A stretch of DNA of 64,000 nt from Gammaproteobacteria bacterium (GTDB taxonomy: Bacteria > Pseudomonadota > Gammaproteobacteria > Steroidobacterales > Steroidobacteraceae): positions 34,197-98,196 of the forward strand of contig JAQGOG010000093.1 of assembly GCA_028293765.1 (NCBI GenBank), in the 5' to 3' direction. Under the pieces are notes generated by a model. It was not told where the DNA came from, ran no database searches, and saw nothing but the letters and a program-made list of their open reading frames with translations. Positions 1 to 64,000 of this stretch are shown here, piece after piece. Both the position numbers and the translations under genes were made by a program. The stretch's first letter is position 1; every line of letters starts with the position of its first letter.

Positions 1-327
1 CAGCGCGAGCATCAGGCCATGGGTGCGAAGCCGCTCGAGTGTCGCGTGCACGTCCGGAAAGGTCCGCGTGAAGGTAGTTGGCTCGGCCTCATAGTGCTTC
101 AGGAACAGCACCAACGCCTCGGCCGGATCGGCAGTGACGCACTGGCGCGCGGCCAGGGCCCGGGCGATGAGCGCGGATGCGCCGTCGCCAACCATGGATC
201 TGATCTCGGGCAAAGACAGGGGCGCACATCCCAGCCCGTCCAACATGAGGTTCACGGCACGATGCATGTCGGGGGCGCTGTCTATCAGCGTACCGTCGAG
301 GTCGAAGACCACCAGTGCGGGTTGCAT
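1..327 (-). CDS. gph: HAD-family phosphatase, phosphoglycolate phosphatase-like (3' part cut by window edge)
   Basis: The visible 109 codons give the N-terminal half of a haloacid-dehalogenase-superfamily phosphatase. The motif I signature FDLDGT lies at residues 8-13, with the nucleophile Asp9 and the acid/base Asp11, followed by DSAPD as in phosphoglycolate phosphatases. The cap-domain segment with VGDGAS follows. Gph removes 2-phosphoglycolate in the cytosol, but HAD substrate choice cannot be fixed from this fragment. I chose the ATG at 327. A GTG at 339 in the same frame overlaps the stop of the upstream Old Yellow Enzyme gene and is a real alternative. The two genes are probably one transcript running leftward. 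The C-terminal motifs II-IV lie outside the window. Confidence 0.8.
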   Translation of the reverse strand, partial: MQPALVVFDLDGTLIDSAPDMHRAVNLMLDGLGCAPLSLPEIRSMVGDGASALIARALAARQCVTADPAEALVLFLKHYEAEPTTFTRTFPDVHATLERLRTHGLMLAL

Positions 328-335
328 GAGATCGT

Positions 336-1427
336 TCACGCGCGCTGCGGCTCACGCTCGGGTTTCAGGCACGGATAGTCGGTGTAACCTTCAGCTCCGG
401 GCGTATACAACGTGCTGGTATCGAGGGCATTCAGCTCCGTGCCGCTCGAGAAGCGCTCCACGAGATCGGGATTCGAAACGAAGGGCTTGCCGAACACCAC
501 CGCGTCCGCGCTGCCGTTTTCCAGCGCCAGGCGGGCGGTCTCGAAGTCATAGGCACCGTTCACGAACAGCGCGCCCTTGAAGTGCTGCCGCGCACTCCGC
601 GCCAGCGCCTGTTCGGCGGGCGCCCGGTGATCGACGTGCCGGAGTTCCAGAAAGCTGACCTTGCGGCGATTCAGTTCCGTGGCGACGTATTTCACAAGCT
701 CTTCCGGATTGGAGTCTTCGATATCGTTGATGCCAACGAGCGGCGAGATGCGTACCGAGACGCGGCCCGGCCCGAAGGCTTCACTGGCCGCATCGACGGC
801 CTCGAGCAGCAGTCGGGCGCGATTGGGGAGCGGGCCGCCGTACTCGTCGGTTCGATCGTTCACGCTGTCACGCAGAAACTGGTCGAGCAGGTAGCCGTGG
901 GCGCCATGAATCTGCGCACCGTCGAAGCCCGCTTCCTTGGCGCGCTTCGCGGCCGCCCGAAATTGTTCGATGATTCCCGGCAGCTCTTCGATTTGCAGAC
1001 GTCGCGGCACCTCATAAGGCTTCGGACCTTCGGGAGTGCGGATAGTGCCGCCGCGGATCGCGCGGTCGGTGCTGGAAACCGGTTGCACGCCGTCGTTCAG
1101 GGCGGAGTGAGCGGCCCGGCCGCCGTGCCACAACTGCACAATTATGCGCCCACCGCGCGCGTGGACGGCATCGGTCACTTTCCGCCAGCCCGCCACGCAG
1201 GCCGCATCGAACAGCCCGCCTTCGCCGGTAAACGCGCACTGATCCCGTGCAATCATCGTCGCTTCGGTGATCAGCAGGCCTGCGGAGGCACGTTGCGAGT
1301 AGTACTCGGCCATCAGGTCGTTCGGTATGTGCGTGCGTCCAGCACGTGCACGGGTCAGAGCAGCCATCACGATTCGATTATCGAGCTGCAGATCGCCGGC
1401 GCGCAGCGGACGGAAGAGGGTCATCAC
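336..1427 (-). CDS. Old Yellow Enzyme family NADH:flavin oxidoreductase (NemA-like)
   Basis: This is a 363-residue single-domain FMN TIM barrel, the normal size for the NemA/OYE ene-reductases that reduce activated C=C bonds, nitro groups or nitrate esters with NAD(P)H. Visible signatures are QLWHGGR at about 98-104, HGAHGYLLDQFL at 174-185, which supplies the substrate-binding His174/His177 pair, and NDRTDEYGG at 190-198. A phosphate-binding segment near residue 310 (DAVVFGKPFVSNPDL) closes the barrel. There is no Fe-S or second flavin domain. Physiological substrate is unknown. It sits just upstream of, and overlaps the possible GTG start of, the gph-like phosphatase. Confidence 0.9.
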   Translation of the reverse strand: MMTLFRPLRAGDLQLDNRIVMAALTRARAGRTHIPNDLMAEYYSQRASAGLLITEATMIARDQCAFTGEGGLFDAACVAGWRKVTDAVHARGGRIIVQLWHGGRAAHSALNDGVQPVSSTDRAIRGGTIRTPEGPKPYEVPRRLQIEELPGIIEQFRAAAKRAKEAGFDGAQIHGAHGYLLDQFLRDSVNDRTDEYGGPLPNRARLLLEAVDAASEAFGPGRVSVRISPLVGINDIEDSNPEELVKYVATELNRRKVSFLELRHVDHRAPAEQALARSARQHFKGALFVNGAYDFETARLALENGSADAVVFGKPFVSNPDLVERFSSGTELNALDTSTLYTPGAEGYTDYPCLKPEREPQRA

Positions 1428-1624
1428 GGAAACGATTCTCCTGGAAACCGGGGACGAGGGAAGGAGAGAAAGGATGGGGTCATGCGCGCGCTATTCAACC
1501 TTGGCGCCGGCTCGGCGGGGCGCCGACCCGATTCTATGGCGATACAGCCACGTTTGGGCAGGTTTCACTTGCAGTGCCCCGATTTCCGCCATCGCGCGCC
1601 GGTGTTGGCGCAAAATGTTGCGAC

Positions 1625-2065
1625 ATGAGATTTGCCGACTTCAAGCCAGGAATGGTCATCAGCGCCGGACGGCGCGCGGTCACCGAAGAGGAAATCATTG
1701 AATACGCGCGGCGGTACGACCCACAGTGGTTTCACACCGACCCGGAACGGGCTGCCGCGAGCCGCTGGCAGGGCCTCATCGCCAGCGGTTGGCTGACCTG
1801 CTCGATTGCCATGCAACTCCTCGTGACTCACGTGCTGACGGATTCCGAATCCATCGGCTCGCCGGGGCTCGAGCAGGTCAAGTGGCCGAATCCGCTGCGG
1901 CCGGGTGAAACAGTAGAGCTGACCGTGGAGGTGCTCCAGACGCGTGTCTCGAGCTCCGGAAACGTCGGGATCGTGCGCTGGCGTTGGCTGCTGACGACGC
2001 AGGCGGGTGTGCAGGTGCTGGACATCATCGGTACCAGTCTCTTCGAGTTGCCCAAGAGCGTTTGA
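1625..2065 (+). CDS. MaoC-like hot-dog dehydratase
   Basis: The 146-residue product is a single hot-dog domain of the MaoC/R-specific enoyl-CoA hydratase family. The hydratase signature sits at about residues 31-44 (YDPQWFHTDPERA), with the expected catalytic pair Asp32/His37, followed by GLIASGWL, a typical family turn. Members hydrate trans-2-enoyl-CoA, or dehydrate 3-hydroxyacyl-CoA, in the cytosol. The frame stays open upstream to 1346, but similarity to the family begins at MRFADFKPGM, so I start at 1625. No strong ribosome site is visible. The gene is divergent from the OYE gene and the actual acyl substrate is unknown. Confidence 0.85.
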   Translation: MRFADFKPGMVISAGRRAVTEEEIIEYARRYDPQWFHTDPERAAASRWQGLIASGWLTCSIAMQLLVTHVLTDSESIGSPGLEQVKWPNPLRPGETVELTVEVLQTRVSSSGNVGIVRWRWLLTTQAGVQVLDIIGTSLFELPKSV

Positions 2066-2102
2066 GTCGCCGATCGAGCTCGAGCCGGTGGGCATGCCTT
2101 GC

Positions 2103-2139
2103 ACCGTTATTATTATCGTGGCAATAATACACTAACGGT
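2103..2139. promoter_or_regulatory. AT-rich nested inverted repeat upstream of the tmpA-like gene
   Basis: An outer perfect 7-bp inverted repeat (ACCGTTA at 2103-2109, TAACGGT at 2133-2139) encloses an inner 6-bp repeat (ATTATT at 2109-2114, AATAAT at 2123-2128). It is a rare AT-rich island in this GC-rich DNA and lies about 135 bp before the 2-oxoglutarate oxygenase gene. It could be an operator or core promoter region for the tmpA-tmpB pair. A weak terminator for the MaoC gene is the alternative. Confidence 0.4.
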
Positions 2140-2273
2140 TGGTTGCGCGAAAAACCTCGAGCGAGCTCCATGATGACGCCGACGCGTCTGCTGGCGTGTT
2201 CCGCACGTCTGGTTGCAACGGCGGCGCGATTCCGCTGTATGGCGCTGTCGGCCGACCGCGAGGTAACTCCACC

Positions 2274-3395
2274 ATGCCGCACCTGATCACTGCTCCGACG
2301 CAACTGACGATCGAGCTCGATGGCGGACAGCGCTTCACCGTCCACCCGATCTGGCTGCGGGAGCGCTGTCCGGATGCGCAAACGTTCGACCTGCGAACGG
2401 GTCAGCGTTTGCAGGACCCTTCCGATCTCGATTTACAGTTGGCCCTGACCGCCGTGTCGGAACCGGAGCCCGGGCGCATCCGGGTGCGTTTCAGCGATGG
2501 GCATGTGGCCGATTTCGTGGCGCGGGAGATTCTGGCGGAAGCGGTGCTTAAGCCCGGCGAGCAGGACATTCCGGCCCCGCGGCTCTGGAATGGGACGCTG
2601 ACGGGCTTCCCTCGAGCCGAGTGGGATAGCCGCCCGGACGATGCCACTCTGGCGGGCTGGATCACGGGTTTCCTCGAGTATGGCTTTCTCATTCTGACGC
2701 GGGTGCCGCCGGTTCCCCGCACCATCCTGCAGGTCGCGGCCACGTTCGGGTTTACGCGAGAGACCAACTTCGGTCCCCTGTTTGAGGTGCGCTCTGTGCC
2801 GGATGCGAGTGATCTCGCGTATACCTCTCTGCCACTCGATCCGCACACCGACAATCCCTATCGCGCGCCGGTGCCGGGCGTGCAGCTGCTGCACTGCCTG
2901 GTGAACGAGACTTCCGGCGGCTTATCCACTCTCGTGGATGGTTACGCGGCCGCGCAGGCGCTGCGGGTACGCGACATCGAGGCGTTTCAGCTTCTGTCCC
3001 GAACTCCGGTACAGTTTCGTTACCGGGACGAAACGACGGAACTGGTCGCCAGCGCGGCGCCAATCGAGCTCGATATCATGGGGCGGGTGCACGCGGTGCA
3101 TTTCAGTCCCCGCTTGGATTTCGTGCCGCTACGGCCGCCGCGCGAGCTTGCGGACTACTATCGTGCTCGTCGTGCGTTCGATCATCTGCTGCGCTCCCCT
3201 GAATTCGAAATCCGCTTTCTACTGGAGCCGGGTGAGCTTCTGATGATGGATAACCGGCGGCTGCTGCACGGACGGACGGGATTTGATCCCGCGCAGGGGC
3301 AGCGTCATCTGCAGGGATGTTATATCGACATCGACGGGCCACGGAGTCTGTATCGCGTACTGCGCCGGCGGCTGTCATCCGGGGGAATCTCATGA
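2274..3395 (+). CDS. tmpA: Fe(II)/2-oxoglutarate oxygenase, TmpA-like (gamma-butyrobetaine hydroxylase family)
   Basis: The 373-residue protein has the two-part build of gamma-butyrobetaine hydroxylase relatives: a small N-terminal domain (about 8-90, with WLRERC) and a TauD/TfdA jelly roll. The iron facial triad is visible as H191-x-D193 (in DPHTDNPYR) and a distal His at about 332 (LLHGRTGF), with a 2-oxoglutarate-binding Arg near 344. The N-terminal Cys3His zinc site of true butyrobetaine hydroxylases is missing. TmpA hydroxylates C1 of 2-(trimethylammonio)ethylphosphonate, and the next gene, a TmpB-like HD oxygenase overlapping by 4 bp (ATGA), is its known partner. I chose the ATG at 2274 because GAGGTAAC lies at good spacing. 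If not TmpA, another quaternary-ammonium hydroxylase is likely. Confidence 0.75.
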   Translation: MPHLITAPTQLTIELDGGQRFTVHPIWLRERCPDAQTFDLRTGQRLQDPSDLDLQLALTAVSEPEPGRIRVRFSDGHVADFVAREILAEAVLKPGEQDIPAPRLWNGTLTGFPRAEWDSRPDDATLAGWITGFLEYGFLILTRVPPVPRTILQVAATFGFTRETNFGPLFEVRSVPDASDLAYTSLPLDPHTDNPYRAPVPGVQLLHCLVNETSGGLSTLVDGYAAAQALRVRDIEAFQLLSRTPVQFRYRDETTELVASAAPIELDIMGRVHAVHFSPRLDFVPLRPPRELADYYRARRAFDHLLRSPEFEIRFLLEPGELLMMDNRRLLHGRTGFDPAQGQRHLQGCYIDIDGPRSLYRVLRRRLSSGGIS

Positions 3396-3970
3396 GCCAG
3401 ATGGTCAGTTTTCGCAGAATGGAGGACGGCACACGCGAGGACTACCTCCTGCTGGATCAGTCGGAGCGGGACTACGCGGTAGGCTTGCCCGATCGCGTGC
3501 TGGACGGGCTGCGCAGGCTCGATCACTCCCTGCAGGGTTATCCGGTCAGCCGGCTCGAACATTCGCTGCAGGTGGCGAGCCGGGCGCTGGCTGACGACGC
3601 CGATGACGAATTGATCGTCGCGGCGCTGATCCACGATATCGGTGATGAGCTGGCACCCTACAATCATGCGGAGATCGCCGCGGGAATTCTGCGGCCGTAT
3701 GTCCGGCCCGAGGTGACGTGGATCGTTGAGCAGCATGGGTTGGTGCAGTCGTACTACTACGTGCACCACATGGGTGGTGACCGGAATGCGCGCGATCGGT
3801 TGAAGGGACATAAGTGGTATGCCGCCTGTGAGGCGTTCTGCGCGCGATGGGATCAGGTGTCGTTCGACCCGGATTACCCGTCGAAGCCACTCGAGGCGTT
3901 CGAGCCGCTGGTGCGCAAGATTTTCAGCCGGCCGGCCCACGATCCACGGTACACCGGTCGGGACGGGTAG
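3392..3970 (+). CDS. tmpB: HD-domain di-iron oxygenase, TmpB/PhnZ-like
   Basis: This 192-residue HD-fold protein belongs to the small mixed-valent di-iron oxygenases (PhnZ, TmpB, distantly MIOX) that cleave C-P or C-C bonds with O2. Candidate iron ligands are His57, His81-Asp82 (LIHDIGD), His92, His115 (EQHG) and Asp154 (RWDQ), in the family order. The spacing between the HD pair and the third His is shorter than I would expect for PhnZ. The tail FDPDYPSKPLEAFEP is typical of the TmpB group. TmpB converts the alpha-hydroxylated phosphonate made by TmpA to glycine betaine and phosphate. The start codon overlaps the stop of the upstream oxygenase (ATGA), implying translational coupling. No phosphonate transporter is seen nearby. 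Confidence 0.75.
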   Translation: MSQMVSFRRMEDGTREDYLLLDQSERDYAVGLPDRVLDGLRRLDHSLQGYPVSRLEHSLQVASRALADDADDELIVAALIHDIGDELAPYNHAEIAAGILRPYVRPEVTWIVEQHGLVQSYYYVHHMGGDRNARDRLKGHKWYAACEAFCARWDQVSFDPDYPSKPLEAFEPLVRKIFSRPAHDPRYTGRDG

Positions 3971-4013
3971 GCGGTTTGACGTGGAGCGCCGACGCCGCGG
4001 TCCTGCTGCAGTC

Positions 4014-4202
4014 CTAGGACCCACGGTTCTGGTGGGAGCCCGTAACGAGCAGCAGCTGGAGGAGAACCTCGGCGCGCCAGGCTGGAGCCCGATGAGGGAA
4101 CAGGTTTTGAGCCTGGACGCCGCCAGCCAGGTCACGCCGCCTTACCCGAACTATGCCTATTGGAACGGGCAATTCGCGGAACGCAAGCCGCCGCCGGTGT
4201 AG
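4014..4202 (+). pseudogene. 3' remnant of an aldo/keto reductase gene
   Basis: The open frame ending at the TAG of 4200-4202 encodes a stretch that matches the C-terminus of the aldo/keto reductase family: a LVGARNEQQLEENLGAPGW segment followed by a LDAAS turn and a proline-rich tail with PYPNYAYW. In intact enzymes this region holds the NADP(H)-binding loop (GAR...QLEENL). Everything upstream (TIM barrel, catalytic Tyr/Lys/Asp/His) is gone; the frame runs straight into the end of the tmpB gene. It is about 60 codons of an original 320 or more. No start codon or ribosome site serves it, so it is best read as a deletion remnant. Confidence 0.65.
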
Positions 4203-4328
4203 GCGGCAGAAGCATAAATAGGTCATCCGGTGAGGCCCGCACGGGTGTACTTTATGGATTAGAGGGCCGTCGCGACCCGCACGAGTACGCGTCCCGACGC
4301 CGATGCGAGGGGGAGTGCTATCAGCACA

Positions 4329-5315
4329 GTGAGCCGAAAGTGGCGACCTGGACTGGCACTGACCTGTTTCCCGGTCAGCGCTCTGCTGTTGGCCTTTTCC
4401 GTAGCGAGCGCCGCCCCTCAAGCGGATCCGTCGCTCCCTGACGCGCAGGCGGCCGTTCCCGAGGAAGGTATCCCACAAGTCCTGGTCGAGGCACCGGAAC
4501 CGCGGTTTGCCGCCCCGACACTGCGCGACCGGATCGGACGGATCTGGGCCCCGGTTTTGATCAACGGCCGGGGCCCGTATCGTCTCGTGCTCGACACCGG
4601 CGCGAGCCACTCCGCCATCATCGCGCAGGTTGCCGACAGTCTCGGCATTCCCGTAAGCGAGCTCGCCAACGTCCGCGTCAGCGGCGTCACTGGCTCGGCA
4701 ATCGTTCGCTCCATACCGGTCGATCGGCTCGAAGTAGGTGAGTTGTCCATTGACTCGACCATGCTTCCGATCGTCGCCGACGTGTTTGGGGGCGCCGAGG
4801 GCGTACTGGGCACCGAGGGGCTCGCTGACAAGCGGATCCTCATCGACTTCGCGCATGATCAGGTGGTGATCTCGCGATCCCGCGGTTCGCTCGACAAAAC
4901 CGGATTTGCGACGCTTCCGCTGCGGGTATTGCACGGCCGATTGTTGGCGCTGGATGTACGCGTCGGGGGCGTCAGGGCCAAGGCCATCATCGACACCGGG
5001 GCCCAGGTGACCATCGGCAACCTTGCGTTGCGCGAGGCGCTGGCCCGACATTGGATGAAAGATGCGAAGCAAGAAGAAATCATAGGCGTTACGTTGGATG
5101 TGACACGCGGCGACACCGTGGTGTCGCCACCGATCCTCGTGGGGAGCCTGCAGTTCCGCAGTGTCAATGTGACCTACGCCGACATGTTTATCTTCGATCT
5201 CTGGAAGCTCACCCGCGAGCCGACGCTCGTGCTCGGCATGGATGTGCTGGGCTCGGTCGATATGCTCGTCATCGATTACCGCCTGCGCCAACTGCAGATT
5301 CGCCTGCGGCGGTAA
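4329..5315 (+). CDS. Secreted retropepsin-like aspartic protease with two DTGA motifs
   Basis: The 328-residue product starts with a signal peptide (about 1-29, hydrophobic LLLAFSVASAA then A-A-P-Q). Two copies of the pepsin/retropepsin active-site motif follow: DTGASHS with Asp89 and DTGAQVT with Asp222, each preceded by a hydrophobic strand. A single-chain protein with two motifs could form its own active pair, unlike dimeric retroviral proteases. The domain layout (LGIP..., then GVLGTEGL, then LVLGMDVL near the end) fits bacterial aspartyl-protease-like proteins of the gag-asp family. It is likely periplasmic. Start is GTG 4329, the only plausible one in frame. Substrate unknown. Confidence 0.8.
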   Translation: MSRKWRPGLALTCFPVSALLLAFSVASAAPQADPSLPDAQAAVPEEGIPQVLVEAPEPRFAAPTLRDRIGRIWAPVLINGRGPYRLVLDTGASHSAIIAQVADSLGIPVSELANVRVSGVTGSAIVRSIPVDRLEVGELSIDSTMLPIVADVFGGAEGVLGTEGLADKRILIDFAHDQVVISRSRGSLDKTGFATLPLRVLHGRLLALDVRVGGVRAKAIIDTGAQVTIGNLALREALARHWMKDAKQEEIIGVTLDVTRGDTVVSPPILVGSLQFRSVNVTYADMFIFDLWKLTREPTLVLGMDVLGSVDMLVIDYRLRQLQIRLRR

Positions 5316-5396
5316 ACGCGCCTCGCGCGATCTTGTAAGATCGGCTGACGTGGCGGCCGGTAGTCCGGCAGTGCCTGCGAAAAGTAGGAGTCGATC

Positions 5397-5900
5397 GTGA
5401 GCGATCTTGGTCAACCGCTTCGTGTCCCCGCGGTGCGCTTCGAGCGTATTCTGCCCGGATCGCCCGAGCACGTCTGGCGATACCTCACCGAGTGCAGCAG
5501 GCTGCCGGGCTGGTTTGGCGATGACGGCAACATCGAGCCCCGCGAGGGTGGGGTAGTGACATTGATGGGCGGACACATCCGTGGTGTCGTGACGCAGTGG
5601 AAGCCAAACCGCCGGCTTGCCTATACCTGGAACGTCTTCGATGCGGCCAATGGCGCCGAGTCGCCCTATCCCGAATCGTATTTGACCTTCGAGCTCGAGC
5701 CTCAGGGCGGCAACGTCCTGCTCACGCTCCTCCACCTCCCAATCCTCGAGCGCTTCGAGAAGCAGAACACGATGGGTTGGCACACCTTTCTCGATATGCT
5801 CGGTGCCGCTGTGCGCGGCCAGGCCGTCGAGCCGCGGGCAGCGCACATGAAGCGCAGCGCTGCGCTGTACGGCATCGACCTGAGCAATCTGCAAAAGTGA
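5397..5900 (+). CDS. SRPBCC (AHSA1-like) domain protein
   Basis: The 167-residue protein is a single START/Bet v1-like fold of the activator-of-Hsp90/SRPBCC superfamily. It shows the family opening pattern (FERILPGSPEHVWRYLTEC, then LPGWFGDDGNIEPREGG) and the central W-x-P-x-R-L-x-Y-x-W segment. These domains bind hydrophobic ligands or polyketides in the cytosol; a specific role cannot be named. The start is GTG 5397 with GTAGGAG at 5384-5390, a good ribosome site. The two-component genes begin 18 bp after its stop, so all three may be co-transcribed. Confidence 0.8.
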   Translation: MSDLGQPLRVPAVRFERILPGSPEHVWRYLTECSRLPGWFGDDGNIEPREGGVVTLMGGHIRGVVTQWKPNRRLAYTWNVFDAANGAESPYPESYLTFELEPQGGNVLLTLLHLPILERFEKQNTMGWHTFLDMLGAAVRGQAVEPRAAHMKRSAALYGIDLSNLQK

Positions 5901-5918
5901 GAAGGGGCATTTCCCCGG

Positions 5919-6884
5919 ATGCGACCGCCTGAGAGAACCGTATGGCGGGATGCGATCATCGTGGTGCTCGGCACCGCGATCGCCGCGGCCCTATGCGTGC
6001 AGTTCGACATCAGCGAGGCGCTGCGGCGCTGGACCGCTCCCTGGGAGCGTTTCCAACTGGACGAGCTGCCAGCGGTTCTGCTGGTGCTCGCCGCGGGCCT
6101 GGCGTGGTTCGCGGTGCGCCGTTATTGGGAAGCCGAGCGCGAGCTTCTGCGACGGCAGGCCGCAGAAGCGCAGTTGGCGGCGGCATTAGCCGATAACCGC
6201 AGGCTGTCGCAACAGTACGTGCGGCTGCAGGAGGCGGAGCGCAAGACACTGGCTCGTGAGCTGCACGATGAGCTGGGACAGTACCTGAATGTCATCAAGC
6301 TCGATGCTGTCGGCATTCGCGATATCCCTCTGCCGGCTGACGCTACGTTGCGCGAGCGTGCCGGCGGCATCGTTGCGAACTGCAATCATATTCACGCGGC
6401 GCTGACCGCGTTGATCAGGCAGCTGCGGCCTGTGGGCCTCGACGAGTTGGGTCTGGAGGCGGCGCTGGAGCATTGCATCGATACCTGGCGGCCACGCCTG
6501 CCGGCGGTGCGGTTGAAACTGTCATTCGCGGGAGAGTTCGGCGACCTGGCCGAGACGGTCACCCTGACAGCGTATCGTTTGATCCAGGAGGCGTTGACCA
6601 ATGTCGCGAAACACGCTGCCGCCGGCCAGGTCACGATGCGACTCGAACGGCGCTCGCCGCCTCCCGGAGCCGACGACGGAGCAGAGGGCCTCATCACGAT
6701 CACCATCGCGGACGACGGCGTCGGCTCCGATATGAGAACTCCGACGCAAGGGCTCGGCCTCATCGGCATCCGCGAACGAGTCGCGGCGCTGGCAGGGCAG
6801 TTGGAAATCATCACCTCGCCCGGCAGCGGCTTCGAACTGAAAGCACTGATACCGGTGTGTGACGCAGCGGAGCAGGTCGCATGA
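5919..6884 (+). CDS. NarX/LiaS-type sensor histidine kinase (HisKA_3)
   Basis: The 321-residue kinase has two predicted membrane segments (about 12-28 and 50-67) with a very short loop between them, then a coiled-coil linker and a HisKA_3 domain with the phospho-acceptor His116 in ARELHDELGQYL. The HATPase domain follows: the N-box (LTNVAKHA, about 225), a G1 box DDGVGSD and G2 GLGLIGIRERV. It lacks any recognisable periplasmic sensor domain, so the signal is probably membrane-derived or reaches it through a partner. It overlaps the response regulator gene by 4 bp (ATGA), a strong sign that the two form one system. Confidence 0.9.
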   Translation: MRPPERTVWRDAIIVVLGTAIAAALCVQFDISEALRRWTAPWERFQLDELPAVLLVLAAGLAWFAVRRYWEAERELLRRQAAEAQLAAALADNRRLSQQYVRLQEAERKTLARELHDELGQYLNVIKLDAVGIRDIPLPADATLRERAGGIVANCNHIHAALTALIRQLRPVGLDELGLEAALEHCIDTWRPRLPAVRLKLSFAGEFGDLAETVTLTAYRLIQEALTNVAKHAAAGQVTMRLERRSPPPGADDGAEGLITITIADDGVGSDMRTPTQGLGLIGIRERVAALAGQLEIITSPGSGFELKALIPVCDAAEQVA

Positions 6885-7516
6885 CGGTGGTGACGGTCCT
6901 GCTGGTCGACGATCATGCGGTTGTGCGCGAAGGCTATCGGCGGCTGCTGGAGCGGGATGCGAAAATCCAGGTCGTGGGCGAGGCCGCTAACTCGATACAG
7001 GCATACGAGCGCGCGGTGTCTCTCGATCCCGAGGTCGTCGTGATGGACATCGCTCTACCGGGTGTCAGCGGTATCGAAGCGATGCGCCGGATACTGGCGC
7101 GCCGGCCGCAGCAGTGCGTGCTCATGTTCAGCATGCACGACGATGCTATTTTTCCGGCCCGTGCACTCGAAGCAGGGGCCCGCGGTTATGTCAGCAAGGC
7201 CAGTGCGCCCGAAGTACTCGTCGACGCCATCTCGGCGGTCTCGCGAGGCGAGCGTTACCTGAGTCCCGATGTGGAGAGGGCCATGGCACAGCATGCTTCG
7301 TCCGATGCGAAATCGATCGTCGATACGCTGACCGCCAGGGAATTCGAGGTCCTGCGGCTGCTCGCTCGGGGCGATACCGTAAGGCGCATCGGCGAGACGC
7401 TGGGCTTGTCCGAGAAGACGGTCGCGAATCATCAGTCCGCGATCCGCGAGAAGCTCGGCGCCAGGAATGGAGTGCAGCTGGCACGCGTTGCCGCGGAGCT
7501 CGGGCTGTCCTTGTAG
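6881..7516 (+). CDS. NarL/FixJ-family response regulator
   Basis: The 211-residue regulator has a full receiver domain (acidic pair Asp10/Asp11 in VDDH, phospho-acceptor Asp56 in VMDIALPG, conserved Lys in GYVSKAS near 107) and a C-terminal LuxR-type helix-turn-helix (about 145-205: LTAREFEVLRLLARG, then LGLSEKTVANHQSAIREKLGA). It should be phosphorylated by the kinase whose gene overlaps it. Targets are unknown. The receiver is canonical, in contrast to the degenerate receiver of the LuxR protein at 58.3 kb. Confidence 0.92.
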   Translation: MTVVTVLLVDDHAVVREGYRRLLERDAKIQVVGEAANSIQAYERAVSLDPEVVVMDIALPGVSGIEAMRRILARRPQQCVLMFSMHDDAIFPARALEAGARGYVSKASAPEVLVDAISAVSRGERYLSPDVERAMAQHASSDAKSIVDTLTAREFEVLRLLARGDTVRRIGETLGLSEKTVANHQSAIREKLGARNGVQLARVAAELGLSL

Positions 7517-7959
7517 TGTCGAAATGGGCGCAGCCCGCGTGAGGTTCGAGGCGTCCGGACGGTCCTTGTGAGAGGGTACGGCTGCTGCCGCTAGCCGTCG
7601 CCGTTCGGTAACCTTTCGACCGGATCATGCGTCAGGAGGTGTGGCAGCAGCCGTCAAGAGATGCAATGGGGTGTAAATAGTGCTGGATCCGCACAGGGCC
7701 CATGTAATTTCGGGGGCCGTCGGTGGATAACGTGGGGCTAACTGGAGGATAACTCCTCGGTTATCCACATGATGGGCACGGGCGATGCGCTGTCTGCGGT
7801 GCGGTGCGGCAGAGCCGACCCGCGCCACCGGCGCGGGATCCGCGGTTGTGCACCTGCAGCGGCGCGCCGGCAGTTGCACCCGCGGTGCGCCCGCGTGGAT
7901 TTGTAAGGACTCGACAGGCAGACTAGCCGCGGCAAAACCACCATCCCCGGAGCCGCCCA
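7517..7959. other. 443-bp intergenic region with repeats, no gene seen
   Basis: I see no convincing coding sequence between the response regulator and the EthD gene. The stretch holds three GGATAAC units (two direct, one inverted, 7725-7766), described separately, and a perfect 8-bp hairpin (CCCGCGCC at 7819-7826, GGCGCGGG at 7830-7837) with a 3-base loop. The hairpin lacks a T tract and is 300 bases from the upstream stop, so it is not a good terminator. GGAG at 7949-7952 is a suitable ribosome site for the EthD start at 7960. Confidence 0.6.
7722..7769. repeat. GGATAAC repeat cluster with DnaA-box-like sequences
   Basis: GGATAAC occurs at 7725-7731 and again at 7747-7753, 22 bp apart (about two helical turns). 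Its reverse complement GTTATCC occurs at 7760-7766, making a perfect inverted repeat with a 6-base spacer. The last unit extends to TTATCCACA (7761-7769), a perfect match to the DnaA-box consensus TTATNCACA. The first, read on the minus strand, is TTATCCACC (8 of 9). It may be a DnaA-responsive site or an operator with the same core. Confidence 0.55.
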
Positions 7960-8268
7960 ATGATCAAGGTCAGCATCCTGTACCCGAATACCCCGGGCGC
8001 CACGTTCGACATGGCGTACTACACCAGCAAGCACCTTACGATGGTGCAAAAGAAAGTCCCCGCCTGTAAGGGCGTGGGCGCTGAGCGGGGCCTTGGCGGT
8101 GGCGAGCCTGGCTCCAAACCCACTTACATTGCGATGGGTCACCTGCTGTTCGACTCGGTGGAGTCGTTTCAGACCGGTTTCGGCCCCCATGCGGCCGAGA
8201 TCGTGGCCGACGTGCCGAATTACACGAATACGCGCCCCGTCATCCAGGTCAGCGAGATCGCGCTCTGA
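7960..8268 (+). CDS. EthD-domain protein
   Basis: The 102-residue protein matches small EthD-family proteins (dimeric alpha-beta barrel fold): IKVSILYPNTPGATFDMAYY at the start, the HLTMVQ segment with the conserved His near residue 26, and a C-terminal VQVSEI-type strand. EthD was named from a cytochrome P450 ether-degradation cluster. Many relatives are stand-alone proteins in bacteria with unproven roles in ligand binding or intermediate handling. It appears monocistronic; what follows is a decayed GST gene. Confidence 0.85.
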   Translation: MIKVSILYPNTPGATFDMAYYTSKHLTMVQKKVPACKGVGAERGLGGGEPGSKPTYIAMGHLLFDSVESFQTGFGPHAAEIVADVPNYTNTRPVIQVSEIAL

Positions 8269-8306
8269 GAGGGACCGGGCGGTGGTGACCGCTCACGTCA
8301 TGTCCG

Positions 8307-8721
8307 ATGATCACGGTTCACCACCTCAACAACTCGCGTTCGCAGCGCGTCCTGTGGCTGCTCGAGGAGCTCGGATGCGGGTACGAACTAGTGAAGTACC
8401 GGCGCAATCCGGACACGATGCTGGCGCCGCCGGAACTGCGCCGGATTCACCCGCACTGCTGCTGCATCCCCTCATCAGGATGATTACGGGACGCGTGCAG
8501 AAGACATTCATCGATCCCCAACTCGCGACGCACATCCGCTAATGGGACGACGAGTTGCGTAAAGCGCAATGGTTCGCGGGCGCAGAGTTTACGGCTGCCC
8601 ATAATCAGATGAGTTTCCCCCTGGAAGCTGCAGCGGCGCGGTGTGGCGTCGCGCTGGGCGAAGGGGTGAAGTGCTTTCTCGAGCGCTGCAGATGGGCGGC
8701 GAATACCAACTCGCCAGATAA
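8307..8721 (+). pseudogene. Decayed glutathione S-transferase gene
   Basis: Three frames together spell pieces of one GST. The first (from ATG 8307) gives an intact thioredoxin-fold start, MITVHHLNNSRSQRVLWLLE, up to PPELRRIHP, then runs to a stop at 8481-8483. The second frame resumes near 8460 with helical-domain sequence (ITGRVQKTFIDPQLATHIR), is broken by a TAA at 8540-8542, and continues with WFAGAEFTAAHNQMSFP. A last shift gives the usual tail LQMGGEYQLAR and stop at 8719-8721. About 100 codons of the middle are missing. One large deletion, one nonsense change and at least one frameshift make function impossible. Confidence 0.85.
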
Positions 8722-8793
8722 CAGGAACCGCGGTTCCGTTCGCACGTTCCCCTCTTCGTGACACAGCGGGGGACGACTCGCGAGGAGTGATTT

Positions 8794-9357
8794 ATGGCGG
8801 AGAGAAATACAGCCGTTTTCGGCATCTATGCCACGGCGGTAGATGCGGAGCGGGGAGTCGATACTTTGATTGCCGCGGGATTTCCTAGCGCGGACATTTC
8901 GGTGCTCCTACCTGATAACCAGAGCACGAAAGATTTTGCGCACCACAAGGACACGAAGGCGCCGGAGGGCACCGCCGCGGGTGTGACCGCAGGTGGAATC
9001 TTAGGCGGAACCCTTGGGGTTCTAGCGGGAATCGGCGCGTTGGCCATTCCGGGCGTCGGACCGTTAATCGCTGCCGGCCCGCTTATGGCGGGACTTGCGG
9101 GACTCGGTGTCGGCGGAGCGGTCGGCGGCCTCGTCGGCGCGCTCGTGGGCATGGGCATTCCTGAATACGAAGCGAAACGCTACGTGGGCCGCGTAAAGGA
9201 TGGTGGCGTACTTCTGTCCGTCCACTGCGATAACTCGGAAGGAGTGACGCGTGCCAAGGAGCTCTTGAAGGGAAGCGGCGCTGATGACATCGCGTCGACC
9301 GGCGAAAGTGCGGGGATGCAGCCGGCCGCGCAAACTCAGCCGGATTATCGGCCGTAG
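8794..9357 (+). CDS. YflT-like stress protein with glycine zipper
   Basis: The 187-residue protein begins with a general-stress-protein 17M/YflT-type domain (TAVFGIYATAVDAERGVDTL, then AGFPSADISVLLPDN). A long Gly/Ala-rich hydrophobic stretch follows (about 65-120, many GxxxG repeats), resembling a glycine-zipper membrane segment, and then a second small alpha-beta part (GGVLLSVHCDNSEGVTRAKE) like the first. Such proteins are common in proteobacterial stress regulons. Biochemical function is not known. The ribosome site GAGGAGTG at 8780-8787 supports the ATG. A strong hairpin follows 7 bp after the stop. Confidence 0.75.
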   Translation: MAERNTAVFGIYATAVDAERGVDTLIAAGFPSADISVLLPDNQSTKDFAHHKDTKAPEGTAAGVTAGGILGGTLGVLAGIGALAIPGVGPLIAAGPLMAGLAGLGVGGAVGGLVGALVGMGIPEYEAKRYVGRVKDGGVLLSVHCDNSEGVTRAKELLKGSGADDIASTGESAGMQPAAQTQPDYRP

Positions 9358-9363
9358 CCAACG

Positions 9364-9399
9364 GTCAGCCCGGGCGAGGAAGTGCTCGCCCGGGCTGAC
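9364..9399. terminator. Bidirectional hairpin terminator between convergent genes
   Basis: A perfect 14-bp inverted repeat (9364-9377 against 9386-9399, core CAGCCCGGGCGA) with an 8-base loop lies between the stop of the YflT-like gene (plus) and the stop of the amidohydrolase gene (minus, 9421). Position and stem strength argue for termination of both transcripts. There is no long T tract on either side. Confidence 0.7.
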
Positions 9400-9420
9400 A
9401 TCGACGTTGATTCGTGCGGG

Positions 9421-10713
9421 TTACTTCGCGGCGGACTGCCCGCTCTGCTTGACCACTGCGCCGCCTTTGATCACCACAGCTACTGATTGAAGCGCGGCCA
9501 CATTCGCCAGCGGATCGCCCGCGACAGCGATGAGATCGCCGAACCGACCTACCGCGATGGCACCTACATCGCCCGGTCGGCCGAGTGCCTCTGCGGCCGT
9601 TACCGTAGCGGCTTGAATGGCCTGCATGGGCGTCATGCCCCACGTGACCATCGTGACGAACTGTTTGGCGTTCGTTCCATGCGGGTAAACGCCCGCATCG
9701 GTACCGAATATCATCTTCACGCCAGCCTTCGTCGCGGCCCGGAATGTCTCGCGCTGCTTACGCCCGACCATCCGTTCCTTCTCCAGCGATTCCTTGAAGA
9801 GGCCGTTCTTCTCGCCTTCCGCGAGAATGTAGTCGTCGTTGTAGACGTCCATCGAGAAGTAGGTGCCGTGTTGTTTGGCGAGGGCGAAGGCTTCCTCGTC
9901 CCCGAGGCTTGCGTGCTCGATGGTGTCGACGCCGGCGCGGATCGCATCCTTGATCCCGCTCGTGCCGTGGGCATGTACGGCGACCCTGAGTCCCAGCATG
10001 TGCGCCTCGTCCACGAGGGCTTTCATCTCGGTGAGGTCGTACTGCTGAGCGCCAACCGTGTCCGTCTTGGAGAGCACGCCGCCCGTGCCACAGAACTTGA
10101 TCACCTCGGCGCCATATTTGCGCAGTTTGCGTACCATGGCGCGCAGGGCCTCGGGACCATCGGCCACCGCCGTCTGTGGTGTCTTGATCGAGGGCGGAAA
10201 CTCGGTGTCATCGCAATGGCCACCCGTTGCGCCGATCGCATAGGTCGCCGGAACGATACGGGGACCGGGGATATAACCTTGCTCGATCGCCTGTTTCAGG
10301 GCGACGTCGTCGTAGTTCGAAGAGCCGACGTTGCGAACCGTGGTGAAGCCCGCTTCCACGGTGCGCTTGGCGTTCGCGACACCCACGACGGTCCAGAAAT
10401 TATCCGTGAACTCCAGAGGCCGGTAGCCGCTGAACAGCGGGTCGCTGGTGAGATGCACGTGCATGTCGATCAGGCCCGGCAGCAGTGTCATTCCAGGCAG
10501 ATCGATCCTTCGGGCGCCGGCGGCGACAGGCGCTCCCTGGGAGGCCACATCGCTGATCCGTCCGTCGGTGATGGTGATCTGCGGATGATCGACGACGCGG
10601 CCTGCGATCACGTCGACCATGTGATCCGCGGTGACGACGACCGTATCGGCGTGAGCTGCGGTTGCCGCGAGCAGTAGCAGAGACAAGAACGGGAGGCACT
10701 TCAATCGTTGCAT
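9421..10713 (-). CDS. Secreted amidohydrolase (prolidase/imidazolonepropionase-like)
   Basis: The 430-residue enzyme has a signal peptide (about 1-22, LLLLAATAAHA) and an amidohydrolase-superfamily metal-dependent barrel. Visible metal ligands are His85 and His87 (GLIDMHVHL), a Lys in EVIKFCGTGG that may be carboxylated, His in AVHAHGTSG, His in TIEHASLGD and Asp in FGTDAGVYPHG. The arrangement fits the binuclear prolidase-like group that cleaves Xaa-Pro, Xaa-Arg or Xaa-Lys dipeptides. The family is wide, so the substrate is inferred only loosely. It is likely periplasmic. It reads leftward towards the hairpin at 9364-9399 and appears to be a single-gene unit. Confidence 0.85.
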   Translation of the reverse strand: MQRLKCLPFLSLLLLAATAAHADTVVVTADHMVDVIAGRVVDHPQITITDGRISDVASQGAPVAAGARRIDLPGMTLLPGLIDMHVHLTSDPLFSGYRPLEFTDNFWTVVGVANAKRTVEAGFTTVRNVGSSNYDDVALKQAIEQGYIPGPRIVPATYAIGATGGHCDDTEFPPSIKTPQTAVADGPEALRAMVRKLRKYGAEVIKFCGTGGVLSKTDTVGAQQYDLTEMKALVDEAHMLGLRVAVHAHGTSGIKDAIRAGVDTIEHASLGDEEAFALAKQHGTYFSMDVYNDDYILAEGEKNGLFKESLEKERMVGRKQRETFRAATKAGVKMIFGTDAGVYPHGTNAKQFVTMVTWGMTPMQAIQAATVTAAEALGRPGDVGAIAVGRFGDLIAVAGDPLANVAALQSVAVVIKGGAVVKQSGQSAAK

Positions 10714-10817
10714 TGGCGACCTCGTAGGGCGTACGTAAGCCGCGTAATGTCGCAGAGGCCGCGCTCGAGTGCCAGCTTGTTGAGACAGGCAGAGTGCGTT
10801 TACGGCACGCCTTGTGG

Positions 10818-10838
10818 GGAGTCGCGGTCCGCGGCTCC
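10818..10838 (-). terminator. Possible terminator hairpin after the DUF1993 gene
   Basis: A GC-rich hairpin (GGAG at 10818-10821 pairing with CTCC at 10835-10838, inner CGCGG/CCGCG, one mismatch) lies 3 bp past the stop of the leftward DUF1993 gene. It has almost no loop and no T tract, so the call is weak. Confidence 0.3.
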
Positions 10839-10841
10839 TCT

Positions 10842-11348
10842 TTAGCCTCTGCCGAGATAGTCCATCTTTCCCAGCTCAACGCCGTTGTGCCGGAGAATGT
10901 CGTATGTGGTCGTGACGTGGAAGTAGATATTCGGCAGCAGGTGGTCCTGCAGATACGGCAGTCCCTGCATGCTCTTCGTACTGCTGCGTGTCTGCCACGA
11001 CACCGTCTTTTCCTCGGTACCGTCGATCTGCTCGGGCTTCAGGGTCTCGAGGTACGCGATGGTCTTGCGGATGCGGGCAGTGAGCTCGGCAAACGAGGTC
11101 TCTTTGTTTTCATAAGCCGGTACTTCCAGGCCCGCGAGTCGTGCGGCGCCGCTGTTGGCGACGTCGGTGGCGACCTGCACCTGCCTGGTCAACGAGAACA
11201 TATCCGGGTACAGCCGTGCGTCGAGCAGTACGGCGGGATCGATCTTGCGCGCCTCGGCATGCGCGGCGCCTTTCTCGAGGATGGCAGCGAGGTTGTTCAG
11301 GGCCCGGATGAACCGGGGCACCGAGGTCGTGTACATCGAGGTCTTCAT
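10842..11348 (-). CDS. DUF1993 family protein
   Basis: This 168-residue protein matches DUF1993 along its whole length: a helical bundle starting with SVPRFIRALNNLAAILEKG, then DARLYPDMFSLTRQVQVATD, a central LAGLEVPAYENKETSFAEL segment and a final HVTTTYDILRHNGVELGK. The fold is related to DinB four-helix bundles and carries His residues near the C-terminus. No reaction is established. It starts 3 bp after the stop of the RIO kinase gene, so the two are an operon running leftward. Confidence 0.88.
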   Translation of the reverse strand: MKTSMYTTSVPRFIRALNNLAAILEKGAAHAEARKIDPAVLLDARLYPDMFSLTRQVQVATDVANSGAARLAGLEVPAYENKETSFAELTARIRKTIAYLETLKPEQIDGTEEKTVSWQTRSSTKSMQGLPYLQDHLLPNIYFHVTTTYDILRHNGVELGKMDYLGRG

Positions 11349-11351
11349 GGT

Positions 11352-12194
11352 CTATTCGTCCCTGCCGAGTTGCCGGCGTATGGCTTCTTCGCGCGCATCG
11401 TCGATGACGAGCATCACGTCGTTTGGATCGGTGACAGTTTCTTCGCGAGCGAAGAGGCCCGTGAGCTCGCTGTCGGGACGCAGCTCGCCTTGCTCGAACA
11501 GGGCCCACATCTCTCTCGCGAATTCGGTAGTTAGCAGCTCTGGAGCAAAACGGCCGAGCGTTGCGCGGATGTTGTTCACGTCCCGTTCGAGCATCGCGAA
11601 CGCACCGTTGTTGCCGGCTGCGTTGACGGCTTGCGGCAGATCGATGATCACCGGGCCATCGGGCGCGACGAGGACGTTGAATTCCGACAGATCGCCATGG
11701 ATGAGCCCGACACTCAGCATGCGCACGATCTGTCTCATCAGGAATCCGTGGTATTCGCGTGCGATCTCCGGAGACAGATCGACTTCGCCCAGGCGCGGGG
11801 CAGGGTACCCGTCCGCGTCCGTCACGAGCTCCATGATCAGCACATCATTGAAATAGCCAAAGGGCTGCGGCACGCGCACGCCGGCGCCTACGAGTTGATA
11901 GAGCGCGTCGACCTCGGCGTTCTTCCACGCGGCTTCCTGCTCCTTGCGGCCGAAGCGTGTGCTTTTACTCATGGCGCGGGTCTGGCGGCTGCCGCGAACC
12001 TTGCGCCCCTCCTGGTATTGCGTACGCTTTTGGAAGCTCCGCTGCGCCATGTCCTTGTAGACCTTCGCGCAGCGAACCTGCGTACCCGACCGTACGATAT
12101 AGACCGTGGCCTCCTTACCGCTTTTGAGCGATCGGAGAACCTCATCAATCACACCATCGTCGATCAGGGGCTGCAGGCCTTTGGGGGTCTTCAT
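11352..12194 (-). CDS. RIO1-family atypical serine protein kinase
   Basis: The 280-residue protein has the compact RIO kinase fold: a glycine-rich nucleotide loop (LKSGKEATVY, about 23-32), catalytic-loop motif HGDLSEFNVL with Asp168 and Asn173, and the metal-binding Asp185 in IIDLPQAV. The classic RIO flexible loop (QKRTQYQEGRKVRGSRQTR) is present at about 55-73. In eukaryotes and archaea RIO kinases act in small-subunit maturation; bacterial homologues are less understood. An N-terminal winged helix is short or absent. It is the first gene of a two-gene leftward operon with a DUF1993 gene. Confidence 0.9.
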   Translation of the reverse strand: MKTPKGLQPLIDDGVIDEVLRSLKSGKEATVYIVRSGTQVRCAKVYKDMAQRSFQKRTQYQEGRKVRGSRQTRAMSKSTRFGRKEQEAAWKNAEVDALYQLVGAGVRVPQPFGYFNDVLIMELVTDADGYPAPRLGEVDLSPEIAREYHGFLMRQIVRMLSVGLIHGDLSEFNVLVAPDGPVIIDLPQAVNAAGNNGAFAMLERDVNNIRATLGRFAPELLTTEFAREMWALFEQGELRPDSELTGLFAREETVTDPNDVMLVIDDAREEAIRRQLGRDE

Positions 12195-12673
12195 TGCTTC
12201 CGTGGGCGCGGCCGCCAGGCGATCGCGCAGCTCATTTGTCAGGTCAGTGGTTCGCCTGACCCCCGTTCCCTTCAGGGCCGGAGCGCTTGCAGGCCCTCAA
12301 CCGGTAGATATTACAGGTTGCGGCGGCTCTCCGTTGCTGATTTGAGCCTTCCTCCGACTCGCCCGCATGGCGGATGGCGATCACGTAATGTCATTTTCAC
12401 CCCGCGCTTGCGGCTCAAGGACGTCAACTACGGGTTGCTGCTGGCCCGGAAGTTCGGCATCGGGGCTCGCTTCGGCAGCCTGGCCGGCGGGGCGTTTGCG
12501 CAGGTGTGCGACGCCGGTCATGCCGACGAGAACGAAAGCAACGTCGTGGAAGTCGCCCGCGCAGCCCTCCTCCTGAGTCGCGTCACAGAGCATTTCTCGT
12601 TGTGCTTCCCCGCATGCCCATGGATACTTGAGCGGGGCGATAGGGGGTATCGCCACCCCAACGAGAAAGACGA
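12195..12673. other. 479-bp gap between RIO kinase and autotransporter genes
   Basis: This divergent intergenic region contains no complete gene. Its middle (12390-12569) is a decayed dehydrogenase fragment, described separately. The rest should hold the promoters of the leftward RIO kinase operon and the rightward barrel-protein gene, but I could not identify convincing -35/-10 pairs. GAGAAAG at 12663-12669 is a possible ribosome site for the ATG at 12674. Confidence 0.5.
12390..12569 (+). pseudogene. Remnant of a 3-hydroxyisobutyrate-dehydrogenase-like gene (C-terminal domain)
   Basis: One frame in this gap has a coding-like base pattern (G/C at most third positions, A/T-rich second positions) and spells a recognisable piece of the C-terminal helical domain (NAD_binding_11) of the 3-hydroxyisobutyrate dehydrogenase family: LKDVNYGLLLARKFGI, then FGSLAGGAFAQVCDAGHAD and DENESNVVEVAR. 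In complete enzymes the Lys of the LKD motif is the catalytic lysine that opens this domain. The N-terminal Rossmann domain is missing and no start codon serves the piece, so it is read as a deletion remnant. Identification is from pattern memory only. Confidence 0.5.
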
Positions 12674-13987
12674 ATGGACACTGCATCCGGGAGGCCGCGC
12701 GCCGTGGCGGGACGCTTCGTCCCACACATCGCGGGATTGTTTTCCGCGCTCTTCGCCCTTGCGGCCCACGGGCAGACACTCGACCAGCAGTACGACTTCT
12801 ATCTCTCAACACTCGCCCATCGCTGCGACAATATGGGCTTCGCGCGCCAGGGCTTCGACGAGCTGGTGCCGGGCCAGGCGGGTCCGCACTTGTTTGCGTA
12901 CTGCTCCGGACCGCCGACCGTCACGGGCGGCGGCGGTAATGGCAGTTCCTCGGGCGGCGGTGCGGGAGTAGCGGAGAGCCGTGGCGAAGGCGCCGAGGAG
13001 GATGCAGCTCTGCGGCGGCGGCGCGAGCGCTTACGCGCAGTCAACGGAAATAAGCCGGCTGCGGCGGACGCCTCCGATTTCGATCTCGGCAGTCTGGGTG
13101 CCACGAGCGCCTTCCTGTCACTGGATTATGAGCACGAGCGCCAGAAAACCACCGAGTACGAAGCCGGCCGGCGTTCGCACGACCTGAATGGCACTCTGGG
13201 CATCGACCATCGCTTCGGCCCGCGCGCTCTGGCGGGGCTGGCGCTCAAATACGATGAGCAGTCCGGTGTCATCGACAGCGGCGGTGACTTTCACGCTCAT
13301 GGGCAGGCAGTGTGGGCCTATGGTTCCTGGATGCCGCGGGACGGGTTATTCATGGACCTGGCCGCGGGGCTGGGCTCCAGGAGTCTGCACACCGGGCGGA
13401 TCGTCTCACGCGAGATTTTCAACGTGGATCGTTTCGGGACCGTGTCGAGTTACTTCAGCCCTGCTCCCACGCTCGCGATCAGCAACACGCACGAACACGA
13501 CGTCAATGCCGAGCTGCGCACGGGCTACGATTTCTCTTTTTCCAGCGTAAGCATCGGACCGCGCGCCGCGGTTACGCTGAAACACACTTCCCTCGATCCG
13601 TTCATCGAGGCCGGCGACACGCCGATGACGCTGGCCTTCGATTCGCAGAAGACGACGTCCCTGCGCAGTCTGATCGGATTCCAGGCGACCCGGGCATTCA
13701 CCGCTGCCAGCATGGTGTTCGTCCCGCAGCTCAACGCCGACTGGGTGCACGAATACCGCGACGACCAACGGGTCATTACCGCCCACTTCGCGGAAGACCT
13801 GCGCCCCAATCCGTCGCAGCTGCGCTTTCTGAATACAGCCCCCGATCGCGACTGGTTGCTGCTGCGAGGCAGCCTGGTTACTGTGTTTCCGCACGGCGTC
13901 AGCGCCTTCACGTCCTTCGAAAGCACCGCCGCCCATTCCTACATAAATCGTTATCGCGCCAGCGTTGGCGTACGAGTGGAGCTGTAG
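12674..13987 (+). CDS. Autotransporter-type outer-membrane beta-barrel protein with short passenger
   Basis: The 437-residue protein has a signal sequence ending near residue 33 (LFALAAHGQ), a short Cys-containing exported segment (about 34-80), a Gly/Ser-rich linker with a charged Arg/Glu stretch (80-125), and then an autotransporter-type beta-barrel of about 300 residues with alternating hydrophobic strands and a final strand closing in VGVRVEL. The barrel should insert in the outer membrane through the Bam complex. The passenger is far shorter than in classical adhesins or proteases, so it may be a barrel-only member. Function is unknown. ATG 12674 is preceded by GAGAAAG. Confidence 0.8.
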   Translation: MDTASGRPRAVAGRFVPHIAGLFSALFALAAHGQTLDQQYDFYLSTLAHRCDNMGFARQGFDELVPGQAGPHLFAYCSGPPTVTGGGGNGSSSGGGAGVAESRGEGAEEDAALRRRRERLRAVNGNKPAAADASDFDLGSLGATSAFLSLDYEHERQKTTEYEAGRRSHDLNGTLGIDHRFGPRALAGLALKYDEQSGVIDSGGDFHAHGQAVWAYGSWMPRDGLFMDLAAGLGSRSLHTGRIVSREIFNVDRFGTVSSYFSPAPTLAISNTHEHDVNAELRTGYDFSFSSVSIGPRAAVTLKHTSLDPFIEAGDTPMTLAFDSQKTTSLRSLIGFQATRAFTAASMVFVPQLNADWVHEYRDDQRVITAHFAEDLRPNPSQLRFLNTAPDRDWLLLRGSLVTVFPHGVSAFTSFESTAAHSYINRYRASVGVRVEL

Positions 13988-14000
13988 AGGCGCTCGCCCG

Positions 14001-14102
14001 GTGCATTCGCTCGAGTCTGAATTACGCGAGCTGCACTCCGCGGGAGTCATCGATGACGCCACCGCCTCGCGCGCCGTTGAGCTCGACAGCGGGTCCGTCT
14101 AA
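14001..14102 (+). pseudogene. N-terminal remnant of a DUF2157/DUF4401-like membrane protein gene
   Basis: From GTG 14001 a 33-codon frame spells HSLESELRELHSAGVIDDAT and then ASRAVELDSG before a TAA at 14100-14102. This resembles the cytoplasmic N-terminal helix of DUF2157/DUF4401 multi-pass membrane proteins, whose transmembrane part is absent here. Codon third positions are GC-rich as in local genes. The last 4 bases overlap the stop end of the convergent pyrD gene, so the deletion seems to have stopped exactly at pyrD. It could still be expressed as a micropeptide, but nothing suggests that it is. Confidence 0.45.
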
Positions 14103-15106
14103 CTTAAGGCCGCTGCCAACTCTTTGACGAGCCTTGGCCCCCGGTAGATCAGCCCCGTATAGATCTGAATGAGGTCCGCGCCCGCGGTACGCATTGCCTC
14201 TGCGTCTGCGGCGGACATGATGCCGCCCACGCCGATGAGGGTCGTGGTGGGGCGGAGTTCGCGGCGAAGGGTGCGCACGACTTCCAGTGAGCGGGGATGA
14301 AGGGGAGCACCGCTTACGCCGCCCGGCTCATTGGCGTGTCGGAGCGATTCGAGACTGGCGTGTGAGATTGTGGTGTTTGTTGCAATGACACCGCCCAAGG
14401 GGAGGGAGCCCAACAGGGCTGCGATATCGCGCAGTTCGTCGTCGGTGAGGTCGGGAGCTAGCTTCACGAGGAGGGGTACCCGCCGCGAATGTGCCTTTTC
14501 GAGGCGATGTGCCTCGTCCAGCAGTGCCGTCAGGAGGGGCTCGAGATTCTGCGTGTCTTGCAGGGCGCGGAGCCCTTTCGTATTGGGCGACGAAACATTG
14601 ACCGTGATGTAGTCGGAGACCTCATGGACCGCTCGCAGGCAAGCAATGTAATCGTCGACGGCGCGCTCGACCGGTGTGGTCGCGTTCTTGCCGATGTTGA
14701 CGCCGAGGGTCTGGGCGCCGCGGCGCGCCTTGATGCGAGCGACGATGCGCTCGGCGCCGTCATTCGGGAATCCCATGCGATTGATGAGCGCGGCCCGTTC
14801 CGGGACCCGAAACAGTCGAGGTTGAGGATTTCCGGCCTGCGGTCTTGGCGTGACGGTGCCGACTTCGATATGGCCGAAGCCGAGAGCGAACAGCCCGTCG
14901 ATGGCAACCGCGTTCTTGTCGAAGCCGGCGGCGAGTCCCACGCGGTTCGGGATCTGCAGACCCATGATCTCGATCGCACGCCCGGTCGGCGTCGAGCGAT
15001 CTCGGAACGGATGCCAGGGAAAAGCCCGAACGGCCGCAAGGGCCAGCGAATGTGCTGCCTCCGGGGGCGTTGCGAACAGGGCGCGCCGGACAACCCGATA
15101 AAGCAT
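14099..15106 (-). CDS. pyrD: Dihydroorotate dehydrogenase (quinone), class 2
   Basis: The 335-residue enzyme oxidises dihydroorotate to orotate in pyrimidine synthesis and passes electrons to ubiquinone at the inner membrane. It has the class 2 N-terminal amphipathic extension (about 1-45), FMN-barrel motifs GLAAGFDKNA and GTVTPRPQAGNPQPR, the active-site region NVSSPNTKGLR with the class 2 catalytic Ser, and the phosphate-binding motif GVGGIMSAADA plus QIYTGLIYRGP. Length is the usual one. It reads leftward. The tRNA-Glu gene lies 135 bp upstream on the same strand. Confidence 0.97.
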   Translation of the reverse strand: MLYRVVRRALFATPPEAAHSLALAAVRAFPWHPFRDRSTPTGRAIEIMGLQIPNRVGLAAGFDKNAVAIDGLFALGFGHIEVGTVTPRPQAGNPQPRLFRVPERAALINRMGFPNDGAERIVARIKARRGAQTLGVNIGKNATTPVERAVDDYIACLRAVHEVSDYITVNVSSPNTKGLRALQDTQNLEPLLTALLDEAHRLEKAHSRRVPLLVKLAPDLTDDELRDIAALLGSLPLGGVIATNTTISHASLESLRHANEPGGVSGAPLHPRSLEVVRTLRRELRPTTTLIGVGGIMSAADAEAMRTAGADLIQIYTGLIYRGPRLVKELAAALS

Positions 15107-15241
15107 CAGAGCACGCAGTACTGTCGGATCACGTCAATTTTCGGAAAAAAAACCTGCAGTGGTGTCGGAGGGCCCGCAGCGCGGGGCAGCCCGTTCGGAC
15201 GCCTCCGCGGGTCGCCAAAACGTCGCTAAGTGATTGATTTA

Positions 15242-15317
15242 TGGCGCTCCCAACCGGATTCGAACCGGTGTACTAGCCTTGAGAGGGCTATGTCCTGGGC
15301 CTCTAGACGATGGGAGC
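15242..15317 (-). tRNA. tRNA-Glu (anticodon CTC)
   Basis: Read on the minus strand, a full cloverleaf is present: acceptor stem GCTCCCA/TGGGAGC, D-arm with TCTAGAGGCCC, anticodon stem-loop with loop CTCTCAA giving anticodon CTC (codon GAG), variable loop, and T-arm CCGGTTCGAATCCGG. The discriminator base is G and the CCA end is encoded in the DNA. The D-loop and anticodon-arm layout match bacterial tRNA-Glu. Length is 76 bases with CCA. Confidence 0.95.
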
Positions 15318-15348
15318 GGCGGGGTGAGGGTCTGCAGCAGAGCGCGCT

Positions 15349-15376
15349 ATTATAGAGGACCTTCCTAATTGCTCAA
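15349..15376 (-). promoter_or_regulatory. Sigma-70 promoter of tRNA-Glu
   Basis: On the minus strand the -35 box TTGAGC (15371-15376) and a perfect -10 box TATAAT (15349-15354) are separated by 16 bp. The -10 is followed at once by the GC-rich discriminator AGCGCGC, the type that makes stable-RNA promoters sensitive to ppGpp. Transcription would begin about 25 bases before the mature tRNA 5' end at 15317. Confidence 0.8.
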
Positions 15377-15392
15377 GCCGAAAGCGTTTTAA

Positions 15393-16889
15393 TTGAACTC
15401 CTCGAACGCGTCCCCCGTGGCGCCCACATCGATCCCCAGGATCATCCCGCGATCCGATCACACGATCTCGCGGTCTCACATCTCTCCCAATGCGCTGCGC
15501 GTTTTATACAAGCTGCGCGATGCGGGTTTCATGGCGTTTTTAGTCGGCGGGTGCGTGCGTGACCTGCTGATCGGCCTCGAGCCGAAAGACTTCGACGTCG
15601 CGACCGATGCTCTGCCGGAGCAGGTGAAGAGACTCTTCCGCAACTGCCGTCTCGTCGGCCGCCGCTTTCGGCTGGCCCACGTGTTCTTCGGGCGCGACAT
15701 CATCGAGGTAGCAACCTTTCGCGCCGCGAGTGCACCGTCGCAAGGGGAGGAGCCGCTGCCGGATGCGGACCCCGAGGACGGTGAAGCCGCTGAGCTGGAT
15801 GATCCGCAGCTCGAGACAGACTCTGTTGGCGCGCCCGCGGTGGCGAGTCTGGAGCCCTACGCGAACGCGGATGCGGATGTCACAGCGGAGCGCATGTTCG
15901 ATGAAACGGGCCGCATCCTGCGCGACAATGTGTACGGCACTATCGATGCGGACGTCTGGCGACGCGACTTCACGGCCAACTCGCTCTATTACAACATCTC
16001 GGACTTTTCCGTCTGGGACTACTGCGGTGGCTACGAAGACGTCGCTGCTCGGAAGCTGAAACTCATCGGGGATCCCGAAACGCGTTTTCGCGAAGATCCG
16101 GTGCGCATGCTGCGCGCCGCGCGCTTCGAGGCGAAGCTCGGCTTCACGATCGACGCCGCGACGGCGGAGCCGATCGAGCGCCTGAGCGATTTGCTCGGCG
16201 GCGTGCCTCCGGCGCGCCTGTTCGACGAGACCCTCAAGCTCTTCCTGGGTGGCCGTGCTGAGCGCAGCCTCGAAGTGTTGCGGCGGAGGGGCCTGTTGGC
16301 ATCCCTTCTGCCTACGGTGGATGCGTATCTGACCGCCCATCCGGGCAGCCTGGTCGAAAAGCTGTTGATCCAGGGTCTGAAGAACACGGACGAGCGTGTC
16401 CAGGCGGACAAGCCGGTAACGCCGACTTTCCTCTTCGCGCTGCTGTTGTACGGGCCGATCGCTGGAATCATCGAATCGACCCCGCACGAGCGCTGGCACG
16501 AGCTCTCGACGATTCTCGACGCCTGTGATCTGGCGGCGCGCCAGGCGCAGACGAACGTTGCAATTCCGAAGCGCTTCTCGCTCGGCGTACGAGAGATGTT
16601 TGCGCTTCAGCCACGTCTGGAGCATCCGAGAGGCCGGCGCGCATTGCGAGTGCTCGAGCATCCGCGGTTCCGTGCGGCGTACGACCTGCTGCTGTTGCGC
16701 GCCGAGCACGGGCTGGCTTCGCAAGAAACCGCGGATTGGTGGACCCATATTCAGGAGGTTTCCGCGGAAGAGCGTGACCAGATGGCTGATGGACTCACCG
16801 GTCAGGCTCAGCGCTCCGACGGCCCACCACGCAGCAATGGCGGCCGCCGCCGGCGCAGGCGACGTCGGCCGTCCGGAGGCGCGTCTTGA
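15393..16889 (+). CDS. pcnB: Poly(A) polymerase I
   Basis: The 498-residue enzyme adds 3' poly(A) tails that mark RNAs for decay. It shows the class II nucleotidyltransferase head: FLVGGCVRDLL at about 49-59 and the metal-binding DFD at 66-68 (KDFDVAT), then RRFRLAHV, RRDFTANSLYY at about 190-200 and the neck motif REDPVRMLRAARFEAKLGF. It ends in an Arg-rich tail (GGRRRRRRRR) as in other PcnB proteins. Residues 112-168 form an acidic insertion (many Asp/Glu/Ala) between ATFRA and RILRDNVYG, longer than in E. coli. The start is probably TTG 15393; GTG 15414 is an alternative. Confidence 0.93.
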   Translation: MNSSNASPVAPTSIPRIIPRSDHTISRSHISPNALRVLYKLRDAGFMAFLVGGCVRDLLIGLEPKDFDVATDALPEQVKRLFRNCRLVGRRFRLAHVFFGRDIIEVATFRAASAPSQGEEPLPDADPEDGEAAELDDPQLETDSVGAPAVASLEPYANADADVTAERMFDETGRILRDNVYGTIDADVWRRDFTANSLYYNISDFSVWDYCGGYEDVAARKLKLIGDPETRFREDPVRMLRAARFEAKLGFTIDAATAEPIERLSDLLGGVPPARLFDETLKLFLGGRAERSLEVLRRRGLLASLLPTVDAYLTAHPGSLVEKLLIQGLKNTDERVQADKPVTPTFLFALLLYGPIAGIIESTPHERWHELSTILDACDLAARQAQTNVAIPKRFSLGVREMFALQPRLEHPRGRRALRVLEHPRFRAAYDLLLLRAEHGLASQETADWWTHIQEVSAEERDQMADGLTGQAQRSDGPPRSNGGRRRRRRRRPSGGAS

Positions 16890-16982
16890 CGGGCACCAGC
16901 GCGTCGGCCGCAGCTTGAGCGGCAAAAGCCGACACGCAATCATGCCCGTGCTCCAAGCCGCCCGATTTCGGGGTGCCCACTA

Positions 16983-17477
16983 ATGGGGACCTGGCAGCCC
17001 GCGTACATTGGGGTCGGTAGCAATCTGGACGATCCCCGCGCGCAGGTGCTCCGCGCCATCTCCGGGCTCGCGGAGCTGCCGACGACGCGCGTCGTCCTCA
17101 CCTCACCGCTTTATGTGTCGCAACCGTTCGGACCGGTCGCCCAGCCGGACTTCTTTAACGCGGTAGTTGGCCTGCTGACGCAGCTTGAACCGCTCGCACT
17201 GCTTGCCCACTTGCGCTCGCTCGAGGCCGCTCTGGGCCGACCCGAAAAGCGGGAGAGGTGGGGTCCCCGGGTCATCGACCTCGATGTTCTCGTCTACGGA
17301 CGCGAACGTCGCAACGACCCGGAGCTCACGTTGCCCCATCCCGGGATAGTGGAGCGCAACTTCGTTCTGTATCCTCTTACGGATATCGCCCCGGACCTCG
17401 ACATCCCCGGGCTCGGCCGAGTGACCGAGCTCAAGGGGCTCGTCACGCCCGAGGGCCTGAGGCGTGACGAGCAATAA
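16983..17477 (+). CDS. folK: HPPK, 6-hydroxymethyl-7,8-dihydropterin pyrophosphokinase
   Basis: The 164-residue enzyme transfers pyrophosphate from ATP to 6-hydroxymethyl-dihydropterin in folate synthesis. The family signatures are visible: AYIGVGSNLDDP at the N-terminus, SPLYVSQPFG, DFFNAVV, the ATP/Mg motif RWGPRVIDLDVLVYG with the two metal-binding Asp residues (about 98 and 100), and LPHPGIVERNFVLYPL. It follows pcnB in the order seen in many gammaproteobacteria, with 93 bp between them. Confidence 0.96.
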   Translation: MGTWQPAYIGVGSNLDDPRAQVLRAISGLAELPTTRVVLTSPLYVSQPFGPVAQPDFFNAVVGLLTQLEPLALLAHLRSLEAALGRPEKRERWGPRVIDLDVLVYGRERRNDPELTLPHPGIVERNFVLYPLTDIAPDLDIPGLGRVTELKGLVTPEGLRRDEQ

Positions 17478-17558
17478 CACCGATTCCGCGGGCGCCCGGC
17501 GCCGCTGTTTTGACAAGGGACGCGCGTTGGCGAACCCCATGAGTGCTGCGCACAGCGC

Positions 17559-18218
17559 ATGAAAACGACTGACTCTTCGCACCAGTTCATCGTGATCGAA
17601 GGCCCGATCGGCGTCGGCAAGACGAGCCTCGCGCGGCGCCTGTGCGCCAGCCTTTCGGCGCAGGGCGTCCTCGAGCAGGCCGCCGATAACCCATTTCTCG
17701 AGCGCTTCTACCGCAACCCGCGCGCGGGTGCGTTGCCTGCGCAGCTGTACTTTCTGTTTCAGCGCGCGCAACAGCTGGCCTCGCTCAAGCAGCAGGACCT
17801 GTTTGCACCGCTGCGCGTCGCGGACTACCTGTTGGAGAAAGACCGGTTGTTCGCCCGGGTGATCCTCGACGACGCGGAATACGAGCTCTACGAGCAGGTT
17901 TACGAAAAACTCGACATCGAGGCGCCGAAGCCGGATCTCGTCGTCTACCTGCAGGCTCCGGTCGACGTACTGCTGGAGCGGATCGGGAAGCGTGGCATCG
18001 GCTATGAGCAGCGGATCGAGCGCGACTATCTCGAGCGTCTTAATGAAGCCTACGCGCGCTTCTTCCATGAATACGAAGCAGCGCCGCTCCTCATCGTGAA
18101 CGCCGCATCCATCGACCCCATCAACAACCCCGCGGACTATGACGAGCTGCTCGCGGCGATCCAGCGCATGAAGCGGGGTCGCCTCTACTACAACCCGTTG
18201 CACAGTCACGGGATTTAG
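17559..18218 (+). CDS. Deoxynucleoside kinase (dNK/dGK-dAK family)
   Basis: The 219-residue enzyme has the deoxynucleoside kinase fold: P-loop GPIGVGKT at 15-22, the lid and substrate motifs NPFLERFY and FLFQRAQQL, a DRLFARVIL motif standing for the catalytic ERS/DRS region, and a lid with RGIGYEQRIERDYLERL. It phosphorylates deoxyribonucleosides for salvage. The adenosine/guanosine or pyrimidine preference cannot be told. It sits between folK and panC, a common gammaproteobacterial position. Confidence 0.9.
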   Translation: MKTTDSSHQFIVIEGPIGVGKTSLARRLCASLSAQGVLEQAADNPFLERFYRNPRAGALPAQLYFLFQRAQQLASLKQQDLFAPLRVADYLLEKDRLFARVILDDAEYELYEQVYEKLDIEAPKPDLVVYLQAPVDVLLERIGKRGIGYEQRIERDYLERLNEAYARFFHEYEAAPLLIVNAASIDPINNPADYDELLAAIQRMKRGRLYYNPLHSHGI

Positions 18219-18231
18219 TAGACTGACGGAA

Positions 18232-19080
18232 ATGGAAATTGTCACGACCATTGCCGCTGTACGCGATCACGTGCGCCGTTGGCGCAGCGAAGGGCGGCGG
18301 ATCGCCTTCGTGCCCACCATGGGTAACCTGCACCCCGGTCATGTGAGCCTCATCGAGGCGGCGCGCAAGTACGGCGATCGTTTCGTGTCCAGCATCTTCG
18401 TGAACCCGATGCAATTCGGGCCGAACGAGGACTTCGCGCACTATCCCCGCACGCCTACGCAGGACGAACGCATGCTGGCCGACGCCGGGTGCAGTCTTAT
18501 GTTCATGCCGGACGTGATCGAGGTGTATCCGAACGGTTCGGAGCGGGCGACGCGGATCGAGGTACCGGGCCTTTCGCGCATTCTGGACGGCGAGTTCCGA
18601 CCGGGCCATTTCGAAGGCGTAACCACGGTGGTAGCGAAGTTGTTCCACATCGTCGAGCCCGATGTGGCGGTGTTCGGCGAAAAGGATTTCCAACAGCTCA
18701 CGATCATCCGGCGCATGGTCGCGGATCTGTGCATGCCCGTGGAGGTCATAGCCGCACCGACCGTGCGCGATTCCGACGGTCTTGCCATGAGCTCGCGGAA
18801 CCAGTACCTGACGCCCGAAGAGCGGCAGGTCGCGCCGCGGATCTATCAGACATTACTCGCCGCCGCGGAACAGCTGCGCGCCGGCGAAACCGATTTCGCT
18901 GGCATCGAACGCGGCGGTATTCAGGCCCTCGAAGGCGCTGGCATGCGCCCCGACTACTTCGCCGTTCGTCAGGCGCAGGACCTGAGCGCGCCGGGTGCCG
19001 ACACGAGCCACCTGGTGGTGCTTACTGCAGCGCGCCTCGGCAAAGCCCGGCTCATAGACAACGTTCAGGTGAAGAAGTAG
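18232..19080 (+). CDS. panC: Pantothenate synthetase
   Basis: The 282-residue ligase joins D-pantoate and beta-alanine with ATP to make pantothenate. The nucleotidyl-transferase HIGH-like motif is HPGH at 34-37 (in PTMGNLHPGH), followed by SIFVNPMQFGPNEDF, GEKDFQQLTIIRRMV and the KMSKS-like MSSRNQYL. All are in family order and the length is normal. The start is ATG 18232, 13 bp past the kinase stop. panB and panD are not in the window. Confidence 0.97.
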   Translation: MEIVTTIAAVRDHVRRWRSEGRRIAFVPTMGNLHPGHVSLIEAARKYGDRFVSSIFVNPMQFGPNEDFAHYPRTPTQDERMLADAGCSLMFMPDVIEVYPNGSERATRIEVPGLSRILDGEFRPGHFEGVTTVVAKLFHIVEPDVAVFGEKDFQQLTIIRRMVADLCMPVEVIAAPTVRDSDGLAMSSRNQYLTPEERQVAPRIYQTLLAAAEQLRAGETDFAGIERGGIQALEGAGMRPDYFAVRQAQDLSAPGADTSHLVVLTAARLGKARLIDNVQVKK

Positions 19081-19114
19081 TCCCGATTGCCGGCTGACAC
19101 GCTGCCGACCGCCG

Positions 19115-20197
19115 TTAGCCGTTGGTCCCGCATCTTCCCCGATGTTGTTCCAACGCCCAGTCAACATGCTCGCGCACCATCTCCGACGAATCCGTTCGAC
19201 GCGCCTCGAGCGCTCGGACCACGTCTTCCGAGGTTGGTGCATTGCCTAGCGCCACGGCGATATTGCGCGACCACCGTTCAAACCCGATCCGGTAGATCGC
19301 GGACCCGCGCATGCGCGCGTCGAATTCCCCCGCTGTCCACGCGAACAGGTCGGTGAGCCGGCCGGCATCGAGCTCATGCCGCACTTTGAAATCGGGGTGA
19401 GCGGCGGTCTGGGCGAACTTGTTCCACGGGCACACCAGCTGGCAGTCGTCGCAGCCGTAGATGCGATTGCCGAGCGCGGCGCGGAGCTCGACAGGAATGG
19501 CGCTCTGGTGCTCGATGGTGAGGTAAGAAATGCAGCGCCGCGCATCCAGTCGGTAAGGCGCGACGATGGCAGCCGTCGGGCAGGCGGGTATGCACGCCTG
19601 ACAAGTGCCGCAATGCGCGCTGGCCGTTGCATCGATCGGGAGCGGCAGATCCGTCAGGATCTCGCCCAGAAAGAACCAGGACCCGGCGTCGCGCGCGATG
19701 AGGTTGGTGTGCTTGCCGATCCAGCCGAGGCCGGCGTTACGCGCCAGGGCCTTCTCGAGCACCGGTGCGGTGTCGACACAGACCCGGTAGCCGAAAGGCC
19801 CGATGCGCTCGCTCATTTCCTCGGCGAGTCGCGCCAGCGCGCGCCGCATGATCTTGTGATAGTCGCGGCCGAGCGCATACCTCGAGACGTACCCCAAAGA
19901 GCTGTCGCCGAGAACTTCTGGGGCATCTCGAGCGGCATCCGGCCAATAATCCATGCGCACGCTGACGACCCGTACAGTTCCCGGAGCGAGCTCACGCGGC
20001 CGGCTGCGCATGACGCCGTGCCGCTGCATGTACTGCATTTCGCCGTGGAAGCCGGCCTGGAGCCAGCGCAACAGGTGTTGCTCGTCCTCGGGGATTTCGA
20101 CACTGGCGACGCCGAGCTTGCCGAAGCCGAGTGCCTGCGCGCGAGCGGCCAGCTCGAGTTTGGCCGCGTGCAGGTCAATCGATAGCGCTTCCGTCAT
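19115..20197 (-). CDS. queG: Epoxyqueuosine reductase
   Basis: The 360-residue cobalamin and Fe-S enzyme reduces epoxyqueuosine to queuosine in tRNA wobble position 34. It has the DUF1730 N-terminal domain (YHKIMRRALARLAEEM, then DTAPVLEKALARNAGLGWIG) and two 4Fe-4S motifs: CGTCQACIPACP and, further on, C in RRCISY with CDDCQLVCPW. The C-terminal HEAT-like part is present. The frame stays open upstream to 20257, but I start at ATG 20197 because homology begins there and the upstream part would overlap the divergent nnrD start. Spacing between the two starts is 31 bp. Confidence 0.95.
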   Translation of the reverse strand: MTEALSIDLHAAKLELAARAQALGFGKLGVASVEIPEDEQHLLRWLQAGFHGEMQYMQRHGVMRSRPRELAPGTVRVVSVRMDYWPDAARDAPEVLGDSSLGYVSRYALGRDYHKIMRRALARLAEEMSERIGPFGYRVCVDTAPVLEKALARNAGLGWIGKHTNLIARDAGSWFFLGEILTDLPLPIDATASAHCGTCQACIPACPTAAIVAPYRLDARRCISYLTIEHQSAIPVELRAALGNRIYGCDDCQLVCPWNKFAQTAAHPDFKVRHELDAGRLTDLFAWTAGEFDARMRGSAIYRIGFERWSRNIAVALGNAPTSEDVVRALEARRTDSSEMVREHVDWALEQHRGRCGTNG

Positions 20198-20228
20198 AAC
20201 CTCTTCACCGCTGTCAGTATAATGCCCC

Positions 20229-21707
20229 ATGGCATTGCCGCTCGCTTTGTACTCCACCGCACAGGTCCGCGCTCTCGACGCCCACGCGATCGAGGTACTC
20301 GGAATCCCCGGCTATACCTTGATGAAACGGGCCGGGGAGGCGGCACTGCGCTACCTGCGCACCCGCTGGCCCATGGCGCATCGGATCGTCATTGTGTGCG
20401 GCGGCGGCAACAACGGCGGTGATGGCTATGTGCTGGCGCGCTTTGCGCAGGCCGCCGGACTCACCGTCACGGCACTGGCCGCAGTCCCTCCGGAACAGCT
20501 CCGGGGAGATGCGCGGCAGGCCTACGATGACTGCAAAGCCAGCGGCGGACAGATTCGGGCCTTTTCGCCCGAGCTGTTCGGTGAAGGTGACGTCATCGTT
20601 GACGCGCTGCTCGGCACCGGCTTGCGCGGCAGTGTGCGCGAAGAGCTCGCAACGGTCATTCGGGAAATCAACTCCGCCAAGCGGCCCGTGTTCGCGGTAG
20701 ACGTGCCGTCGGGTTTGGATAGCGACGCCGGCATCTCGCTCGGCGAGACGGTGCGGGCCGATTGCACCGTGACGTTCGTTGCTCTCAAGACCGGCCTCTT
20801 CATTGGCGACGGTCCCGAATTCGCGGGCACCGTCTTCTTCGACGACCTCGAGATCGAGCCACCGGCTTCCGCGCAGTTCAAGCCCCGGCTCGAGCGCATT
20901 CTCGACTCCGAAATCCAGCGCGCTCTGCCACGACGGCCCCGGGCCGCCCACAAGGGTAACTTCGGTCGTGTGCTGATCGTCGGCAGTGGCCCGGGCATGC
21001 CGGGAGCGACTCGCCTCTCGGGCGAAGCGTGTCTGCGGGTCGGCGCAGGGCTCGTCACCGTGGCCGTTGCGCCGGAAAATGTAGCGGCGATTGCCGCCGG
21101 CCGGCCGGAGCTGATTTGTCTGCCGCTCACGGATATGAGCCTGCTCGAAGACGCCATAGAACGCGCCGATGTGGTCGCGATCGGGCCCGGCCTCGGCCGC
21201 ACCTCGTGGGCTCGTGGCGCCCTCCATGCGGTACTCGACAGCGACAAGCCTCTCGTCGTCGATGCCGACGCGCTGAATCTCATTGCGGAAGCCGGCACCA
21301 GTGCACGAGACAACTGGATCCTGACTCCTCATCCGGGCGAAGCAGGGCGGCTGCTCAACATCCATACGGAAGACGTCCAGCGCGACCGGCTCACGGCACT
21401 CGACCGACTCGTCGCGCGATACGGCGGTACCGTCGTGCTGAAAGGCGCTGGCACGCTGGTGGGCACGACGGACCGCATTCCGGCTCTATGTGAGCGCGGC
21501 AATCCCGGCATGGCGAGCGCCGGTACCGGAGATGTTCTCACCGGCGCAATCGCCGGAATCCTGGCGCAGTGTCGTGACATCTGGCTGGCTGCCCGGGTTG
21601 GAGTGCTGGTCCATGCGATGGCCGGCGACTCCGCCGCCCGCACGGGCGAACGCGGTTTGCTCGCCAGCGACGTCTCCCGGGAGCTGCACAGCTGCGTAAA
21701 CCTATAG
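20229..21707 (+). CDS. nnrD: Bifunctional NAD(P)H-hydrate epimerase / ADP-dependent dehydratase
   Basis: The 492-residue protein repairs hydrated NADH and NADPH. The N-terminal YjeF_N epimerase domain carries GGGNNGGDGYVLAR (about 58-71) and AVDVPSGLDSDAG. The C-terminal ribokinase-like dehydratase domain carries HKGNFGRVLIVGS, IGPGLGR, DADALN, LTPHPGEAGRL and the catalytic GTGDVLTGAIAG near 435-446. The fused arrangement is that of E. coli YjeF/Nnr. It opens a rightward chain of genes towards tsaE and amiC. Confidence 0.96.
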   Translation: MALPLALYSTAQVRALDAHAIEVLGIPGYTLMKRAGEAALRYLRTRWPMAHRIVIVCGGGNNGGDGYVLARFAQAAGLTVTALAAVPPEQLRGDARQAYDDCKASGGQIRAFSPELFGEGDVIVDALLGTGLRGSVREELATVIREINSAKRPVFAVDVPSGLDSDAGISLGETVRADCTVTFVALKTGLFIGDGPEFAGTVFFDDLEIEPPASAQFKPRLERILDSEIQRALPRRPRAAHKGNFGRVLIVGSGPGMPGATRLSGEACLRVGAGLVTVAVAPENVAAIAAGRPELICLPLTDMSLLEDAIERADVVAIGPGLGRTSWARGALHAVLDSDKPLVVDADALNLIAEAGTSARDNWILTPHPGEAGRLLNIHTEDVQRDRLTALDRLVARYGGTVVLKGAGTLVGTTDRIPALCERGNPGMASAGTGDVLTGAIAGILAQCRDIWLAARVGVLVHAMAGDSAARTGERGLLASDVSRELHSCVNL

Positions 21708-21781
21708 GAGTCCGTCTGACCCACGTTCTCGCCTGCTGCGGCCGCCGACTGCGCCCATGAGTCAGACAGGCTGCTAGGGTA

Positions 21782-22285
21782 ATGCTCGTTCACACGAACA
21801 CGGCAGAGGACACGGAGAGTTTTGGCGCGCGGCTTGCGAAGGCACGCCCGGATCGCGATGACGCGCTGGCGGTCGTCTACCTCACCGGGGACCTCGGGGC
21901 CGGCAAGACAACTTTGACGCGTGGGTTTTTGCGTGCGCAGGGCGTAACAGGCGCGGTGCGCAGCCCCACCTACACCCTCGTGGAAATCTACGAGGCAGGC
22001 GCCCTGGCCACCGTGCATCTGGATCTGTATCGACTGAACGATCCCGCGGAGCTCGACAATCTCGGGCTGCGGGAGTGGGCAAGGGAGGGCCACCTCTGGC
22101 TCATCGAGTGGCCGGAGCGTGGGGCGGAACGGCTCCCGGGCGCTGATCTCGTTCTTACGCTTACGGCTGGCGAAGCGGGACACGACATTGAAGTGACGGC
22201 GCACACGCCGCTGGGCGTGTCCTGGCTAGGCCGGATGGCGCAGTCAGCGGCGCCGGCAGTTGAAAAACGCTCGCCCGAGTCGTAG
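21782..22285 (+). CDS. tsaE: tRNA threonylcarbamoyladenosine ATPase TsaE
   Basis: The 167-residue ATPase works with TsaB and TsaD to make t6A37 in ANN-decoding tRNAs. It has the P-loop GDLGAGKTT at about 36-44, the switch VRSPTYTLVEIYE, the DLYRL motif with the conserved Asp and the LIEWPERG segment. Length is normal with a slightly longer tail. It sits between nnrD and amiC as in many gammaproteobacteria. Confidence 0.96.
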   Translation: MLVHTNTAEDTESFGARLAKARPDRDDALAVVYLTGDLGAGKTTLTRGFLRAQGVTGAVRSPTYTLVEIYEAGALATVHLDLYRLNDPAELDNLGLREWAREGHLWLIEWPERGAERLPGADLVLTLTAGEAGHDIEVTAHTPLGVSWLGRMAQSAAPAVEKRSPES

Positions 22286-22314
22286 ATTACGCAGTAGGTT
22301 AGATCGCGAACTCC

Positions 22315-23652
22315 ATGATAAAAAAGGCCTTTCACATTGGAGTCGTCGCCTCCCTGGTCGCAGCGGCGGGCACTTCGTGGGCGGCGAGCTCTGAGCTGCG
22401 CGGCATCCACTTGTCCGCGACACCTGGATCGACGCAAATCACGCTCGATCTGACAGACGCCGCCACTCAGAAAGTCTTCAAGCTCAATCATCCGGATCGC
22501 ACCGTGATCGATCTCGGGCACACGCGCCTCGCTCGCGGATTGCGCGCGCCTGCCGCTGGTGGAATCGTTTCGGGTGTCCGCATCGGCACGCAGCCGGGCG
22601 GCAACGTGCGCGTCGTTATCCAACTCAATGCGCCCGTTGCGGCTCATAGCGCATGGACCCTGATGCCGGGGAGGCGAGGACGGCAACTCGTCGTCACACT
22701 CGGAAACTCGCTCGCCGCGGGCGGCGCGCGCGCGGGTGCGGGTACTGGGGCGGGCGCTGGCGCCGCCACCCCTGGAACGACCGCGGGGGCTGGTACTGGT
22801 GCGGACGCGGACGTGAGCACGAACGCCGCAGCGGGTTATGCACCTAGAATCATTCGCGCCGCGCATGCGCCGCTCGAGAGCGGCCGTGATGTGGTCATCG
22901 CGGTGGATGCAGGGCACGGGGGCATGGATCCGGGAGCCATAGGCCGCGGCGGCACGCGGGAAAAGGATGTGGTTCTGTCGATCGCCCGAGCGCTCGCCGA
23001 GCGCATCAACGGCGAGCCGGGCATGCGCGCGGTTCTGACTCGGGACCGCGATGAATTTCTGGTCCTGCGCGATCGCATTGGGCGGGCGCGCATCGCGAAA
23101 GCGGACATGTTCGTTTCGGTGCATGCCGACTCGATCCTGAATCGGAGCGTCTCGGGTGCCTCGGTGTACGTGTTGTCAGAACACGGCGCGACGAATGAGG
23201 CGGCGCGCTGGCTCGCTGACCGTGAGAACGCGGCCGATCTCATGGGTGGCGTGAAACTCGACGACAAGGACAAAGCACTGGCGTCTGTGCTGCTCGATCT
23301 CTCGCAGACCGCAAACATCAGCGCTAGCATGACGGCAGCGCAGCGCGTGATCGGTTCGCTCGACGCGGTCGGTCAGGTGCGCAAGGCCCAGGTGCAACAG
23401 GCGGGTTTCGTCGTGTTGAAGTCGCCTGACATTCCCTCGATGCTCGTCGAGACGGCCTACATCTCGAATCCGGAGGAGGAGCTCCGGCTGCGAAACACAC
23501 GCCAACAGGCAGCTCTCGCGGACGCGATTTTCGCAGGCCTGCGTGGCTACTTCACGCAGAATCCTCCCAGCGGTACCCGGTTCGCCCAGGCACGCCGGAG
23601 CACGGTAGCCAGCGCCGGGGTCCTCGCAGCTCCAGCGGCCAGCCCGCAGTAG
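22315..23652 (+). CDS. amiC: N-acetylmuramoyl-L-alanine amidase (AmiB/AmiC type)
   Basis: The 445-residue periplasmic amidase splits the septum by removing stem peptides from murein. It has a signal peptide (about 1-23), an AMIN domain (about 25-135) for envelope or septal targeting, a Gly/Ala/Thr low-complexity linker (about 140-175) and an Amidase_3 catalytic domain. Zinc ligands are visible: His in DAGHGGMDPG, Glu in GTREKD and His in SVHADS, with the catalytic Glu in LVETAYISN. The helix thought to be autoinhibitory is present (around DKDKALASVLLDLSQ). No LysM domain follows, unlike AmiB of pseudomonads. Confidence 0.94.
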   Translation: MIKKAFHIGVVASLVAAAGTSWAASSELRGIHLSATPGSTQITLDLTDAATQKVFKLNHPDRTVIDLGHTRLARGLRAPAAGGIVSGVRIGTQPGGNVRVVIQLNAPVAAHSAWTLMPGRRGRQLVVTLGNSLAAGGARAGAGTGAGAGAATPGTTAGAGTGADADVSTNAAAGYAPRIIRAAHAPLESGRDVVIAVDAGHGGMDPGAIGRGGTREKDVVLSIARALAERINGEPGMRAVLTRDRDEFLVLRDRIGRARIAKADMFVSVHADSILNRSVSGASVYVLSEHGATNEAARWLADRENAADLMGGVKLDDKDKALASVLLDLSQTANISASMTAAQRVIGSLDAVGQVRKAQVQQAGFVVLKSPDIPSMLVETAYISNPEEELRLRNTRQQAALADAIFAGLRGYFTQNPPSGTRFAQARRSTVASAGVLAAPAASPQ

Positions 23653-23782
23653 CGAACGGCCTGGCGGGTCTGCCCGATCAGGCCAGCCTCCCGGCGCGGC
23701 ACGCCTTGCGGCGGTAGGCCATCCCCCAGGATCGCCGGTACACTGCGCGCCCGATCCTGCGCCCAGCTGTCCCGGAGTCCTC

Positions 23783-25642
23783 ATGCCCATCCGCGTTCTC
23801 CCCAGCGAGCTCGTCGATCAGATCGCCGCGGGCGAAGTGATCGAGCGACCGGCCTCCGTCGTCAAAGAGCTCGTGGAGAACAGCCTGGACTCAGGGGCGC
23901 GCCGCATTGAGATCGACGTGGAGCGGGGCGGTATCGGCCTCATTCGCGTGCGCGACGACGGCTGCGGAATCGCCGCCGATGAGCTGCCGGTTGCGCTCTC
24001 GCGGCATGCCACGAGCAAGATCGCCTCGCTCGATGACCTCGAATCCGTGACGACTCTCGGCTTTCGCGGCGAGGCCTTGCCTTCCATCGGTTCGGTGTCC
24101 CGGCTGCGCATCGTTTCGCGTCCGGTCGGTGCCGAACATGGCGCCGAAATCAGCGTCGAAGGCGGAGCCGTCGTCCCCTTGCGCCCGGCGGCACATCCGC
24201 AGGGCACGACGATCGAAGTGCGCGAGTTGTTTTTCAATGTGCCCGCGAGGCGCAAGTTCATACGCAGCGACTCGACGGAGCTGGGGCACATCGTGCGGTT
24301 GGTCGAGCGGCTCGCGCTGTCACGATTCGATGTCACGTTCCGTCTCAGGCACGGCGAGCGCCTGCTGCTCGACGCGCCGGCATCGAATGGCGAGGGCGCC
24401 GAGGTGGGGCGCCTCGCGGCGGTGCTCGACAAAGACTTCCCTGTCCGGTCGGTGGTGGTCAATCATTTCGCCGGGCCGGTCGAGCTGTCCGGTTGGATCG
24501 GCTTGCCAACGGCGGCGCGCGGGCAGCCGGATCAACAGTTCTGGTTCGTCAACGGTCGTAACGTGCGCGACAGGCTGCTCATGAACGCCGCCCGGCTCGC
24601 TTATCGGGATGTGCTCTATGGCGGACGCCATGCGGCCTATGTCTTGTATCTCACGCTCGATCCCAAGCTCGTGGATGTCAACGCGCACCCCGCCAAGCTC
24701 GAAGTCCGGTTCCGGGACAGCCGGCAGATCCACGACTTTGTCTTTCGAGCCCTCGAGCGCGCATTGGCAGATACCAAACCCAACCTCGAAGCTGCGCCAG
24801 CGGCGGACTCCGGAAGCGTACTGCGGTCGCCGCGACTCAGCTTCGGCACCGGCAGCAGCGATGGCGGTGCGGGCGGCGCCCATGCGAGTGGGGGCGGCTA
24901 TTCCGGCGCCGGGCGCAACGCGCGTCCCGCGAGTGGCGGCTACTTTGGCGGTTCCGGCAGCCTGCCTCTTCACCAACCCGAGCGCAGCCCCTGGGCAGTA
25001 GCGGACACCGTCCGCGAGCCCGCTGAGCTCGACTCGTCGCAGGCGATGTCATCGGAGGAGCACCCCCTGGGCACGGCACTGGCGCAGTTGCACGGCATTT
25101 ACATTCTTGCGCAGAATCGGGATGGCCTCATTCTCGTTGACATGCACGCCGCCCACGAACGTGTCCTGTACGAAAAGTTCAAGGCCGAGCACGGCGCTGC
25201 TGCGCCAGCGTCGCAGCATCTGCTCGAGCCCATCGTGGTCGAGCTCAAGAGTCATGAAGTAGATGGCATCCTCGAAAGCCGCGGTGAATGGGAGCAGGCG
25301 GGGTTCGATCTCGACGCTCTGGGACCAACACGACTCGCCCTCCGCCGTGTACCTGCTCTGATTGCGGGGAAAAACGTCACCGAGATCGTGAGATCCGTCG
25401 TGCGCGATTTGGAGATGGATGCGGACGCTCACCATCTCGACGGCGCCGCCGACAAGTTCCTCGGCACCCTGGCATGTCGTACGGCCATTCATGCCCATCG
25501 CCGCCTGAGCGTCCCCGAAATGAATGCTCTGTTACGGCAGATGGAAGTGACCGATCGCGCCAACCAGTGCAATCACGGCCGCCCGACCTGGACACGTCTG
25601 TCCCTGCCGGAGCTCGACCAGCTGTTCCTGCGGGGACGCTGA
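23783..25642 (+). CDS. mutL: DNA mismatch repair protein MutL (endonuclease type)
   Basis: The 619-residue protein couples MutS mismatch recognition to strand removal. The GHKL ATPase head is complete: IAAGEVIERPASVVKELVEN, DDGCGI, the lid ATSKI and TLGFRGEAL. A Gly/Ser-rich linker (about 340-400) leads to the dimerisation domain, which holds the endonuclease motifs DMHAAHERVLYE (the DQHAxxExxxxE motif with Met for Gln), ACRTAIHA and CNHGRPT. That set predicts a nicking MutL of the sort found in bacteria without MutH. It overlaps miaA by one base (TGATG). Confidence 0.96.
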   Translation: MPIRVLPSELVDQIAAGEVIERPASVVKELVENSLDSGARRIEIDVERGGIGLIRVRDDGCGIAADELPVALSRHATSKIASLDDLESVTTLGFRGEALPSIGSVSRLRIVSRPVGAEHGAEISVEGGAVVPLRPAAHPQGTTIEVRELFFNVPARRKFIRSDSTELGHIVRLVERLALSRFDVTFRLRHGERLLLDAPASNGEGAEVGRLAAVLDKDFPVRSVVVNHFAGPVELSGWIGLPTAARGQPDQQFWFVNGRNVRDRLLMNAARLAYRDVLYGGRHAAYVLYLTLDPKLVDVNAHPAKLEVRFRDSRQIHDFVFRALERALADTKPNLEAAPAADSGSVLRSPRLSFGTGSSDGGAGGAHASGGGYSGAGRNARPASGGYFGGSGSLPLHQPERSPWAVADTVREPAELDSSQAMSSEEHPLGTALAQLHGIYILAQNRDGLILVDMHAAHERVLYEKFKAEHGAAAPASQHLLEPIVVELKSHEVDGILESRGEWEQAGFDLDALGPTRLALRRVPALIAGKNVTEIVRSVVRDLEMDADAHHLDGAADKFLGTLACRTAIHAHRRLSVPEMNALLRQMEVTDRANQCNHGRPTWTRLSLPELDQLFLRGR

Positions 25643-26619
25643 TGACTGCAGGCGTCGCGGGGAACGCAATTCCCCCGTCCCGCGGCGACCTTCCCGTCTT
25701 CCTGCTCGCGGGTCCTACGGGCGCCGGCAAAAGCGACTGGGCCATTCGTCTCGCCCAAGACGCTCCCATCGAGATCGTCAGCGTGGACTCGGCTCTCGTG
25801 TATAGAGGCCTCGACGTCGGTTCGGCGAAGCCCTCGTGGGCCCTGCGCGCTGCCATCCCGCATCACCTCATCGACATCCGCGACCCTACGGAAAGTTACT
25901 CCGCCGGACAATTTGTGACAGACGCAATCGCGTGCATCGGGCAGATTCACGCCCGCCGGCGCGTACCGTTGCTCGTTGGCGGCACGATGCTCTATTTCCG
26001 GGCATTGCTGCATGGTTTGGCCGTGCTGCCGCCCGCGTCCCCGGAGGTGAGGTTGCAGCTCGACGAGCGCGCCGCGCGCGAGGGTTGGCCGGCGCTACAT
26101 GCGGAGCTTGCGAGGCTCGATCCTGCTGCGGCGGAGCGCATCGGCCGCTCTGACCGCCAACGAATTCAACGCGCTCTGGAAGTGTGTTATGCGACGGGTC
26201 GCCCGATTTCCGAGCTGCAGCGGGCCACCGTCAGCCCCCTCGCCGGTCGACAGTTGAAATACTGGGTGCTGGCCCCCACGAATCGAAGTGTGTTGCATGA
26301 GCACCTTGCGGGACGCTTTCACTCCATGATGGCGGCCGGTTTCCTGGAGGAAGTCAAAGGCCTGCGGCAACGCGGCGACCTGACCGCCCGTCATCCGTCG
26401 ATGCGGGCAGTGGGCTACCGGCAGCTGTGGGCGCATTTGGACGGCGAGTACGATCTGGCGGAGGCGGAGCGGCGCGGCATTTTCGCAACGCGCCAGCTCG
26501 CCAAACGGCAGCTGACGTGGCTGCGCGCGGAAAAAGGGGCGCAGTGGATCGTTCCAGAAGCGGGCGAAACGTCGTGGAATCGCGACTTACGTCACGAGTT
26601 GAGAGAGCTTGGTCTTTGA
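25642..26619 (+). CDS. miaA: tRNA dimethylallyltransferase
   Basis: The 325-residue enzyme transfers dimethylallyl from DMAPP to A37 of tRNAs reading UNN codons. The P-loop GPTGAGKS (about 24-31), DSALVYRGLDVGSAKP, HHLIDIRDPTESYSAGQF, VGGTMLYFRALL and the RQLAKRQLTWLR motif are present in order. The start is ATG 25642, which overlaps the MutL stop. A longer open frame upstream is not homologous. The mutL-miaA-hfq order is that of enterics and pseudomonads. Confidence 0.96.
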   Translation: MTAGVAGNAIPPSRGDLPVFLLAGPTGAGKSDWAIRLAQDAPIEIVSVDSALVYRGLDVGSAKPSWALRAAIPHHLIDIRDPTESYSAGQFVTDAIACIGQIHARRRVPLLVGGTMLYFRALLHGLAVLPPASPEVRLQLDERAAREGWPALHAELARLDPAAAERIGRSDRQRIQRALEVCYATGRPISELQRATVSPLAGRQLKYWVLAPTNRSVLHEHLAGRFHSMMAAGFLEEVKGLRQRGDLTARHPSMRAVGYRQLWAHLDGEYDLAEAERRGIFATRQLAKRQLTWLRAEKGAQWIVPEAGETSWNRDLRHELRELGL

Positions 26620-26757
26620 TTGAGAGTGCATGTTAAGATGCTTTGTGTCGCCCCTCGCTGCAGGCGAGGCACGGAGCTTGCTGGATCGCGGTACACGGAA
26701 GGTCCGCTTGCGATCCGTTACCGAAAAACTAGAAGCTGTGAGAACAAGGAGAACCCG

Positions 26758-27012
26758 ATGGCCAAAGGCCAGTCGCTGCAAGATCCCTTTTTGAATGCGC
26801 TTCGCAAGGAACGGGTACCCGTTTCGATCTACCTCGTCAACGGGATCAAGTTGCAGGGTCAGATCGACTCGTTCGACCAGTTCGTCGTTCTGTTGAAGAA
26901 CAGCGTGAGCCAGATGGTGTACAAGCACGCCATCTCCACGGTCGTACCGGCGCGCAACGTGCGCCTGACCGAGGAGGGTGCTGTCGCCACCACGGAGACT
27001 CCCGCAGAGTGA
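26758..27012 (+). CDS. hfq: RNA chaperone Hfq
   Basis: The 84-residue Sm-like protein forms a hexamer that pairs small RNAs with mRNAs. Both Sm motifs are intact: [20 protein letters not shown] with Gln8 and the [20 protein letters not shown] core (Sm1), then [15 protein letters not shown] with the YKHA poly-U pocket (Sm2). The C-terminal tail is short (about 15 residues), so a long disordered tail as in E. coli is lacking. AAGGAGA at 26747-26753 supports the ATG at 26758. Confidence 0.98.
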
Positions 27013-27036
27013 ATCGCGGCATTACGGATAGCTTGA

Positions 27037-28389
27037 GTGTTCGAGCGCCCACGGAGCGGTGAGCGCGCGGTCCTCGTGCGCCTCGGGTTAGGCGCACAAG
27101 TTGATCCGGAGGACCTGCAGGAATTCAAGCAGCTCGCCGTCTCGGCCGGGGCGCAGCCGGTCGCGACCATCACGGGCCGCCGCGAACGACCCGACCCGCG
27201 CTTCTTCATGGGCAGCGGTAAGGCGGACGAAGTGCGCGCGGCTGCAGAAGAAAACGCCGCGGACGTCATCCTCATCGACCACGCGCTCTCGCCCAGCCAG
27301 GAGCGCAACCTCGAGAAGCTCACCGGCCGCCGCGTGCTCGACCGCAACGGCCTCATCCTAGACATTTTCGCGCAGCGCGCCCGCAGCTTCGAAGGCAAGC
27401 TCGAAGTGGAGCTCGCGCAGTTGAAACACATCGGCAGCCGCCTCGTGCGCGGGTGGACTCACCTCGAGCGCCAGAAGGGCGGCATCGGCATGCGCGGCCC
27501 CGGCGAGACACAGCTCGAGACTGACCGCCGCCTCATCGGGCAGCGTGTGAAGACGCTTACCAAGCGGCTCGAGAAGATCCAGCAGCAGCGTGAGACGGGG
27601 CGGCGGCAGCGCGCCCAGATTCCCATTCCATCGCTCGCACTCGTCGGCTACACGAACGCGGGCAAGTCGACTTTGTTTCGTTCGGTCACGGGCGCGGATG
27701 CGTATGTTGCCGACCAACTGTTCGCAACTCTGGATCCAACGGTGCGCCGGATCACGTTGCCGGGCGGCACCGCGGTCGTTGCCGCCGACACGGTCGGATT
27801 CATCCGCGAGTTGCCCCACGAGTTGGTGGCCGCCTTCCAATCCACATTGACCGAGGCTCGCGAGGCGACACTGCTGCTGCACGTGGTGGATGCCGCCGAC
27901 CCGCGTCGTGAGGAGCACATCGCACAGGTGGATGCCGTCCTCGGGGAGATCGGCGCGAATGACATCCCGCAGATCATCGTCTACAACAAAATCGATCGGC
28001 TGAGCATGGAGCCACGCGTCGATCGCGACGCCAGCGGCCAGGTCACCGCGGTCTGGATCTCCGCCGAGCAGCGCTCGGGGCTCGATCAGCTGGCGAGCGC
28101 GATTACCGAGCGGATAGCCCGATTCGCGCGGCGGGCGCGGCTGCGGGTGCCGGCATCCGCCGGGGCCCTGCGCTCGCGGCTCTATGCCGCCAAGGCCGTG
28201 CGCGCAGAGGGCAGCGCGGACGATGGCTCGATCGAGCTGGTGGTGGAGCTTCCGGACGTGGAGCTCCTGCTCCTGGCCCGCACCGCGGGGGTGCAGATTC
28301 TGGAGGTGCAGGCGGCCGATATGCCTTGTGCCCCCGGGGATGCCTACCTACAATCGACGGCCGTCTCGAGCGCGACCCGGCTGCGCTGA
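27037..28389 (+). CDS. hflX: GTPase HflX
   Basis: The 450-residue ribosome-splitting GTPase has an N-terminal nucleotide-binding domain (about 1-190 with a coiled coil, FMGSGKADEV and LEVELAQLKH), the G-domain with G1 GYTNAGKST, G2/G3 VAADTVGFIRELP and G4 YNKID, and a C-terminal extension. It recycles or rescues 70S/50S particles under stress. The start GTG 27037 lies 24 bp after hfq, consistent with co-transcription. Confidence 0.95.
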   Translation: MFERPRSGERAVLVRLGLGAQVDPEDLQEFKQLAVSAGAQPVATITGRRERPDPRFFMGSGKADEVRAAAEENAADVILIDHALSPSQERNLEKLTGRRVLDRNGLILDIFAQRARSFEGKLEVELAQLKHIGSRLVRGWTHLERQKGGIGMRGPGETQLETDRRLIGQRVKTLTKRLEKIQQQRETGRRQRAQIPIPSLALVGYTNAGKSTLFRSVTGADAYVADQLFATLDPTVRRITLPGGTAVVAADTVGFIRELPHELVAAFQSTLTEAREATLLLHVVDAADPRREEHIAQVDAVLGEIGANDIPQIIVYNKIDRLSMEPRVDRDASGQVTAVWISAEQRSGLDQLASAITERIARFARRARLRVPASAGALRSRLYAAKAVRAEGSADDGSIELVVELPDVELLLLARTAGVQILEVQAADMPCAPGDAYLQSTAVSSATRLR

Positions 28390-28432
28390 AATTCCTTGAT
28401 AGGCAGCGCACGGCGCTAAGCTCAAATCTCTT

Positions 28433-29551
28433 ATGGCGTGGAATCAACCAGGCGGTCAGAACAATCCTTGGGGACGGCGGCCGGGCCAGGGGGGTCCGGA
28501 TCTCGACGAACGTGTGAAGAGCTGGCAGCGCAAGCTCGAATCGCTGCTGCGCCCGGGCGGTAAAGGCGGCGAGGGCGGCTCGCTGCTGCTGATCGTCTGC
28601 GTCGTCGTGGTCGCCCTGTGGCTCGCGAGCGGCTTCTTCCAGGTGAAATCCGCCGAGCGCGGCGTGATCCTGCGCTTCGGGCAGTACGTCGATACGAAGA
28701 ACGAAGGCTGGGGCTGGCGCTGGCCGTGGCCCATCGAGACGATCACCAAGGTGAACGTCGCGAGCGTCAATTCGAGCGACTACAAGCCCCGCGTGCTCAC
28801 GTCCGATGTGAACCTCGTGGAGCTGCATTTCTCGGTGCAATACCAGTTCACCGATCCCATCAAGGTGCTGTTCCGGGTCCACGATCCGGAGGCGACGCTG
28901 AGCGAAGTGAGCGAGGCTGCGATCCGGGAAGTCGTGGGGCGCAGCGAGCTCGACCAGGTGCTCGTCGGCGGCACCCGCCCCGAGATTACGCGCCGTACCA
29001 AAGACCTGATCCAAAAGACGCTCGATTACTACAACGCCGGCATCACGATCACGACTGTCAATCTCATCGACGTACAGGTGCCGGAGGCCGTGATTCCCTC
29101 CCAGCGCGACGCCAATAAGGCGCTCGCGGACCAGGAGCGCTTTACCAAGGAATCCCAGGCGTACGCCAACAGCATCATCCCGGTGGCACAAGGCGCGGCC
29201 GCCCGCATGCAGCAGGACGCGCAGGCCTATAAATCGCAGGTCACCGCGATTGCCGAAGGCCAGGCGTCGCGCTTCTCGCAGCTCCTGGACGCCTACGACA
29301 AGGCGCCTGAGGTCACCCGCAAGCGGCTCTACATGGACACGATAGAGAACGTGCTGGCGCGCGCCCACAAGGTGCTGATCGACTCGAAGGCCGGCGGTAC
29401 GGCGGGCGGCAGCATGCTGTATCTGCCGCTCGACAAGCTCCTTGAAAAGGGCTCGTCCCGCGAATCGGAGCAGCCCTCGGATGCGTCGTCCGGGCTGCAG
29501 AAGGAGCCTGACTCCGTGACTGTCGAAGCCCGTGGACGGGGGGAACGCTGA
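28433..29551 (+). CDS. hflK: FtsH-protease modulator HflK
   Basis: The 372-residue membrane protein pairs with HflC to cage the FtsH protease. It has a Gly/Pro/Asn-rich cytoplasmic start, one transmembrane helix (about 47-66), and a periplasmic SPFH/prohibitin domain opening with VKSAERGVILRFG and including DIQ-like VQVPEAVIPSQRDANKAL. The C-terminal region is rich in Ser and Glu. It overlaps hflC by one base (TGATG). Confidence 0.95.
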   Translation: MAWNQPGGQNNPWGRRPGQGGPDLDERVKSWQRKLESLLRPGGKGGEGGSLLLIVCVVVVALWLASGFFQVKSAERGVILRFGQYVDTKNEGWGWRWPWPIETITKVNVASVNSSDYKPRVLTSDVNLVELHFSVQYQFTDPIKVLFRVHDPEATLSEVSEAAIREVVGRSELDQVLVGGTRPEITRRTKDLIQKTLDYYNAGITITTVNLIDVQVPEAVIPSQRDANKALADQERFTKESQAYANSIIPVAQGAAARMQQDAQAYKSQVTAIAEGQASRFSQLLDAYDKAPEVTRKRLYMDTIENVLARAHKVLIDSKAGGTAGGSMLYLPLDKLLEKGSSRESEQPSDASSGLQKEPDSVTVEARGRGER

Positions 29552-30429
29552 TGCCCACCCGCGCTTTTCCAATCATCATCGCGCTCGGCCTGGCTGTCCT
29601 GCTCACCGCCACGTCGCTGTTCACGGTGAGCGAGGCTGAGCTGGCGATTCGGACCGAATTCGGCGCGATCGTGGGTGCGAACTACGCACCCGGCCTGCAT
29701 GGCAAATGGCCCTGGGATCAGGTCGTGAAGTTCGACCGCCGCATCCTGTCCCAGACGTACACGGGTGAGACGTTCCTCACCAACGACAACCGCGGCCTCA
29801 TCGTCGACTTCTACATCAAATGGCGCGTCAAAGACCCGGCTTATTACTTTCAGGCGACGGGCGGGCGTGAGGATCTGGCGGGCGAGCGCCTGGCCGAGAT
29901 CGTCAAGGACGGTATCAAGACCGTCGTTGCGGAGCGCACGCTCGAGCAGATCGTCTCCTCGGAGCGCGCCGCCGTGACCGGAGAAATGTTCGGGCAGGCC
30001 AGCAAGAACGTCGCGGGCCTCGGTGCTGAGCTGATCGATGTGCGAGTGCAGCGCATCGATCTGCCGGACGAGGTGAGCACTCGCGTGTATGAGAGCATGA
30101 AGCAGAACTTCGCGAAGATCGCGAGCCGCCTGCGCGCGGAAGGCCAGAGCGCGAGCGTCCGCATCCGGGCATCCGCCGAGCGTGAGCGCACCGAGATCCT
30201 GGCGAACGCGGAACGGGATGCGCTGCGCATACGCGGTGAAGGCGATGCGGAAGCGACGAAGACTTACGCCGCCGCCTACTCGAAGAATCCCGAGTTCTAC
30301 GGCTTCTATCGCAGCCTGCAGGCGTACGAGCGCTCGCTGGGCAAGGACGGCGACCTGCTCGTCGTGACACCGGATGGGGAATTCTTCAAGTATCTGAAGG
30401 ATCCCGACAAGCGCCCGGGCACCAAGTAA
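29551..30429 (+). CDS. hflC: FtsH-protease modulator HflC
   Basis: The 292-residue partner of HflK has an N-terminal membrane helix (about 6-24), then an SPFH domain: VSEAELAIRTEFG, FDRRILSQTYTGE, VDFYIKWRV and the coiled-coil region IRASAERERTEILANAERDALRIRGEGDAEATK. The order hflK-hflC-DUF2065-purA is conserved in gammaproteobacteria. The gene overlaps hflK, giving coupled synthesis. Confidence 0.95.
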   Translation: MPTRAFPIIIALGLAVLLTATSLFTVSEAELAIRTEFGAIVGANYAPGLHGKWPWDQVVKFDRRILSQTYTGETFLTNDNRGLIVDFYIKWRVKDPAYYFQATGGREDLAGERLAEIVKDGIKTVVAERTLEQIVSSERAAVTGEMFGQASKNVAGLGAELIDVRVQRIDLPDEVSTRVYESMKQNFAKIASRLRAEGQSASVRIRASAERERTEILANAERDALRIRGEGDAEATKTYAAAYSKNPEFYGFYRSLQAYERSLGKDGDLLVVTPDGEFFKYLKDPDKRPGTK

Positions 30430-30466
30430 TGCCGTTCGAGGCGCGCGCGGGCCGGGAGTCGTTCCC

Positions 30467-30661
30467 GTGTCGTTGAACCTGTCGGATCTGTTCGCCGCGC
30501 TGGGGCTGTTCTTCGTGTTCGAAGGCATCGCCCCGTTCATCAATCCACGTGGCGTGAAGCGTGCTTTCGCGAAGCTCCTCGAAGTCGGCGACCGCGAGTT
30601 GCGCATTGCCGGATTGGGCAGCATGCTCGTCGGTGTGGTGATTCTTTTCCTGGTCCGCTAG
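30467..30661 (+). CDS. DUF2065 (YjeT-like) small membrane protein
   Basis: This 64-residue protein has two membrane segments (about 6-24 and 46-63) separated by a short basic loop (NPRGVKRAFAKL). The opening FAALGLFFVFEGIAPFINP is typical of DUF2065/YjeT. Its function is not known, but position between hflC and purA is conserved. GTG 30467 is the start. Confidence 0.9.
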   Translation: MSLNLSDLFAALGLFFVFEGIAPFINPRGVKRAFAKLLEVGDRELRIAGLGSMLVGVVILFLVR

Positions 30662-31969
<1,308 letters not shown>

Positions 31970-31979
31970 AGGCTTAACA

Positions 31980-32071
31980 GAGGCGAGCCGTTCAGCCGGC
32001 GAGCGGGCGATCTTGCTCGAATGCGAGGCGTCGCCGCGCGGGCTGGAAGTGACCAGAAGGACTTTGCTCAT
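31980..32071 (-). pseudogene. azoR: Truncated FMN-dependent NADH-azoreductase gene (5' stump)
   Basis: Reading leftward from ATG 32071 the first 30 codons match the flavodoxin-fold start of AzoR enzymes: MSKVLLVTSSPRGDASHSSK, then IARSPAERLA. SSPRGDASHS is the FMN phosphate-binding loop. After that the sequence runs into the 3' end of purA and similarity stops, so about 85 percent of the gene is missing. It faces an HxlR regulator across a shared promoter, the classic azoR/hxlR arrangement. Confidence 0.75.
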
Positions 32072-32093
32072 TTCGGTTCCTTTATGTGGCTTG

Positions 32094-32108
32094 GTTACTC
32101 TTTGTAAC
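32094..32108. promoter_or_regulatory. Palindrome GTTAC-N5-GTAAC, probable HxlR operator
   Basis: A perfect 5-bp inverted repeat (GTTAC at 32094-32098, GTAAC at 32104-32108, spacer TCTTT) lies between the azoR stump and the HxlR gene. HxlR/YodB-type regulators bind GTAC-rich palindromes of this size in such divergent promoters. The regulator should bind here; with azoR gone the site would now control mainly the regulator itself. Confidence 0.6.
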
Positions 32109-32156
32109 TTGAGCTAGAATGGTGACTACCGCGGAAGCGCGCAAGAAGGCACCTAT

Positions 32157-32660
32157 TTGAAACCCAGTGACAAAGGCGAGCCTGCAGGGGACCCCGCGGG
32201 CGACGTCGCGGATGACCCGGCCCCTGAGCACGAGCCCAAGACATGCCAGCTGGTGAGCGAGACGCTCGCGCGCATCGGGGACAAATGGACGGTGCTGGTC
32301 GTGGAACTGCTCTGTGGGGAAGCAGGCCCCATGCGGTTCAACGAGATTCGCCGCACGATCGGCAACATATCCCAGCGCATGCTGACCCTGACTCTGCGGG
32401 GACTCGAACGCGATGGCCTCGTCACGCGCACGGTGTATCCGACCGTGCCTCCGCGTGTGGACTACGAGCTCACGAAATTAGGTCACACATTGCGTGGACC
32501 GCTGGTCGCGGTCGCCGAGTGGGCGAGAGCGAACCGGCCGGCAATCGATGCGGCGCGAAAAATCTTCGACACCACCAGCACCGCGAGCCCGAGCTCGCGC
32601 CAGTTGCGCCGGCGAGCACCGGCGCTTCCGGCTACCCGGCGAGTGCCGCGATCGGGATAA
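32157..32660 (+). CDS. HxlR-family transcriptional regulator
   Basis: The 167-residue protein has the HxlR winged helix: CQLVSETLARIGDKWTVLVV (helix 1-2), FNEIRRTIGNISQRMLTLTL (recognition helix) and the wing with GLVTRTVYPTVPPRVDYELT. HxlR proteins often sense quinones or diamide through an N-terminal Cys; a Cys is present just before LVSE. The tail past residue 138 is Arg/Ser-rich and unlike the family, perhaps a read-through extension. TTG 32157 is assumed as start because an ATG at 32118 is out of frame. Confidence 0.85.
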   Translation: MKPSDKGEPAGDPAGDVADDPAPEHEPKTCQLVSETLARIGDKWTVLVVELLCGEAGPMRFNEIRRTIGNISQRMLTLTLRGLERDGLVTRTVYPTVPPRVDYELTKLGHTLRGPLVAVAEWARANRPAIDAARKIFDTTSTASPSSRQLRRRAPALPATRRVPRSG

Positions 32661-32693
32661 TCCTCGGCTCCCTGAGCATCGCATCCTTCGACC

Positions 32694-34421
32694 ATGACGA
32701 CGACCCCGACCGAACGTTCGGTGCCCGCGCGTGTGCCCGCCGCACACATTGCGCTGGCCCTGCTCATCCTCGTCGCGTGCCTGCTTTCGGCGAGCACGTG
32801 GTTGGTGTATTCCAACACGTGGGATGAGCCCGAGCACCTGGCCGCCGGAATCGAGCTCCTCGACCGAGGCAAGTACGAGTACGACACCGAGCATCCGCCG
32901 ATCGTACGGGCGCTGATTGCGCTCGGGCCCTATCTGGCCGGTGCGCGATCGTTCGGTACGCCGCCGCCTGACGGGACGCAGGAAGGGATCGATATCCTGT
33001 ACACGGGCGGCCACTACGATCTCTACCTCACCCTTGCACGGCTGGGGACGTTGCCGTTTCTCGCGGTGCTGTTGTTCGCCACATGGCTTTGGGCGAGGCG
33101 CCTGACGGCATCTGATGGTGAAGCTCTGCTGGCGGTTTTGCTGCTCGCCTGCGTTCCGCCTGTGCTGGGACACGCGGCGCTCGCGACGTTGGATGTGCCG
33201 GCTGCGGCGACCACACTGCTGGCTCTGTATGCGTTACAGAGTTGGCTCTGCAGTGCGCGCTGGCGCGCAGCCTTGTTCTTTGGGATCACCGCTGGGGTGG
33301 CGGTGGGGACGAAGTTCTCGGCCATTCCGTTTCTCGTGCTGGGGCTGGTGGTGTTGGCGGTTGCGCACGTCGTGCTTCGTTCGGGAGGGGGGCGATCCTC
33401 GGCGAGCGGGCAGTCCATGGCTGCCACTTGCAGGAGAGTTGGCGGCCTTGCCGTCGTGGCGCTCGTGGCGCTCGTGCCGATCTTTATCGCGTATGGCGTG
33501 CGGTCTTCGAATGCAAATGGCGTGCTCCACCGTTTCGATTGGGCAGTGAGCTATCTCTTTCAGCGGCACGGCTTGGCGCATGATGCAGGCGCGTTGCTCG
33601 GGCATGTCTGGTTGCCGCGGGCGATGAAGGGCTTTGTTGAGGGCATCGTGGCGCTCAAGGCACATAACGACACGGGGCACATGTCGTTTCTGCTGGGGCG
33701 GGTGCGGGCGATGGGGTGGTGGTATTTCTATTTGGTCGCGCTCGCCGTCAAGACGCCCTTGCCGTTGCTGGCGACGGGGCCGGTTGGCCTGGCCATGCTG
33801 GCGCGTGAGGGGTGGCGGGACAGGGATGGCTGGCGCCTCGCGCCTGCGCTGTTGTTTGTGACCATTCTCGCGTTCGCGAGTCTTTTCAGTCAGATCAACA
33901 TTGGGATCCGGCACGTCCTCATTCTCTATCCTTTGCTGGCGCTCGGCGGGGCGCATGCGGTGACTGTCGCGTGGCGCGCTTTACGTGACACCCGTCATCG
34001 GTCGTTCGCTGTGCTCGGAACGGTGGTCGTTGTGGGGCTGGTGGGATGGCAGGTCAGTACGCTGTGGAGAGCGAATCCTGACTATCTGCCGTATTTCAAT
34101 GAGGCGGTCGGGCATCCGGAGAAGGTGCTGGTCGATTCGGATCTCGATTGGGGACAGGATTTGTGGCGCCTCGAGCGGCGGGCTGCCGAGATCAAGGTGC
34201 CGAGCCTGAGTCTCGCTTACCGCGGGACGGCGGATCTGTCACGCGAGGCGTTGCCGCCGTTTACGGTTATGCCGCCGTGGCATCCGACCACGGGGTGGAT
34301 CGCGATCTCGGCGTTGGCGCGTGAGCATGACCTTGCGGGGTATGCGTGGCTTAATGAGTTTAAGCCGATGGAGCGGATTGGGAAGACTATCGACTTGTAC
34401 TACGTTCCACCGGCGCGTTAG
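32694..34421 (+). CDS. GT39-like integral membrane glycosyltransferase
   Basis: The 575-residue polytopic protein has at least ten hydrophobic segments and the GT-C fold seen in dolichyl-phosphate-mannose protein mannosyltransferases and ArnT-like enzymes. The first periplasmic loop bears the acidic motif SNTWDEPEHL (about 40-49), expected to bind the polyprenyl-phosphate sugar donor. Later segments include HTGHMSFLLG-like NDTGHMSFLL and GIRHVLILYPLLALG. A soluble C-terminal part with DSDLDWGQDL follows. Acceptor (lipid A, protein or glycan) is unknown. Confidence 0.75.
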   Translation: MTTTPTERSVPARVPAAHIALALLILVACLLSASTWLVYSNTWDEPEHLAAGIELLDRGKYEYDTEHPPIVRALIALGPYLAGARSFGTPPPDGTQEGIDILYTGGHYDLYLTLARLGTLPFLAVLLFATWLWARRLTASDGEALLAVLLLACVPPVLGHAALATLDVPAAATTLLALYALQSWLCSARWRAALFFGITAGVAVGTKFSAIPFLVLGLVVLAVAHVVLRSGGGRSSASGQSMAATCRRVGGLAVVALVALVPIFIAYGVRSSNANGVLHRFDWAVSYLFQRHGLAHDAGALLGHVWLPRAMKGFVEGIVALKAHNDTGHMSFLLGRVRAMGWWYFYLVALAVKTPLPLLATGPVGLAMLAREGWRDRDGWRLAPALLFVTILAFASLFSQINIGIRHVLILYPLLALGGAHAVTVAWRALRDTRHRSFAVLGTVVVVGLVGWQVSTLWRANPDYLPYFNEAVGHPEKVLVDSDLDWGQDLWRLERRAAEIKVPSLSLAYRGTADLSREALPPFTVMPPWHPTTGWIAISALAREHDLAGYAWLNEFKPMERIGKTIDLYYVPPAR

Positions 34422-34486
34422 GGCGCATCAGGTGTTATGGCCCGGCCTATGGGAGCGCGGCCCCGATCGATTAAGGGACTTTCGGG

Positions 34487-34507
34487 GGGTGGCCCTCCCG
34501 GCCACCC
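34487..34507. terminator. Hairpin between convergent GT39 and M48 genes
   Basis: A perfect 8-bp stem (GGGTGGCC at 34487-34494, GGCCACCC at 34500-34507) with a 5-base loop lies in the 109-bp gap between the two convergent stops. It lacks a T tract but its place suggests a shared terminator. Confidence 0.5.
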
Positions 34508-34530
34508 GCGCACCGACGTGCTATTTGCGG

Positions 34531-35775
34531 CTAGGAAGCGGCGGCGCGGAGGCGGGTGATGCGTTCGAGGGCGGGCGGGTGTGAGTAGTGGAAGGCGGCG
34601 TAGACCGAGTCGGGGGTCAGGGTGCTGGCGTTGTCGCGGTAGAGCTTTACGAGAGCGGCGGCCAGTTCGGTGGCGCTTGCGTGTTGGGCGGCGAAGCCGT
34701 CGGCCTCGAATTCGTGGCGGCGCGACCAGAGTGAGCCGAGCGGTGTGGCGAAGAAAGTGAATACTGGCGCGGCGAGGATGAAGAGCAGCAGGGCCGCCTG
34801 TGTCGAGGGTAGCGGTACGCCGAGCGCGGCATAGAAGGCCGGCTGATTGGTTAGCCAACCGAGCAGGGCGAGCCCCACGAAAGTTGTGCCGATCGATACC
34901 AGGAGGCGCTTGCGCACGTGCTTGAGCTGGAAATGCCCCAGTTCGTGCGCCAGGACTGCCTCCACTTCCGGGTGTCCCAGGCGATCGAGCAACGTGTCGA
35001 AGAATACGATGCGCTTGTGACGGCCGATTCCGGTGAAGTAGGCATTACCGTGCGATGAGCGGCGCGAGTTGTCCACGACGAAAACGCCTTTCGAGGCGAA
35101 CCCACAGCGGGTGAGCAGAGCTTCGATCCGGCTCTTCAGGACTTCGTCCTGCAGCGGGGAGAACTTGTTGAACAAGGGCGCGATGAAGGCGGGGAATGCC
35201 CACGTCATGAAGAACATCATCGCGAGCCACAGCAGCCAGGCCCACACCCACCACAATTGGCCGGCGCGTTCCATCAGTGCCAACGTCGCGAGCAGGAGCG
35301 GAGTTCCGAGCAGCACGGCCAACAGCAGGCTTTTGGCGAGGTCGGCAAGAAATAGCCTTAGAGTCGTGCGGTTGAATCCGAAGCGCGTCTCGAGCCTGAA
35401 AGTGCTCCAGAGGGAGAGTGGTAGGTTGATGAGGCCTGTGATGCAGAACACGCTTGCGATGACCGCAGCGCCCAACCACGGTTGCGTCCAGCCGGTGTGA
35501 CGCCAAAGCGCGTCGATGGCGGCGATACCGCCGCCCACCGTGAGGCCGAGGGTGACCGCGGCATTGACGATCTCCCCGATGCGCCCGAAACGGGCTTTTG
35601 CGATCGTGTAGTCCGCGGCCTTCGCGTGCTCCTCGGCGGAAACAGTAGCTGCGAAAGGCTCCGGCACGCGATCGCGATGCGCGGCGACCGCCGCGATTTG
35701 CCGGTGGGAGAGCCACAGCTCGACCGCAGTGCTAGCGATGACCGCTGCAATGAATAGGAGGGTTAGCCAATGCAT
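34531..35775 (-). CDS. M48 family metallopeptidase, Ste24/CAAX-protease type
   Basis: The 414-residue zinc protease has several membrane helices and the M48 motif HELGH in VLAHELGHFQLKH (about 277), followed by a downstream Glu ligand in RRHEFEADGFAAQHA. The layout matches Ste24-type integral membrane peptidases rather than HtpX or the secreted BepA type. In bacteria the role is presumably membrane-protein quality control. It reads leftward and ends against the GT39 gene. Confidence 0.9.
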   Translation of the reverse strand: MHWLTLLFIAAVIASTAVELWLSHRQIAAVAAHRDRVPEPFAATVSAEEHAKAADYTIAKARFGRIGEIVNAAVTLGLTVGGGIAAIDALWRHTGWTQPWLGAAVIASVFCITGLINLPLSLWSTFRLETRFGFNRTTLRLFLADLAKSLLLAVLLGTPLLLATLALMERAGQLWWVWAWLLWLAMMFFMTWAFPAFIAPLFNKFSPLQDEVLKSRIEALLTRCGFASKGVFVVDNSRRSSHGNAYFTGIGRHKRIVFFDTLLDRLGHPEVEAVLAHELGHFQLKHVRKRLLVSIGTTFVGLALLGWLTNQPAFYAALGVPLPSTQAALLLFILAAPVFTFFATPLGSLWSRRHEFEADGFAAQHASATELAAALVKLYRDNASTLTPDSVYAAFHYSHPPALERITRLRAAAS

Positions 35776-35801
35776 GATGCTGGCGATGATGCAGGATCGG
35801 T

Positions 35802-35851
35802 CCGGCGGGGGAAAGACCGATCTCGCGCGTGACTGCAGTGACGTTCGCTAA
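35802..35851 (-). pseudogene. 3'-end remnant of a second CoA-transferase gene
   Basis: Read leftward, this segment repeats the end of the neighbouring CoA-transferase gene: both contain CGCGAGATCGG and an ensuing TTTCCCC stretch that encode REIGLSP in the intact copy. The remnant differs at several bases and lacks two bases relative to the intact gene, so its frame is broken. It lies about 100 bp beyond the intact gene end. It may derive from a tandem paralogue that was deleted. Confidence 0.5.
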
Positions 35852-35902
35852 GCAAGGCGTGGCGCAGGGTGCGAGGGGTCATTTGCGCGCTCGAGGACGG
35901 GA

Positions 35903-37078
35903 TCAGGCAGGCGGGGAAAGGCCGATCTCGCGCATGACTTCGGCGGTGTGCTCGCCGAGCCGGGGAGCTGGGCGCTGTAATGCGAGTTGCGCATTTGAGA
36001 ACACGATCGGTGTACGGACCGAAGGAATTTCGCCGCCGGGCGCATCGGGCGCCGGTAGGTTCACGCGCAACGCCCTGGCTTGGATCTGTGGATTGGCAAA
36101 CGCGTCGGCCACGGAGTTGATGGGCCCACAGGGGATGCCACGCGCTTCGAGGGCCACGAGCAATGCGGCGCGGGTGAACCTGCGAAGCGCGGCGCTGATT
36201 GCTTTGATCAGGGGCTCGCGATTTCCGACGCGATCGGCGTTCGTCAGGAAGCGCGGGTCCGTGGCCAACGCGGGCTCGCCGATGATTTCACAGAGGTGTC
36301 GAAAGTGCTGTTCGCTACCGACGGCGATGATTACGTGTCCGTCACTAACTTCAAACACCTGGTAGGGCACGATGTTCGGGTGAGCGTTGCCGAGGCGGCG
36401 CGGAACTTCACCCGAGGTGAGGTAGTTGAGCGCCTGGTTCGCCAGGACGGAGACCATCGTGTCGAGCAGCGCCATGTCGATGTGCTGACCTAGCCCCGTG
36501 CGCTCGCGCTGGGCGAGCGCGGCCTGAATGGCAATGACACCGTAGGTCCCGGTGAAGATATCGGCAAACGCGACGCCCATCTTCTGCGGCGGGCCATCAG
36601 GATCGCCTGTAAGGTCCATGATTCCGCTCATTCCCTGGATCATGATGTCATAGCCGGCGCGGCTGGCGTACGGTCCGTCCTGTCCGAAGCCGGTCACTGA
36701 GCAATACACGAGGCGTGGGTTCAGCGCATGCAGTGTGGCGAAGTCGAGTCCGTACTTGGCAAGCCCGCCCACTTTGAAGTTTTCGATCAGGACGTCCGAG
36801 CGCATGGCCAGTGCGCGCACGAACTCCTGCCCCGCGGGCTCCCGGAAATCCGTTACGACCGAGCGCTTGCCACGGTTACAGCAGTGAAAGTACGCAGCGT
36901 CCAGTTCCCCATCGCCACGACGAATGAATGGAGGGCCCCAACGGCGGGTCTCATCACCTTCGGGAGCTTCGACTTTCACGACATCCGCGCCGAGGTCCGC
37001 GAATGTCTGGCCGATCCACGGGCCTGCGAGAATGCGGGCGAGCTCGAGTACGCGCAATCCAGATAGCGGGGCATTCAT
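35903..37078 (-). CDS. CaiB/BaiF-type CoA transferase (class III)
   Basis: The 391-residue enzyme belongs to formyl-CoA/carnitine-type class III CoA transferases that swap CoA between carboxylic acids through an aspartyl-CoA thioester. Signature segments are LRVLELARILAGPWIGQTFA, DLGADVVKVE, GYDIMIQGMSGIM and MGVAFADIFTG, whose Asp fits the catalytic Asp. I begin at ATG 37078; the frame is open upstream but homology is not. It is the last gene of a leftward operon after an amidase and a D-threonine-aldolase-like enzyme. Substrate unknown. Confidence 0.88.
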   Translation of the reverse strand: MNAPLSGLRVLELARILAGPWIGQTFADLGADVVKVEAPEGDETRRWGPPFIRRGDGELDAAYFHCCNRGKRSVVTDFREPAGQEFVRALAMRSDVLIENFKVGGLAKYGLDFATLHALNPRLVYCSVTGFGQDGPYASRAGYDIMIQGMSGIMDLTGDPDGPPQKMGVAFADIFTGTYGVIAIQAALAQRERTGLGQHIDMALLDTMVSVLANQALNYLTSGEVPRRLGNAHPNIVPYQVFEVSDGHVIIAVGSEQHFRHLCEIIGEPALATDPRFLTNADRVGNREPLIKAISAALRRFTRAALLVALEARGIPCGPINSVADAFANPQIQARALRVNLPAPDAPGGEIPSVRTPIVFSNAQLALQRPAPRLGEHTAEVMREIGLSPPA

Positions 37079-37161
37079 GCACGAAATCCTACGCGAACAT
37101 CCCCGTCCCGTCTGGGTCCGGAAACGCACAGCGCATGGACGTCATAGGGTATGCGCAAAAA

Positions 37162-38517
37162 TTATCGGCGCTCGCAAACGACGCCTTCCGCCGCAGCCGC
37201 GCAGCGGAACAGCTGGCGGTCAAGGCCGCCGCGGCAGGCTAACATGAGGCCGGTGGGTGGTTCGCCGGAATCGTGGTTGGGAATGGAGATCGCACAGCCG
37301 TCCAGCAGATTCACGACGGCGGGGTTGCGCAGCACGAGGCCGTTCACTTTGAAAAATGCTTCATCTGTCTCCAAGTCGGCGATTCTCGGCGGGACGATAG
37401 GGACCGTTGGCATCAGCAGCGCATCGAAGCGCTCGATCCGCTTCTCGACCGCGGCGATATAAGACCTGCGGGCCGCGAGTAGGACGAGGTAGTCCACGGC
37501 GCTCTGAGTGGCGCCGCGTTGGATACGTGTCAGGACACGCGGATCGTACTCTGCCGCGTGCGCTTCGAGCAGGCCGCGATGCCAGGTAAAGCTCTCCGCC
37601 GCGGCGAGTCCGCCCTTTGCGTTGATAGAAGGGATGTCGGCCAACTCGGGAATGTCGATCTCTTCGATGCGGGCGCCGGCCGCGGAGATTCGGGACAGCG
37701 AACGCTCGAAATGGCCGGCGACGTCCCGGTCCATGTCATCGAGTACGAAGGTTCGCGGCACGGCAAAACGCTGGCCCGACAATGAGCGATCGGTCAGATC
37801 CGGCGGCGTCTCATTCGCCAGCAGCGCATCGAGAGCCGCGCAGCAGTCGACGGAGTGACCGATGGGTCCGATGGAATCGAGACTGGGCGACAGCGGCACC
37901 GCGCCCGTTTGCGCCACACGGCGGGCCGTAGGCTTGTAGCCGACGAGGCCCGTGAAGGCCGCGGGGATCCTGCAGGAACCGCCTGTGTCGGTTCCGATCG
38001 CGGCATGCGCCATTCCATCGACGACCGAGATCGCTGCTCCGGAGGATGAGCCTCCGGGAATACGCCCCGCGGCACGCTCCCATGGGTTGCGGGGAGTCCC
38101 GTAGTGAGGGTTGAGACCGAGACCGGAAAAGGCGAACTCACTCATGTTCGTGCGGCCGATCAAGACGAAGCCGGCCCGCCGCAATCGCGCGACGCTTACA
38201 GCGTCCTCCGACGCAGGCGCGCGGTTCGCGAGCACGGTCGATCCGGCTCGCGTGACCTGCCCGGCGATGTCAAAGAGATCCTTTATCGAGATCGGGATAC
38301 CCGCATAGGGCGAGGGCGCCGCACCGCTCGACCTCAACAGGTCCATCGCGTCGGCCTGAGCGAGTGCTGCCTCTCTGTCGAAATGCAGAAAGGTCGTGCG
38401 TCCCTCACCGGCGGGATCCTCGATCCTTGCCAGACATGCTTCCAATAGCGAGCGGCTGGAGGTGCGTCCGGCAGCGAGGTCTGTCGACAGCTTGGCCAGT
38501 GTGGGAGCGGTCGTCAT
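37162..38517 (-). CDS. Amidase signature family enzyme
   Basis: The 451-residue hydrolase shows the Ser-cisSer-Lys amidase triad: Lys in ISIKDLFDIAG (about 78), the Gly/Ser-rich GGSSSGAAIS (about 150-159) and the nucleophile region GTDTGGSCRIPAAF (about 172). It would cleave linear amides, such as aryl or aliphatic amides, or act on ureas or carbamates. The start is ATG 38517, overlapping the stop of the upstream aldolase-like gene by one base, so translation is coupled. Confidence 0.9.
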   Translation of the reverse strand: MTTAPTLAKLSTDLAAGRTSSRSLLEACLARIEDPAGEGRTTFLHFDREAALAQADAMDLLRSSGAAPSPYAGIPISIKDLFDIAGQVTRAGSTVLANRAPASEDAVSVARLRRAGFVLIGRTNMSEFAFSGLGLNPHYGTPRNPWERAAGRIPGGSSSGAAISVVDGMAHAAIGTDTGGSCRIPAAFTGLVGYKPTARRVAQTGAVPLSPSLDSIGPIGHSVDCCAALDALLANETPPDLTDRSLSGQRFAVPRTFVLDDMDRDVAGHFERSLSRISAAGARIEEIDIPELADIPSINAKGGLAAAESFTWHRGLLEAHAAEYDPRVLTRIQRGATQSAVDYLVLLAARRSYIAAVEKRIERFDALLMPTVPIVPPRIADLETDEAFFKVNGLVLRNPAVVNLLDGCAISIPNHDSGEPPTGLMLACRGGLDRQLFRCAAAAEGVVCERR

Positions 38518-39653
38518 CAAAAACCCGGTCCGCGTGCCGTAATCGGCCAAAGTGTCTCGACACGATCGCCGCGAATTCCAACGTACCAGTCGTGCAGATT
38601 CACGGTGGGATCGCAGTGTCCGGGAACCAGCCGCAACTGGTCTCCCAGCCGGATCGATCGCGCGGCCGTCGCCAGATTCAACGTCCCGTGCTCATCCGAA
38701 GCGCCGACGTACTCGGCCGCCTCGATTCCCCAAACCGTGGGCAGCCCCGAATCGACACTCAAAGCCTTCATGCCGGCGTCCACCACTGCTCTTTGCTCCG
38801 CGGCCCGGCTCATCACCGTCGTGTAAACAAACAGGCTGTGCTGGAATTCCGCGAACGGGCTGCCATCATCCGACCGGTTACGGGCGTAGCTCGCGTCCAT
38901 GAAGAGGTAGCTGCCGGCCTGCAGCTCGTTGTAGACGCCACTGGCCGCTTCCAACGGATAGGTGCCAGTCCCGGCGCCGCTGATGACCCGGCACTGAATA
39001 CCGTGATGGTGCAGCAGGTCTCGCGTTTGTCTGGCTCGAAGAACCGCGCCGTCGATGGCGGCGCGCCGCTGCTCGCCGGAGCGCAGGTGCTGCGCCGAGC
39101 CGTGGTAGGCCTGAAGCCCGCGAAAGCGCAGCCCGGCAGCACCGGTAATGTGACGGGCCAGCTCGAGAGCCGGCTCCCCGGGAGAGACGCCACATCGATT
39201 GGCGCCGACGTCGATCTCCACGAGCACGTCCAGCGTCACTTTCTCGGCTTGCGCGGCTTCGCTCAGGGCGGCGACATTTTCGCGATCATCCACGCAGACG
39301 GCGATCCGGGCGCGATGCGCGAGCGCTGCGAGCCGCGCGATCTTCTGGCGCCCTACGATCTCATTGCTGATCAGCACGTCGCCCACGCCGCCATCAACCA
39401 TGGCGGCGGCCTCGCTGACCTTTTGGCAGCACACGCCGACTGCCCCTGAGGCAATCTGTTGTAGGGCGATAGCGGGTGACTTATGCGTCTTGGCGTGGGG
39501 TCGGAGCGCCACTCCGGCGTGGGCGGCGTGCTGCGCCAGCCGCTGCAGGTTGCGCTCAAAAGCATCGAGGTCCACGAGCAATGCGGGCGTGTCCACTTCG
39601 TGCAGGGGCATGCCGATTTCGGCAGGCGGGCGGCTGGATTGCATTGACCTCAT
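38517..39653 (-). CDS. DSD1-family PLP enzyme (D-threonine / D-3-hydroxyaspartate aldolase-like)
   Basis: The 378-residue enzyme has an alanine-racemase-type PLP barrel with the Schiff-base Lys in RPHAKTHKS (about 52-60), followed by a C-terminal beta domain bearing the metal site HCDPTVNLHD. That combination marks D-threonine aldolases, D-serine dehydratases and D-3-hydroxyaspartate aldolases, which act on D-beta-hydroxy amino acids using PLP and Mn2+ or Zn2+. It is the first gene of a three-gene leftward operon with amidase and CoA transferase, suggesting a small catabolic route. Confidence 0.88.
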   Translation of the reverse strand: MRSMQSSRPPAEIGMPLHEVDTPALLVDLDAFERNLQRLAQHAAHAGVALRPHAKTHKSPAIALQQIASGAVGVCCQKVSEAAAMVDGGVGDVLISNEIVGRQKIARLAALAHRARIAVCVDDRENVAALSEAAQAEKVTLDVLVEIDVGANRCGVSPGEPALELARHITGAAGLRFRGLQAYHGSAQHLRSGEQRRAAIDGAVLRARQTRDLLHHHGIQCRVISGAGTGTYPLEAASGVYNELQAGSYLFMDASYARNRSDDGSPFAEFQHSLFVYTTVMSRAAEQRAVVDAGMKALSVDSGLPTVWGIEAAEYVGASDEHGTLNLATAARSIRLGDQLRLVPGHCDPTVNLHDWYVGIRGDRVETLWPITARGPGF

Positions 39654-39783
39654 CCTGTTTTTGCAACGCTACACCAAATTGCGGAGCCCCGCCTAGCCGA
39701 GACCCTCTACCGATTGTTCCGGCGTGGAATGCATCGCGGGCGCTAAACTGCTGGCCGACCTTATTCGCGCGGGAGCTTCTGCT

Positions 39784-40593
39784 GTGGGATGGAACGCCAG
39801 GTTGATCATTTCGATTTGTGTTGGGCTGGGTGGGGCCAATGCGCTTGCCCAGCCAGGCGAGCCGTCCGTGTATATGGCGAGAGTGGTCTCTGTAAGCCCG
39901 CAGGCGCGGGATGCCTATGTGGACTGCCTGCAGCGTACGGAACTGCCACGGCTGCGCGCGTTGAAGGAGCAGGGAGTGCTACTGGAGCACAGCGTCTTCG
40001 AAACCACTTCCGTACACATTACCGAGCCAGGGGTCCCCGCCTGGAATTTCCTCTTCCTGGATCGCATTCTGCAGAAGGCCACCCGCAGCCAGACCGTGCG
40101 GGAGATCGTCGGGCCCTGTAACGCGGGCGGCGTCGAGGTTCGCCGCATCGAGACGCTTCGCGCGACTCCCGACTTCTACCCGCCGAAGACCGGTCCGCAG
40201 GCCGAGCATCTCGCGCCGACTGCGCAGTTCGTCGTCGAGTTCATTGATGTGCAGGAAAAGCCGACTGCCAAGCGCGACTACCGTGAGGCAATGCGGACCA
40301 CTGTCGGGCCCGCAATCGGACGACTCGTGGGCGAGGGCGTTTTCTACAATCTCAGCTCGTTCGAAACGGCTTCGGTCGAGTACACGCAGCCGGGGATGGC
40401 GCATTGGAATGCGATTCACGTGCGGGGCTATTTTCCTGACAAAGGACCGAACCCGCCGGAGGTGGACACGGCCATGAGGCAGGTGCATCCGCAAAGCGGC
40501 GGTTCCACGGAAGTGTTCGCCCGTCTGGATGCGGTCCGGACGAAGACTCGCGAGGACTACGCGCGCCAGTTACATGAGCTCGACGTGCACTGA
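39784..40593 (+). CDS. Secreted protein with internally duplicated domain, function unknown
   Basis: I do not recognise a family. From GTG 39784 (GGGAG at 39771-39775) the 269-residue product starts with a signal peptide (LIISICVGLGGANALA). Two similar halves follow: about 27-130 (DAYVDCLQRTELPRLRALKE, then VFETTSVHITEPGVPAWN) and about 160-255 (DYREAMRTTVGPAIGRLVGE, then SFETASVEYTQPGMAHWN). The shared pattern SFET-S-V-x-T-x-P-G-x-x-x-W-N shows an internal duplication. The open frame extends back to 39724 without a signal sequence, so I prefer the later start. Confidence 0.65.
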   Translation: MGWNARLIISICVGLGGANALAQPGEPSVYMARVVSVSPQARDAYVDCLQRTELPRLRALKEQGVLLEHSVFETTSVHITEPGVPAWNFLFLDRILQKATRSQTVREIVGPCNAGGVEVRRIETLRATPDFYPPKTGPQAEHLAPTAQFVVEFIDVQEKPTAKRDYREAMRTTVGPAIGRLVGEGVFYNLSSFETASVEYTQPGMAHWNAIHVRGYFPDKGPNPPEVDTAMRQVHPQSGGSTEVFARLDAVRTKTREDYARQLHELDVH

Positions 40594-40633
40594 GCGTCAC
40601 CTGACGGGGGAGTGGATTGGCAGGCCGGGTGAA

Positions 40634-40651
40634 CGCATTAACGTTAACGCG
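40634..40651. promoter_or_regulatory. 18-bp near-perfect palindrome upstream of the cytochrome operon
   Basis: CGCATTAACGTTAACGCG has a perfect 10-bp palindromic core (TTAACGTTAA) and pairs over 18 bp with one mismatched pair. It lies 73 bp before the earliest start of the cytochrome c gene, in a 130-bp gap, a natural place for a dimeric repressor or activator site. Confidence 0.5.
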
Positions 40652-40723
40652 GTCGCCACATAACAGTAAATTACGTGCCGGGGCCTCTCGATGTCGCCCA
40701 AGGTAGCCCCTCGCTGAAACCCG

Positions 40724-41590
40724 TTGCCCCCGCAGTGTGTCGAATCCGGTGAATGTCGCTTGAGCGAAGATCAGGTAACCGGGAAGCGGAATCCCCAGGG
40801 ACGGCGGTCTCGAGTCGCGCGGGGATTTGCGATCGCGGCCGTCGTTCTTGCCATATTCGCCGTTGGCGGCGTCCTGATCGCGCACGGTAGCGCCGAGCGC
40901 GCGGGCCTTCTCATGGCTTCCGCGGACAGCATCCCGGGAAACGCCGATCTGATGAGCTTCGCGATGCCGCGTGGGGCGTCGGCGTATTCCAAGCACTGTG
41001 CCTCCTGCCATGGCGCGCAGTTGCAAGGAGATCCGGTGAGGGCCATCCCCAACCTCGCCGACGCCGACTGGCTTTACGGCAGCGGGCGGGTTAGCGAGAT
41101 CGAGCGGGTGGTCCTGTACGGTATTCGCTCGGGCAATTCCAAGGGCTGGGATCTGGCCCACATGCCGGCCTTTGCCACACCTCACCCGTACGACCTGTAC
41201 GCGATGGCGCCGCTCACACCCGGCGATATCGAGGACGTGACGTCCTATCTGCTCGCATTTCGCCATCCGCAGGCCGACGAGACCGCGGTAGAGCGCGGTG
41301 GGCGGATTTTTCACGATGCGAACCAAGGTGTTTGCAGTGACTGTCACGGCTTCGACGCCAAGGGCGATTCAGCGATCGGTGCGCCGGATCTGACGGATGG
41401 CGTCTGGCTGCGCGGTGACGGCTCGCGCCAGAGCATCGAAGACTCCATTGCCCATGGCCTTGCCGGCCGCTGCCCGGCCTGGATTACTGTGCTCTCGCCG
41501 GTGACCATTCGGGCGCTGGCGGTCTATGTCCATTCCGCTTCTACAAGAGCCAGCGCCCGGACGCTGAGCGCCGGGGGAAAACGTGAGTGA
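40724..41590 (+). CDS. Membrane-anchored dihaem cytochrome c (CcoP-like)
   Basis: The 288-residue protein has a single membrane helix near residues 33-52 and two class I cytochrome c modules with haem-binding CASCH (about 92-96) and CSDCH (about 206-210), with Met ligands probably in LAHMPAFA and a Cys/Trp-rich tail. The layout resembles the CcoP subunit of cbb3 oxidase, but no ccoNO genes are near. It overlaps the PpiC gene by 8 bases. TTG starts at 40724 or 40760 are both possible. Confidence 0.85.
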   Translation: MPPQCVESGECRLSEDQVTGKRNPQGRRSRVARGFAIAAVVLAIFAVGGVLIAHGSAERAGLLMASADSIPGNADLMSFAMPRGASAYSKHCASCHGAQLQGDPVRAIPNLADADWLYGSGRVSEIERVVLYGIRSGNSKGWDLAHMPAFATPHPYDLYAMAPLTPGDIEDVTSYLLAFRHPQADETAVERGGRIFHDANQGVCSDCHGFDAKGDSAIGAPDLTDGVWLRGDGSRQSIEDSIAHGLAGRCPAWITVLSPVTIRALAVYVHSASTRASARTLSAGGKRE

Positions 41591-42482
41591 TGTGGGAGTG
41601 AATGCCACGCGTTCCATGGTCCTGTGCGGGATCGGCGCGGTGGCAGGGCTCGCGATAGCGGGAGTCGGTCTCTTTTCCGCGCGCGGCACGGCCACGCACA
41701 GCGTGCCGCCGGAGGACGTCGCTCTCGTGAACCAACGGCCCATATTGCGCAGCGATTTCGTAACCCAGCTGGAAAGCGAAACCGGGGAAACGTTCGACCA
41801 GTCGACCCGGGCCGAGAAGCTCAAGGTCCTCGAGGAGATGGTGCGCGAGGAGTTACTCGTGCAGCGTGGCCTGGAGTTGGATTTCGCCGAGACGGATCAA
41901 TCCACGCGTAACGCGCTGTCGACCGCCATGAGCCAGCAGGTGCTCGCCGAGGCCACCACGAGCCAACCCAGCGAGCAACAGTTGCAGCAGTTCTTTGATC
42001 AGAACCCGGCACGTTACGCCACCGACGGCATTCTAACCGTACGTCACCTGGTCATCCCGTTAAGGGGCGGCAGCGCGACCGGGCAGCAGATGGTAAAGGC
42101 GCATGAGGCGGTAACGGCGTTGCGCACGGATACGCCGGCCGAGGCAGTAGTCGCGCGCTATGGACTGACAGAGCCGCGCAACGACGGCGATGAATTCTAC
42201 TTCGCTGCCAGGATCCATTTGGGCGACCCGCTGTTCGAGGCGGCACTGAAACTTAAGGAGGGCACCGTATCCGAGCCGTTGCTCGCGGCCGATGGCGTCC
42301 ATATCCTGAAAGTCATCAAGAACAAGGTGCCCGTGCCGCTCACATTCGATCGCGCCCGTCTGCAGGTCATGACGGACCTGAAGGATGCGCAGCAGACGCG
42401 CCTCATGCAGGCGACGCTGAAATTTCTTCGGGGCCGATCGAAAATTCTCGTCGCGACCGACTACGGTGACTACAAACCATGA
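41583..42482 (+). CDS. PpiC-type periplasmic peptidyl-prolyl isomerase
   Basis: The 299-residue protein has an N-terminal membrane anchor or signal (about 11-33), a SurA-like helical region (FVTQLESETGETFDQSTR, then VLEEMVREELLVQRGLEL) and a parvulin-like domain beginning at TDGILTVRHLVIP and ending at GVHILKVIK. It should assist folding of exported proteins. The start GTG 41583 lies inside the cytochrome gene and its stop overlaps the HupE start by 4 bases (ATGA), so the three products are made together. Confidence 0.85.
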   Translation: MSDVGVNATRSMVLCGIGAVAGLAIAGVGLFSARGTATHSVPPEDVALVNQRPILRSDFVTQLESETGETFDQSTRAEKLKVLEEMVREELLVQRGLELDFAETDQSTRNALSTAMSQQVLAEATTSQPSEQQLQQFFDQNPARYATDGILTVRHLVIPLRGGSATGQQMVKAHEAVTALRTDTPAEAVVARYGLTEPRNDGDEFYFAARIHLGDPLFEAALKLKEGTVSEPLLAADGVHILKVIKNKVPVPLTFDRARLQVMTDLKDAQQTRLMQATLKFLRGRSKILVATDYGDYKP

Positions 42483-43699
42483 GCCCCGTATGCCGGGCGG
42501 CTCTGGGCCTGTTCATCGCGGCACTTGGAGCGGCGGCGCCGGTGCGGGCTCACACGCTCAGCGAGAGTCTTTCGGCCTGGCACATCGACGGCGACACGGT
42601 TCGTCTGCAATTCACGGTGCCGGATCTTGAAGCGAAGCGGGTGACTCCTTCGGGTAAAGACCAGCCATCGAGCGCAGAGTTGGGAAAATATCTGGCCGAG
42701 CGCGTCGGTGCTTCCTCAGCTGACAGGAGGTGTGCGCTTTCGGAAGGGCCGCGTGCAATGGCTGCGTCGGTTGGATACTTCCGCTACGAGCTCGTGTTCA
42801 AATGTCCCGCCGCCACGGATATCCGAATTCGTTCGGCCGCCTTCTATGATCTCGTAAAGTCGCACACCAACTTTGCGCGTATCGAGGACAGCGGCGGGCG
42901 GTTCTTCGAGCAGATTCTCACCTACGACCATCAGGAGATCGCGGTCGCGGGCGATGAGACGCAGCACGCTCTCGAGAACGCCGGCCTGCTCACGTACGTG
43001 GGCTTGGGCATCATGCACATCTTCACCGGCATCGATCACATGTCCTTCATGTTGGGTCTGGTGTTGATCTCACGTCGTGTGCGCGATCTGCTTTTCGTGG
43101 TGACCGGCTTCACGCTGGGACATAGTCTGACGCTGGCTCTGGCGGTGACGGGTGTCCTGCGTCCCGAGGCGCAATACATCGATGCGCTGGTCGCGCTCAC
43201 GATCGCGTTGATCGGCGCTGAGAACATCGGGGATGGCACCCATCGTCCGCTGCCCGTGGCCATCGGCCTGGCTGCGATTTTGTTCATCATGGCCCTCGGC
43301 CGGTATTTCGACCTGGGCGTGACTCTGCCGACCCTGTTGCTGGTGGGCGGCGGGATATTTGCGGTCAGTTATTTGATGTTGACCGGGCAGATGCGTGATG
43401 CCGGCCGCGTGCGTTTACTGGTCACGCTGGTCTTCGGCCTGATCCACGGTTTCGGCTTTGCATCCAACCTGCTGGAAATGCAGCTGCCGACGGACCGGCT
43501 CGCCGCGCTCCTCGTGGGATTCAATATCGGTGTCGAGATCGGACAGGTCACCGTAGTGCTGGGAGCCCTGCTGGTCGCGTGGCTGCTGGTGCGTGCCCGA
43601 CTTGCTATCCCGCGGCCTTTATTCACGGACATCGCGGCTGCCTTCCTGGTTGGGGAGGGCCTGTGCTGGTTCGTTGAACGGAGCGTGACGCTGAGTTGA
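42479..43699 (+). CDS. HupE/UreJ-family membrane protein with periplasmic domain
   Basis: The 406-residue protein has a signal peptide (about 1-24), an extracytoplasmic domain of about 150 residues, and a C-terminal HupE/UreJ_2 domain with six or more membrane segments. The HupE signatures are visible: GIMHIFTGIDHMSFMLGLVLI, FTLGHSLTLALA, and GLIHGFGFAS. The His/Asp residues in HIFTGIDH are the probable metal site; HupE proteins import nickel or related metals. It closes the cytochrome-PpiC-HupE operon. Confidence 0.85.
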   Translation: MSPVCRAALGLFIAALGAAAPVRAHTLSESLSAWHIDGDTVRLQFTVPDLEAKRVTPSGKDQPSSAELGKYLAERVGASSADRRCALSEGPRAMAASVGYFRYELVFKCPAATDIRIRSAAFYDLVKSHTNFARIEDSGGRFFEQILTYDHQEIAVAGDETQHALENAGLLTYVGLGIMHIFTGIDHMSFMLGLVLISRRVRDLLFVVTGFTLGHSLTLALAVTGVLRPEAQYIDALVALTIALIGAENIGDGTHRPLPVAIGLAAILFIMALGRYFDLGVTLPTLLLVGGGIFAVSYLMLTGQMRDAGRVRLLVTLVFGLIHGFGFASNLLEMQLPTDRLAALLVGFNIGVEIGQVTVVLGALLVAWLLVRARLAIPRPLFTDIAAAFLVGEGLCWFVERSVTLS

Positions 43700-43709
43700 C
43701 TCCTGGCGC

Positions 43710-44411
43710 TCAACTTTCCGACTGGGTCTTCTGAGGCGGCTTCGGCCGTTGCAGGGCAGAGGCTCGTCCACCCGCGCGCAGGCCGGGAAAAGCTCCGGCG
43801 CACAAGGCATTCGTCCAGTCCTCGCACAGCGATACCGCCGCCGCGGGTTTGAACGTGCGGGAATTCATGCTCGCCTCGATCCAGAGACCATCCATCAGCG
43901 CCGACAGTCCGATGGCCGCCGGCCGCAGCTTGAACGCGGGAATGTCGTCGTCGAGACGGAGCTGTCCGAGTAAGGATTCGAGCGTGGCACGATAGGCACC
44001 GTAGGTGCGGTCGTGTACGGCCCGCATCTCGGCGTCGTGCGACACCATGCTCCAGAACACGAGCCACGTGTTGAACAAGCCCGGATCGAGAAGATCGGGA
44101 GCGAATGACGCTTCGAAGAAGCGTCGCAGCCGTTCGCGTGGCGTTTTTGACACGTCGTGCGCCTGGCGCCGGATCGAGTGGAGCAGGGAGGTCGCGAGCG
44201 AGTCGTACGCCGCGGCCACGAGTGTCGTAATGCTCGGGAAGTGGTGGTTGATCAGGCCGGCGGACACTCCCGCCTGGGCGCTGATCTGGCGCACCGACAT
44301 CCCTTCGTGGCCGAATCTGCGCAGACAGACCAACGTGGCCTCGATGAGCGCCTCGCGGCGGGCGACGGGAGGCTCGCGCCGGAATTTCGGGGTACCCGGT
44401 GTTTTGGCCAT
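43710..44411 (-). CDS. TetR-family regulator, BetI-like
   Basis: The 233-residue repressor has an N-terminal TetR helix-turn-helix (about 18-65: LIEATLVCLRRFGHEGMSVR, then QISAQAGVSAGLINHHFP) and a C-terminal ligand domain of the BetI type (DPGLFNTWLVFWSMVSHD). BetI responds to choline. It is the last gene of the leftward methylated-amine cluster, so it may control it in response to a quaternary ammonium or related ligand. It starts 9 bp after the stop of the sulfotransferase gene. Confidence 0.85.
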   Translation of the reverse strand: MAKTPGTPKFRREPPVARREALIEATLVCLRRFGHEGMSVRQISAQAGVSAGLINHHFPSITTLVAAAYDSLATSLLHSIRRQAHDVSKTPRERLRRFFEASFAPDLLDPGLFNTWLVFWSMVSHDAEMRAVHDRTYGAYRATLESLLGQLRLDDDIPAFKLRPAAIGLSALMDGLWIEASMNSRTFKPAAAVSLCEDWTNALCAGAFPGLRAGGRASALQRPKPPQKTQSES

Positions 44412-44420
44412 CGCGGGATC

Positions 44421-46016
44421 TTAGCTGGCGGCGTCGATTCCGGCAGCCAGCAGGTGGCGCCGCAGTCCTTCGAGCTGTGATCCATAGTGGCGCCACTGCG
44501 CGAGCGATGAATCGTACAACGATTGCCTCACCTGCATGGCGCTGGCGGTCATCGTGGGCGACGGATTGCGATGAAAGGCGAGACAGGCGTCTTCCCACTC
44601 GAGGCCACAGAACTCGAGCAGCCGGCGAGTCTCGCCGCTCTGGTCGGCGATCAGCCTCTCGTAGCTCAAGTCGTACACGACTCCTGGCATCGTCGTACGC
44701 CAATGATCCATCAGTTTTCGATACGCCACATAGTAGCGTCCGATTTCGTCGAGATCGTACGAGAAGGGATAGCCGTCCTTGAAGAGGGTCTTGTACATGG
44801 CGTAGCACACCGCTAACGGGTGACGCGTCAAATGCACGATTTTCGCGTTCGGGAACGCGCGGCGGATGATGCCGCAATATAGATAGTTCACCGGCATCTT
44901 GTCGGTGAAGCGAGGAGTGCGTCCGGTTGCGGGCCGTGTGCGAGCCAGGTAGTCGCGGCCCAGCGCCGCGAAATCGATCGTCGCCGAGCGCGCGACGAGT
45001 TCGGGGCGTGGCATTGCACGTGACGCGGCGGAACCGATAACGGCGTCGACGATGGCTTGCGAGAAATCATTCAGCTCGCCCGCGGAAAAAACGGACGAAT
45101 GGCTGCCGAGGATTCGTTCGACGAGTGTCGTGCCGCTGCGTGGCAGGCCCACGATGAAGATCGGTTCGTCGCTTGGGCACCCCGTAATCGAGGCGGGGGG
45201 TGCGCTCGGGAATGCGTCGATAATCCAATCCACGGTCGCTACGTCGCGATCGACATCGTATTGCAGGTGTCGATGCCGAAGGCGCGCACCCTGGTCGAGG
45301 TGCTTCCACGAGTTGGCGTATTCGCCCAGGTCCTCATATTCCTTGGCTAGCGCGTAGCGAAGGTGGACTTCCCCGCGCCAGTCGGCGACACCACCTTGGG
45401 TGAGCAGTCGCTCGAGCTCTGCGACGTGGTTGCGCTCATGACTCTGGGTTCGCAGGTCCGATCGGTTCTTGTAGGCCTCGTAATCGTTCGGCCTGGCCGC
45501 GATCACCTGGTCGTAGTCGTCCTCGGCCGCTGCGAGGTGGCCCAGGAAGCGGCGTACGGTGGCCCTGTTGAACACGATGGCGGCATTGCGGGGGGCCAGC
45601 TCGAGAGCCCGCTCGTAAGCGGCGAGCGCCAGGCGCTGCTCACCCGACAGACTAAAAAACGTGCCGAGTGCATCGAGTGCCGCTGCGTCGTCATTGACCA
45701 CTTCGCGAGCGGTGTTGGCGCTGGCCAGGGCTTCCGTGTGGCGGCGGAGCGCGCGGAGGCAGTGGGCTTTTTGCAGGAGGCAGCGGCCATCCGTGGAGCT
45801 CAGAGCGAGTGCGCGCTCAATCAAGGTGAGAGCGGTGGCAGGGTCACCCAGCTGCAGGGCGATCGAGCTGGCGGTGCGCCAGCCAGGGCCGAATTGCGGG
45901 TACTGGGTGTTGAGGACGCGACAGAGATCGCCGGCGGCACGAAACGAGCCGTGTCGCGCGAGTCGCAGCGCTTCCTCCTCGAGGCGGGAAGCCTTCGGGT
46001 CGGAGGGGCTGGCCAT
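44421..46016 (-). CDS. TPR-containing sulfotransferase-family protein
   Basis: The 531-residue protein has about five TPR-like repeats (LGDPATALTLIERALAL, then LRRHTEALASANTAREV) in its first half and a sulfotransferase fold in the second, with the PAPS-binding loop IVGLPRSGTTLVERIL near residue 300 and the 3'-phosphate segment HLTRHPLAVCYAMYKT. Bacterial TPR-sulfotransferases are widespread but their acceptors are unknown. The frame is open to 46205; ATG 46016 is chosen because the TPR region begins soon after. It sits inside an otherwise catabolic cluster. Confidence 0.82.
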   Translation of the reverse strand: MASPSDPKASRLEEEALRLARHGSFRAAGDLCRVLNTQYPQFGPGWRTASSIALQLGDPATALTLIERALALSSTDGRCLLQKAHCLRALRRHTEALASANTAREVVNDDAAALDALGTFFSLSGEQRLALAAYERALELAPRNAAIVFNRATVRRFLGHLAAAEDDYDQVIAARPNDYEAYKNRSDLRTQSHERNHVAELERLLTQGGVADWRGEVHLRYALAKEYEDLGEYANSWKHLDQGARLRHRHLQYDVDRDVATVDWIIDAFPSAPPASITGCPSDEPIFIVGLPRSGTTLVERILGSHSSVFSAGELNDFSQAIVDAVIGSAASRAMPRPELVARSATIDFAALGRDYLARTRPATGRTPRFTDKMPVNYLYCGIIRRAFPNAKIVHLTRHPLAVCYAMYKTLFKDGYPFSYDLDEIGRYYVAYRKLMDHWRTTMPGVVYDLSYERLIADQSGETRRLLEFCGLEWEDACLAFHRNPSPTMTASAMQVRQSLYDSSLAQWRHYGSQLEGLRRHLLAAGIDAAS

Positions 46017-46281
46017 TCGCCTAGCGTAGCGCGACTGATTGTGTCGGTACAGGGCGGCCGGGCAGGGCTCCTCGAAAGTCCCTTTCCCGCTCATGTCCGC
46101 GCCCCAGCAGCGGTTTTCCCCGCATGCCTTTGGCCAAGCACGAAATAGCTGGCGCGCTACGAGGGCGGTGTGGTGCTTGACTCGGGAAAGCGCCTTGTAA
46201 TACAACCGTTCAACAAGGAAAGAGCGTTGCCAGGGGCGCGCTTCATTGTGCAGCCAGCTCCATGAACGATTACCCGCGGGC

Positions 46282-47607
46282 CTATGCGGCTTCGGCTCGC
46301 TCGCCGCCCAGATTGCGAGTGGGGTCCACTACTAACCATAAGGCTGCGCTGACGAAGGCGAACGCGCTCCCGATCACAAAGGCACTCGTCCATGCGTGGT
46401 GACCCGAGAGATAGGCAACGATGGGCGTGGCGACGAGGCCACCTATGTTGCCTCCGGTGTTGAGAAGACCGGTTGCCGACATGGTATCCCCGCGTGCGAC
46501 GTGCATGACCGCCGCCCAGTAGGGTCCTTCGTTGAGCTCGACGCAGGCAAAGCACAGTGCGAGCGCTGCCACGGCGAGGTAAGCGTTCGCCGCATTCACG
46601 GCTAACAACAATAGAATGCCGGCGGCGGGTAGTGAGATGAGCGGAACGATGTGCAGACCCCGACGTATACCGTACTTCGTGCCGAACACGCTTCCGAGTT
46701 TGCCGCCTATGCCCGCCCCGAGAGCCGCTGCAAGCGGTGGGGTGCTGGCGAGCCATCCGCCTTCGAGCACTGTGAAATGCCGCTCCTGCACCAGGTAGAG
46801 AAAACACCAGTTGCCCAGGAGGTAGTACACATAGTTCATGCACAGGTAGGACACCGTCAGCGCCAGGAGGTCCCTGTTCTTCAGCAGTGTCCCTAACCGA
46901 CGCCAGGAGATCGAATAGTCCACACTCGCGTCCAAGTGGGGACCGAGCTCGGCGAGCTCCGCGGCGCTAACCGATGGATGTTGCGCAGGCGTGTCGCGTC
47001 CGTACCAGGCCCAAATGGCAATCAACGCAATCGCGGGCAGTGTGGTCCAGGCGAGCGCCTGCTGCCAGCCGAAGGAGGACATGAGCCAGGCGATGACAGG
47101 AGGCGTAACCGCTGCGCCCAGCCCGAGGCCCAGGCTCAGCAAGCCCTGCACCAGTGGCCACTTGTCTGGTGTGAACCACGCTTCCACGACACCAGCGCTG
47201 ACGGGAAAGAACGGGCCCTGCGCTACGCCAAGTAGCAACTGGACAGCGAGGAGGGCCGCGAACAGCGCGGCGCCGCCGAGCACGATCGGAGCCAGTGGCG
47301 TCGTCACCGTGGCGAGAAAGGCGAGGGCGCTGATCAGGACGAGCGTTTTGCGGGCACCCAGTCGTTGACCCAACACTCCGCCGGGAAACTGCAGGCCGGC
47401 GTAGCCGAGCAGAAAGGCCCATTCGAGCCAGCCTATCTGCATCTGGCTCAGGCCCAGATCCGGCATCATCTGGTAGCTGGCCACGGCCAGGGCGCGCTGC
47501 TGCACGTAGGCAATCAGGCCGAAGCCGAACAGAAGGGTGAATATCTTCCAGCGGACGCGGATGCGCAGGGGCGCGATGGACGTGGAGTCTGCCGACCCCA
47601 CCGTCAC
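46282..47607 (-). CDS. MFS transporter, ACS-type
   Basis: The 441-residue protein has twelve hydrophobic segments and the anion:cation symporter look: RALAVASYQMMPDLGLSQMQ at helix 1-2 and LQFPGGVLGQRLGARKTLVL (motif A-like). ACS members take up organic acids, glycerate or similar anions with protons. The start GTG 47607 overlaps the Rieske gene stop (GTGA). That coupling suggests it imports the substrate of the demethylation enzymes. Confidence 0.88.
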   Translation of the reverse strand: MTVGSADSTSIAPLRIRVRWKIFTLLFGFGLIAYVQQRALAVASYQMMPDLGLSQMQIGWLEWAFLLGYAGLQFPGGVLGQRLGARKTLVLISALAFLATVTTPLAPIVLGGAALFAALLAVQLLLGVAQGPFFPVSAGVVEAWFTPDKWPLVQGLLSLGLGLGAAVTPPVIAWLMSSFGWQQALAWTTLPAIALIAIWAWYGRDTPAQHPSVSAAELAELGPHLDASVDYSISWRRLGTLLKNRDLLALTVSYLCMNYVYYLLGNWCFLYLVQERHFTVLEGGWLASTPPLAAALGAGIGGKLGSVFGTKYGIRRGLHIVPLISLPAAGILLLLAVNAANAYLAVAALALCFACVELNEGPYWAAVMHVARGDTMSATGLLNTGGNIGGLVATPIVAYLSGHHAWTSAFVIGSAFAFVSAALWLVVDPTRNLGGERAEAA

Positions 47608-48779
47608 AATGTCGCGGCCGCGTCGCCGATCCTTTCCAGGACGTAACGGCGAATGTCGAGGCTGAAGTCCTCCATGGGGGCATAGTAACCGCGCTCATGC
47701 ACTCGCGCAGCGATCCCTTGTTGCACGGTCTCGCAGATCACCCAGTCCTGGCGGTTGACGACATCCCAGAACTCCGTTGTATCGGACGGGTCGAAGCCCG
47801 GCTTCTCGAGCTCGTACGGCTCGAACAGGAAGTGGCAGGTGATGTCGGTACGCTCGGCAGAGCGGGGCCGCAGGATGAACACCGCGGCGTGATCGCAGGC
47901 GAGGCTCACGAAGAGGTTGGGGTAGAGGAGCTCGCCTTTGTGGCGCACTTGTTCATTAGCATTGAGCGTCGGAAATGGCCGGCGCTGCGTCATGCCGGAC
48001 TTCGTAAACGTATATGCGCCCTCGCGATGCGGGATACCGCGTTCCCAATCGAGGTTGGCGCCTCCCCGGTCACGGAATGCGGGGACGACGGCGCACAGCT
48101 CGGGATGCACGCCAGCGCAGTGATAGCACTCGTTGTAGTTCTCGCAGATGACTTTCCAGTTCGCGGCCACCTGGTACTCGATCGTATGGCCGATACGCAG
48201 TTCAATCAGCGGATAACGCCGCACGCGTTCGGGCGCGCCGGCAATCTGCTCGTGCAGGGTCTTAGCCGTGCCGGGCGTGAGATGCAGGAAAACGAATCCG
48301 GCCCAGGACTCGACACCCACCGGGTACAGACTGAAAGCCGACTTGTCGAACCCGGCCTGGCCCGTCAGATAGGGCGCCGCGATGAGTCGGCCGTCGAGGT
48401 CATAAGTCCATTGGTGATAAGGGCACATGATGCGCCCCGAGACCAAGCCGCCCGGCAGCGAGGGTGCGCCACTAACAGCACCGCCTTCCGGTCGGCAGAG
48501 ACGGGCGCCGCGGTGGCGACAGACGTTGTAGAAAGCCCGCAGCTGTTTTTCACGGTTGCGCGTCAGGATGATGCTCTCGCCGAGGACGTCGAGCACTCGA
48601 TGCGCCCCTGCCGCCGGCAACTCTTCCTCGCGGCCGATGCAGATCCATTCGCGACAGAAGATCCGCTCCTTCTCCAGCGCAAACACGCGCTCCGATCGAT
48701 ACCAGCTCGAGGGAAGCGTCGGTTCCAGGCCGGCCACCGGGAGGCTGGCCCCCGGCAATGGTGAGTTATGGGAACTCAT
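47604..48779 (-). CDS. Rieske non-haem oxygenase alpha subunit, GbcA-like
   Basis: The 391-residue oxygenase has a Rieske 2Fe-2S domain with C-x-H in NVCRHRGARLC and C-x2-H in MCPYHQWTYDLDG, and a catalytic domain whose mononuclear iron site shows ENYNECYHCAGVHPEL (two His) and a downstream Asp in RQDWVICETVQQG. The WICIGREEELPAAG start and the ECYHC segment are typical of the GbcA/stachydrine-demethylase branch that removes methyl groups from betaines. The spacer between the Rieske motifs is about 29 residues, longer than usual. No matching reductase gene is adjacent. Confidence 0.88.
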   Translation of the reverse strand: MSSHNSPLPGASLPVAGLEPTLPSSWYRSERVFALEKERIFCREWICIGREEELPAAGAHRVLDVLGESIILTRNREKQLRAFYNVCRHRGARLCRPEGGAVSGAPSLPGGLVSGRIMCPYHQWTYDLDGRLIAAPYLTGQAGFDKSAFSLYPVGVESWAGFVFLHLTPGTAKTLHEQIAGAPERVRRYPLIELRIGHTIEYQVAANWKVICENYNECYHCAGVHPELCAVVPAFRDRGGANLDWERGIPHREGAYTFTKSGMTQRRPFPTLNANEQVRHKGELLYPNLFVSLACDHAAVFILRPRSAERTDITCHFLFEPYELEKPGFDPSDTTEFWDVVNRQDWVICETVQQGIAARVHERGYYAPMEDFSLDIRRYVLERIGDAAATL

Positions 48780-48847
48780 GCACTGCTGCCTCCGCAGACA
48801 TTTCCGAACGCGATAGTGTGCAGATCATGCGCAGGCGCTCAGTCAGA

Positions 48848-50926
48848 TTATGCAGTAGGCGTCACACGCAGAGGCGCGTCACGGCGGAAGCTTGGCGCCT
48901 GCGGGTCTGCATCGAGCTCGCGCGCATAGCGATGGCCGCTGTATACCGCGTGAACTATGGCGCCCGGGGCCAGCGCGTCGCCGATTCTCGTGATCGAAGC
49001 GATGCCTGCTCCTGCGAGTTTGTCCTGCTGCTCGACAAGCTGGTGATACAGCGAGTCATTCGGGAAGCGGGCGCCAACGATCACTAGAGACCTGCACGCG
49101 AGTCGTGATTCCCTGTCCGTAAACTGAGCGGCCAAGGTCAGTTCACCCGGCTCAAAAGCGCTCACGCGTGAGAGGGTGTGAAGACTCACACCCGCGTTGG
49201 CTAGCGCTCGGTGGACCTGCGGTTGTTCGTTACTCATGATGGCCCACGCGGAAGCATGGCCCGTCGGCGTCACGTACGCGACCGAGTGACCGGCTTTTGC
49301 CAGATGCTCTGCAAGCGCACTTCCCATGTAGTAGTTGTCGAAATCGAAGACCGCGACGGGACCTTCGAGCTGCGCGCCTTCTGCGATGTCGTCGGGCGTA
49401 TACACGTTCGGGCCAGCGAGGCTGCCGAATGGAACCTCCAGCGGCGAGTACAACATGCGCGCCCAGCGTGAGCCGGTAGCGATGACCACGTGAGTGTTTC
49501 CGAGCTCCAGAATCTCTTCGGCGGACAGCTCATTGCCCCGATAGAGATTGAAGTTCGGCAGCCGTTCGAGTTGGCCCCGGCGCCAGTCGAGGACACGGCC
49601 CCAGGCCGCGAGGCCTGGTAAACGGGTTTCGAAACGCAGCCGACCGCCGATCTCATCGGCAGCCTCGGCGAGGGTCACCTCGTAACCGCGTCTCGCCAAC
49701 GTCAGTGCGCATTCGAGGCCGGAGGGACCCCCGCCGACGATGAGTACCGTCGAGGCGCTGCCTGCCGGCGCGACCCGTTCCGGGTGCCACTGGCGGCGCC
49801 ATTCCTCGCCGATGGTGGGATTCTGAGTACATCGCACCGGCACACCGTCGTGCCAACTCGAGATGCAGATGTTGCAGCCGATGCATTCGCGAATGTCGTG
49901 CTCGCGGCCCGCATCGATCTTCTTCGGCAGAAACGGATCGGCAATCGAGGGCCGGGCCGCACCGATGAGATCCAGAACGCCGCGCCGGATCTGGCCGACC
50001 ATGGCATCGGGCGAAGTGAAGCGGCCCACGCCGACCACCGGCTTGCTCGTGACCTTTTTGACGAACTCGATGATGGGCTCGTGACTGCCCTCGGCTGTAA
50101 AACGGGAGGGGGCGCAGTCGGTTGGGGAGGAGTCGAGCTTCACGTCCCAGAGATCCGGCAAGTCGGCCAACAGCTCGACCACTTCGTGGGCTTCCGATGC
50201 GGCGACGTCGCTCGGCCGCGCTCGCAGCTCTTCGAGACTGATGCGCAACGCGACCGCGCAGTGGCCTCCCACCGCCTCGTGCGTCGCTTCGAGCAACTCC
50301 CGGACGATGCGGACACGGTTTCGTACGGAGCCTCCATAGGCATCCGTGCGTTGATTCCACTCCGGCAACAGAAATTCGTACGGCAGATAGCCCATGCCGG
50401 CGTAGACGTACACCACGTCGAAGCCGGCACTGCGCGCTTTGCGAGCCGCTGCCGCCTGCCAGCGGACGAGCGAGCGAATGTCCTGTGCGTCCATGATTCG
50501 GGGCCGCTGGTTGCCCATGAAATTCACATGGGTGGCCATCCAGGAAGTGCCCGAGGGAGACAGCGGCGGGATGCGGCTCGTCCGGTTCATCACCGAGCCG
50601 CCGCCGTGCCAGAGCTCGACTCCCGCGAGCGCACCGTGTTTGTGAACGGCATCCGTCATCAGGGCGTGGGAGCGAATGTCGTCGTCGTCCCAGAGCGTAG
50701 CGAAGGGCAGGGGTGCATCATCCGAGCTGGGATCGATCGAGACATAGCCCGAGCAGACGACGCCCCAGCCGCCTTCGGCCTTGGTCTCGCGAAACGCCGC
50801 GCGCATGCGCGGCATCGAATTCGTCATGCCGGCGGCGTGCGGTACGGCATAAAACCGGTTGGGTGCCGTGACCGGCCCGATTTTTACGGGCTCAAATAGA
50901 ATGTCGTACCGCGGATTGCGAGCCAT
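48848..50926 (-). CDS. Trimethylamine-dehydrogenase-like flavoprotein (FMN, 4Fe-4S, FAD/ADP domain)
   Basis: The 692-residue protein has an N-terminal OYE-type barrel (VPHAAGMTNSM, then GVELWHGGGSV), a 4Fe-4S motif CIGCNICISSW with a fourth Cys in RCTQNPTIGEE, and a dinucleotide-binding C-terminal half (LIVGGGPSGLECALTLARRG). The order is that of trimethylamine, dimethylamine and DgcA-type dimethylglycine dehydrogenases. The Cys that binds FMN covalently in TMADH (PHCIG) is Ala here. Tyr of the substrate bowl (SGYVSI) and Trp after the Fe-S motif (SSW) remain. Start at ATG 50926; the upstream open frame is not homologous. Confidence 0.88.
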   Translation of the reverse strand: MARNPRYDILFEPVKIGPVTAPNRFYAVPHAAGMTNSMPRMRAAFRETKAEGGWGVVCSGYVSIDPSSDDAPLPFATLWDDDDIRSHALMTDAVHKHGALAGVELWHGGGSVMNRTSRIPPLSPSGTSWMATHVNFMGNQRPRIMDAQDIRSLVRWQAAAARKARSAGFDVVYVYAGMGYLPYEFLLPEWNQRTDAYGGSVRNRVRIVRELLEATHEAVGGHCAVALRISLEELRARPSDVAASEAHEVVELLADLPDLWDVKLDSSPTDCAPSRFTAEGSHEPIIEFVKKVTSKPVVGVGRFTSPDAMVGQIRRGVLDLIGAARPSIADPFLPKKIDAGREHDIRECIGCNICISSWHDGVPVRCTQNPTIGEEWRRQWHPERVAPAGSASTVLIVGGGPSGLECALTLARRGYEVTLAEAADEIGGRLRFETRLPGLAAWGRVLDWRRGQLERLPNFNLYRGNELSAEEILELGNTHVVIATGSRWARMLYSPLEVPFGSLAGPNVYTPDDIAEGAQLEGPVAVFDFDNYYMGSALAEHLAKAGHSVAYVTPTGHASAWAIMSNEQPQVHRALANAGVSLHTLSRVSAFEPGELTLAAQFTDRESRLACRSLVIVGARFPNDSLYHQLVEQQDKLAGAGIASITRIGDALAPGAIVHAVYSGHRYARELDADPQAPSFRRDAPLRVTPTA

Positions 50927-51173
50927 ACGGGTTCCATTGAATTGCCGTCGAGCGCCACGTTCGCGTGCGGGTGACAGCTGCGAGGCTGTCGCTCCGATCT
51001 GCACCCCCGACCCCCGGCGACGCATTCGTGTTTCGATCGAGTATATCGGGATGGCGTGCGGACGCCAGAGGATTGTTGAGCGCTCGTCCAATAGGGGCGG
51101 CGCTGCTCCGCCACCGGGCAGCCCTGTGCCCGCTGGCCGACATCGGTGCGGGGGATTCAGCCGATTCAGCCGC

Positions 51174-52415
51174 TCAGCCGCTGAGGCCGGATATCGAATC
51201 CAATGTTTCGATCAGGGCTGTCATCTCCGCCGGCGCGGTGTAGTGGACGAAGGAAACCCGGACCGCACCGCGAGCCGGGTCCACGCCCATGGCCTCCAGC
51301 ACTCGGACCGCGTAGAAGTTGCCGTACCCCGTCATGAAGCCACGTTGCGCAAGTGCTTTTACGACCGCCGCGGGATCAGCGGCATGCGTCACGAACGAAA
51401 CCGTGGCGGCACGTTCGTGCGCAGTCGCCGGCCCAAGGAGGCGGACGCCTTTGCGAGCTTTCAGGTACTCCAGCAACGCGGAGAGTAGGGGAGTTTCAGC
51501 GTTTCGTAACAACTCACGCACGCGCTGCGGCCGTGTCGCCACGCCACCGCCCCCGTGGTGCGCATCAAGAGCGTCGAAGTACTCGGCTATGCCGCGTGCC
51601 GCTGCGATCTGCGCATGATCGGGCCCGGCGGGCACCAATCTCTTGGACAGTTCGCCCGCGTTGAAGTAATGCCCTTCATTGCTCAGCTGATCCATCAACT
51701 TACGGCGCACTACCATCAGTCCCTGGTGGGTGCCGTAGGTCTTGTAGAGCGAGAAGAGATAGATATCCGCGCCTGATTGCGTCACATCGGGCAATCCATG
51801 CGGTGCCCACGCTACTCCATCGACTACCGTGATGACCCCTGCCGCCCGTGCTTTGGCGGTGATCTGTGCCACCGGATTGATGTGCGCGACGACGTTCGAA
51901 GCGTGCGGAAAGACGAGCAGCCGAGTACGGTCCGTCAACAGCCGATCGAGCGCCGCGACCGGCAGCGTCCCCGATTCCCGATCGACGCGCCACTCTTTGA
52001 CCACGATCCCGTGTGCCGCGAGCCGCCGCCACGCGCCGCTGTTGGCTTCGTGGTCTTGATCGGTGACGATGATCTCATCGCCCGGCTTGAGCAGAGCGCG
52101 GAAGGCCTGCGCAAGCACATAGGTATTTTGCGAAGTCGAGGGCCCGAAGTGCACCTCGTCCGACGTGACGCCAAGATATTCCGCCAGGCGCGCACGAGCC
52201 GCGTCCATCCACTCGCCGGCTTCCGTCGAGGCGGGGTAGGGGTAGTACGGCTGCACCTTCAGGCGCCGATAATATTCGTTGAGGCGGCTGACGACCTGCC
52301 CGCAAGAATAGGAGCCGCCGGCGTTCTCGAAAAAGGCCTGTCCCGCGAGGGACGGCTCCGCGAACGCGGGAAACTGGCTGCGGACGAAATTCAGATCCAG
52401 GCGTGACTCGACCAT
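51174..52415 (-). CDS. Class V aminotransferase-fold PLP enzyme (cysteine-desulfurase-like)
   Basis: The 413-residue protein has the class V fold: FFENAGGSYSCGQVV at the start, FGPSTSQNTYVLAQA for PLP phosphate, a His in TDQDHEANSG, the VDGVAWAPHGLPD segment and the Schiff-base Lys in FSLYKTYGTHQG (about 235). It lacks the mobile Cys loop typical of IscS, so desulfurase activity is doubtful; a lyase or aminotransferase role is open. It is the first gene of the leftward cluster and diverges from the M14 peptidase gene. Confidence 0.85.
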   Translation of the reverse strand: MVESRLDLNFVRSQFPAFAEPSLAGQAFFENAGGSYSCGQVVSRLNEYYRRLKVQPYYPYPASTEAGEWMDAARARLAEYLGVTSDEVHFGPSTSQNTYVLAQAFRALLKPGDEIIVTDQDHEANSGAWRRLAAHGIVVKEWRVDRESGTLPVAALDRLLTDRTRLLVFPHASNVVAHINPVAQITAKARAAGVITVVDGVAWAPHGLPDVTQSGADIYLFSLYKTYGTHQGLMVVRRKLMDQLSNEGHYFNAGELSKRLVPAGPDHAQIAAARGIAEYFDALDAHHGGGGVATRPQRVRELLRNAETPLLSALLEYLKARKGVRLLGPATAHERAATVSFVTHAADPAAVVKALAQRGFMTGYGNFYAVRVLEAMGVDPARGAVRVSFVHYTAPAEMTALIETLDSISGLSG

Positions 52416-52434
52416 TTTCCGTTCCCCATGTTCC

Positions 52435-52450
52435 ACGACCTGGTGGTCGT
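52435..52450. promoter_or_regulatory. Palindrome ACGACC-N4-GGTCGT in a divergent promoter
   Basis: ACGACC (52435-52440) and GGTCGT (52445-52450) form a perfect 6-bp inverted repeat with spacer TGGT, in the 102-bp gap between the leftward aminotransferase-fold gene and the rightward M14 peptidase gene. The same half-sites with the same spacing occur at 60981-60996 in another divergent gap. Confidence 0.5.
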
Positions 52451-52517
52451 TGGCGCCGATGATCGCATATGCTGCCGGTCACGAAAATCTCCGCAGCCGT
52501 GCCGTGAGGGAAGGTTC

Positions 52518-55352
52518 ATGCTGACCAGGCCGCTTGGCATCCTGACTCTGATCCTGCTGTTACCCGGCTTCGTTCACGCACAGGCGGCCCCTGACACTCC
52601 CGAGGCCGGCTCAATCGATGAGATCGCGCGGGCGACGACGGAACCGCGCTTCCTGTCGCCATGGGTCGCGTACTTGCCGGCTTCGTCGACGGTCGTCTCG
52701 CCAAGGGGATTCCTGCACAGAATTCCGGGCGCACCTGGTGAGCTCGTCGACTCTACGACCGCGTATGCCTACAGTCGAGCGCTTGCCGCGTCCTCACCGC
52801 GCGTGCGGCTCTTCACTATCGGGCGATCCGAGGAAGGCCGGGACATCGTGCTGCTCGCAATTGCGGACGAAGCCGGCATCCAGCAGTTGGATCGGCTGAA
52901 GGCCGCAACCGGAGCGCTTGCCGACCCGCGCAAGACCGATCCGGCGGCCGCGGAACGGATCGTCGCGACCGGGCGGCCGATCTACTACTTCAACGCGGCA
53001 TTGCATTCGGATGAGACGGGCTCGACCGAAGCGGTGCTGGAGCTTGCCTATCGGCTCGCCGTGTCGGATCAGCCGATGATTCGCAACATTCGCGAGAATC
53101 TCGTCGTGCTCATCAACCCGGTTTCCAATCCGGATGGCCGCGACAAGCAGGTGGAGTGGTTCTACCGCTTTCTGAAGGGTAAGACGGAGCTCGCGCAACT
53201 GCCGCGACAGGCGCCGCCGTACTGGTCGAAGTACGCCTTCGTCGACATCAATCGCGATGCGCACCAACAGGTGCACGAGACGACCAAGGCGGTTTATCGG
53301 ATGTTCTACGACTGGCACCCGACGGTCGTTCACGATCTGCACGAGAGCGTCGCGTTGCTGTTGACGTGGAACGGTACGGGTCCCGTGAACGAGCACGTCG
53401 ACCCGCTGTCCTACAGCGAGCGGCTGGAGCTCAGCTTTCATGAAGTCCAGACGCTCGGCGGGCTGGGCATGCCCGGAGTGTGGACGTGGAACTTCGGCGA
53501 CGACTTCGCGCACCTTTTCCTGGATTCCATCGCCCTCAATCACAACTCCATTGGCCGCGGATATGAGACGTTTGGCAACGGCACCGCCGAGACGCTCGAA
53601 CAGACGGCACCGGCCGACGAAACCTCGCTCGAGTGGTATCGTCCCTCGCCCCCGCCGGCTGGAAAGTTTCGCTGGTCGGCACGCGATAATGTCAACTACA
53701 ACGAGACAGCCGCGCTAGCGGCCCTCGATCGCGCCTCGCAGGAGTCGCAGACCCTGCTCAGGAACTTCTATCTGAAGGGCCTGCATTCCTGGCAGGCGGG
53801 AGTAACACAGGCGCCGTATGCGTTTCTCATTCCGGACGACCAAGGCGACCCCACGCGCGTCTCGCAGTTGGTGGCCCGGCTGCTGTCGCTGGGAATCGAA
53901 GTGCACCGCGCCGCGGCGGGATTCACAGTGAAGGAGGGCGCGTTTCCGGCCGGCACCTACGTCGTCAGGCTCGATCAGCCTTACCGGAACTATGCGGTGG
54001 ACCTGTTGACCGCTCAGCACTTTGCGAAGGATGCCGGCGAGCCTTACGATGATGTTTCGTGGGAGCTGCCAGCGCACTATCACCTCGACGTGGTGGCGAC
54101 CGCCGATCCGCAGGTGCGCGCGGCAAAGCTTACGGCACTCACCGAAGCTCCCCATCCGCCGGGACGGGTCGCGGGCACGGGGACGGCTTATGTGTTGAAA
54201 GATACCGGGCAGGAAGGGCTGCTCGAGGCCCGCTACCGGTTGGCGCGTTTCAAGGTTTCCGTTGCTGAGCACTCATTCAATATGAGTGGCGCCGAATACC
54301 CCGCGGGGTCGTGGATTCTTGCCGCGCAGTCGGGCCTTGCCGATGCCGTGCGGGACACGGCTGCGCAACTGGGGCTGAGTTTCGAAGCAGTTGGTTCGGT
54401 TCCGGACGTGTCGAGTCATACCGCGCCGGTGCCGCGCCTGGGAGTGTGGGTGCCCTGGGCGGATACCGACACCATCGGCTGGCTGCGATACTCGCTGGAC
54501 CAGCGCCATATTCCTTACATCTACGTTCGGGATGAAGACATCCGCGCCGGCAAGCTCCGCGACAAGTACGACGTGCTGCTCTATGGTCACGTCGATCTCG
54601 AGCTCGCCGAGCAGATCCAGGGAATCCCCAAAGCCTGGGGCCCGATGCCGTTCAAGAAGACGCGCACGACGCCGAGTTTCGGCACGCCTGCGGAGTCTGA
54701 CGACATTACCGGCGGCATCAGCTGGAACGGGCTCGCGGAGCTGCAGCGCTTCGTCGACACCGGAGGCTTGCTCATCACGCTCGGAAGCGGCTCGATGTTG
54801 CCTCTGGAAGGCGGCATCGTCCGCGGGGTCCGCCGCGAATCAGGCGGCGTGCCGCGAAGTACACAAGGCGGCGGAGCCGCCGCGGCCGCTGCCGCAAATG
54901 ACGCGGTGACTCGGACACCCGGCGCGCACCTGCGAGTTTCGTTCTTGCGACCCGATCACCCGATCGCGTACGGCTACTCTCCGCGTACGTATGTTTTCCG
55001 CCAGAATTTCCCGCTGTACGCAGTCCCGCGGCGCTGGCTGCGAATGGCTTACTGCACCACTTGCCTCGACGGCCCGCTTGATCCGAGCGGCATCGTGCTC
55101 CAATGGGGCGATCGCGACGGTATGCCGTTCCTCGTCAGCGGACAGGTGTGGGGCGAAGACAATCTGATCGGACGCCCCGCCATCCTGGACCTGCCAGAAG
55201 GCTCGGGCCACGTGGTGGCGTTCAACTTCAATCCGCTCCACCGCGACCTCAATCGCGGCGATCAACGGATGCTGTGGAACGCCATCATCAACTGGCACGC
55301 GATCCTGGCAAACCCCGCGACCCGGGGAACTTCAAAGCAGGGGAGGGGCTGA
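52518..55352 (+). CDS. Secreted M14 zinc carboxypeptidase-like protein
   Basis: The 944-residue protein has a signal peptide (about 1-21, LILLLPGFVHAQ) and an M14 carboxypeptidase domain near residues 50-370. The zinc ligands are visible as HSDE in NAALHSDETGSTE (HxxE) and the later His in VVHDLHESV; NPVSNPDGRD and DINRDAH are substrate-binding motifs. A second half of about 500 residues lacks a recognised catalytic motif and includes an Ala-rich stretch. It is likely periplasmic or secreted. ATG 52518 has GAGGGAAGG just upstream. A dehalogenase-like gene follows after 2 bp. Confidence 0.85.
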   Translation: MLTRPLGILTLILLLPGFVHAQAAPDTPEAGSIDEIARATTEPRFLSPWVAYLPASSTVVSPRGFLHRIPGAPGELVDSTTAYAYSRALAASSPRVRLFTIGRSEEGRDIVLLAIADEAGIQQLDRLKAATGALADPRKTDPAAAERIVATGRPIYYFNAALHSDETGSTEAVLELAYRLAVSDQPMIRNIRENLVVLINPVSNPDGRDKQVEWFYRFLKGKTELAQLPRQAPPYWSKYAFVDINRDAHQQVHETTKAVYRMFYDWHPTVVHDLHESVALLLTWNGTGPVNEHVDPLSYSERLELSFHEVQTLGGLGMPGVWTWNFGDDFAHLFLDSIALNHNSIGRGYETFGNGTAETLEQTAPADETSLEWYRPSPPPAGKFRWSARDNVNYNETAALAALDRASQESQTLLRNFYLKGLHSWQAGVTQAPYAFLIPDDQGDPTRVSQLVARLLSLGIEVHRAAAGFTVKEGAFPAGTYVVRLDQPYRNYAVDLLTAQHFAKDAGEPYDDVSWELPAHYHLDVVATADPQVRAAKLTALTEAPHPPGRVAGTGTAYVLKDTGQEGLLEARYRLARFKVSVAEHSFNMSGAEYPAGSWILAAQSGLADAVRDTAAQLGLSFEAVGSVPDVSSHTAPVPRLGVWVPWADTDTIGWLRYSLDQRHIPYIYVRDEDIRAGKLRDKYDVLLYGHVDLELAEQIQGIPKAWGPMPFKKTRTTPSFGTPAESDDITGGISWNGLAELQRFVDTGGLLITLGSGSMLPLEGGIVRGVRRESGGVPRSTQGGGAAAAAAANDAVTRTPGAHLRVSFLRPDHPIAYGYSPRTYVFRQNFPLYAVPRRWLRMAYCTTCLDGPLDPSGIVLQWGDRDGMPFLVSGQVWGEDNLIGRPAILDLPEGSGHVVAFNFNPLHRDLNRGDQRMLWNAIINWHAILANPATRGTSKQGRG

Positions 55353-55354
55353 AG

Positions 55355-56188
55355 ATGGCGGATTGGCGACTAGAGCGGGATTACCGTTTTCGGGGGCAGG
55401 GGGTTCGCTACTCGATCACCGGCGAGGGGCCGCCGCTCGTGTTCGTACACGGCACGCCGTTTTCCTCTTACGTGTGGCATCGGGTGATTCCCCATTTCGT
55501 GGAGTCCCATCGGGTGCACTGCTACGACCTGCTCGGTTATGGGCAGTCCGAGCAACGAGAGGGACAGGATGTCTCGCTCGGCGTGCAAAATGCCTTGCTG
55601 GCGGAATTGCTCGATCACTGGGGGCTAGAGCGCCCCGATGTGGTGGCGCACGACTTTGGTGGCGCGACCGCGCTGCGTACACACCTTGTCAACGGCAAGG
55701 ACTACCGCACTCTCACGCTGATTGATCCGGTGGCACTGGCCCCTTGGGGCTCGCCCTTCGTGCAGCATGTGCGCCAGCATGAGGCGGCCTTCAGCGGCAT
55801 TCCAGCCTACATTCATCGGGCAATCGTGCCGGCTTATGTGCGGGGCGCTATTCGGCGGGCTATCCCGGACGACGAGCTGGCACCCTATGTCGAGCCCTGG
55901 TTGGGCGCGGTGGGGCAGGCGGCGTTCTATCGCCAGATTGCACAGATGGACCAGCGGTATACCGACGAAGTGACGCCGCGCTACGGCGAGGTGACCTGTC
56001 CCACCTTGATTTTATGGGGCGAGGAGGATCAATGGATACCGATTGAGCGCGGCCGACAGCTGCAGCAAGCTATTCCCGGAGCCGTGTTTCGCTCGATCCC
56101 CAAAGCGGGACACCTGGTTCAGGAGGATGCGCCCGAGGCCATCGTAGCGCTGCTGCTTGGTTTTCTCCCAACGGCGTCGGGCAGATGA
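55355..56188 (+). CDS. Alpha/beta hydrolase with Asp nucleophile (dehalogenase-like)
   Basis: The 277-residue enzyme has the alpha/beta hydrolase core: oxyanion loop FVHGTPFSSYVWH (about 27-39), DLLGYGQSEQ, the nucleophile elbow HDFGGATAL with Asp in place of Ser, and the C-terminal acid/base pair in LILWGEEDQWIP and KAGHLVQEDAPE. Asp at the elbow is the signature of haloalkane and fluoroacetate dehalogenases. The halide-binding Trp or Asn residues cannot be placed with certainty, so a non-dehalogenase member is possible. It is co-directional with the M14 gene, 2 bp after its stop. Confidence 0.85.
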   Translation: MADWRLERDYRFRGQGVRYSITGEGPPLVFVHGTPFSSYVWHRVIPHFVESHRVHCYDLLGYGQSEQREGQDVSLGVQNALLAELLDHWGLERPDVVAHDFGGATALRTHLVNGKDYRTLTLIDPVALAPWGSPFVQHVRQHEAAFSGIPAYIHRAIVPAYVRGAIRRAIPDDELAPYVEPWLGAVGQAAFYRQIAQMDQRYTDEVTPRYGEVTCPTLILWGEEDQWIPIERGRQLQQAIPGAVFRSIPKAGHLVQEDAPEAIVALLLGFLPTASGR

Positions 56189-56326
56189 TGGGGAGCAGAT
56201 GAACTGACAGCCGCGCCGGGGACGCATCGCATCGCGCGCTCGCTGTCGCCGCAGCCCACTGCCTGCAATCCAGCTTTGCATGCAGATAGGAAAATGCTCG
56301 TCTGCTGGTGTTAAAATTCGCGGAAT

Positions 56327-58111
56327 ATGCGAACCCAAAATTTCTGTCTTGGCCTTTTGGCCTGCTTTTCTCTCGTTGCCGCGACATCGCTGAGTGCCAA
56401 AGCCGCCTCCGTCGAGGCGCGCCTTGCCGAGCAAAACGCGCTTTTTGACGAGTACTATGAGACCGATCTCAAGGCGCACCCCGAACTCGCGACGGCCTAC
56501 GGAGATTACCGCTACAACGATCAGCTGAACGACTATTCGCTGGCCGCGATCACCAGCGACCACGGCCGCGACCAGGAGTTCCTTGCGCGCCTGAAGGGCA
56601 TAGCGACCACCGGCTTCACCGAGCAGGAGGCGCTATCTCACGAAGTTTTGCTGCGAGTGCTGGAACAGCGCAGCGCCAACTACGACTTCAAGGAATACGA
56701 GATGCCGGTCAACCAGATGGATGGCCCACAGGTCCATCTTGCTGATCTGCCGCTCGCCGTTCCCTTCGACTCTGTGAAGCAGTACGAAGACTACATTGCT
56801 CGCCTCCACCAGATTCCGCGGGTGTTTACGCAGACGGAAGAAGTCCTTCGTGCGGGCAAGAGCGACCGCCTCATGCCGGTGCGCTTCCTGCTCGAGAAAG
56901 TCCCTGCACAATGTCTGGGAGTGATCGCGGCAGATCCTTTCCTGCTGCCCACGAAGAAATTTCCGAGCAGCATCTCGCCGGAGGACCAACGGCGCCTCGG
57001 CAAGGAGATTACTGAGGCGGTCGTCAATGAGGTGCTGCCGGCCTACCTGGCATTCGCCAATTTCGTTGCCGAAGAATATGCCCCTTACGGCCGCGCCACG
57101 CTCGCCGTTACCTCACTGCCTGGCGGTGAGAAGCGCTATCTGAACGACATCCGCAGCCGCACGACCCTCAGCAAGCTCACCCCCGATCAGATCCATCAGA
57201 TCGGGCTGCATGAGATCGAGCGCATTCAGGCCGAGATGCTGGCTATCGCGCATCGCGCTGGCTTCGCGGATCTCGCTGCGTTTCGCGAGTCGGTGAGAAC
57301 CAATCCGAAGTACCGCGCTACGTCTGCGGAACAGATCGTCGATGACTTCCGCAAGTACATCGCTCAGATGCAACCGAAGCTGCCGGAGCTGTTCGGTTTC
57401 ATTCCGGGATCGCCGGTCACAGTCGAACCGATGCCTGATTTCCAGTCCGGCAACGCTACTCACTATCAAACAGGCACGCCCGACGGCAAGCGGCCGGGCC
57501 GCGTCGTGGTTGCAGTGGCCAATGCCGCGCAACGCTCCCTCATCAATGACGAGGCGACGGCGTATCACGAGGGAATACCGGGACACCACATGCAGTTGTC
57601 CGTAGCGCAAAAGCTCCCCGATCTGCCGAAGTTCCGCCGGCACGGCGGCAATTCCGGCTACGTGGAGGGTTGGGCACTCTATTCCGAGCAACTCGGCAAG
57701 GAAGTGGATTTCTATCAGGACCCCAGCAGCGACTACGGCCGCCTGTCCAGTGAGCTCTTCCGCGCCGTACGCCTGGTGGTGGATACGGGCATCCACTCGA
57801 AGGGATGGACCCGCGATCAGGTGGTTGAATTCTTTCGCAAATCCGGCGCCGTTGACGAGCCCACGCTCCAGGCTGAAACCGACCGTTACATCGCGTGGCC
57901 GGCACAAGCACTCGCTTACAAGCTCGGCCAACTCAAATTCCGCGAACTGCGGGATCGCGCCCAAAAGGACCTGGGGACGCAATTCGATATCCGCAGCTTT
58001 CACGACGAGATGCTGAACGGCGGCGTGCTGCCGCTCGATTTGTTGGACTCCCGCACCGATAGCTGGATCAAAGAGCAGAAACACCGACCCAAGGTTGCCG
58101 CCGCGAATTGA
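56327..58111 (+). CDS. Secreted DUF885-family protein (putative metallopeptidase)
   Basis: The 594-residue protein has a signal peptide (about 1-26, SLVAATSLSAKA) and the DUF885 domain over most of its length. The motif AYHEGIPGHHMQLSVAQ (about 408-424) is the HExxPGHH signature of the family, and WALYSEQLGKEVDFY with a further Glu follows as a likely metal ligand. DUF885 proteins are predicted zinc peptidases, some carboxypeptidase-like, in the periplasm. No proven substrate. It follows the alpha/beta hydrolase gene after 138 bp. Confidence 0.88.
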   Translation: MRTQNFCLGLLACFSLVAATSLSAKAASVEARLAEQNALFDEYYETDLKAHPELATAYGDYRYNDQLNDYSLAAITSDHGRDQEFLARLKGIATTGFTEQEALSHEVLLRVLEQRSANYDFKEYEMPVNQMDGPQVHLADLPLAVPFDSVKQYEDYIARLHQIPRVFTQTEEVLRAGKSDRLMPVRFLLEKVPAQCLGVIAADPFLLPTKKFPSSISPEDQRRLGKEITEAVVNEVLPAYLAFANFVAEEYAPYGRATLAVTSLPGGEKRYLNDIRSRTTLSKLTPDQIHQIGLHEIERIQAEMLAIAHRAGFADLAAFRESVRTNPKYRATSAEQIVDDFRKYIAQMQPKLPELFGFIPGSPVTVEPMPDFQSGNATHYQTGTPDGKRPGRVVVAVANAAQRSLINDEATAYHEGIPGHHMQLSVAQKLPDLPKFRRHGGNSGYVEGWALYSEQLGKEVDFYQDPSSDYGRLSSELFRAVRLVVDTGIHSKGWTRDQVVEFFRKSGAVDEPTLQAETDRYIAWPAQALAYKLGQLKFRELRDRAQKDLGTQFDIRSFHDEMLNGGVLPLDLLDSRTDSWIKEQKHRPKVAAAN

Positions 58112-58251
58112 AGCCGGCGAGCCCGGCGTGCCTCCATTACAACTGTAATGCGGCCGGTTCGTGGTGAAATCGAACTGAGACAGCGCACTCCCATATTCAG
58201 CATGCGGGATTCGAAAGAACTCTGGTGGAACTGATATGAAGGGGTGCCGCC

Positions 58252-58983
58252 TTGGTGAGCCACGAGCATTCAAACCCACGACGAGCCTCCTGCCCGTCCG
58301 TGGAAAACCGTAAACTCAAAGTCGCGATTGCGCATCGGAATCCCCTCGTGTGTGCGGGGCTCGAAGCTGCATTGAAGGCGCAAGGCGATTTCGAGATCGT
58401 TGCCTCGCAGCCTGACTACGAGTGCGCAGGCACCGGAGAGGCTCAGCTCAGTTCCGTTCGCCTCGTCGTAACGGACTGTGCAACTGGGTTGCTGCTTGCT
58501 GCTCGAGGGAAGGGGACCGACATCCTGATCGTGACTCATGACGAGCGTGAATTGAGCATTCGACGGGCAGTCGAGTTGGGCATCCGCGGGTACCTGTTGC
58601 TCACCGCAAGCCTGGAGGCGGTCGCGCGCGCGGTTCGCTGCGTGCATGAAGGTGGTACCGCAATCGAGCCGGCCGTGGCGGCGAACCTGGTAAGCAGCGT
58701 TTCTGCTCCTGCACTGACGCCCAGGGAGCTCGATGTGCTGCGCCTCGTGATGTCGGGCGCCAGCGATAAAGTTATCGCGAACAGACTCGGGACGACCGTG
58801 GGAACCGTGAAATGTCACGTCAAGTCCATCCTGGGAAAGCTGAACGTCTCCAGCCGAACTGAAGCGGCGGCAGTCAGTCATCGTCGGGGTCTCGTCCCGG
58901 AGGAGATTGACAGCGAAGCCGAGGCCGTACCGAGTGAGGTCCGCCGTCAGACTGTGCCCCGGCAACCGGAAGTTTGTTTCTAG
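58252..58983 (+). CDS. LuxR-type regulator with a degenerate receiver domain
   Basis: The 243-residue protein has a receiver-like N-terminal domain and a C-terminal LuxR helix-turn-helix (about 155-215: LTPRELDVLRLVMSGASDKV, then NRLGTTVGTVKCHVKSILGK). The receiver keeps an acceptor-like Asp75 (VVTDCAT) but the acidic pair is replaced (AIAHRNPLV where IADDHPLV is usual) and the conserved Lys of GYLLK is Leu (GYLLLT). It is unlikely to be phosphorylated in the normal way. No kinase gene is adjacent. Start is TTG 58252 or GTG 58255. Confidence 0.85.
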   Translation: MVSHEHSNPRRASCPSVENRKLKVAIAHRNPLVCAGLEAALKAQGDFEIVASQPDYECAGTGEAQLSSVRLVVTDCATGLLLAARGKGTDILIVTHDERELSIRRAVELGIRGYLLLTASLEAVARAVRCVHEGGTAIEPAVAANLVSSVSAPALTPRELDVLRLVMSGASDKVIANRLGTTVGTVKCHVKSILGKLNVSSRTEAAAVSHRRGLVPEEIDSEAEAVPSEVRRQTVPRQPEVCF

Positions 58984-59034
58984 AGCGACCGAATACGGCC
59001 ATCCCAGCGATCGGTCAGCGACGTTGGTTGGCTT

Positions 59035-59685
59035 CTAAGGGTCGGGAGCGGGACGCTTCGGCCGGCGGACGGTCCTCACCTTGCCGCTGCTTCCTCCTCC
59101 GCAGAAGAACTGATCGCCGCCATCGGACTCGAGCCCCGAAACGACCACTCCGGGCGGCATCTCGAGCCTTTCCAGGACCTCTCCCGTGCGAGGATCGACT
59201 CGCCTCAATTCGCTCTCGTCACCTTCCCAGGTGCCGTGCCAGAGCTCTCCGTCGATCCAGGTGACCCCGGTGACGAAGCGGTTGGACTCGATCGTGCGAA
59301 GAATCGCCCCTGTTTGGGGATCGACTTGATGGATCTTCCGGTCCCGATACTGCCCCACCCAGAGCGTCCCTTCGGCCCACGTGAGCCCCGAGTCACCGCC
59401 GCCGCCGGGCGCCGGGATCGTGGCGAGCACACGGCCGGTCTTCGGATCGATCTTCTGGATGCGATCCTCGGCGAGCTGAAACAGGTGCTGGCCGTCGAAG
59501 GCCGTTCCTGCATGCGCGGCGACATCGATCGAGCGCAGCGTCTTCCCGCTCGCAGGATCGAAGGCGTTCAGCTTGTCTCCAGCAGCAAACCAGACGTGCT
59601 GACCGTCATACGTGACTCCATGCACGCTGTCGGCACCTGAAAAGGGTCCGTACTCACGGACGATTTCGGCGGTTGATCGACTCAT
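59035..59685 (-). CDS. Beta-propeller protein (glutamine-cyclotransferase/Vgb-like fold)
   Basis: The 216-residue protein has about five repeats of the propeller type, each with a G-x-x-x-x-G-x-x-L/V-W pattern: HGVTYDGQHVWFAAG, GTAFDGQHLFQLAE, GLTWAEGTLWVGQ and GVTWIDGELWHGT, alternating with Asp-Pro-x-Thr-Gly turns. It lacks a signal peptide. Relatives include bacterial glutaminyl-peptide cyclotransferases and virginiamycin B lyases, but it is smaller than both, so activity is uncertain. It reads leftward and lies 9 bp after the winged-helix regulator gene, an apparent operon. Confidence 0.75.
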   Translation of the reverse strand: MSRSTAEIVREYGPFSGADSVHGVTYDGQHVWFAAGDKLNAFDPASGKTLRSIDVAAHAGTAFDGQHLFQLAEDRIQKIDPKTGRVLATIPAPGGGGDSGLTWAEGTLWVGQYRDRKIHQVDPQTGAILRTIESNRFVTGVTWIDGELWHGTWEGDESELRRVDPRTGEVLERLEMPPGVVVSGLESDGGDQFFCGGGSSGKVRTVRRPKRPAPDP

Positions 59686-59694
59686 GCCTCCATC

Positions 59695-60915
59695 TTAGTC
59701 AATCGGCAGAGGACCGGGGAGTAACAAGGTCGTCGTGAATCCCGGCACGGGCGGGGTCATCCAACGACGAGCTCGCCCGCGACCGAACGACTGCACCTTG
59801 CCTGCCGCCGCAAGCGAGTCGAGCGCCCGCTGCACGGTGCGCTGGCTCGTTCCAAGCGCAAGCGCAAGGGCCGAGCTCGACCACGATTCACCGTCCGCGA
59901 GGAAGGCGAGCACCGCCGCATGCTCCTCTTCGACGGGCCGCGCCAGCACGACTACCTCGCGTGCGCGGCGCGGCACCAGCGCAAACCCTCTCTTCGTCGC
60001 GCTCACGCCGGCCAAAGTCCGAAGCACCGTGCGAAGCCGCCCGACTTCGACTCGCAACCGCGCGCGATGCGATTCATCGGCAAGCTTCGCTCGGAATGCC
60101 CGCGCGACGAGCGTGTCCCTCGGTACGTCTCCGGGCCACGCTTCGCCCAGCGCGCGTGCGAGCGCGAACAACACCGGACGTTTTGCGAGCGAGACCACCT
60201 CGCTTTCGTGACGCACGACGTGACGGCAAGCGTCGATCACGAATGATTTCGACGCCAGCAACGCTTCGACCTCCTCGAGCAGGAGGAGCCGCTCTTCCCC
60301 ACTCGCAATCAGGCGCGCGGCGGGCGTGTTCAGGACGAGGAGTGCGCTTTCGACCTCCGCCGTCAGCGCAGGGATACGTGCGTTACGCGCTGCGCGCTCG
60401 GCCCGGGCGAGCGCCGCGCGCGCCGCCTTCGTCCGGATGCGCCGTATAGCGATCCCCGCGACCACCAGCTCGTGAGCGGTCCTCAACGCGGGAGGGAAAG
60501 GCGCGGGGTCTAGCTCGGCGAGCCTACGCTCGGCCTCGTCGAGGCGCCCGATCAGGACGAGGCGCCGGACCTCGAGATACCGGGCGTGCGCGGCGTTTGC
60601 CCGGTCGCCGTGCTCTTCGAGTGTTGCCCGCGCCGCATCGAGAGCCTTCGCACGCCAACCCAAGTCGCGGGAGGCTAGCGCGATCTCGGCCTCGGCGACG
60701 ACGCACCTCGCACCGGCCACGGCCTCTTTCGGACCGAAGGCACGGGCGGCACTCCGCAGGAGAGCTTTGGCCCGACCCAGATCGCCGAGCTGCGCCATCG
60801 CGATGCCTCGAAGCGCTAGAGCCGGCGCGTCGTCGCGCAGGGCGACCCGCTTCAATGCGCCCAGGGGATCACCTGCCGCGAGGGCACGCCCCGCGGCTGT
60901 GATCAATGAGTCCAT
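59695..60915 (-). CDS. Helical-repeat protein with C-terminal winged helix-turn-helix
   Basis: The 406-residue protein is Ala/Arg/Leu-rich, with a TPR-like helical N-terminal part (about 1-230) and a C-terminal DNA-binding part: an OmpR/BTAD-like segment (SHRARLRVEVGRLRTVLRTL, then TKRGFALVPR) followed by a second winged helix (ALALALGTSQRTVQRALDSL). I do not recognise a named family. Its amino acid make-up is more Ala/Arg-rich than its neighbours, which hints at transfer from a higher-GC donor. It shares a divergent promoter with the DUF899 gene and a short operon with the propeller gene. Confidence 0.7.
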   Translation of the reverse strand: MDSLITAAGRALAAGDPLGALKRVALRDDAPALALRGIAMAQLGDLGRAKALLRSAARAFGPKEAVAGARCVVAEAEIALASRDLGWRAKALDAARATLEEHGDRANAAHARYLEVRRLVLIGRLDEAERRLAELDPAPFPPALRTAHELVVAGIAIRRIRTKAARAALARAERAARNARIPALTAEVESALLVLNTPAARLIASGEERLLLLEEVEALLASKSFVIDACRHVVRHESEVVSLAKRPVLFALARALGEAWPGDVPRDTLVARAFRAKLADESHRARLRVEVGRLRTVLRTLAGVSATKRGFALVPRRAREVVVLARPVEEEHAAVLAFLADGESWSSSALALALGTSQRTVQRALDSLAAAGKVQSFGRGRARRWMTPPVPGFTTTLLLPGPLPID

Positions 60916-60980
60916 TGGAATCCCGTCACACTTGTCACTCTCATCGGTCGAGACACGGCGCTTAATCTATCCCAAGACGA

Positions 60981-60996
60981 ACGACCATCGGGTCGT
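60981..60996. promoter_or_regulatory. Palindrome ACGACC-N4-GGTCGT between regulator and DUF899 genes
   Basis: ACGACC (60981-60986) and GGTCGT (60991-60996), spacer ATCG, form a perfect inverted repeat 25 bp before the DUF899 start and 65 bp before the divergent regulator start. It has the same half-sites and spacing as 52435-52450. It is a candidate operator of the adjacent winged-helix protein. Confidence 0.5.
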
Positions 60997-61021
60997 CTCG
61001 AGACACCTGAGGAGATAGACG

Positions 61022-61807
61022 ATGACGAAGCACATGACCGGGACACGTAAAGAGTGGCTCGCCGCCCGACTCGAGCTGCTCGAGGCGGAGAAGGAGCTCA
61101 CACGGCGCAGCGACGAGCTGGCGCGGCGGCGCCAGGAGCTGCCGTGGGTTGGGATCGACAAGGAGTATCGATTCGAGTCCGACGCGGGGAGCGTCTCGCT
61201 GGCAGACCTCTTCCGGGGGCGCTCGCAGCTCCTCGTCTATCACTTCATGTTCGGGCCCGACTACAAGGCGGGGTGTCCGTCCTGCTCGGCGATCGCGGAC
61301 GGGTTCGACGGCTTCGTCGTTCACCTGGCGAACCACGACGTCACGCTTTCGGCGGTGTCGCGGGCGCCTCTCGCGAAGCTGCAGGCATACAAGCAGCGGA
61401 TGGGCTGGAGCTTCCCCTGGGCGTCCTCGGTCGGCGGGGACTTCAACTTCGACTTCAACGTCTCGCTCACCGAGAAGCAACAGCGCGAGGGGACCGTCGA
61501 ATACAACTACCGGCGCGAGCCGGCGTGGGCGGTAGACGGGATCGGGGAATCACTGACGAAACGCGGCGAGGGGCCTGTCGCCGAGCACGCGGCCATGACC
61601 GGTACTGACGTGGCGACGTATACGCGCGAAAGGCCGGGCGTGAGCGCGTTCGTGCTCGAGGACGGCGTCGTCTATCACGCTTATTCCACGTATGCGCGCG
61701 GACTGGACGGCCTCTGGGGCATGTATCAGTGGCTCGACCGCGCACCCAAGGGGCGCAACGAGACGGGCACTTGGTGGCGCCGCCACGACGAGTACAACAA
61801 GGGCTGA
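61022..61807 (+). CDS. DUF899 thioredoxin-fold protein
   Basis: The 261-residue protein fits DUF899: a start with TRKEWLAARLELLEAEKELT and RRRQELPWVGIDKEYRF, then FMFGPDYKAGCPSCSAIADG with a CxxC pair (Cys-Pro-Ser-Cys) on a thioredoxin-like fold, and a C-terminal YHAYSTYARGLDGLWGMYQW segment. The family has no proven reaction; a peroxiredoxin-like or disulfide role is plausible from the CPSC motif. It is divergent from the winged-helix regulator gene, which likely controls it. DUF2182 follows after 52 bp. Confidence 0.88.
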   Translation: MTKHMTGTRKEWLAARLELLEAEKELTRRSDELARRRQELPWVGIDKEYRFESDAGSVSLADLFRGRSQLLVYHFMFGPDYKAGCPSCSAIADGFDGFVVHLANHDVTLSAVSRAPLAKLQAYKQRMGWSFPWASSVGGDFNFDFNVSLTEKQQREGTVEYNYRREPAWAVDGIGESLTKRGEGPVAEHAAMTGTDVATYTRERPGVSAFVLEDGVVYHAYSTYARGLDGLWGMYQWLDRAPKGRNETGTWWRRHDEYNKG

Positions 61808-61859
61808 GCGACGTCGCGGTTGTCGTGGCGCAATTGCGGGACTGGAGATCTCAAGACGT

Positions 61860-62651
61860 ATGGCTTCCGAGCGAGCTTCCCAGCAAGCGTTTTTTGGCGT
61901 CTCAGCGCTGCTCTTCGCCGCCACCGCGACCCTGACGACCGTCTGGTGCGCGTCCATGTCGGTGATGGGCGAGATGCGGATGCCCGGCGACTGGACGATG
62001 TCCATGGCGTGGATGCGGATGCCGGGGCAGACGTGGCCCGGCGCCGCTGCGTCGTTTCTCGGCATGTGGGTCGTGATGATGGTAGCGATGATGCTGCCAT
62101 CGTTGGTGCCAATGCTATGGCGCTACCGCCAAGCCGTCGGCCGGACAGGCGAAACGCGCCTCGGTCGGCTGACCGCGCTCGTGGGCGCGGGGTACTTCGT
62201 CGTGTGGACCGTGTTCGGAATGGCCGTCTTCCTGTTGGGCGTCGCGCTGGCGGCGGTCGAGATGCAGCAGCCGGCGCTGGCGCGCGCCGTTCTGATCGCG
62301 ATCGGTGTGGTCGTCCTAATCGCCGGCGCGCTCCAGTTCACAGCGTGGAAGGCACATCACCTTGCCTGCTGTCGTGAGGCGCCCGGGCGCGGCCGTACGC
62401 TGCCGGGCGACGCCGGCACGGCTTGGCAACACGGCCTGCGCCTCGGCCTCCACTGCATCCACTGCTGTTTCGGTCTGATGGCGATCCTCCTGGTCATCGG
62501 GGTCATGGACCTTCGCGCGATGGCTGTCGTGACGGCAGCCATCACAGTCGAACGTCTCGCACCGGCCGGTGAGCGCGTCGCGCGGGCCATCGGGGCCGTT
62601 GTCGTCGGGGGAGGGTTGTTTCTGATCGCGCGAGCAGCCGGGCTCGGATGA
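61860..62651 (+). CDS. DUF2182 integral membrane protein
   Basis: The 263-residue protein has five or more hydrophobic segments and the DUF2182 motifs MVAMMLPSLVPMLWRYR (about 72-88), and paired Cys/His patches in AHHLACCRE and HCIHCCFGLM. These patches suggest metal binding. DUF2182 proteins are often paired with DUF1326 proteins; none is seen here. The ATG at 61860 follows GGAGAT by 12 bases. It may belong to one transcript with DUF899. Confidence 0.82.
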   Translation: MASERASQQAFFGVSALLFAATATLTTVWCASMSVMGEMRMPGDWTMSMAWMRMPGQTWPGAAASFLGMWVVMMVAMMLPSLVPMLWRYRQAVGRTGETRLGRLTALVGAGYFVVWTVFGMAVFLLGVALAAVEMQQPALARAVLIAIGVVVLIAGALQFTAWKAHHLACCREAPGRGRTLPGDAGTAWQHGLRLGLHCIHCCFGLMAILLVIGVMDLRAMAVVTAAITVERLAPAGERVARAIGAVVVGGGLFLIARAAGLG

Positions 62652-62798
62652 CGCATGCGCATCGCAAACACTCGCAAAAACGTCTTCTCGATATGGCGTC
62701 CAACGAACACTTGCGTCCGTGCCGCCCGCTTTCTTGTCGCACGATGCGACAGAAACCATCTGCGCTGGCATTCGAATGAAAAGCGCTAGACTCGCATT

Positions 62799-64000
62799 AT
62801 GGATATTCGCGATCGCTCTCCCTCCATGGCGCTGGGCTCCGCCGCCATCGTTGTCGCTCTCATCGGCGTCATTGCGCTATCTGGATGTGTGACCCCACCC
62901 CGACGTACGCCGCCCTCGAAGCCCGCAGCACCGATATCTCTCTACGAGCGCGGGCGCTGGTCGGAGCTTCCAGGCTGGAACGCCGACAAGCCGCAGGAGG
63001 CGTGGCCGGCTTTTCTCGAAAGCTGTCGGGCGCTGCGCTTTCGCACCGAGTGGACGACGGTCTGTACGGCTGCACAGGCCGTGGCGGGCGACTCTGCCGC
63101 CAGCGTCCGCAGCTATTTCGAGCAGAACTTCGAGCCCTATAAGATCGTGAAAATCACGGGGTCGATCCGTGAAGACACGGGCCTCGTCACGGGCTATTTC
63201 GAACCGCTCCTGCGAGGAGCGCGCGCGGCGTCGGCGACATTCATGGCGCCCCTGTATTCGCCGCCGCCCGATCTGCTCACCGTGGATCTGGTGTCGCTCT
63301 TTCCCGAGCTCAAGGGCAAGCGGGTTCGCGGCCGGCTCGTCGGCAACAAGGTGGTGCCGTACTACACGCGGGCGGAACTGCCCACGGACCCCGTCCTTCA
63401 CGGCAACGAAATCGTCTGGGTGGATAGTGCGCTCGACGCTCTGCTGCTCGAAGTGCAAGGATCAGGACGCGTGCAACTGCCTGAGGGCCAGGTCATTCGC
63501 CTGCAATACGCGGATCAGAACGGGCAGCCTTATCATTCCATCGGGCGTTACCTCGTGGCTCAGGGCGCCTTGACGGTGGATGAGGCAACGATGCCCGGCA
63601 TTCGCGCCTGGCTCGTGGCGCATCCTGACCGTTTGCAGGAAGTGCTGAACGCCAATCCCAGTGTTGTGTTCTTCACTGAAGCGCCGCTCGGGGATCCCAA
63701 CCTGGGCCCCAAAGGGGCCCAGGGCATTCCGCTCACCGCCGGCAGATCCGTTGCCGTCGATCCTAACTTCGTGCCGCTGGGCACCCCGTTGTTTCTTGCT
63801 ACGACGCAACCTGCGTCCGATCTGCCTCTACAGCGACTGGTCGTCGCGCAAGACACGGGTGGTGCGATCAGCGGGGCGCCGCGCGCCGATTTCTTTTGGG
63901 GCGGCGGCCCGCAGGCAGCGGAGGCGGCGGGCAAGATGCGGCAGCAGGGGAGCTTGTGGCTGCTCTGGCCGAGGAATACGCCGCTCCCGGCGAGCAGCCC
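62799..64000 (+). CDS. mltA: Membrane-bound lytic murein transglycosylase A (3' end beyond the window)
   Basis: Four hundred codons run from ATG 62799 to the window edge without a stop. The protein starts with a lipoprotein signal (hydrophobic IVVALIGVIALSGC, lipobox Cys at about 29), so it is anchored in the outer membrane. The MltA barrel follows (GLVTGYFEPLLRGAR, then ALLLEVQGSGRVQLPEG) and the 3D domain with the catalytic Asp in VVAQDTGGAISGAPRADFFW. It cleaves glycan strands and makes 1,6-anhydromuropeptides. Only the last few residues are probably missing. Confidence 0.93.
   Translation, partial: MDIRDRSPSMALGSAAIVVALIGVIALSGCVTPPRRTPPSKPAAPISLYERGRWSELPGWNADKPQEAWPAFLESCRALRFRTEWTTVCTAAQAVAGDSAASVRSYFEQNFEPYKIVKITGSIREDTGLVTGYFEPLLRGARAASATFMAPLYSPPPDLLTVDLVSLFPELKGKRVRGRLVGNKVVPYYTRAELPTDPVLHGNEIVWVDSALDALLLEVQGSGRVQLPEGQVIRLQYADQNGQPYHSIGRYLVAQGALTVDEATMPGIRAWLVAHPDRLQEVLNANPSVVFFTEAPLGDPNLGPKGAQGIPLTAGRSVAVDPNFVPLGTPLFLATTQPASDLPLQRLVVAQDTGGAISGAPRADFFWGGGPQAAEAAGKMRQQGSLWLLWPRNTPLPASS

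Follow-up and report, generated by a model that had tools for sequence, protein, structure and literature searches.

We analysed a 64,000-nucleotide stretch of DNA, referred to here as the window, in which two genes overlap at a shared stop and start codon. By sequence, the first gene (A) encodes a relative of TmpA, and the second (H) encodes a predicted di-iron HD oxygenase that falls outside the TmpB group. The ATGA overlap, already reported in the initial annotation, is consistent with translational coupling, and homologue searches found the A-H pair retained in other lineages. The initial annotation had described a TmpA/TmpB-like pair; the tandem of a hydroxylase and an HD oxygenase stands, as does the closer kinship of A to TmpA than to gamma-butyrobetaine hydroxylase (BBOX), but H is neither a TmpB nor a PhnZ.

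Table 1. Coordinates of the A-H pair and of codons discussed in the text.
Feature	Position	Strand	Description
A	2274..3395	+	TmpA/BBOX-family homologue of Fe(II)/2-oxoglutarate oxygenases; length 373 aa
H	3392..3970	+	HD-domain protein, 192 aa; has the six metal ligands and, by prediction, the fold of HD di-iron oxygenases; not within the TmpB/PhnZ group
ATGA stop/start overlap of A and H	3392..3395	+	Read from the sequence
Codon of A Asp180	2811..2813	+	Aligned to TmpA Asn187, BBOX Asn191 and TMLH Asp231
Codon of A Arg280	3111..3113	+	Aligned to TmpA Arg288, retained
Codon of H Asp85	3644..3646	+	Column of the HDIG-His in TmpB/PhnZ-type proteins

Protein A has the butyrobetaine-hydroxylase architecture originally assigned to it, with Pfam matches to TauD (150 bits) and GBBH-like_N (34.5 bits). 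Its best characterised relative is TmpA (6npb), which scored 210 bits in a PDB search, followed by human BBOX (139) and DfmD (96). A fell below the cut-offs of the NCBIfam models for TmpA (NF049936; 361 bits against 400, with the TmpA of locus L072 reaching 523 as a yardstick), BBOX (TIGR02409; 269 against 415), and trimethyllysine dioxygenase (TIGR02410; 172 against 268). In alignments, the metal ligands H191, D193, and H332 and the 2-oxoglutarate arginine R344 are all present. Of the CPC..C zinc cysteines of BBOX only the first is matched, by C32, and the zinc site is absent, as in TmpA and as had been noted before. The aromatic trimethylammonium cage (F166, F170, Y183, Y350) is retained, from which we infer that the substrate is a quaternary ammonium compound.

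The residues that bind the acid group in relatives of A are less conserved. TmpA binds phosphonate through N187, N287, and R288, and BBOX binds phosphinate through N191 and N293, as described in the consulted parts of PMC9296572 (the DfmD paper); the crystal chain of TmpA (6npb) is numbered six higher than in that paper, an offset deduced by matching motifs and residues. One of the three phosphonate ligands of TmpA is retained in A (R288, as R280), together with the HTDNPYR motif, while N187 is replaced by D180 and N287 by P279. TmpA Asn187 aligns with an Asp in all 16 rows of the clade that contains A, in 0 of 27 other aligned rows, including the TmpA clade, and in 120 of the 120 matches listed from the 5,751 A homologues found. 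(In the same analysis, loose patterns were unreliable for the gate and for residue four after H115, and neither is used here.) The N287 column of the A clade holds Pro in 11 rows, Ser in 1, and Asn in 4, and in the four Asn rows (L139, L140, L044, L045) three cage positions are changed as well, to W, A, and M. In TMLH, an Asp at the equivalent of Asn187 is thought to bind the alpha-ammonium of the substrate, according to the sections of PMC7764450 consulted, so the site that recognises a phosphonate in TmpA may recognise a cation in A. We infer that a second cationic group of the substrate probably lies near Asp180. A has its domains, Fe and 2-oxoglutarate residues, and cage in common with TMLH and BBOX, but scores below the cut-offs of their models and lacks the zinc cysteines; the consulted parts of the literature mention no HD partner for either enzyme. 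On the TIGR02409 score and the replacement of both acid-binding Asn (D180, P279), we reject A as a true BBOX.

In a maximum-likelihood tree of 44 sequences, A lies in a 16-row clade (support 99/99) outside the TmpA clade. The A clade is sister to an 8-row group that contains the 5-row TmpA clade (100/100), placing A apart from TmpA yet nearer to it than to BBOX. The tree covers 10 of the 36 A-like places from a scan of genomes of the phylum, plus loci already collected, and in it BBOX and a Gemmatimonadota-type clade may be joined falsely, leaving the A clade unaffected. Before tree building we dropped L043/L073 (411 bits on the TmpA model, with an in-frame stop), L088 (a fragment), and duplicates (L071, L072, L074-L079, L083, L084, L087, L001, L032, L046); L009 and L138 are one locus from two collections, and L011 and L018 come from a single isolate.

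The HD partners segregate with this tree. An H-type gene lies within 3 kb of 15 of the 16 A-clade rows, the exception being L139, on a contig without H. All four TmpA-clade loci (L041, L042, L142, L146) have a TmpB-type HD gene with a YLGE gate and the HDIG-His. Within the wider 8-row group, L141 has an HD gene with the HDIG-His and a variant gate, and neither L040 nor L049 showed a neighbouring HD gene. H-type genes also adjoin the 8 rows of a separate BBOX-like clade, made up of L052 and seven Gemmatimonadota-type loci; at the seven, the orientation is divergent. Pairings were read from tblastn coordinates; script gene calls misplaced some A and H genes on the opposite strand. Two A-clade members, L167 (422.5 bits) and L044 (403.2 bits), exceed the TmpA equivalog cut-off of 400 (NF049936). 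Automatic annotation would therefore label both as TmpA, although neither has a TmpB as its HD neighbour.

Pfam assigns H to the HD domain. Its six di-iron ligands (H57, H81, D82, H92, H115, D154) are invariant in 43 of 43 aligned relatives and in 79 of 79 of a wider set, about half of which were picked by a pattern with the first His and the HD pair built into it. Among 8,000 scored candidates, 7,908 match H at E<=1e-3. The best fold matches of the predicted H model are PhnZ and TmpB (17.3 and 16.6, versus 11.6 for MIOX), a PhnZ/TmpB/MIOX-like fold of the kind found in HD di-iron oxygenases. By fold and ligand set, H is thus predicted to be such an enzyme.

The earlier description of H as a PhnZ/TmpB-type HD oxygenase with the expected His/Asp set was right about the six ligands and the nearest fold, but the match extends over about 50 residues and the substrate-side residues are missing. 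In sequence, H aligned with PhnZ (26 bits) and TmpB (23 bits) over that HD segment only. It scored 28.3 bits on the TmpB model (NF049941; cut-off 300) and 36.3 on the Phn-HD model (TIGR03276; cut-off 214.6). The TmpB-type protein of L072 reached 290.8 and 209.9, slightly below both cut-offs, so it is the size of the gap that counts and not the cut-off alone. The YxxE gating loop given for PhnZ and TmpB in the consulted text of PMC8177086 is absent from H, where the aligned residues are L and Y. H also lacks the HDIG-His, which we take to be the fifth conserved histidine named in the available part of PMC11203657, and has D85 instead, a position that is Asp in 77 of 79 relatives. Also missing from H are HVAAK and the roughly 20 residues that follow it in TmpB/PhnZ-type proteins. 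In a tree of HD proteins, a branch with 100/99 support splits H from the TmpB/PhnZ-type rows; L132 meets those rows by long branches, which leaves the A clade unaffected. On model scores, gate loop, HDIG-His, and tree, we reject H as a TmpB or PhnZ. H is 15% identical to MIOX (a 258-residue chain) and scored 13.6 bits on Pfam MIOX (PF05153; cut-off 25), so it is no member of that family, although a weak relation is visible and 35 of 43 H relatives have a weak Pfam MIOX match (E<=1). The window's genome encodes two more HD proteins about 27% identical to H (L085 and L086, on contigs C138 and C179), in which HDIS replaces HDIG and the loop after the distal His is longer.

We then surveyed the window's phylum, presumed to be Pseudomonadota, across 349 genomes. 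H-type proteins occurred in 49 (E<=1e-15) and A-like proteins in 29 (E<=1e-25), with both in 21, H without an A-like protein in 28, and the reverse in 8. At 63 non-redundant H loci (the window and L004 merged with L087, the window counted once), a hydroxylase gene lay within 600 bp in 20, on the same strand in 17. Where flanks were long enough, 19 of 61 loci had a hydroxylase within 600 bp and 42 had none detected there; the farther distance bins gave 0/47, 1/41, 1/38, and 0/36. The search seeds (PhyH, TauD, sterol desaturase, sox, bet, and carnitine genes) were post hoc, partly picked from genes already seen beside H, so the near-bin counts are inflated; the distance bins are the sole control. 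Because the genomes and rows are related, Fisher values computed on these counts overstate independence, and the table by genus was tallied by hand.

The hydroxylases linked to H are of several kinds: A clade, BBOX-like, PhyH-type, TauD, and sterol-desaturase-family. PhyH-type 2-oxoglutarate oxygenase genes abut or overlap an H-type gene (distance 0) at L095, L097, L112, L119, L125, L127, and L174, a second kind of hydroxylase-H tandem that is followed by a TauD gene at L174; the PhyH proteins scanned from L125, L127, and L174 passed no NCBIfam cut-off. On a Phaeobacter inhibens plasmid (L035, 9992-12474), an H-type gene whose product carries the database name 'inositol oxygenase family protein' precedes a sterol-desaturase-family gene and a PanB-like gene. 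Class II aldolase genes lie near H-type genes at L007, L038, L133, L136, and L170, the last of which has A and a choline-type binding protein alongside H.

The metabolic setting of related loci points to choline, betaine, and carnitine. A homologue of a gene for one of these compounds, often at 24-50% identity, lies within 6.5 kb of H at 10 of 36 loci with flanks of at least that length, and at 5 of 7 such loci where H is linked to A, the exceptions being L005 and the window. Plasmid pF045_1 of P. aeruginosa carries, in this order, a LysR gene, A, H, a choline ABC substrate-binding protein, choline dehydrogenase, and aldehyde dehydrogenase, and Caulobacterales relatives have sox, betA, BADH, and GbcA-like genes near the pair. 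At L018, A and H are preceded by the beta and alpha genes of sarcosine oxidase and by an AraC regulator, and followed by betaine-aldehyde dehydrogenase and choline dehydrogenase. The regulator has a DJ-1/PfpI domain (scanned in its 98% identical twin at L011), which we read as a sign of the GATase-1-like AraC class; in the account of PMC5806209, as far as consulted, that class includes CdhR and GbdR, the regulators for carnitine and betaine. At L167, a choline-type binding protein (257 bits against a cut-off of 379) is followed by H, A, an unassigned ORF, a BKACE-like gene, a carnitine dehydrogenase (413.7; cut-off 414), and a BBOX-like gene (306; cut-off 415). L139, the A-clade locus without H, has A beside BKACE-like, carnitine-dehydrogenase, and thioesterase-part genes. 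L172 comes from the same order as the window; there, H and a BBOX-like gene have dimethylglycine-dehydrogenase-like and sarcosine-oxidase genes as neighbours, and an MTTB-like gene lies 7 kb away.

At the nearest relative of the window, L004 (H 91% identical), a solute-binding-protein ORF (SBP_bac_8) lies directly upstream of A, ending 7 bp before it. The kindred gene of L016 scored 382 bits on the putrescine-binding protein PotF (cut-off 636), and L005, whose only betaine-type gene is a GbcA-like Rieske gene (30%), has a relative of this binding-protein gene. PotF-like binding proteins occur around H at L004, L005, L013, L016, and L017, with or without A, and several of these loci also have permease, class III aminotransferase, Rieske, and PuuC-like aldehyde dehydrogenase genes. 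This is a catabolic cluster shared by the near relatives of the window.

The window itself is sparser. The L004-type binding-protein gene is absent upstream of its A, the nearest homologues in the genome (42%) being on other contigs, and no sox, bet, or choline-binding-protein homologue was found near the pair with the seeds tried. The nearest betaine-type match in the window is a Rieske oxygenase gene 44 kb away (47628-48740), whose product shares about 27-29% identity with GbcA-like proteins. Homologues of sarcosine oxidase alpha (soxA, 68%), choline dehydrogenase (betA, 71%), and carnitine dehydrogenase (54% and 44%, on other contigs) are encoded in the window's genome, and no second full-length BBOX-like gene was found in it. 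The earlier statement that phosphonate transporters and a phn regulator are lacking nearby agrees with the neighbour genes scanned in the window and related loci: apart from A proteins, none of them matched a phosphonate family best. In the window's genome, the C-P lyase PhnJ was not found (the E. coli control was positive), and the Phn-HD model recovered only H and two weak HD paralogues.

We favour the reading, at a probability of roughly 55%, that A and H act in series on a quaternary-ammonium compound, with H not a TmpB, and feed a shorter betaine into carnitine/glycine-betaine catabolism. A is predicted to hydroxylate one carbon of a trimethylammonium substrate, and H to use its di-iron site to cleave the bond adjacent to the new hydroxyl; the shorter betaine would then enter catabolism. 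Counting for this reading are the A-H overlap, the hydroxylase genes close to H at other loci, the segregation of HD partners, the Asp180 column, the cationic uptake genes, the betaine/carnitine context, and, in the window's genome, the soxA, betA, and carnitine dehydrogenase homologues and the lack of PhnJ. Against it, A keeps the R288 equivalent and HTDNPYR, PhnZ and TmpB are nearer in fold to H than is MIOX, which cleaves a C-C bond, four A-clade rows have Asn at N287 and an altered cage, and L167 and L044 exceed the TmpA cut-off; L139 lacks H, most H loci have no near hydroxylase, H and A-like genes often occur one without the other (28 and 8 genomes), and betaine genes are sparse in the window. 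The resemblance in working to the TmpA/TmpB and PhnY/PhnZ tandems is well supported; identity with TmpA/TmpB is not. In the consulted part of PMC10574752, a 2-oxoglutarate hydroxylase is likewise followed by an HD oxygenase in PhnY*/PhnZ (2-aminoethylphosphonate) and GmPhnY/GmPhnZ (methylphosphonate), but PhnZ, the best fold match of H, has phosphonate-side residues that H lacks.

The substrate would carry a trimethylammonium group at one end; the group facing the acid-binding site of TmpA and BBOX is probably cationic or neutral. C-C cleavage that yields a betaine acid seems more likely than C-P cleavage, given that H lacks the phosphonate-side residues and has partners from the betaine and carnitine pathways. 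The leading candidate is an omega-trimethylammonio amino acid such as trimethyllysine, which cleavage at C2-C3 would convert to gamma-butyrobetaine, or a shorter homologue, which would give glycine betaine. Asp180, the retained Arg280, the PotF-like importer of relatives, and the carnitine genes of L167 suggest this candidate; the low score of A on the trimethyllysine model and the lack of a BBOX in the window's genome count against it. Beta-alanine betaine was also weighed as a substrate, but a literature search offered no lead on it.

We consider it unlikely that the pair degrades a trimethylated phosphonate (TMAEP), with H as a far-diverged functional TmpB, as the initial annotation had proposed for the substrate. 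The pair does resemble TmpA/TmpB of Leisingera caerulea, in which a BBOX-family hydroxylase with an aromatic cage adjoins a six-ligand HD protein of the fold predicted for H. The kinship of A to TmpA, the retained R288 and HTDNPYR, the TmpA-model scores of A and of two clade members, and the top fold matches of the H model would all fit, and glycine betaine, the known product, would suit the betaine context. However, A lies outside the TmpA clade with two of three phosphonate ligands replaced, H lacks YxxE, the HDIG-His, and HVAAK with the residues after it, known-type TmpA-TmpB pairs form separate clades in the same class, and the window's genome has no PhnJ. The substrate of the pair is probably not a phosphonate, and the earlier caveat that the true substrate may differ was the better half of that proposal.

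Similarly doubtful is a role of A in carnitine catabolism as gamma-butyrobetaine hydroxylase, or as some other hydroxylase working in a single step, with H accessory to something else. L139, where A stands without H among carnitine-type genes, and the comparable genes near A-H at L167 speak for such a role. Against it are the two replaced Asn, the low TIGR02409 score, the tight overlap of A and H, and the BBOX-like gene that L167 has of its own, beside which A would be redundant there as a BBOX. Least probable is that H is a metal-dependent phosphohydrolase linked to A incidentally, despite the name 'predicted HD phosphohydrolase' among its database matches, its weak matches to SAMHD1, and the occurrence of the six-ligand motif in some bimetallic phosphohydrolases (PMC11203657, in the part consulted).

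The HD-domain oxygenases listed in the consulted part of a 2020 review are three, MIOX, PhnZ, and TmpB (PMC8177086), to which that of a 2023 review adds two more for phosphonates, PhnZ of G. maris and the fungal fusion PhoF (PMC10574752). Our search of the literature on pairs of a hydroxylase and an H-type protein brought up work on HD-domain proteins, SAMHD1, or phosphonates, and found no description of the H group in the texts consulted. We tentatively suggest, at less than even odds, that H-group proteins are widespread HD di-iron oxygenases forming the second half of pathways that begin with hydroxylases of several kinds, and cutting C-C rather than C-P bonds, with A beta-hydroxylating a trimethylammonio amino acid that H would convert to a betaine acid in an aldolase-free manner. 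If true, the names 'HD phosphohydrolase', and 'TmpA' for H-linked proteins, would need correction, and a further, larger group of HD oxygenases would be tied to hydroxylases outside phosphonate metabolism, widening the chemistry of these enzymes. The pair would also open a further way into quaternary-ammonium catabolism, and provide an aldolase-free bacterial route to carnitine and glycine betaine.
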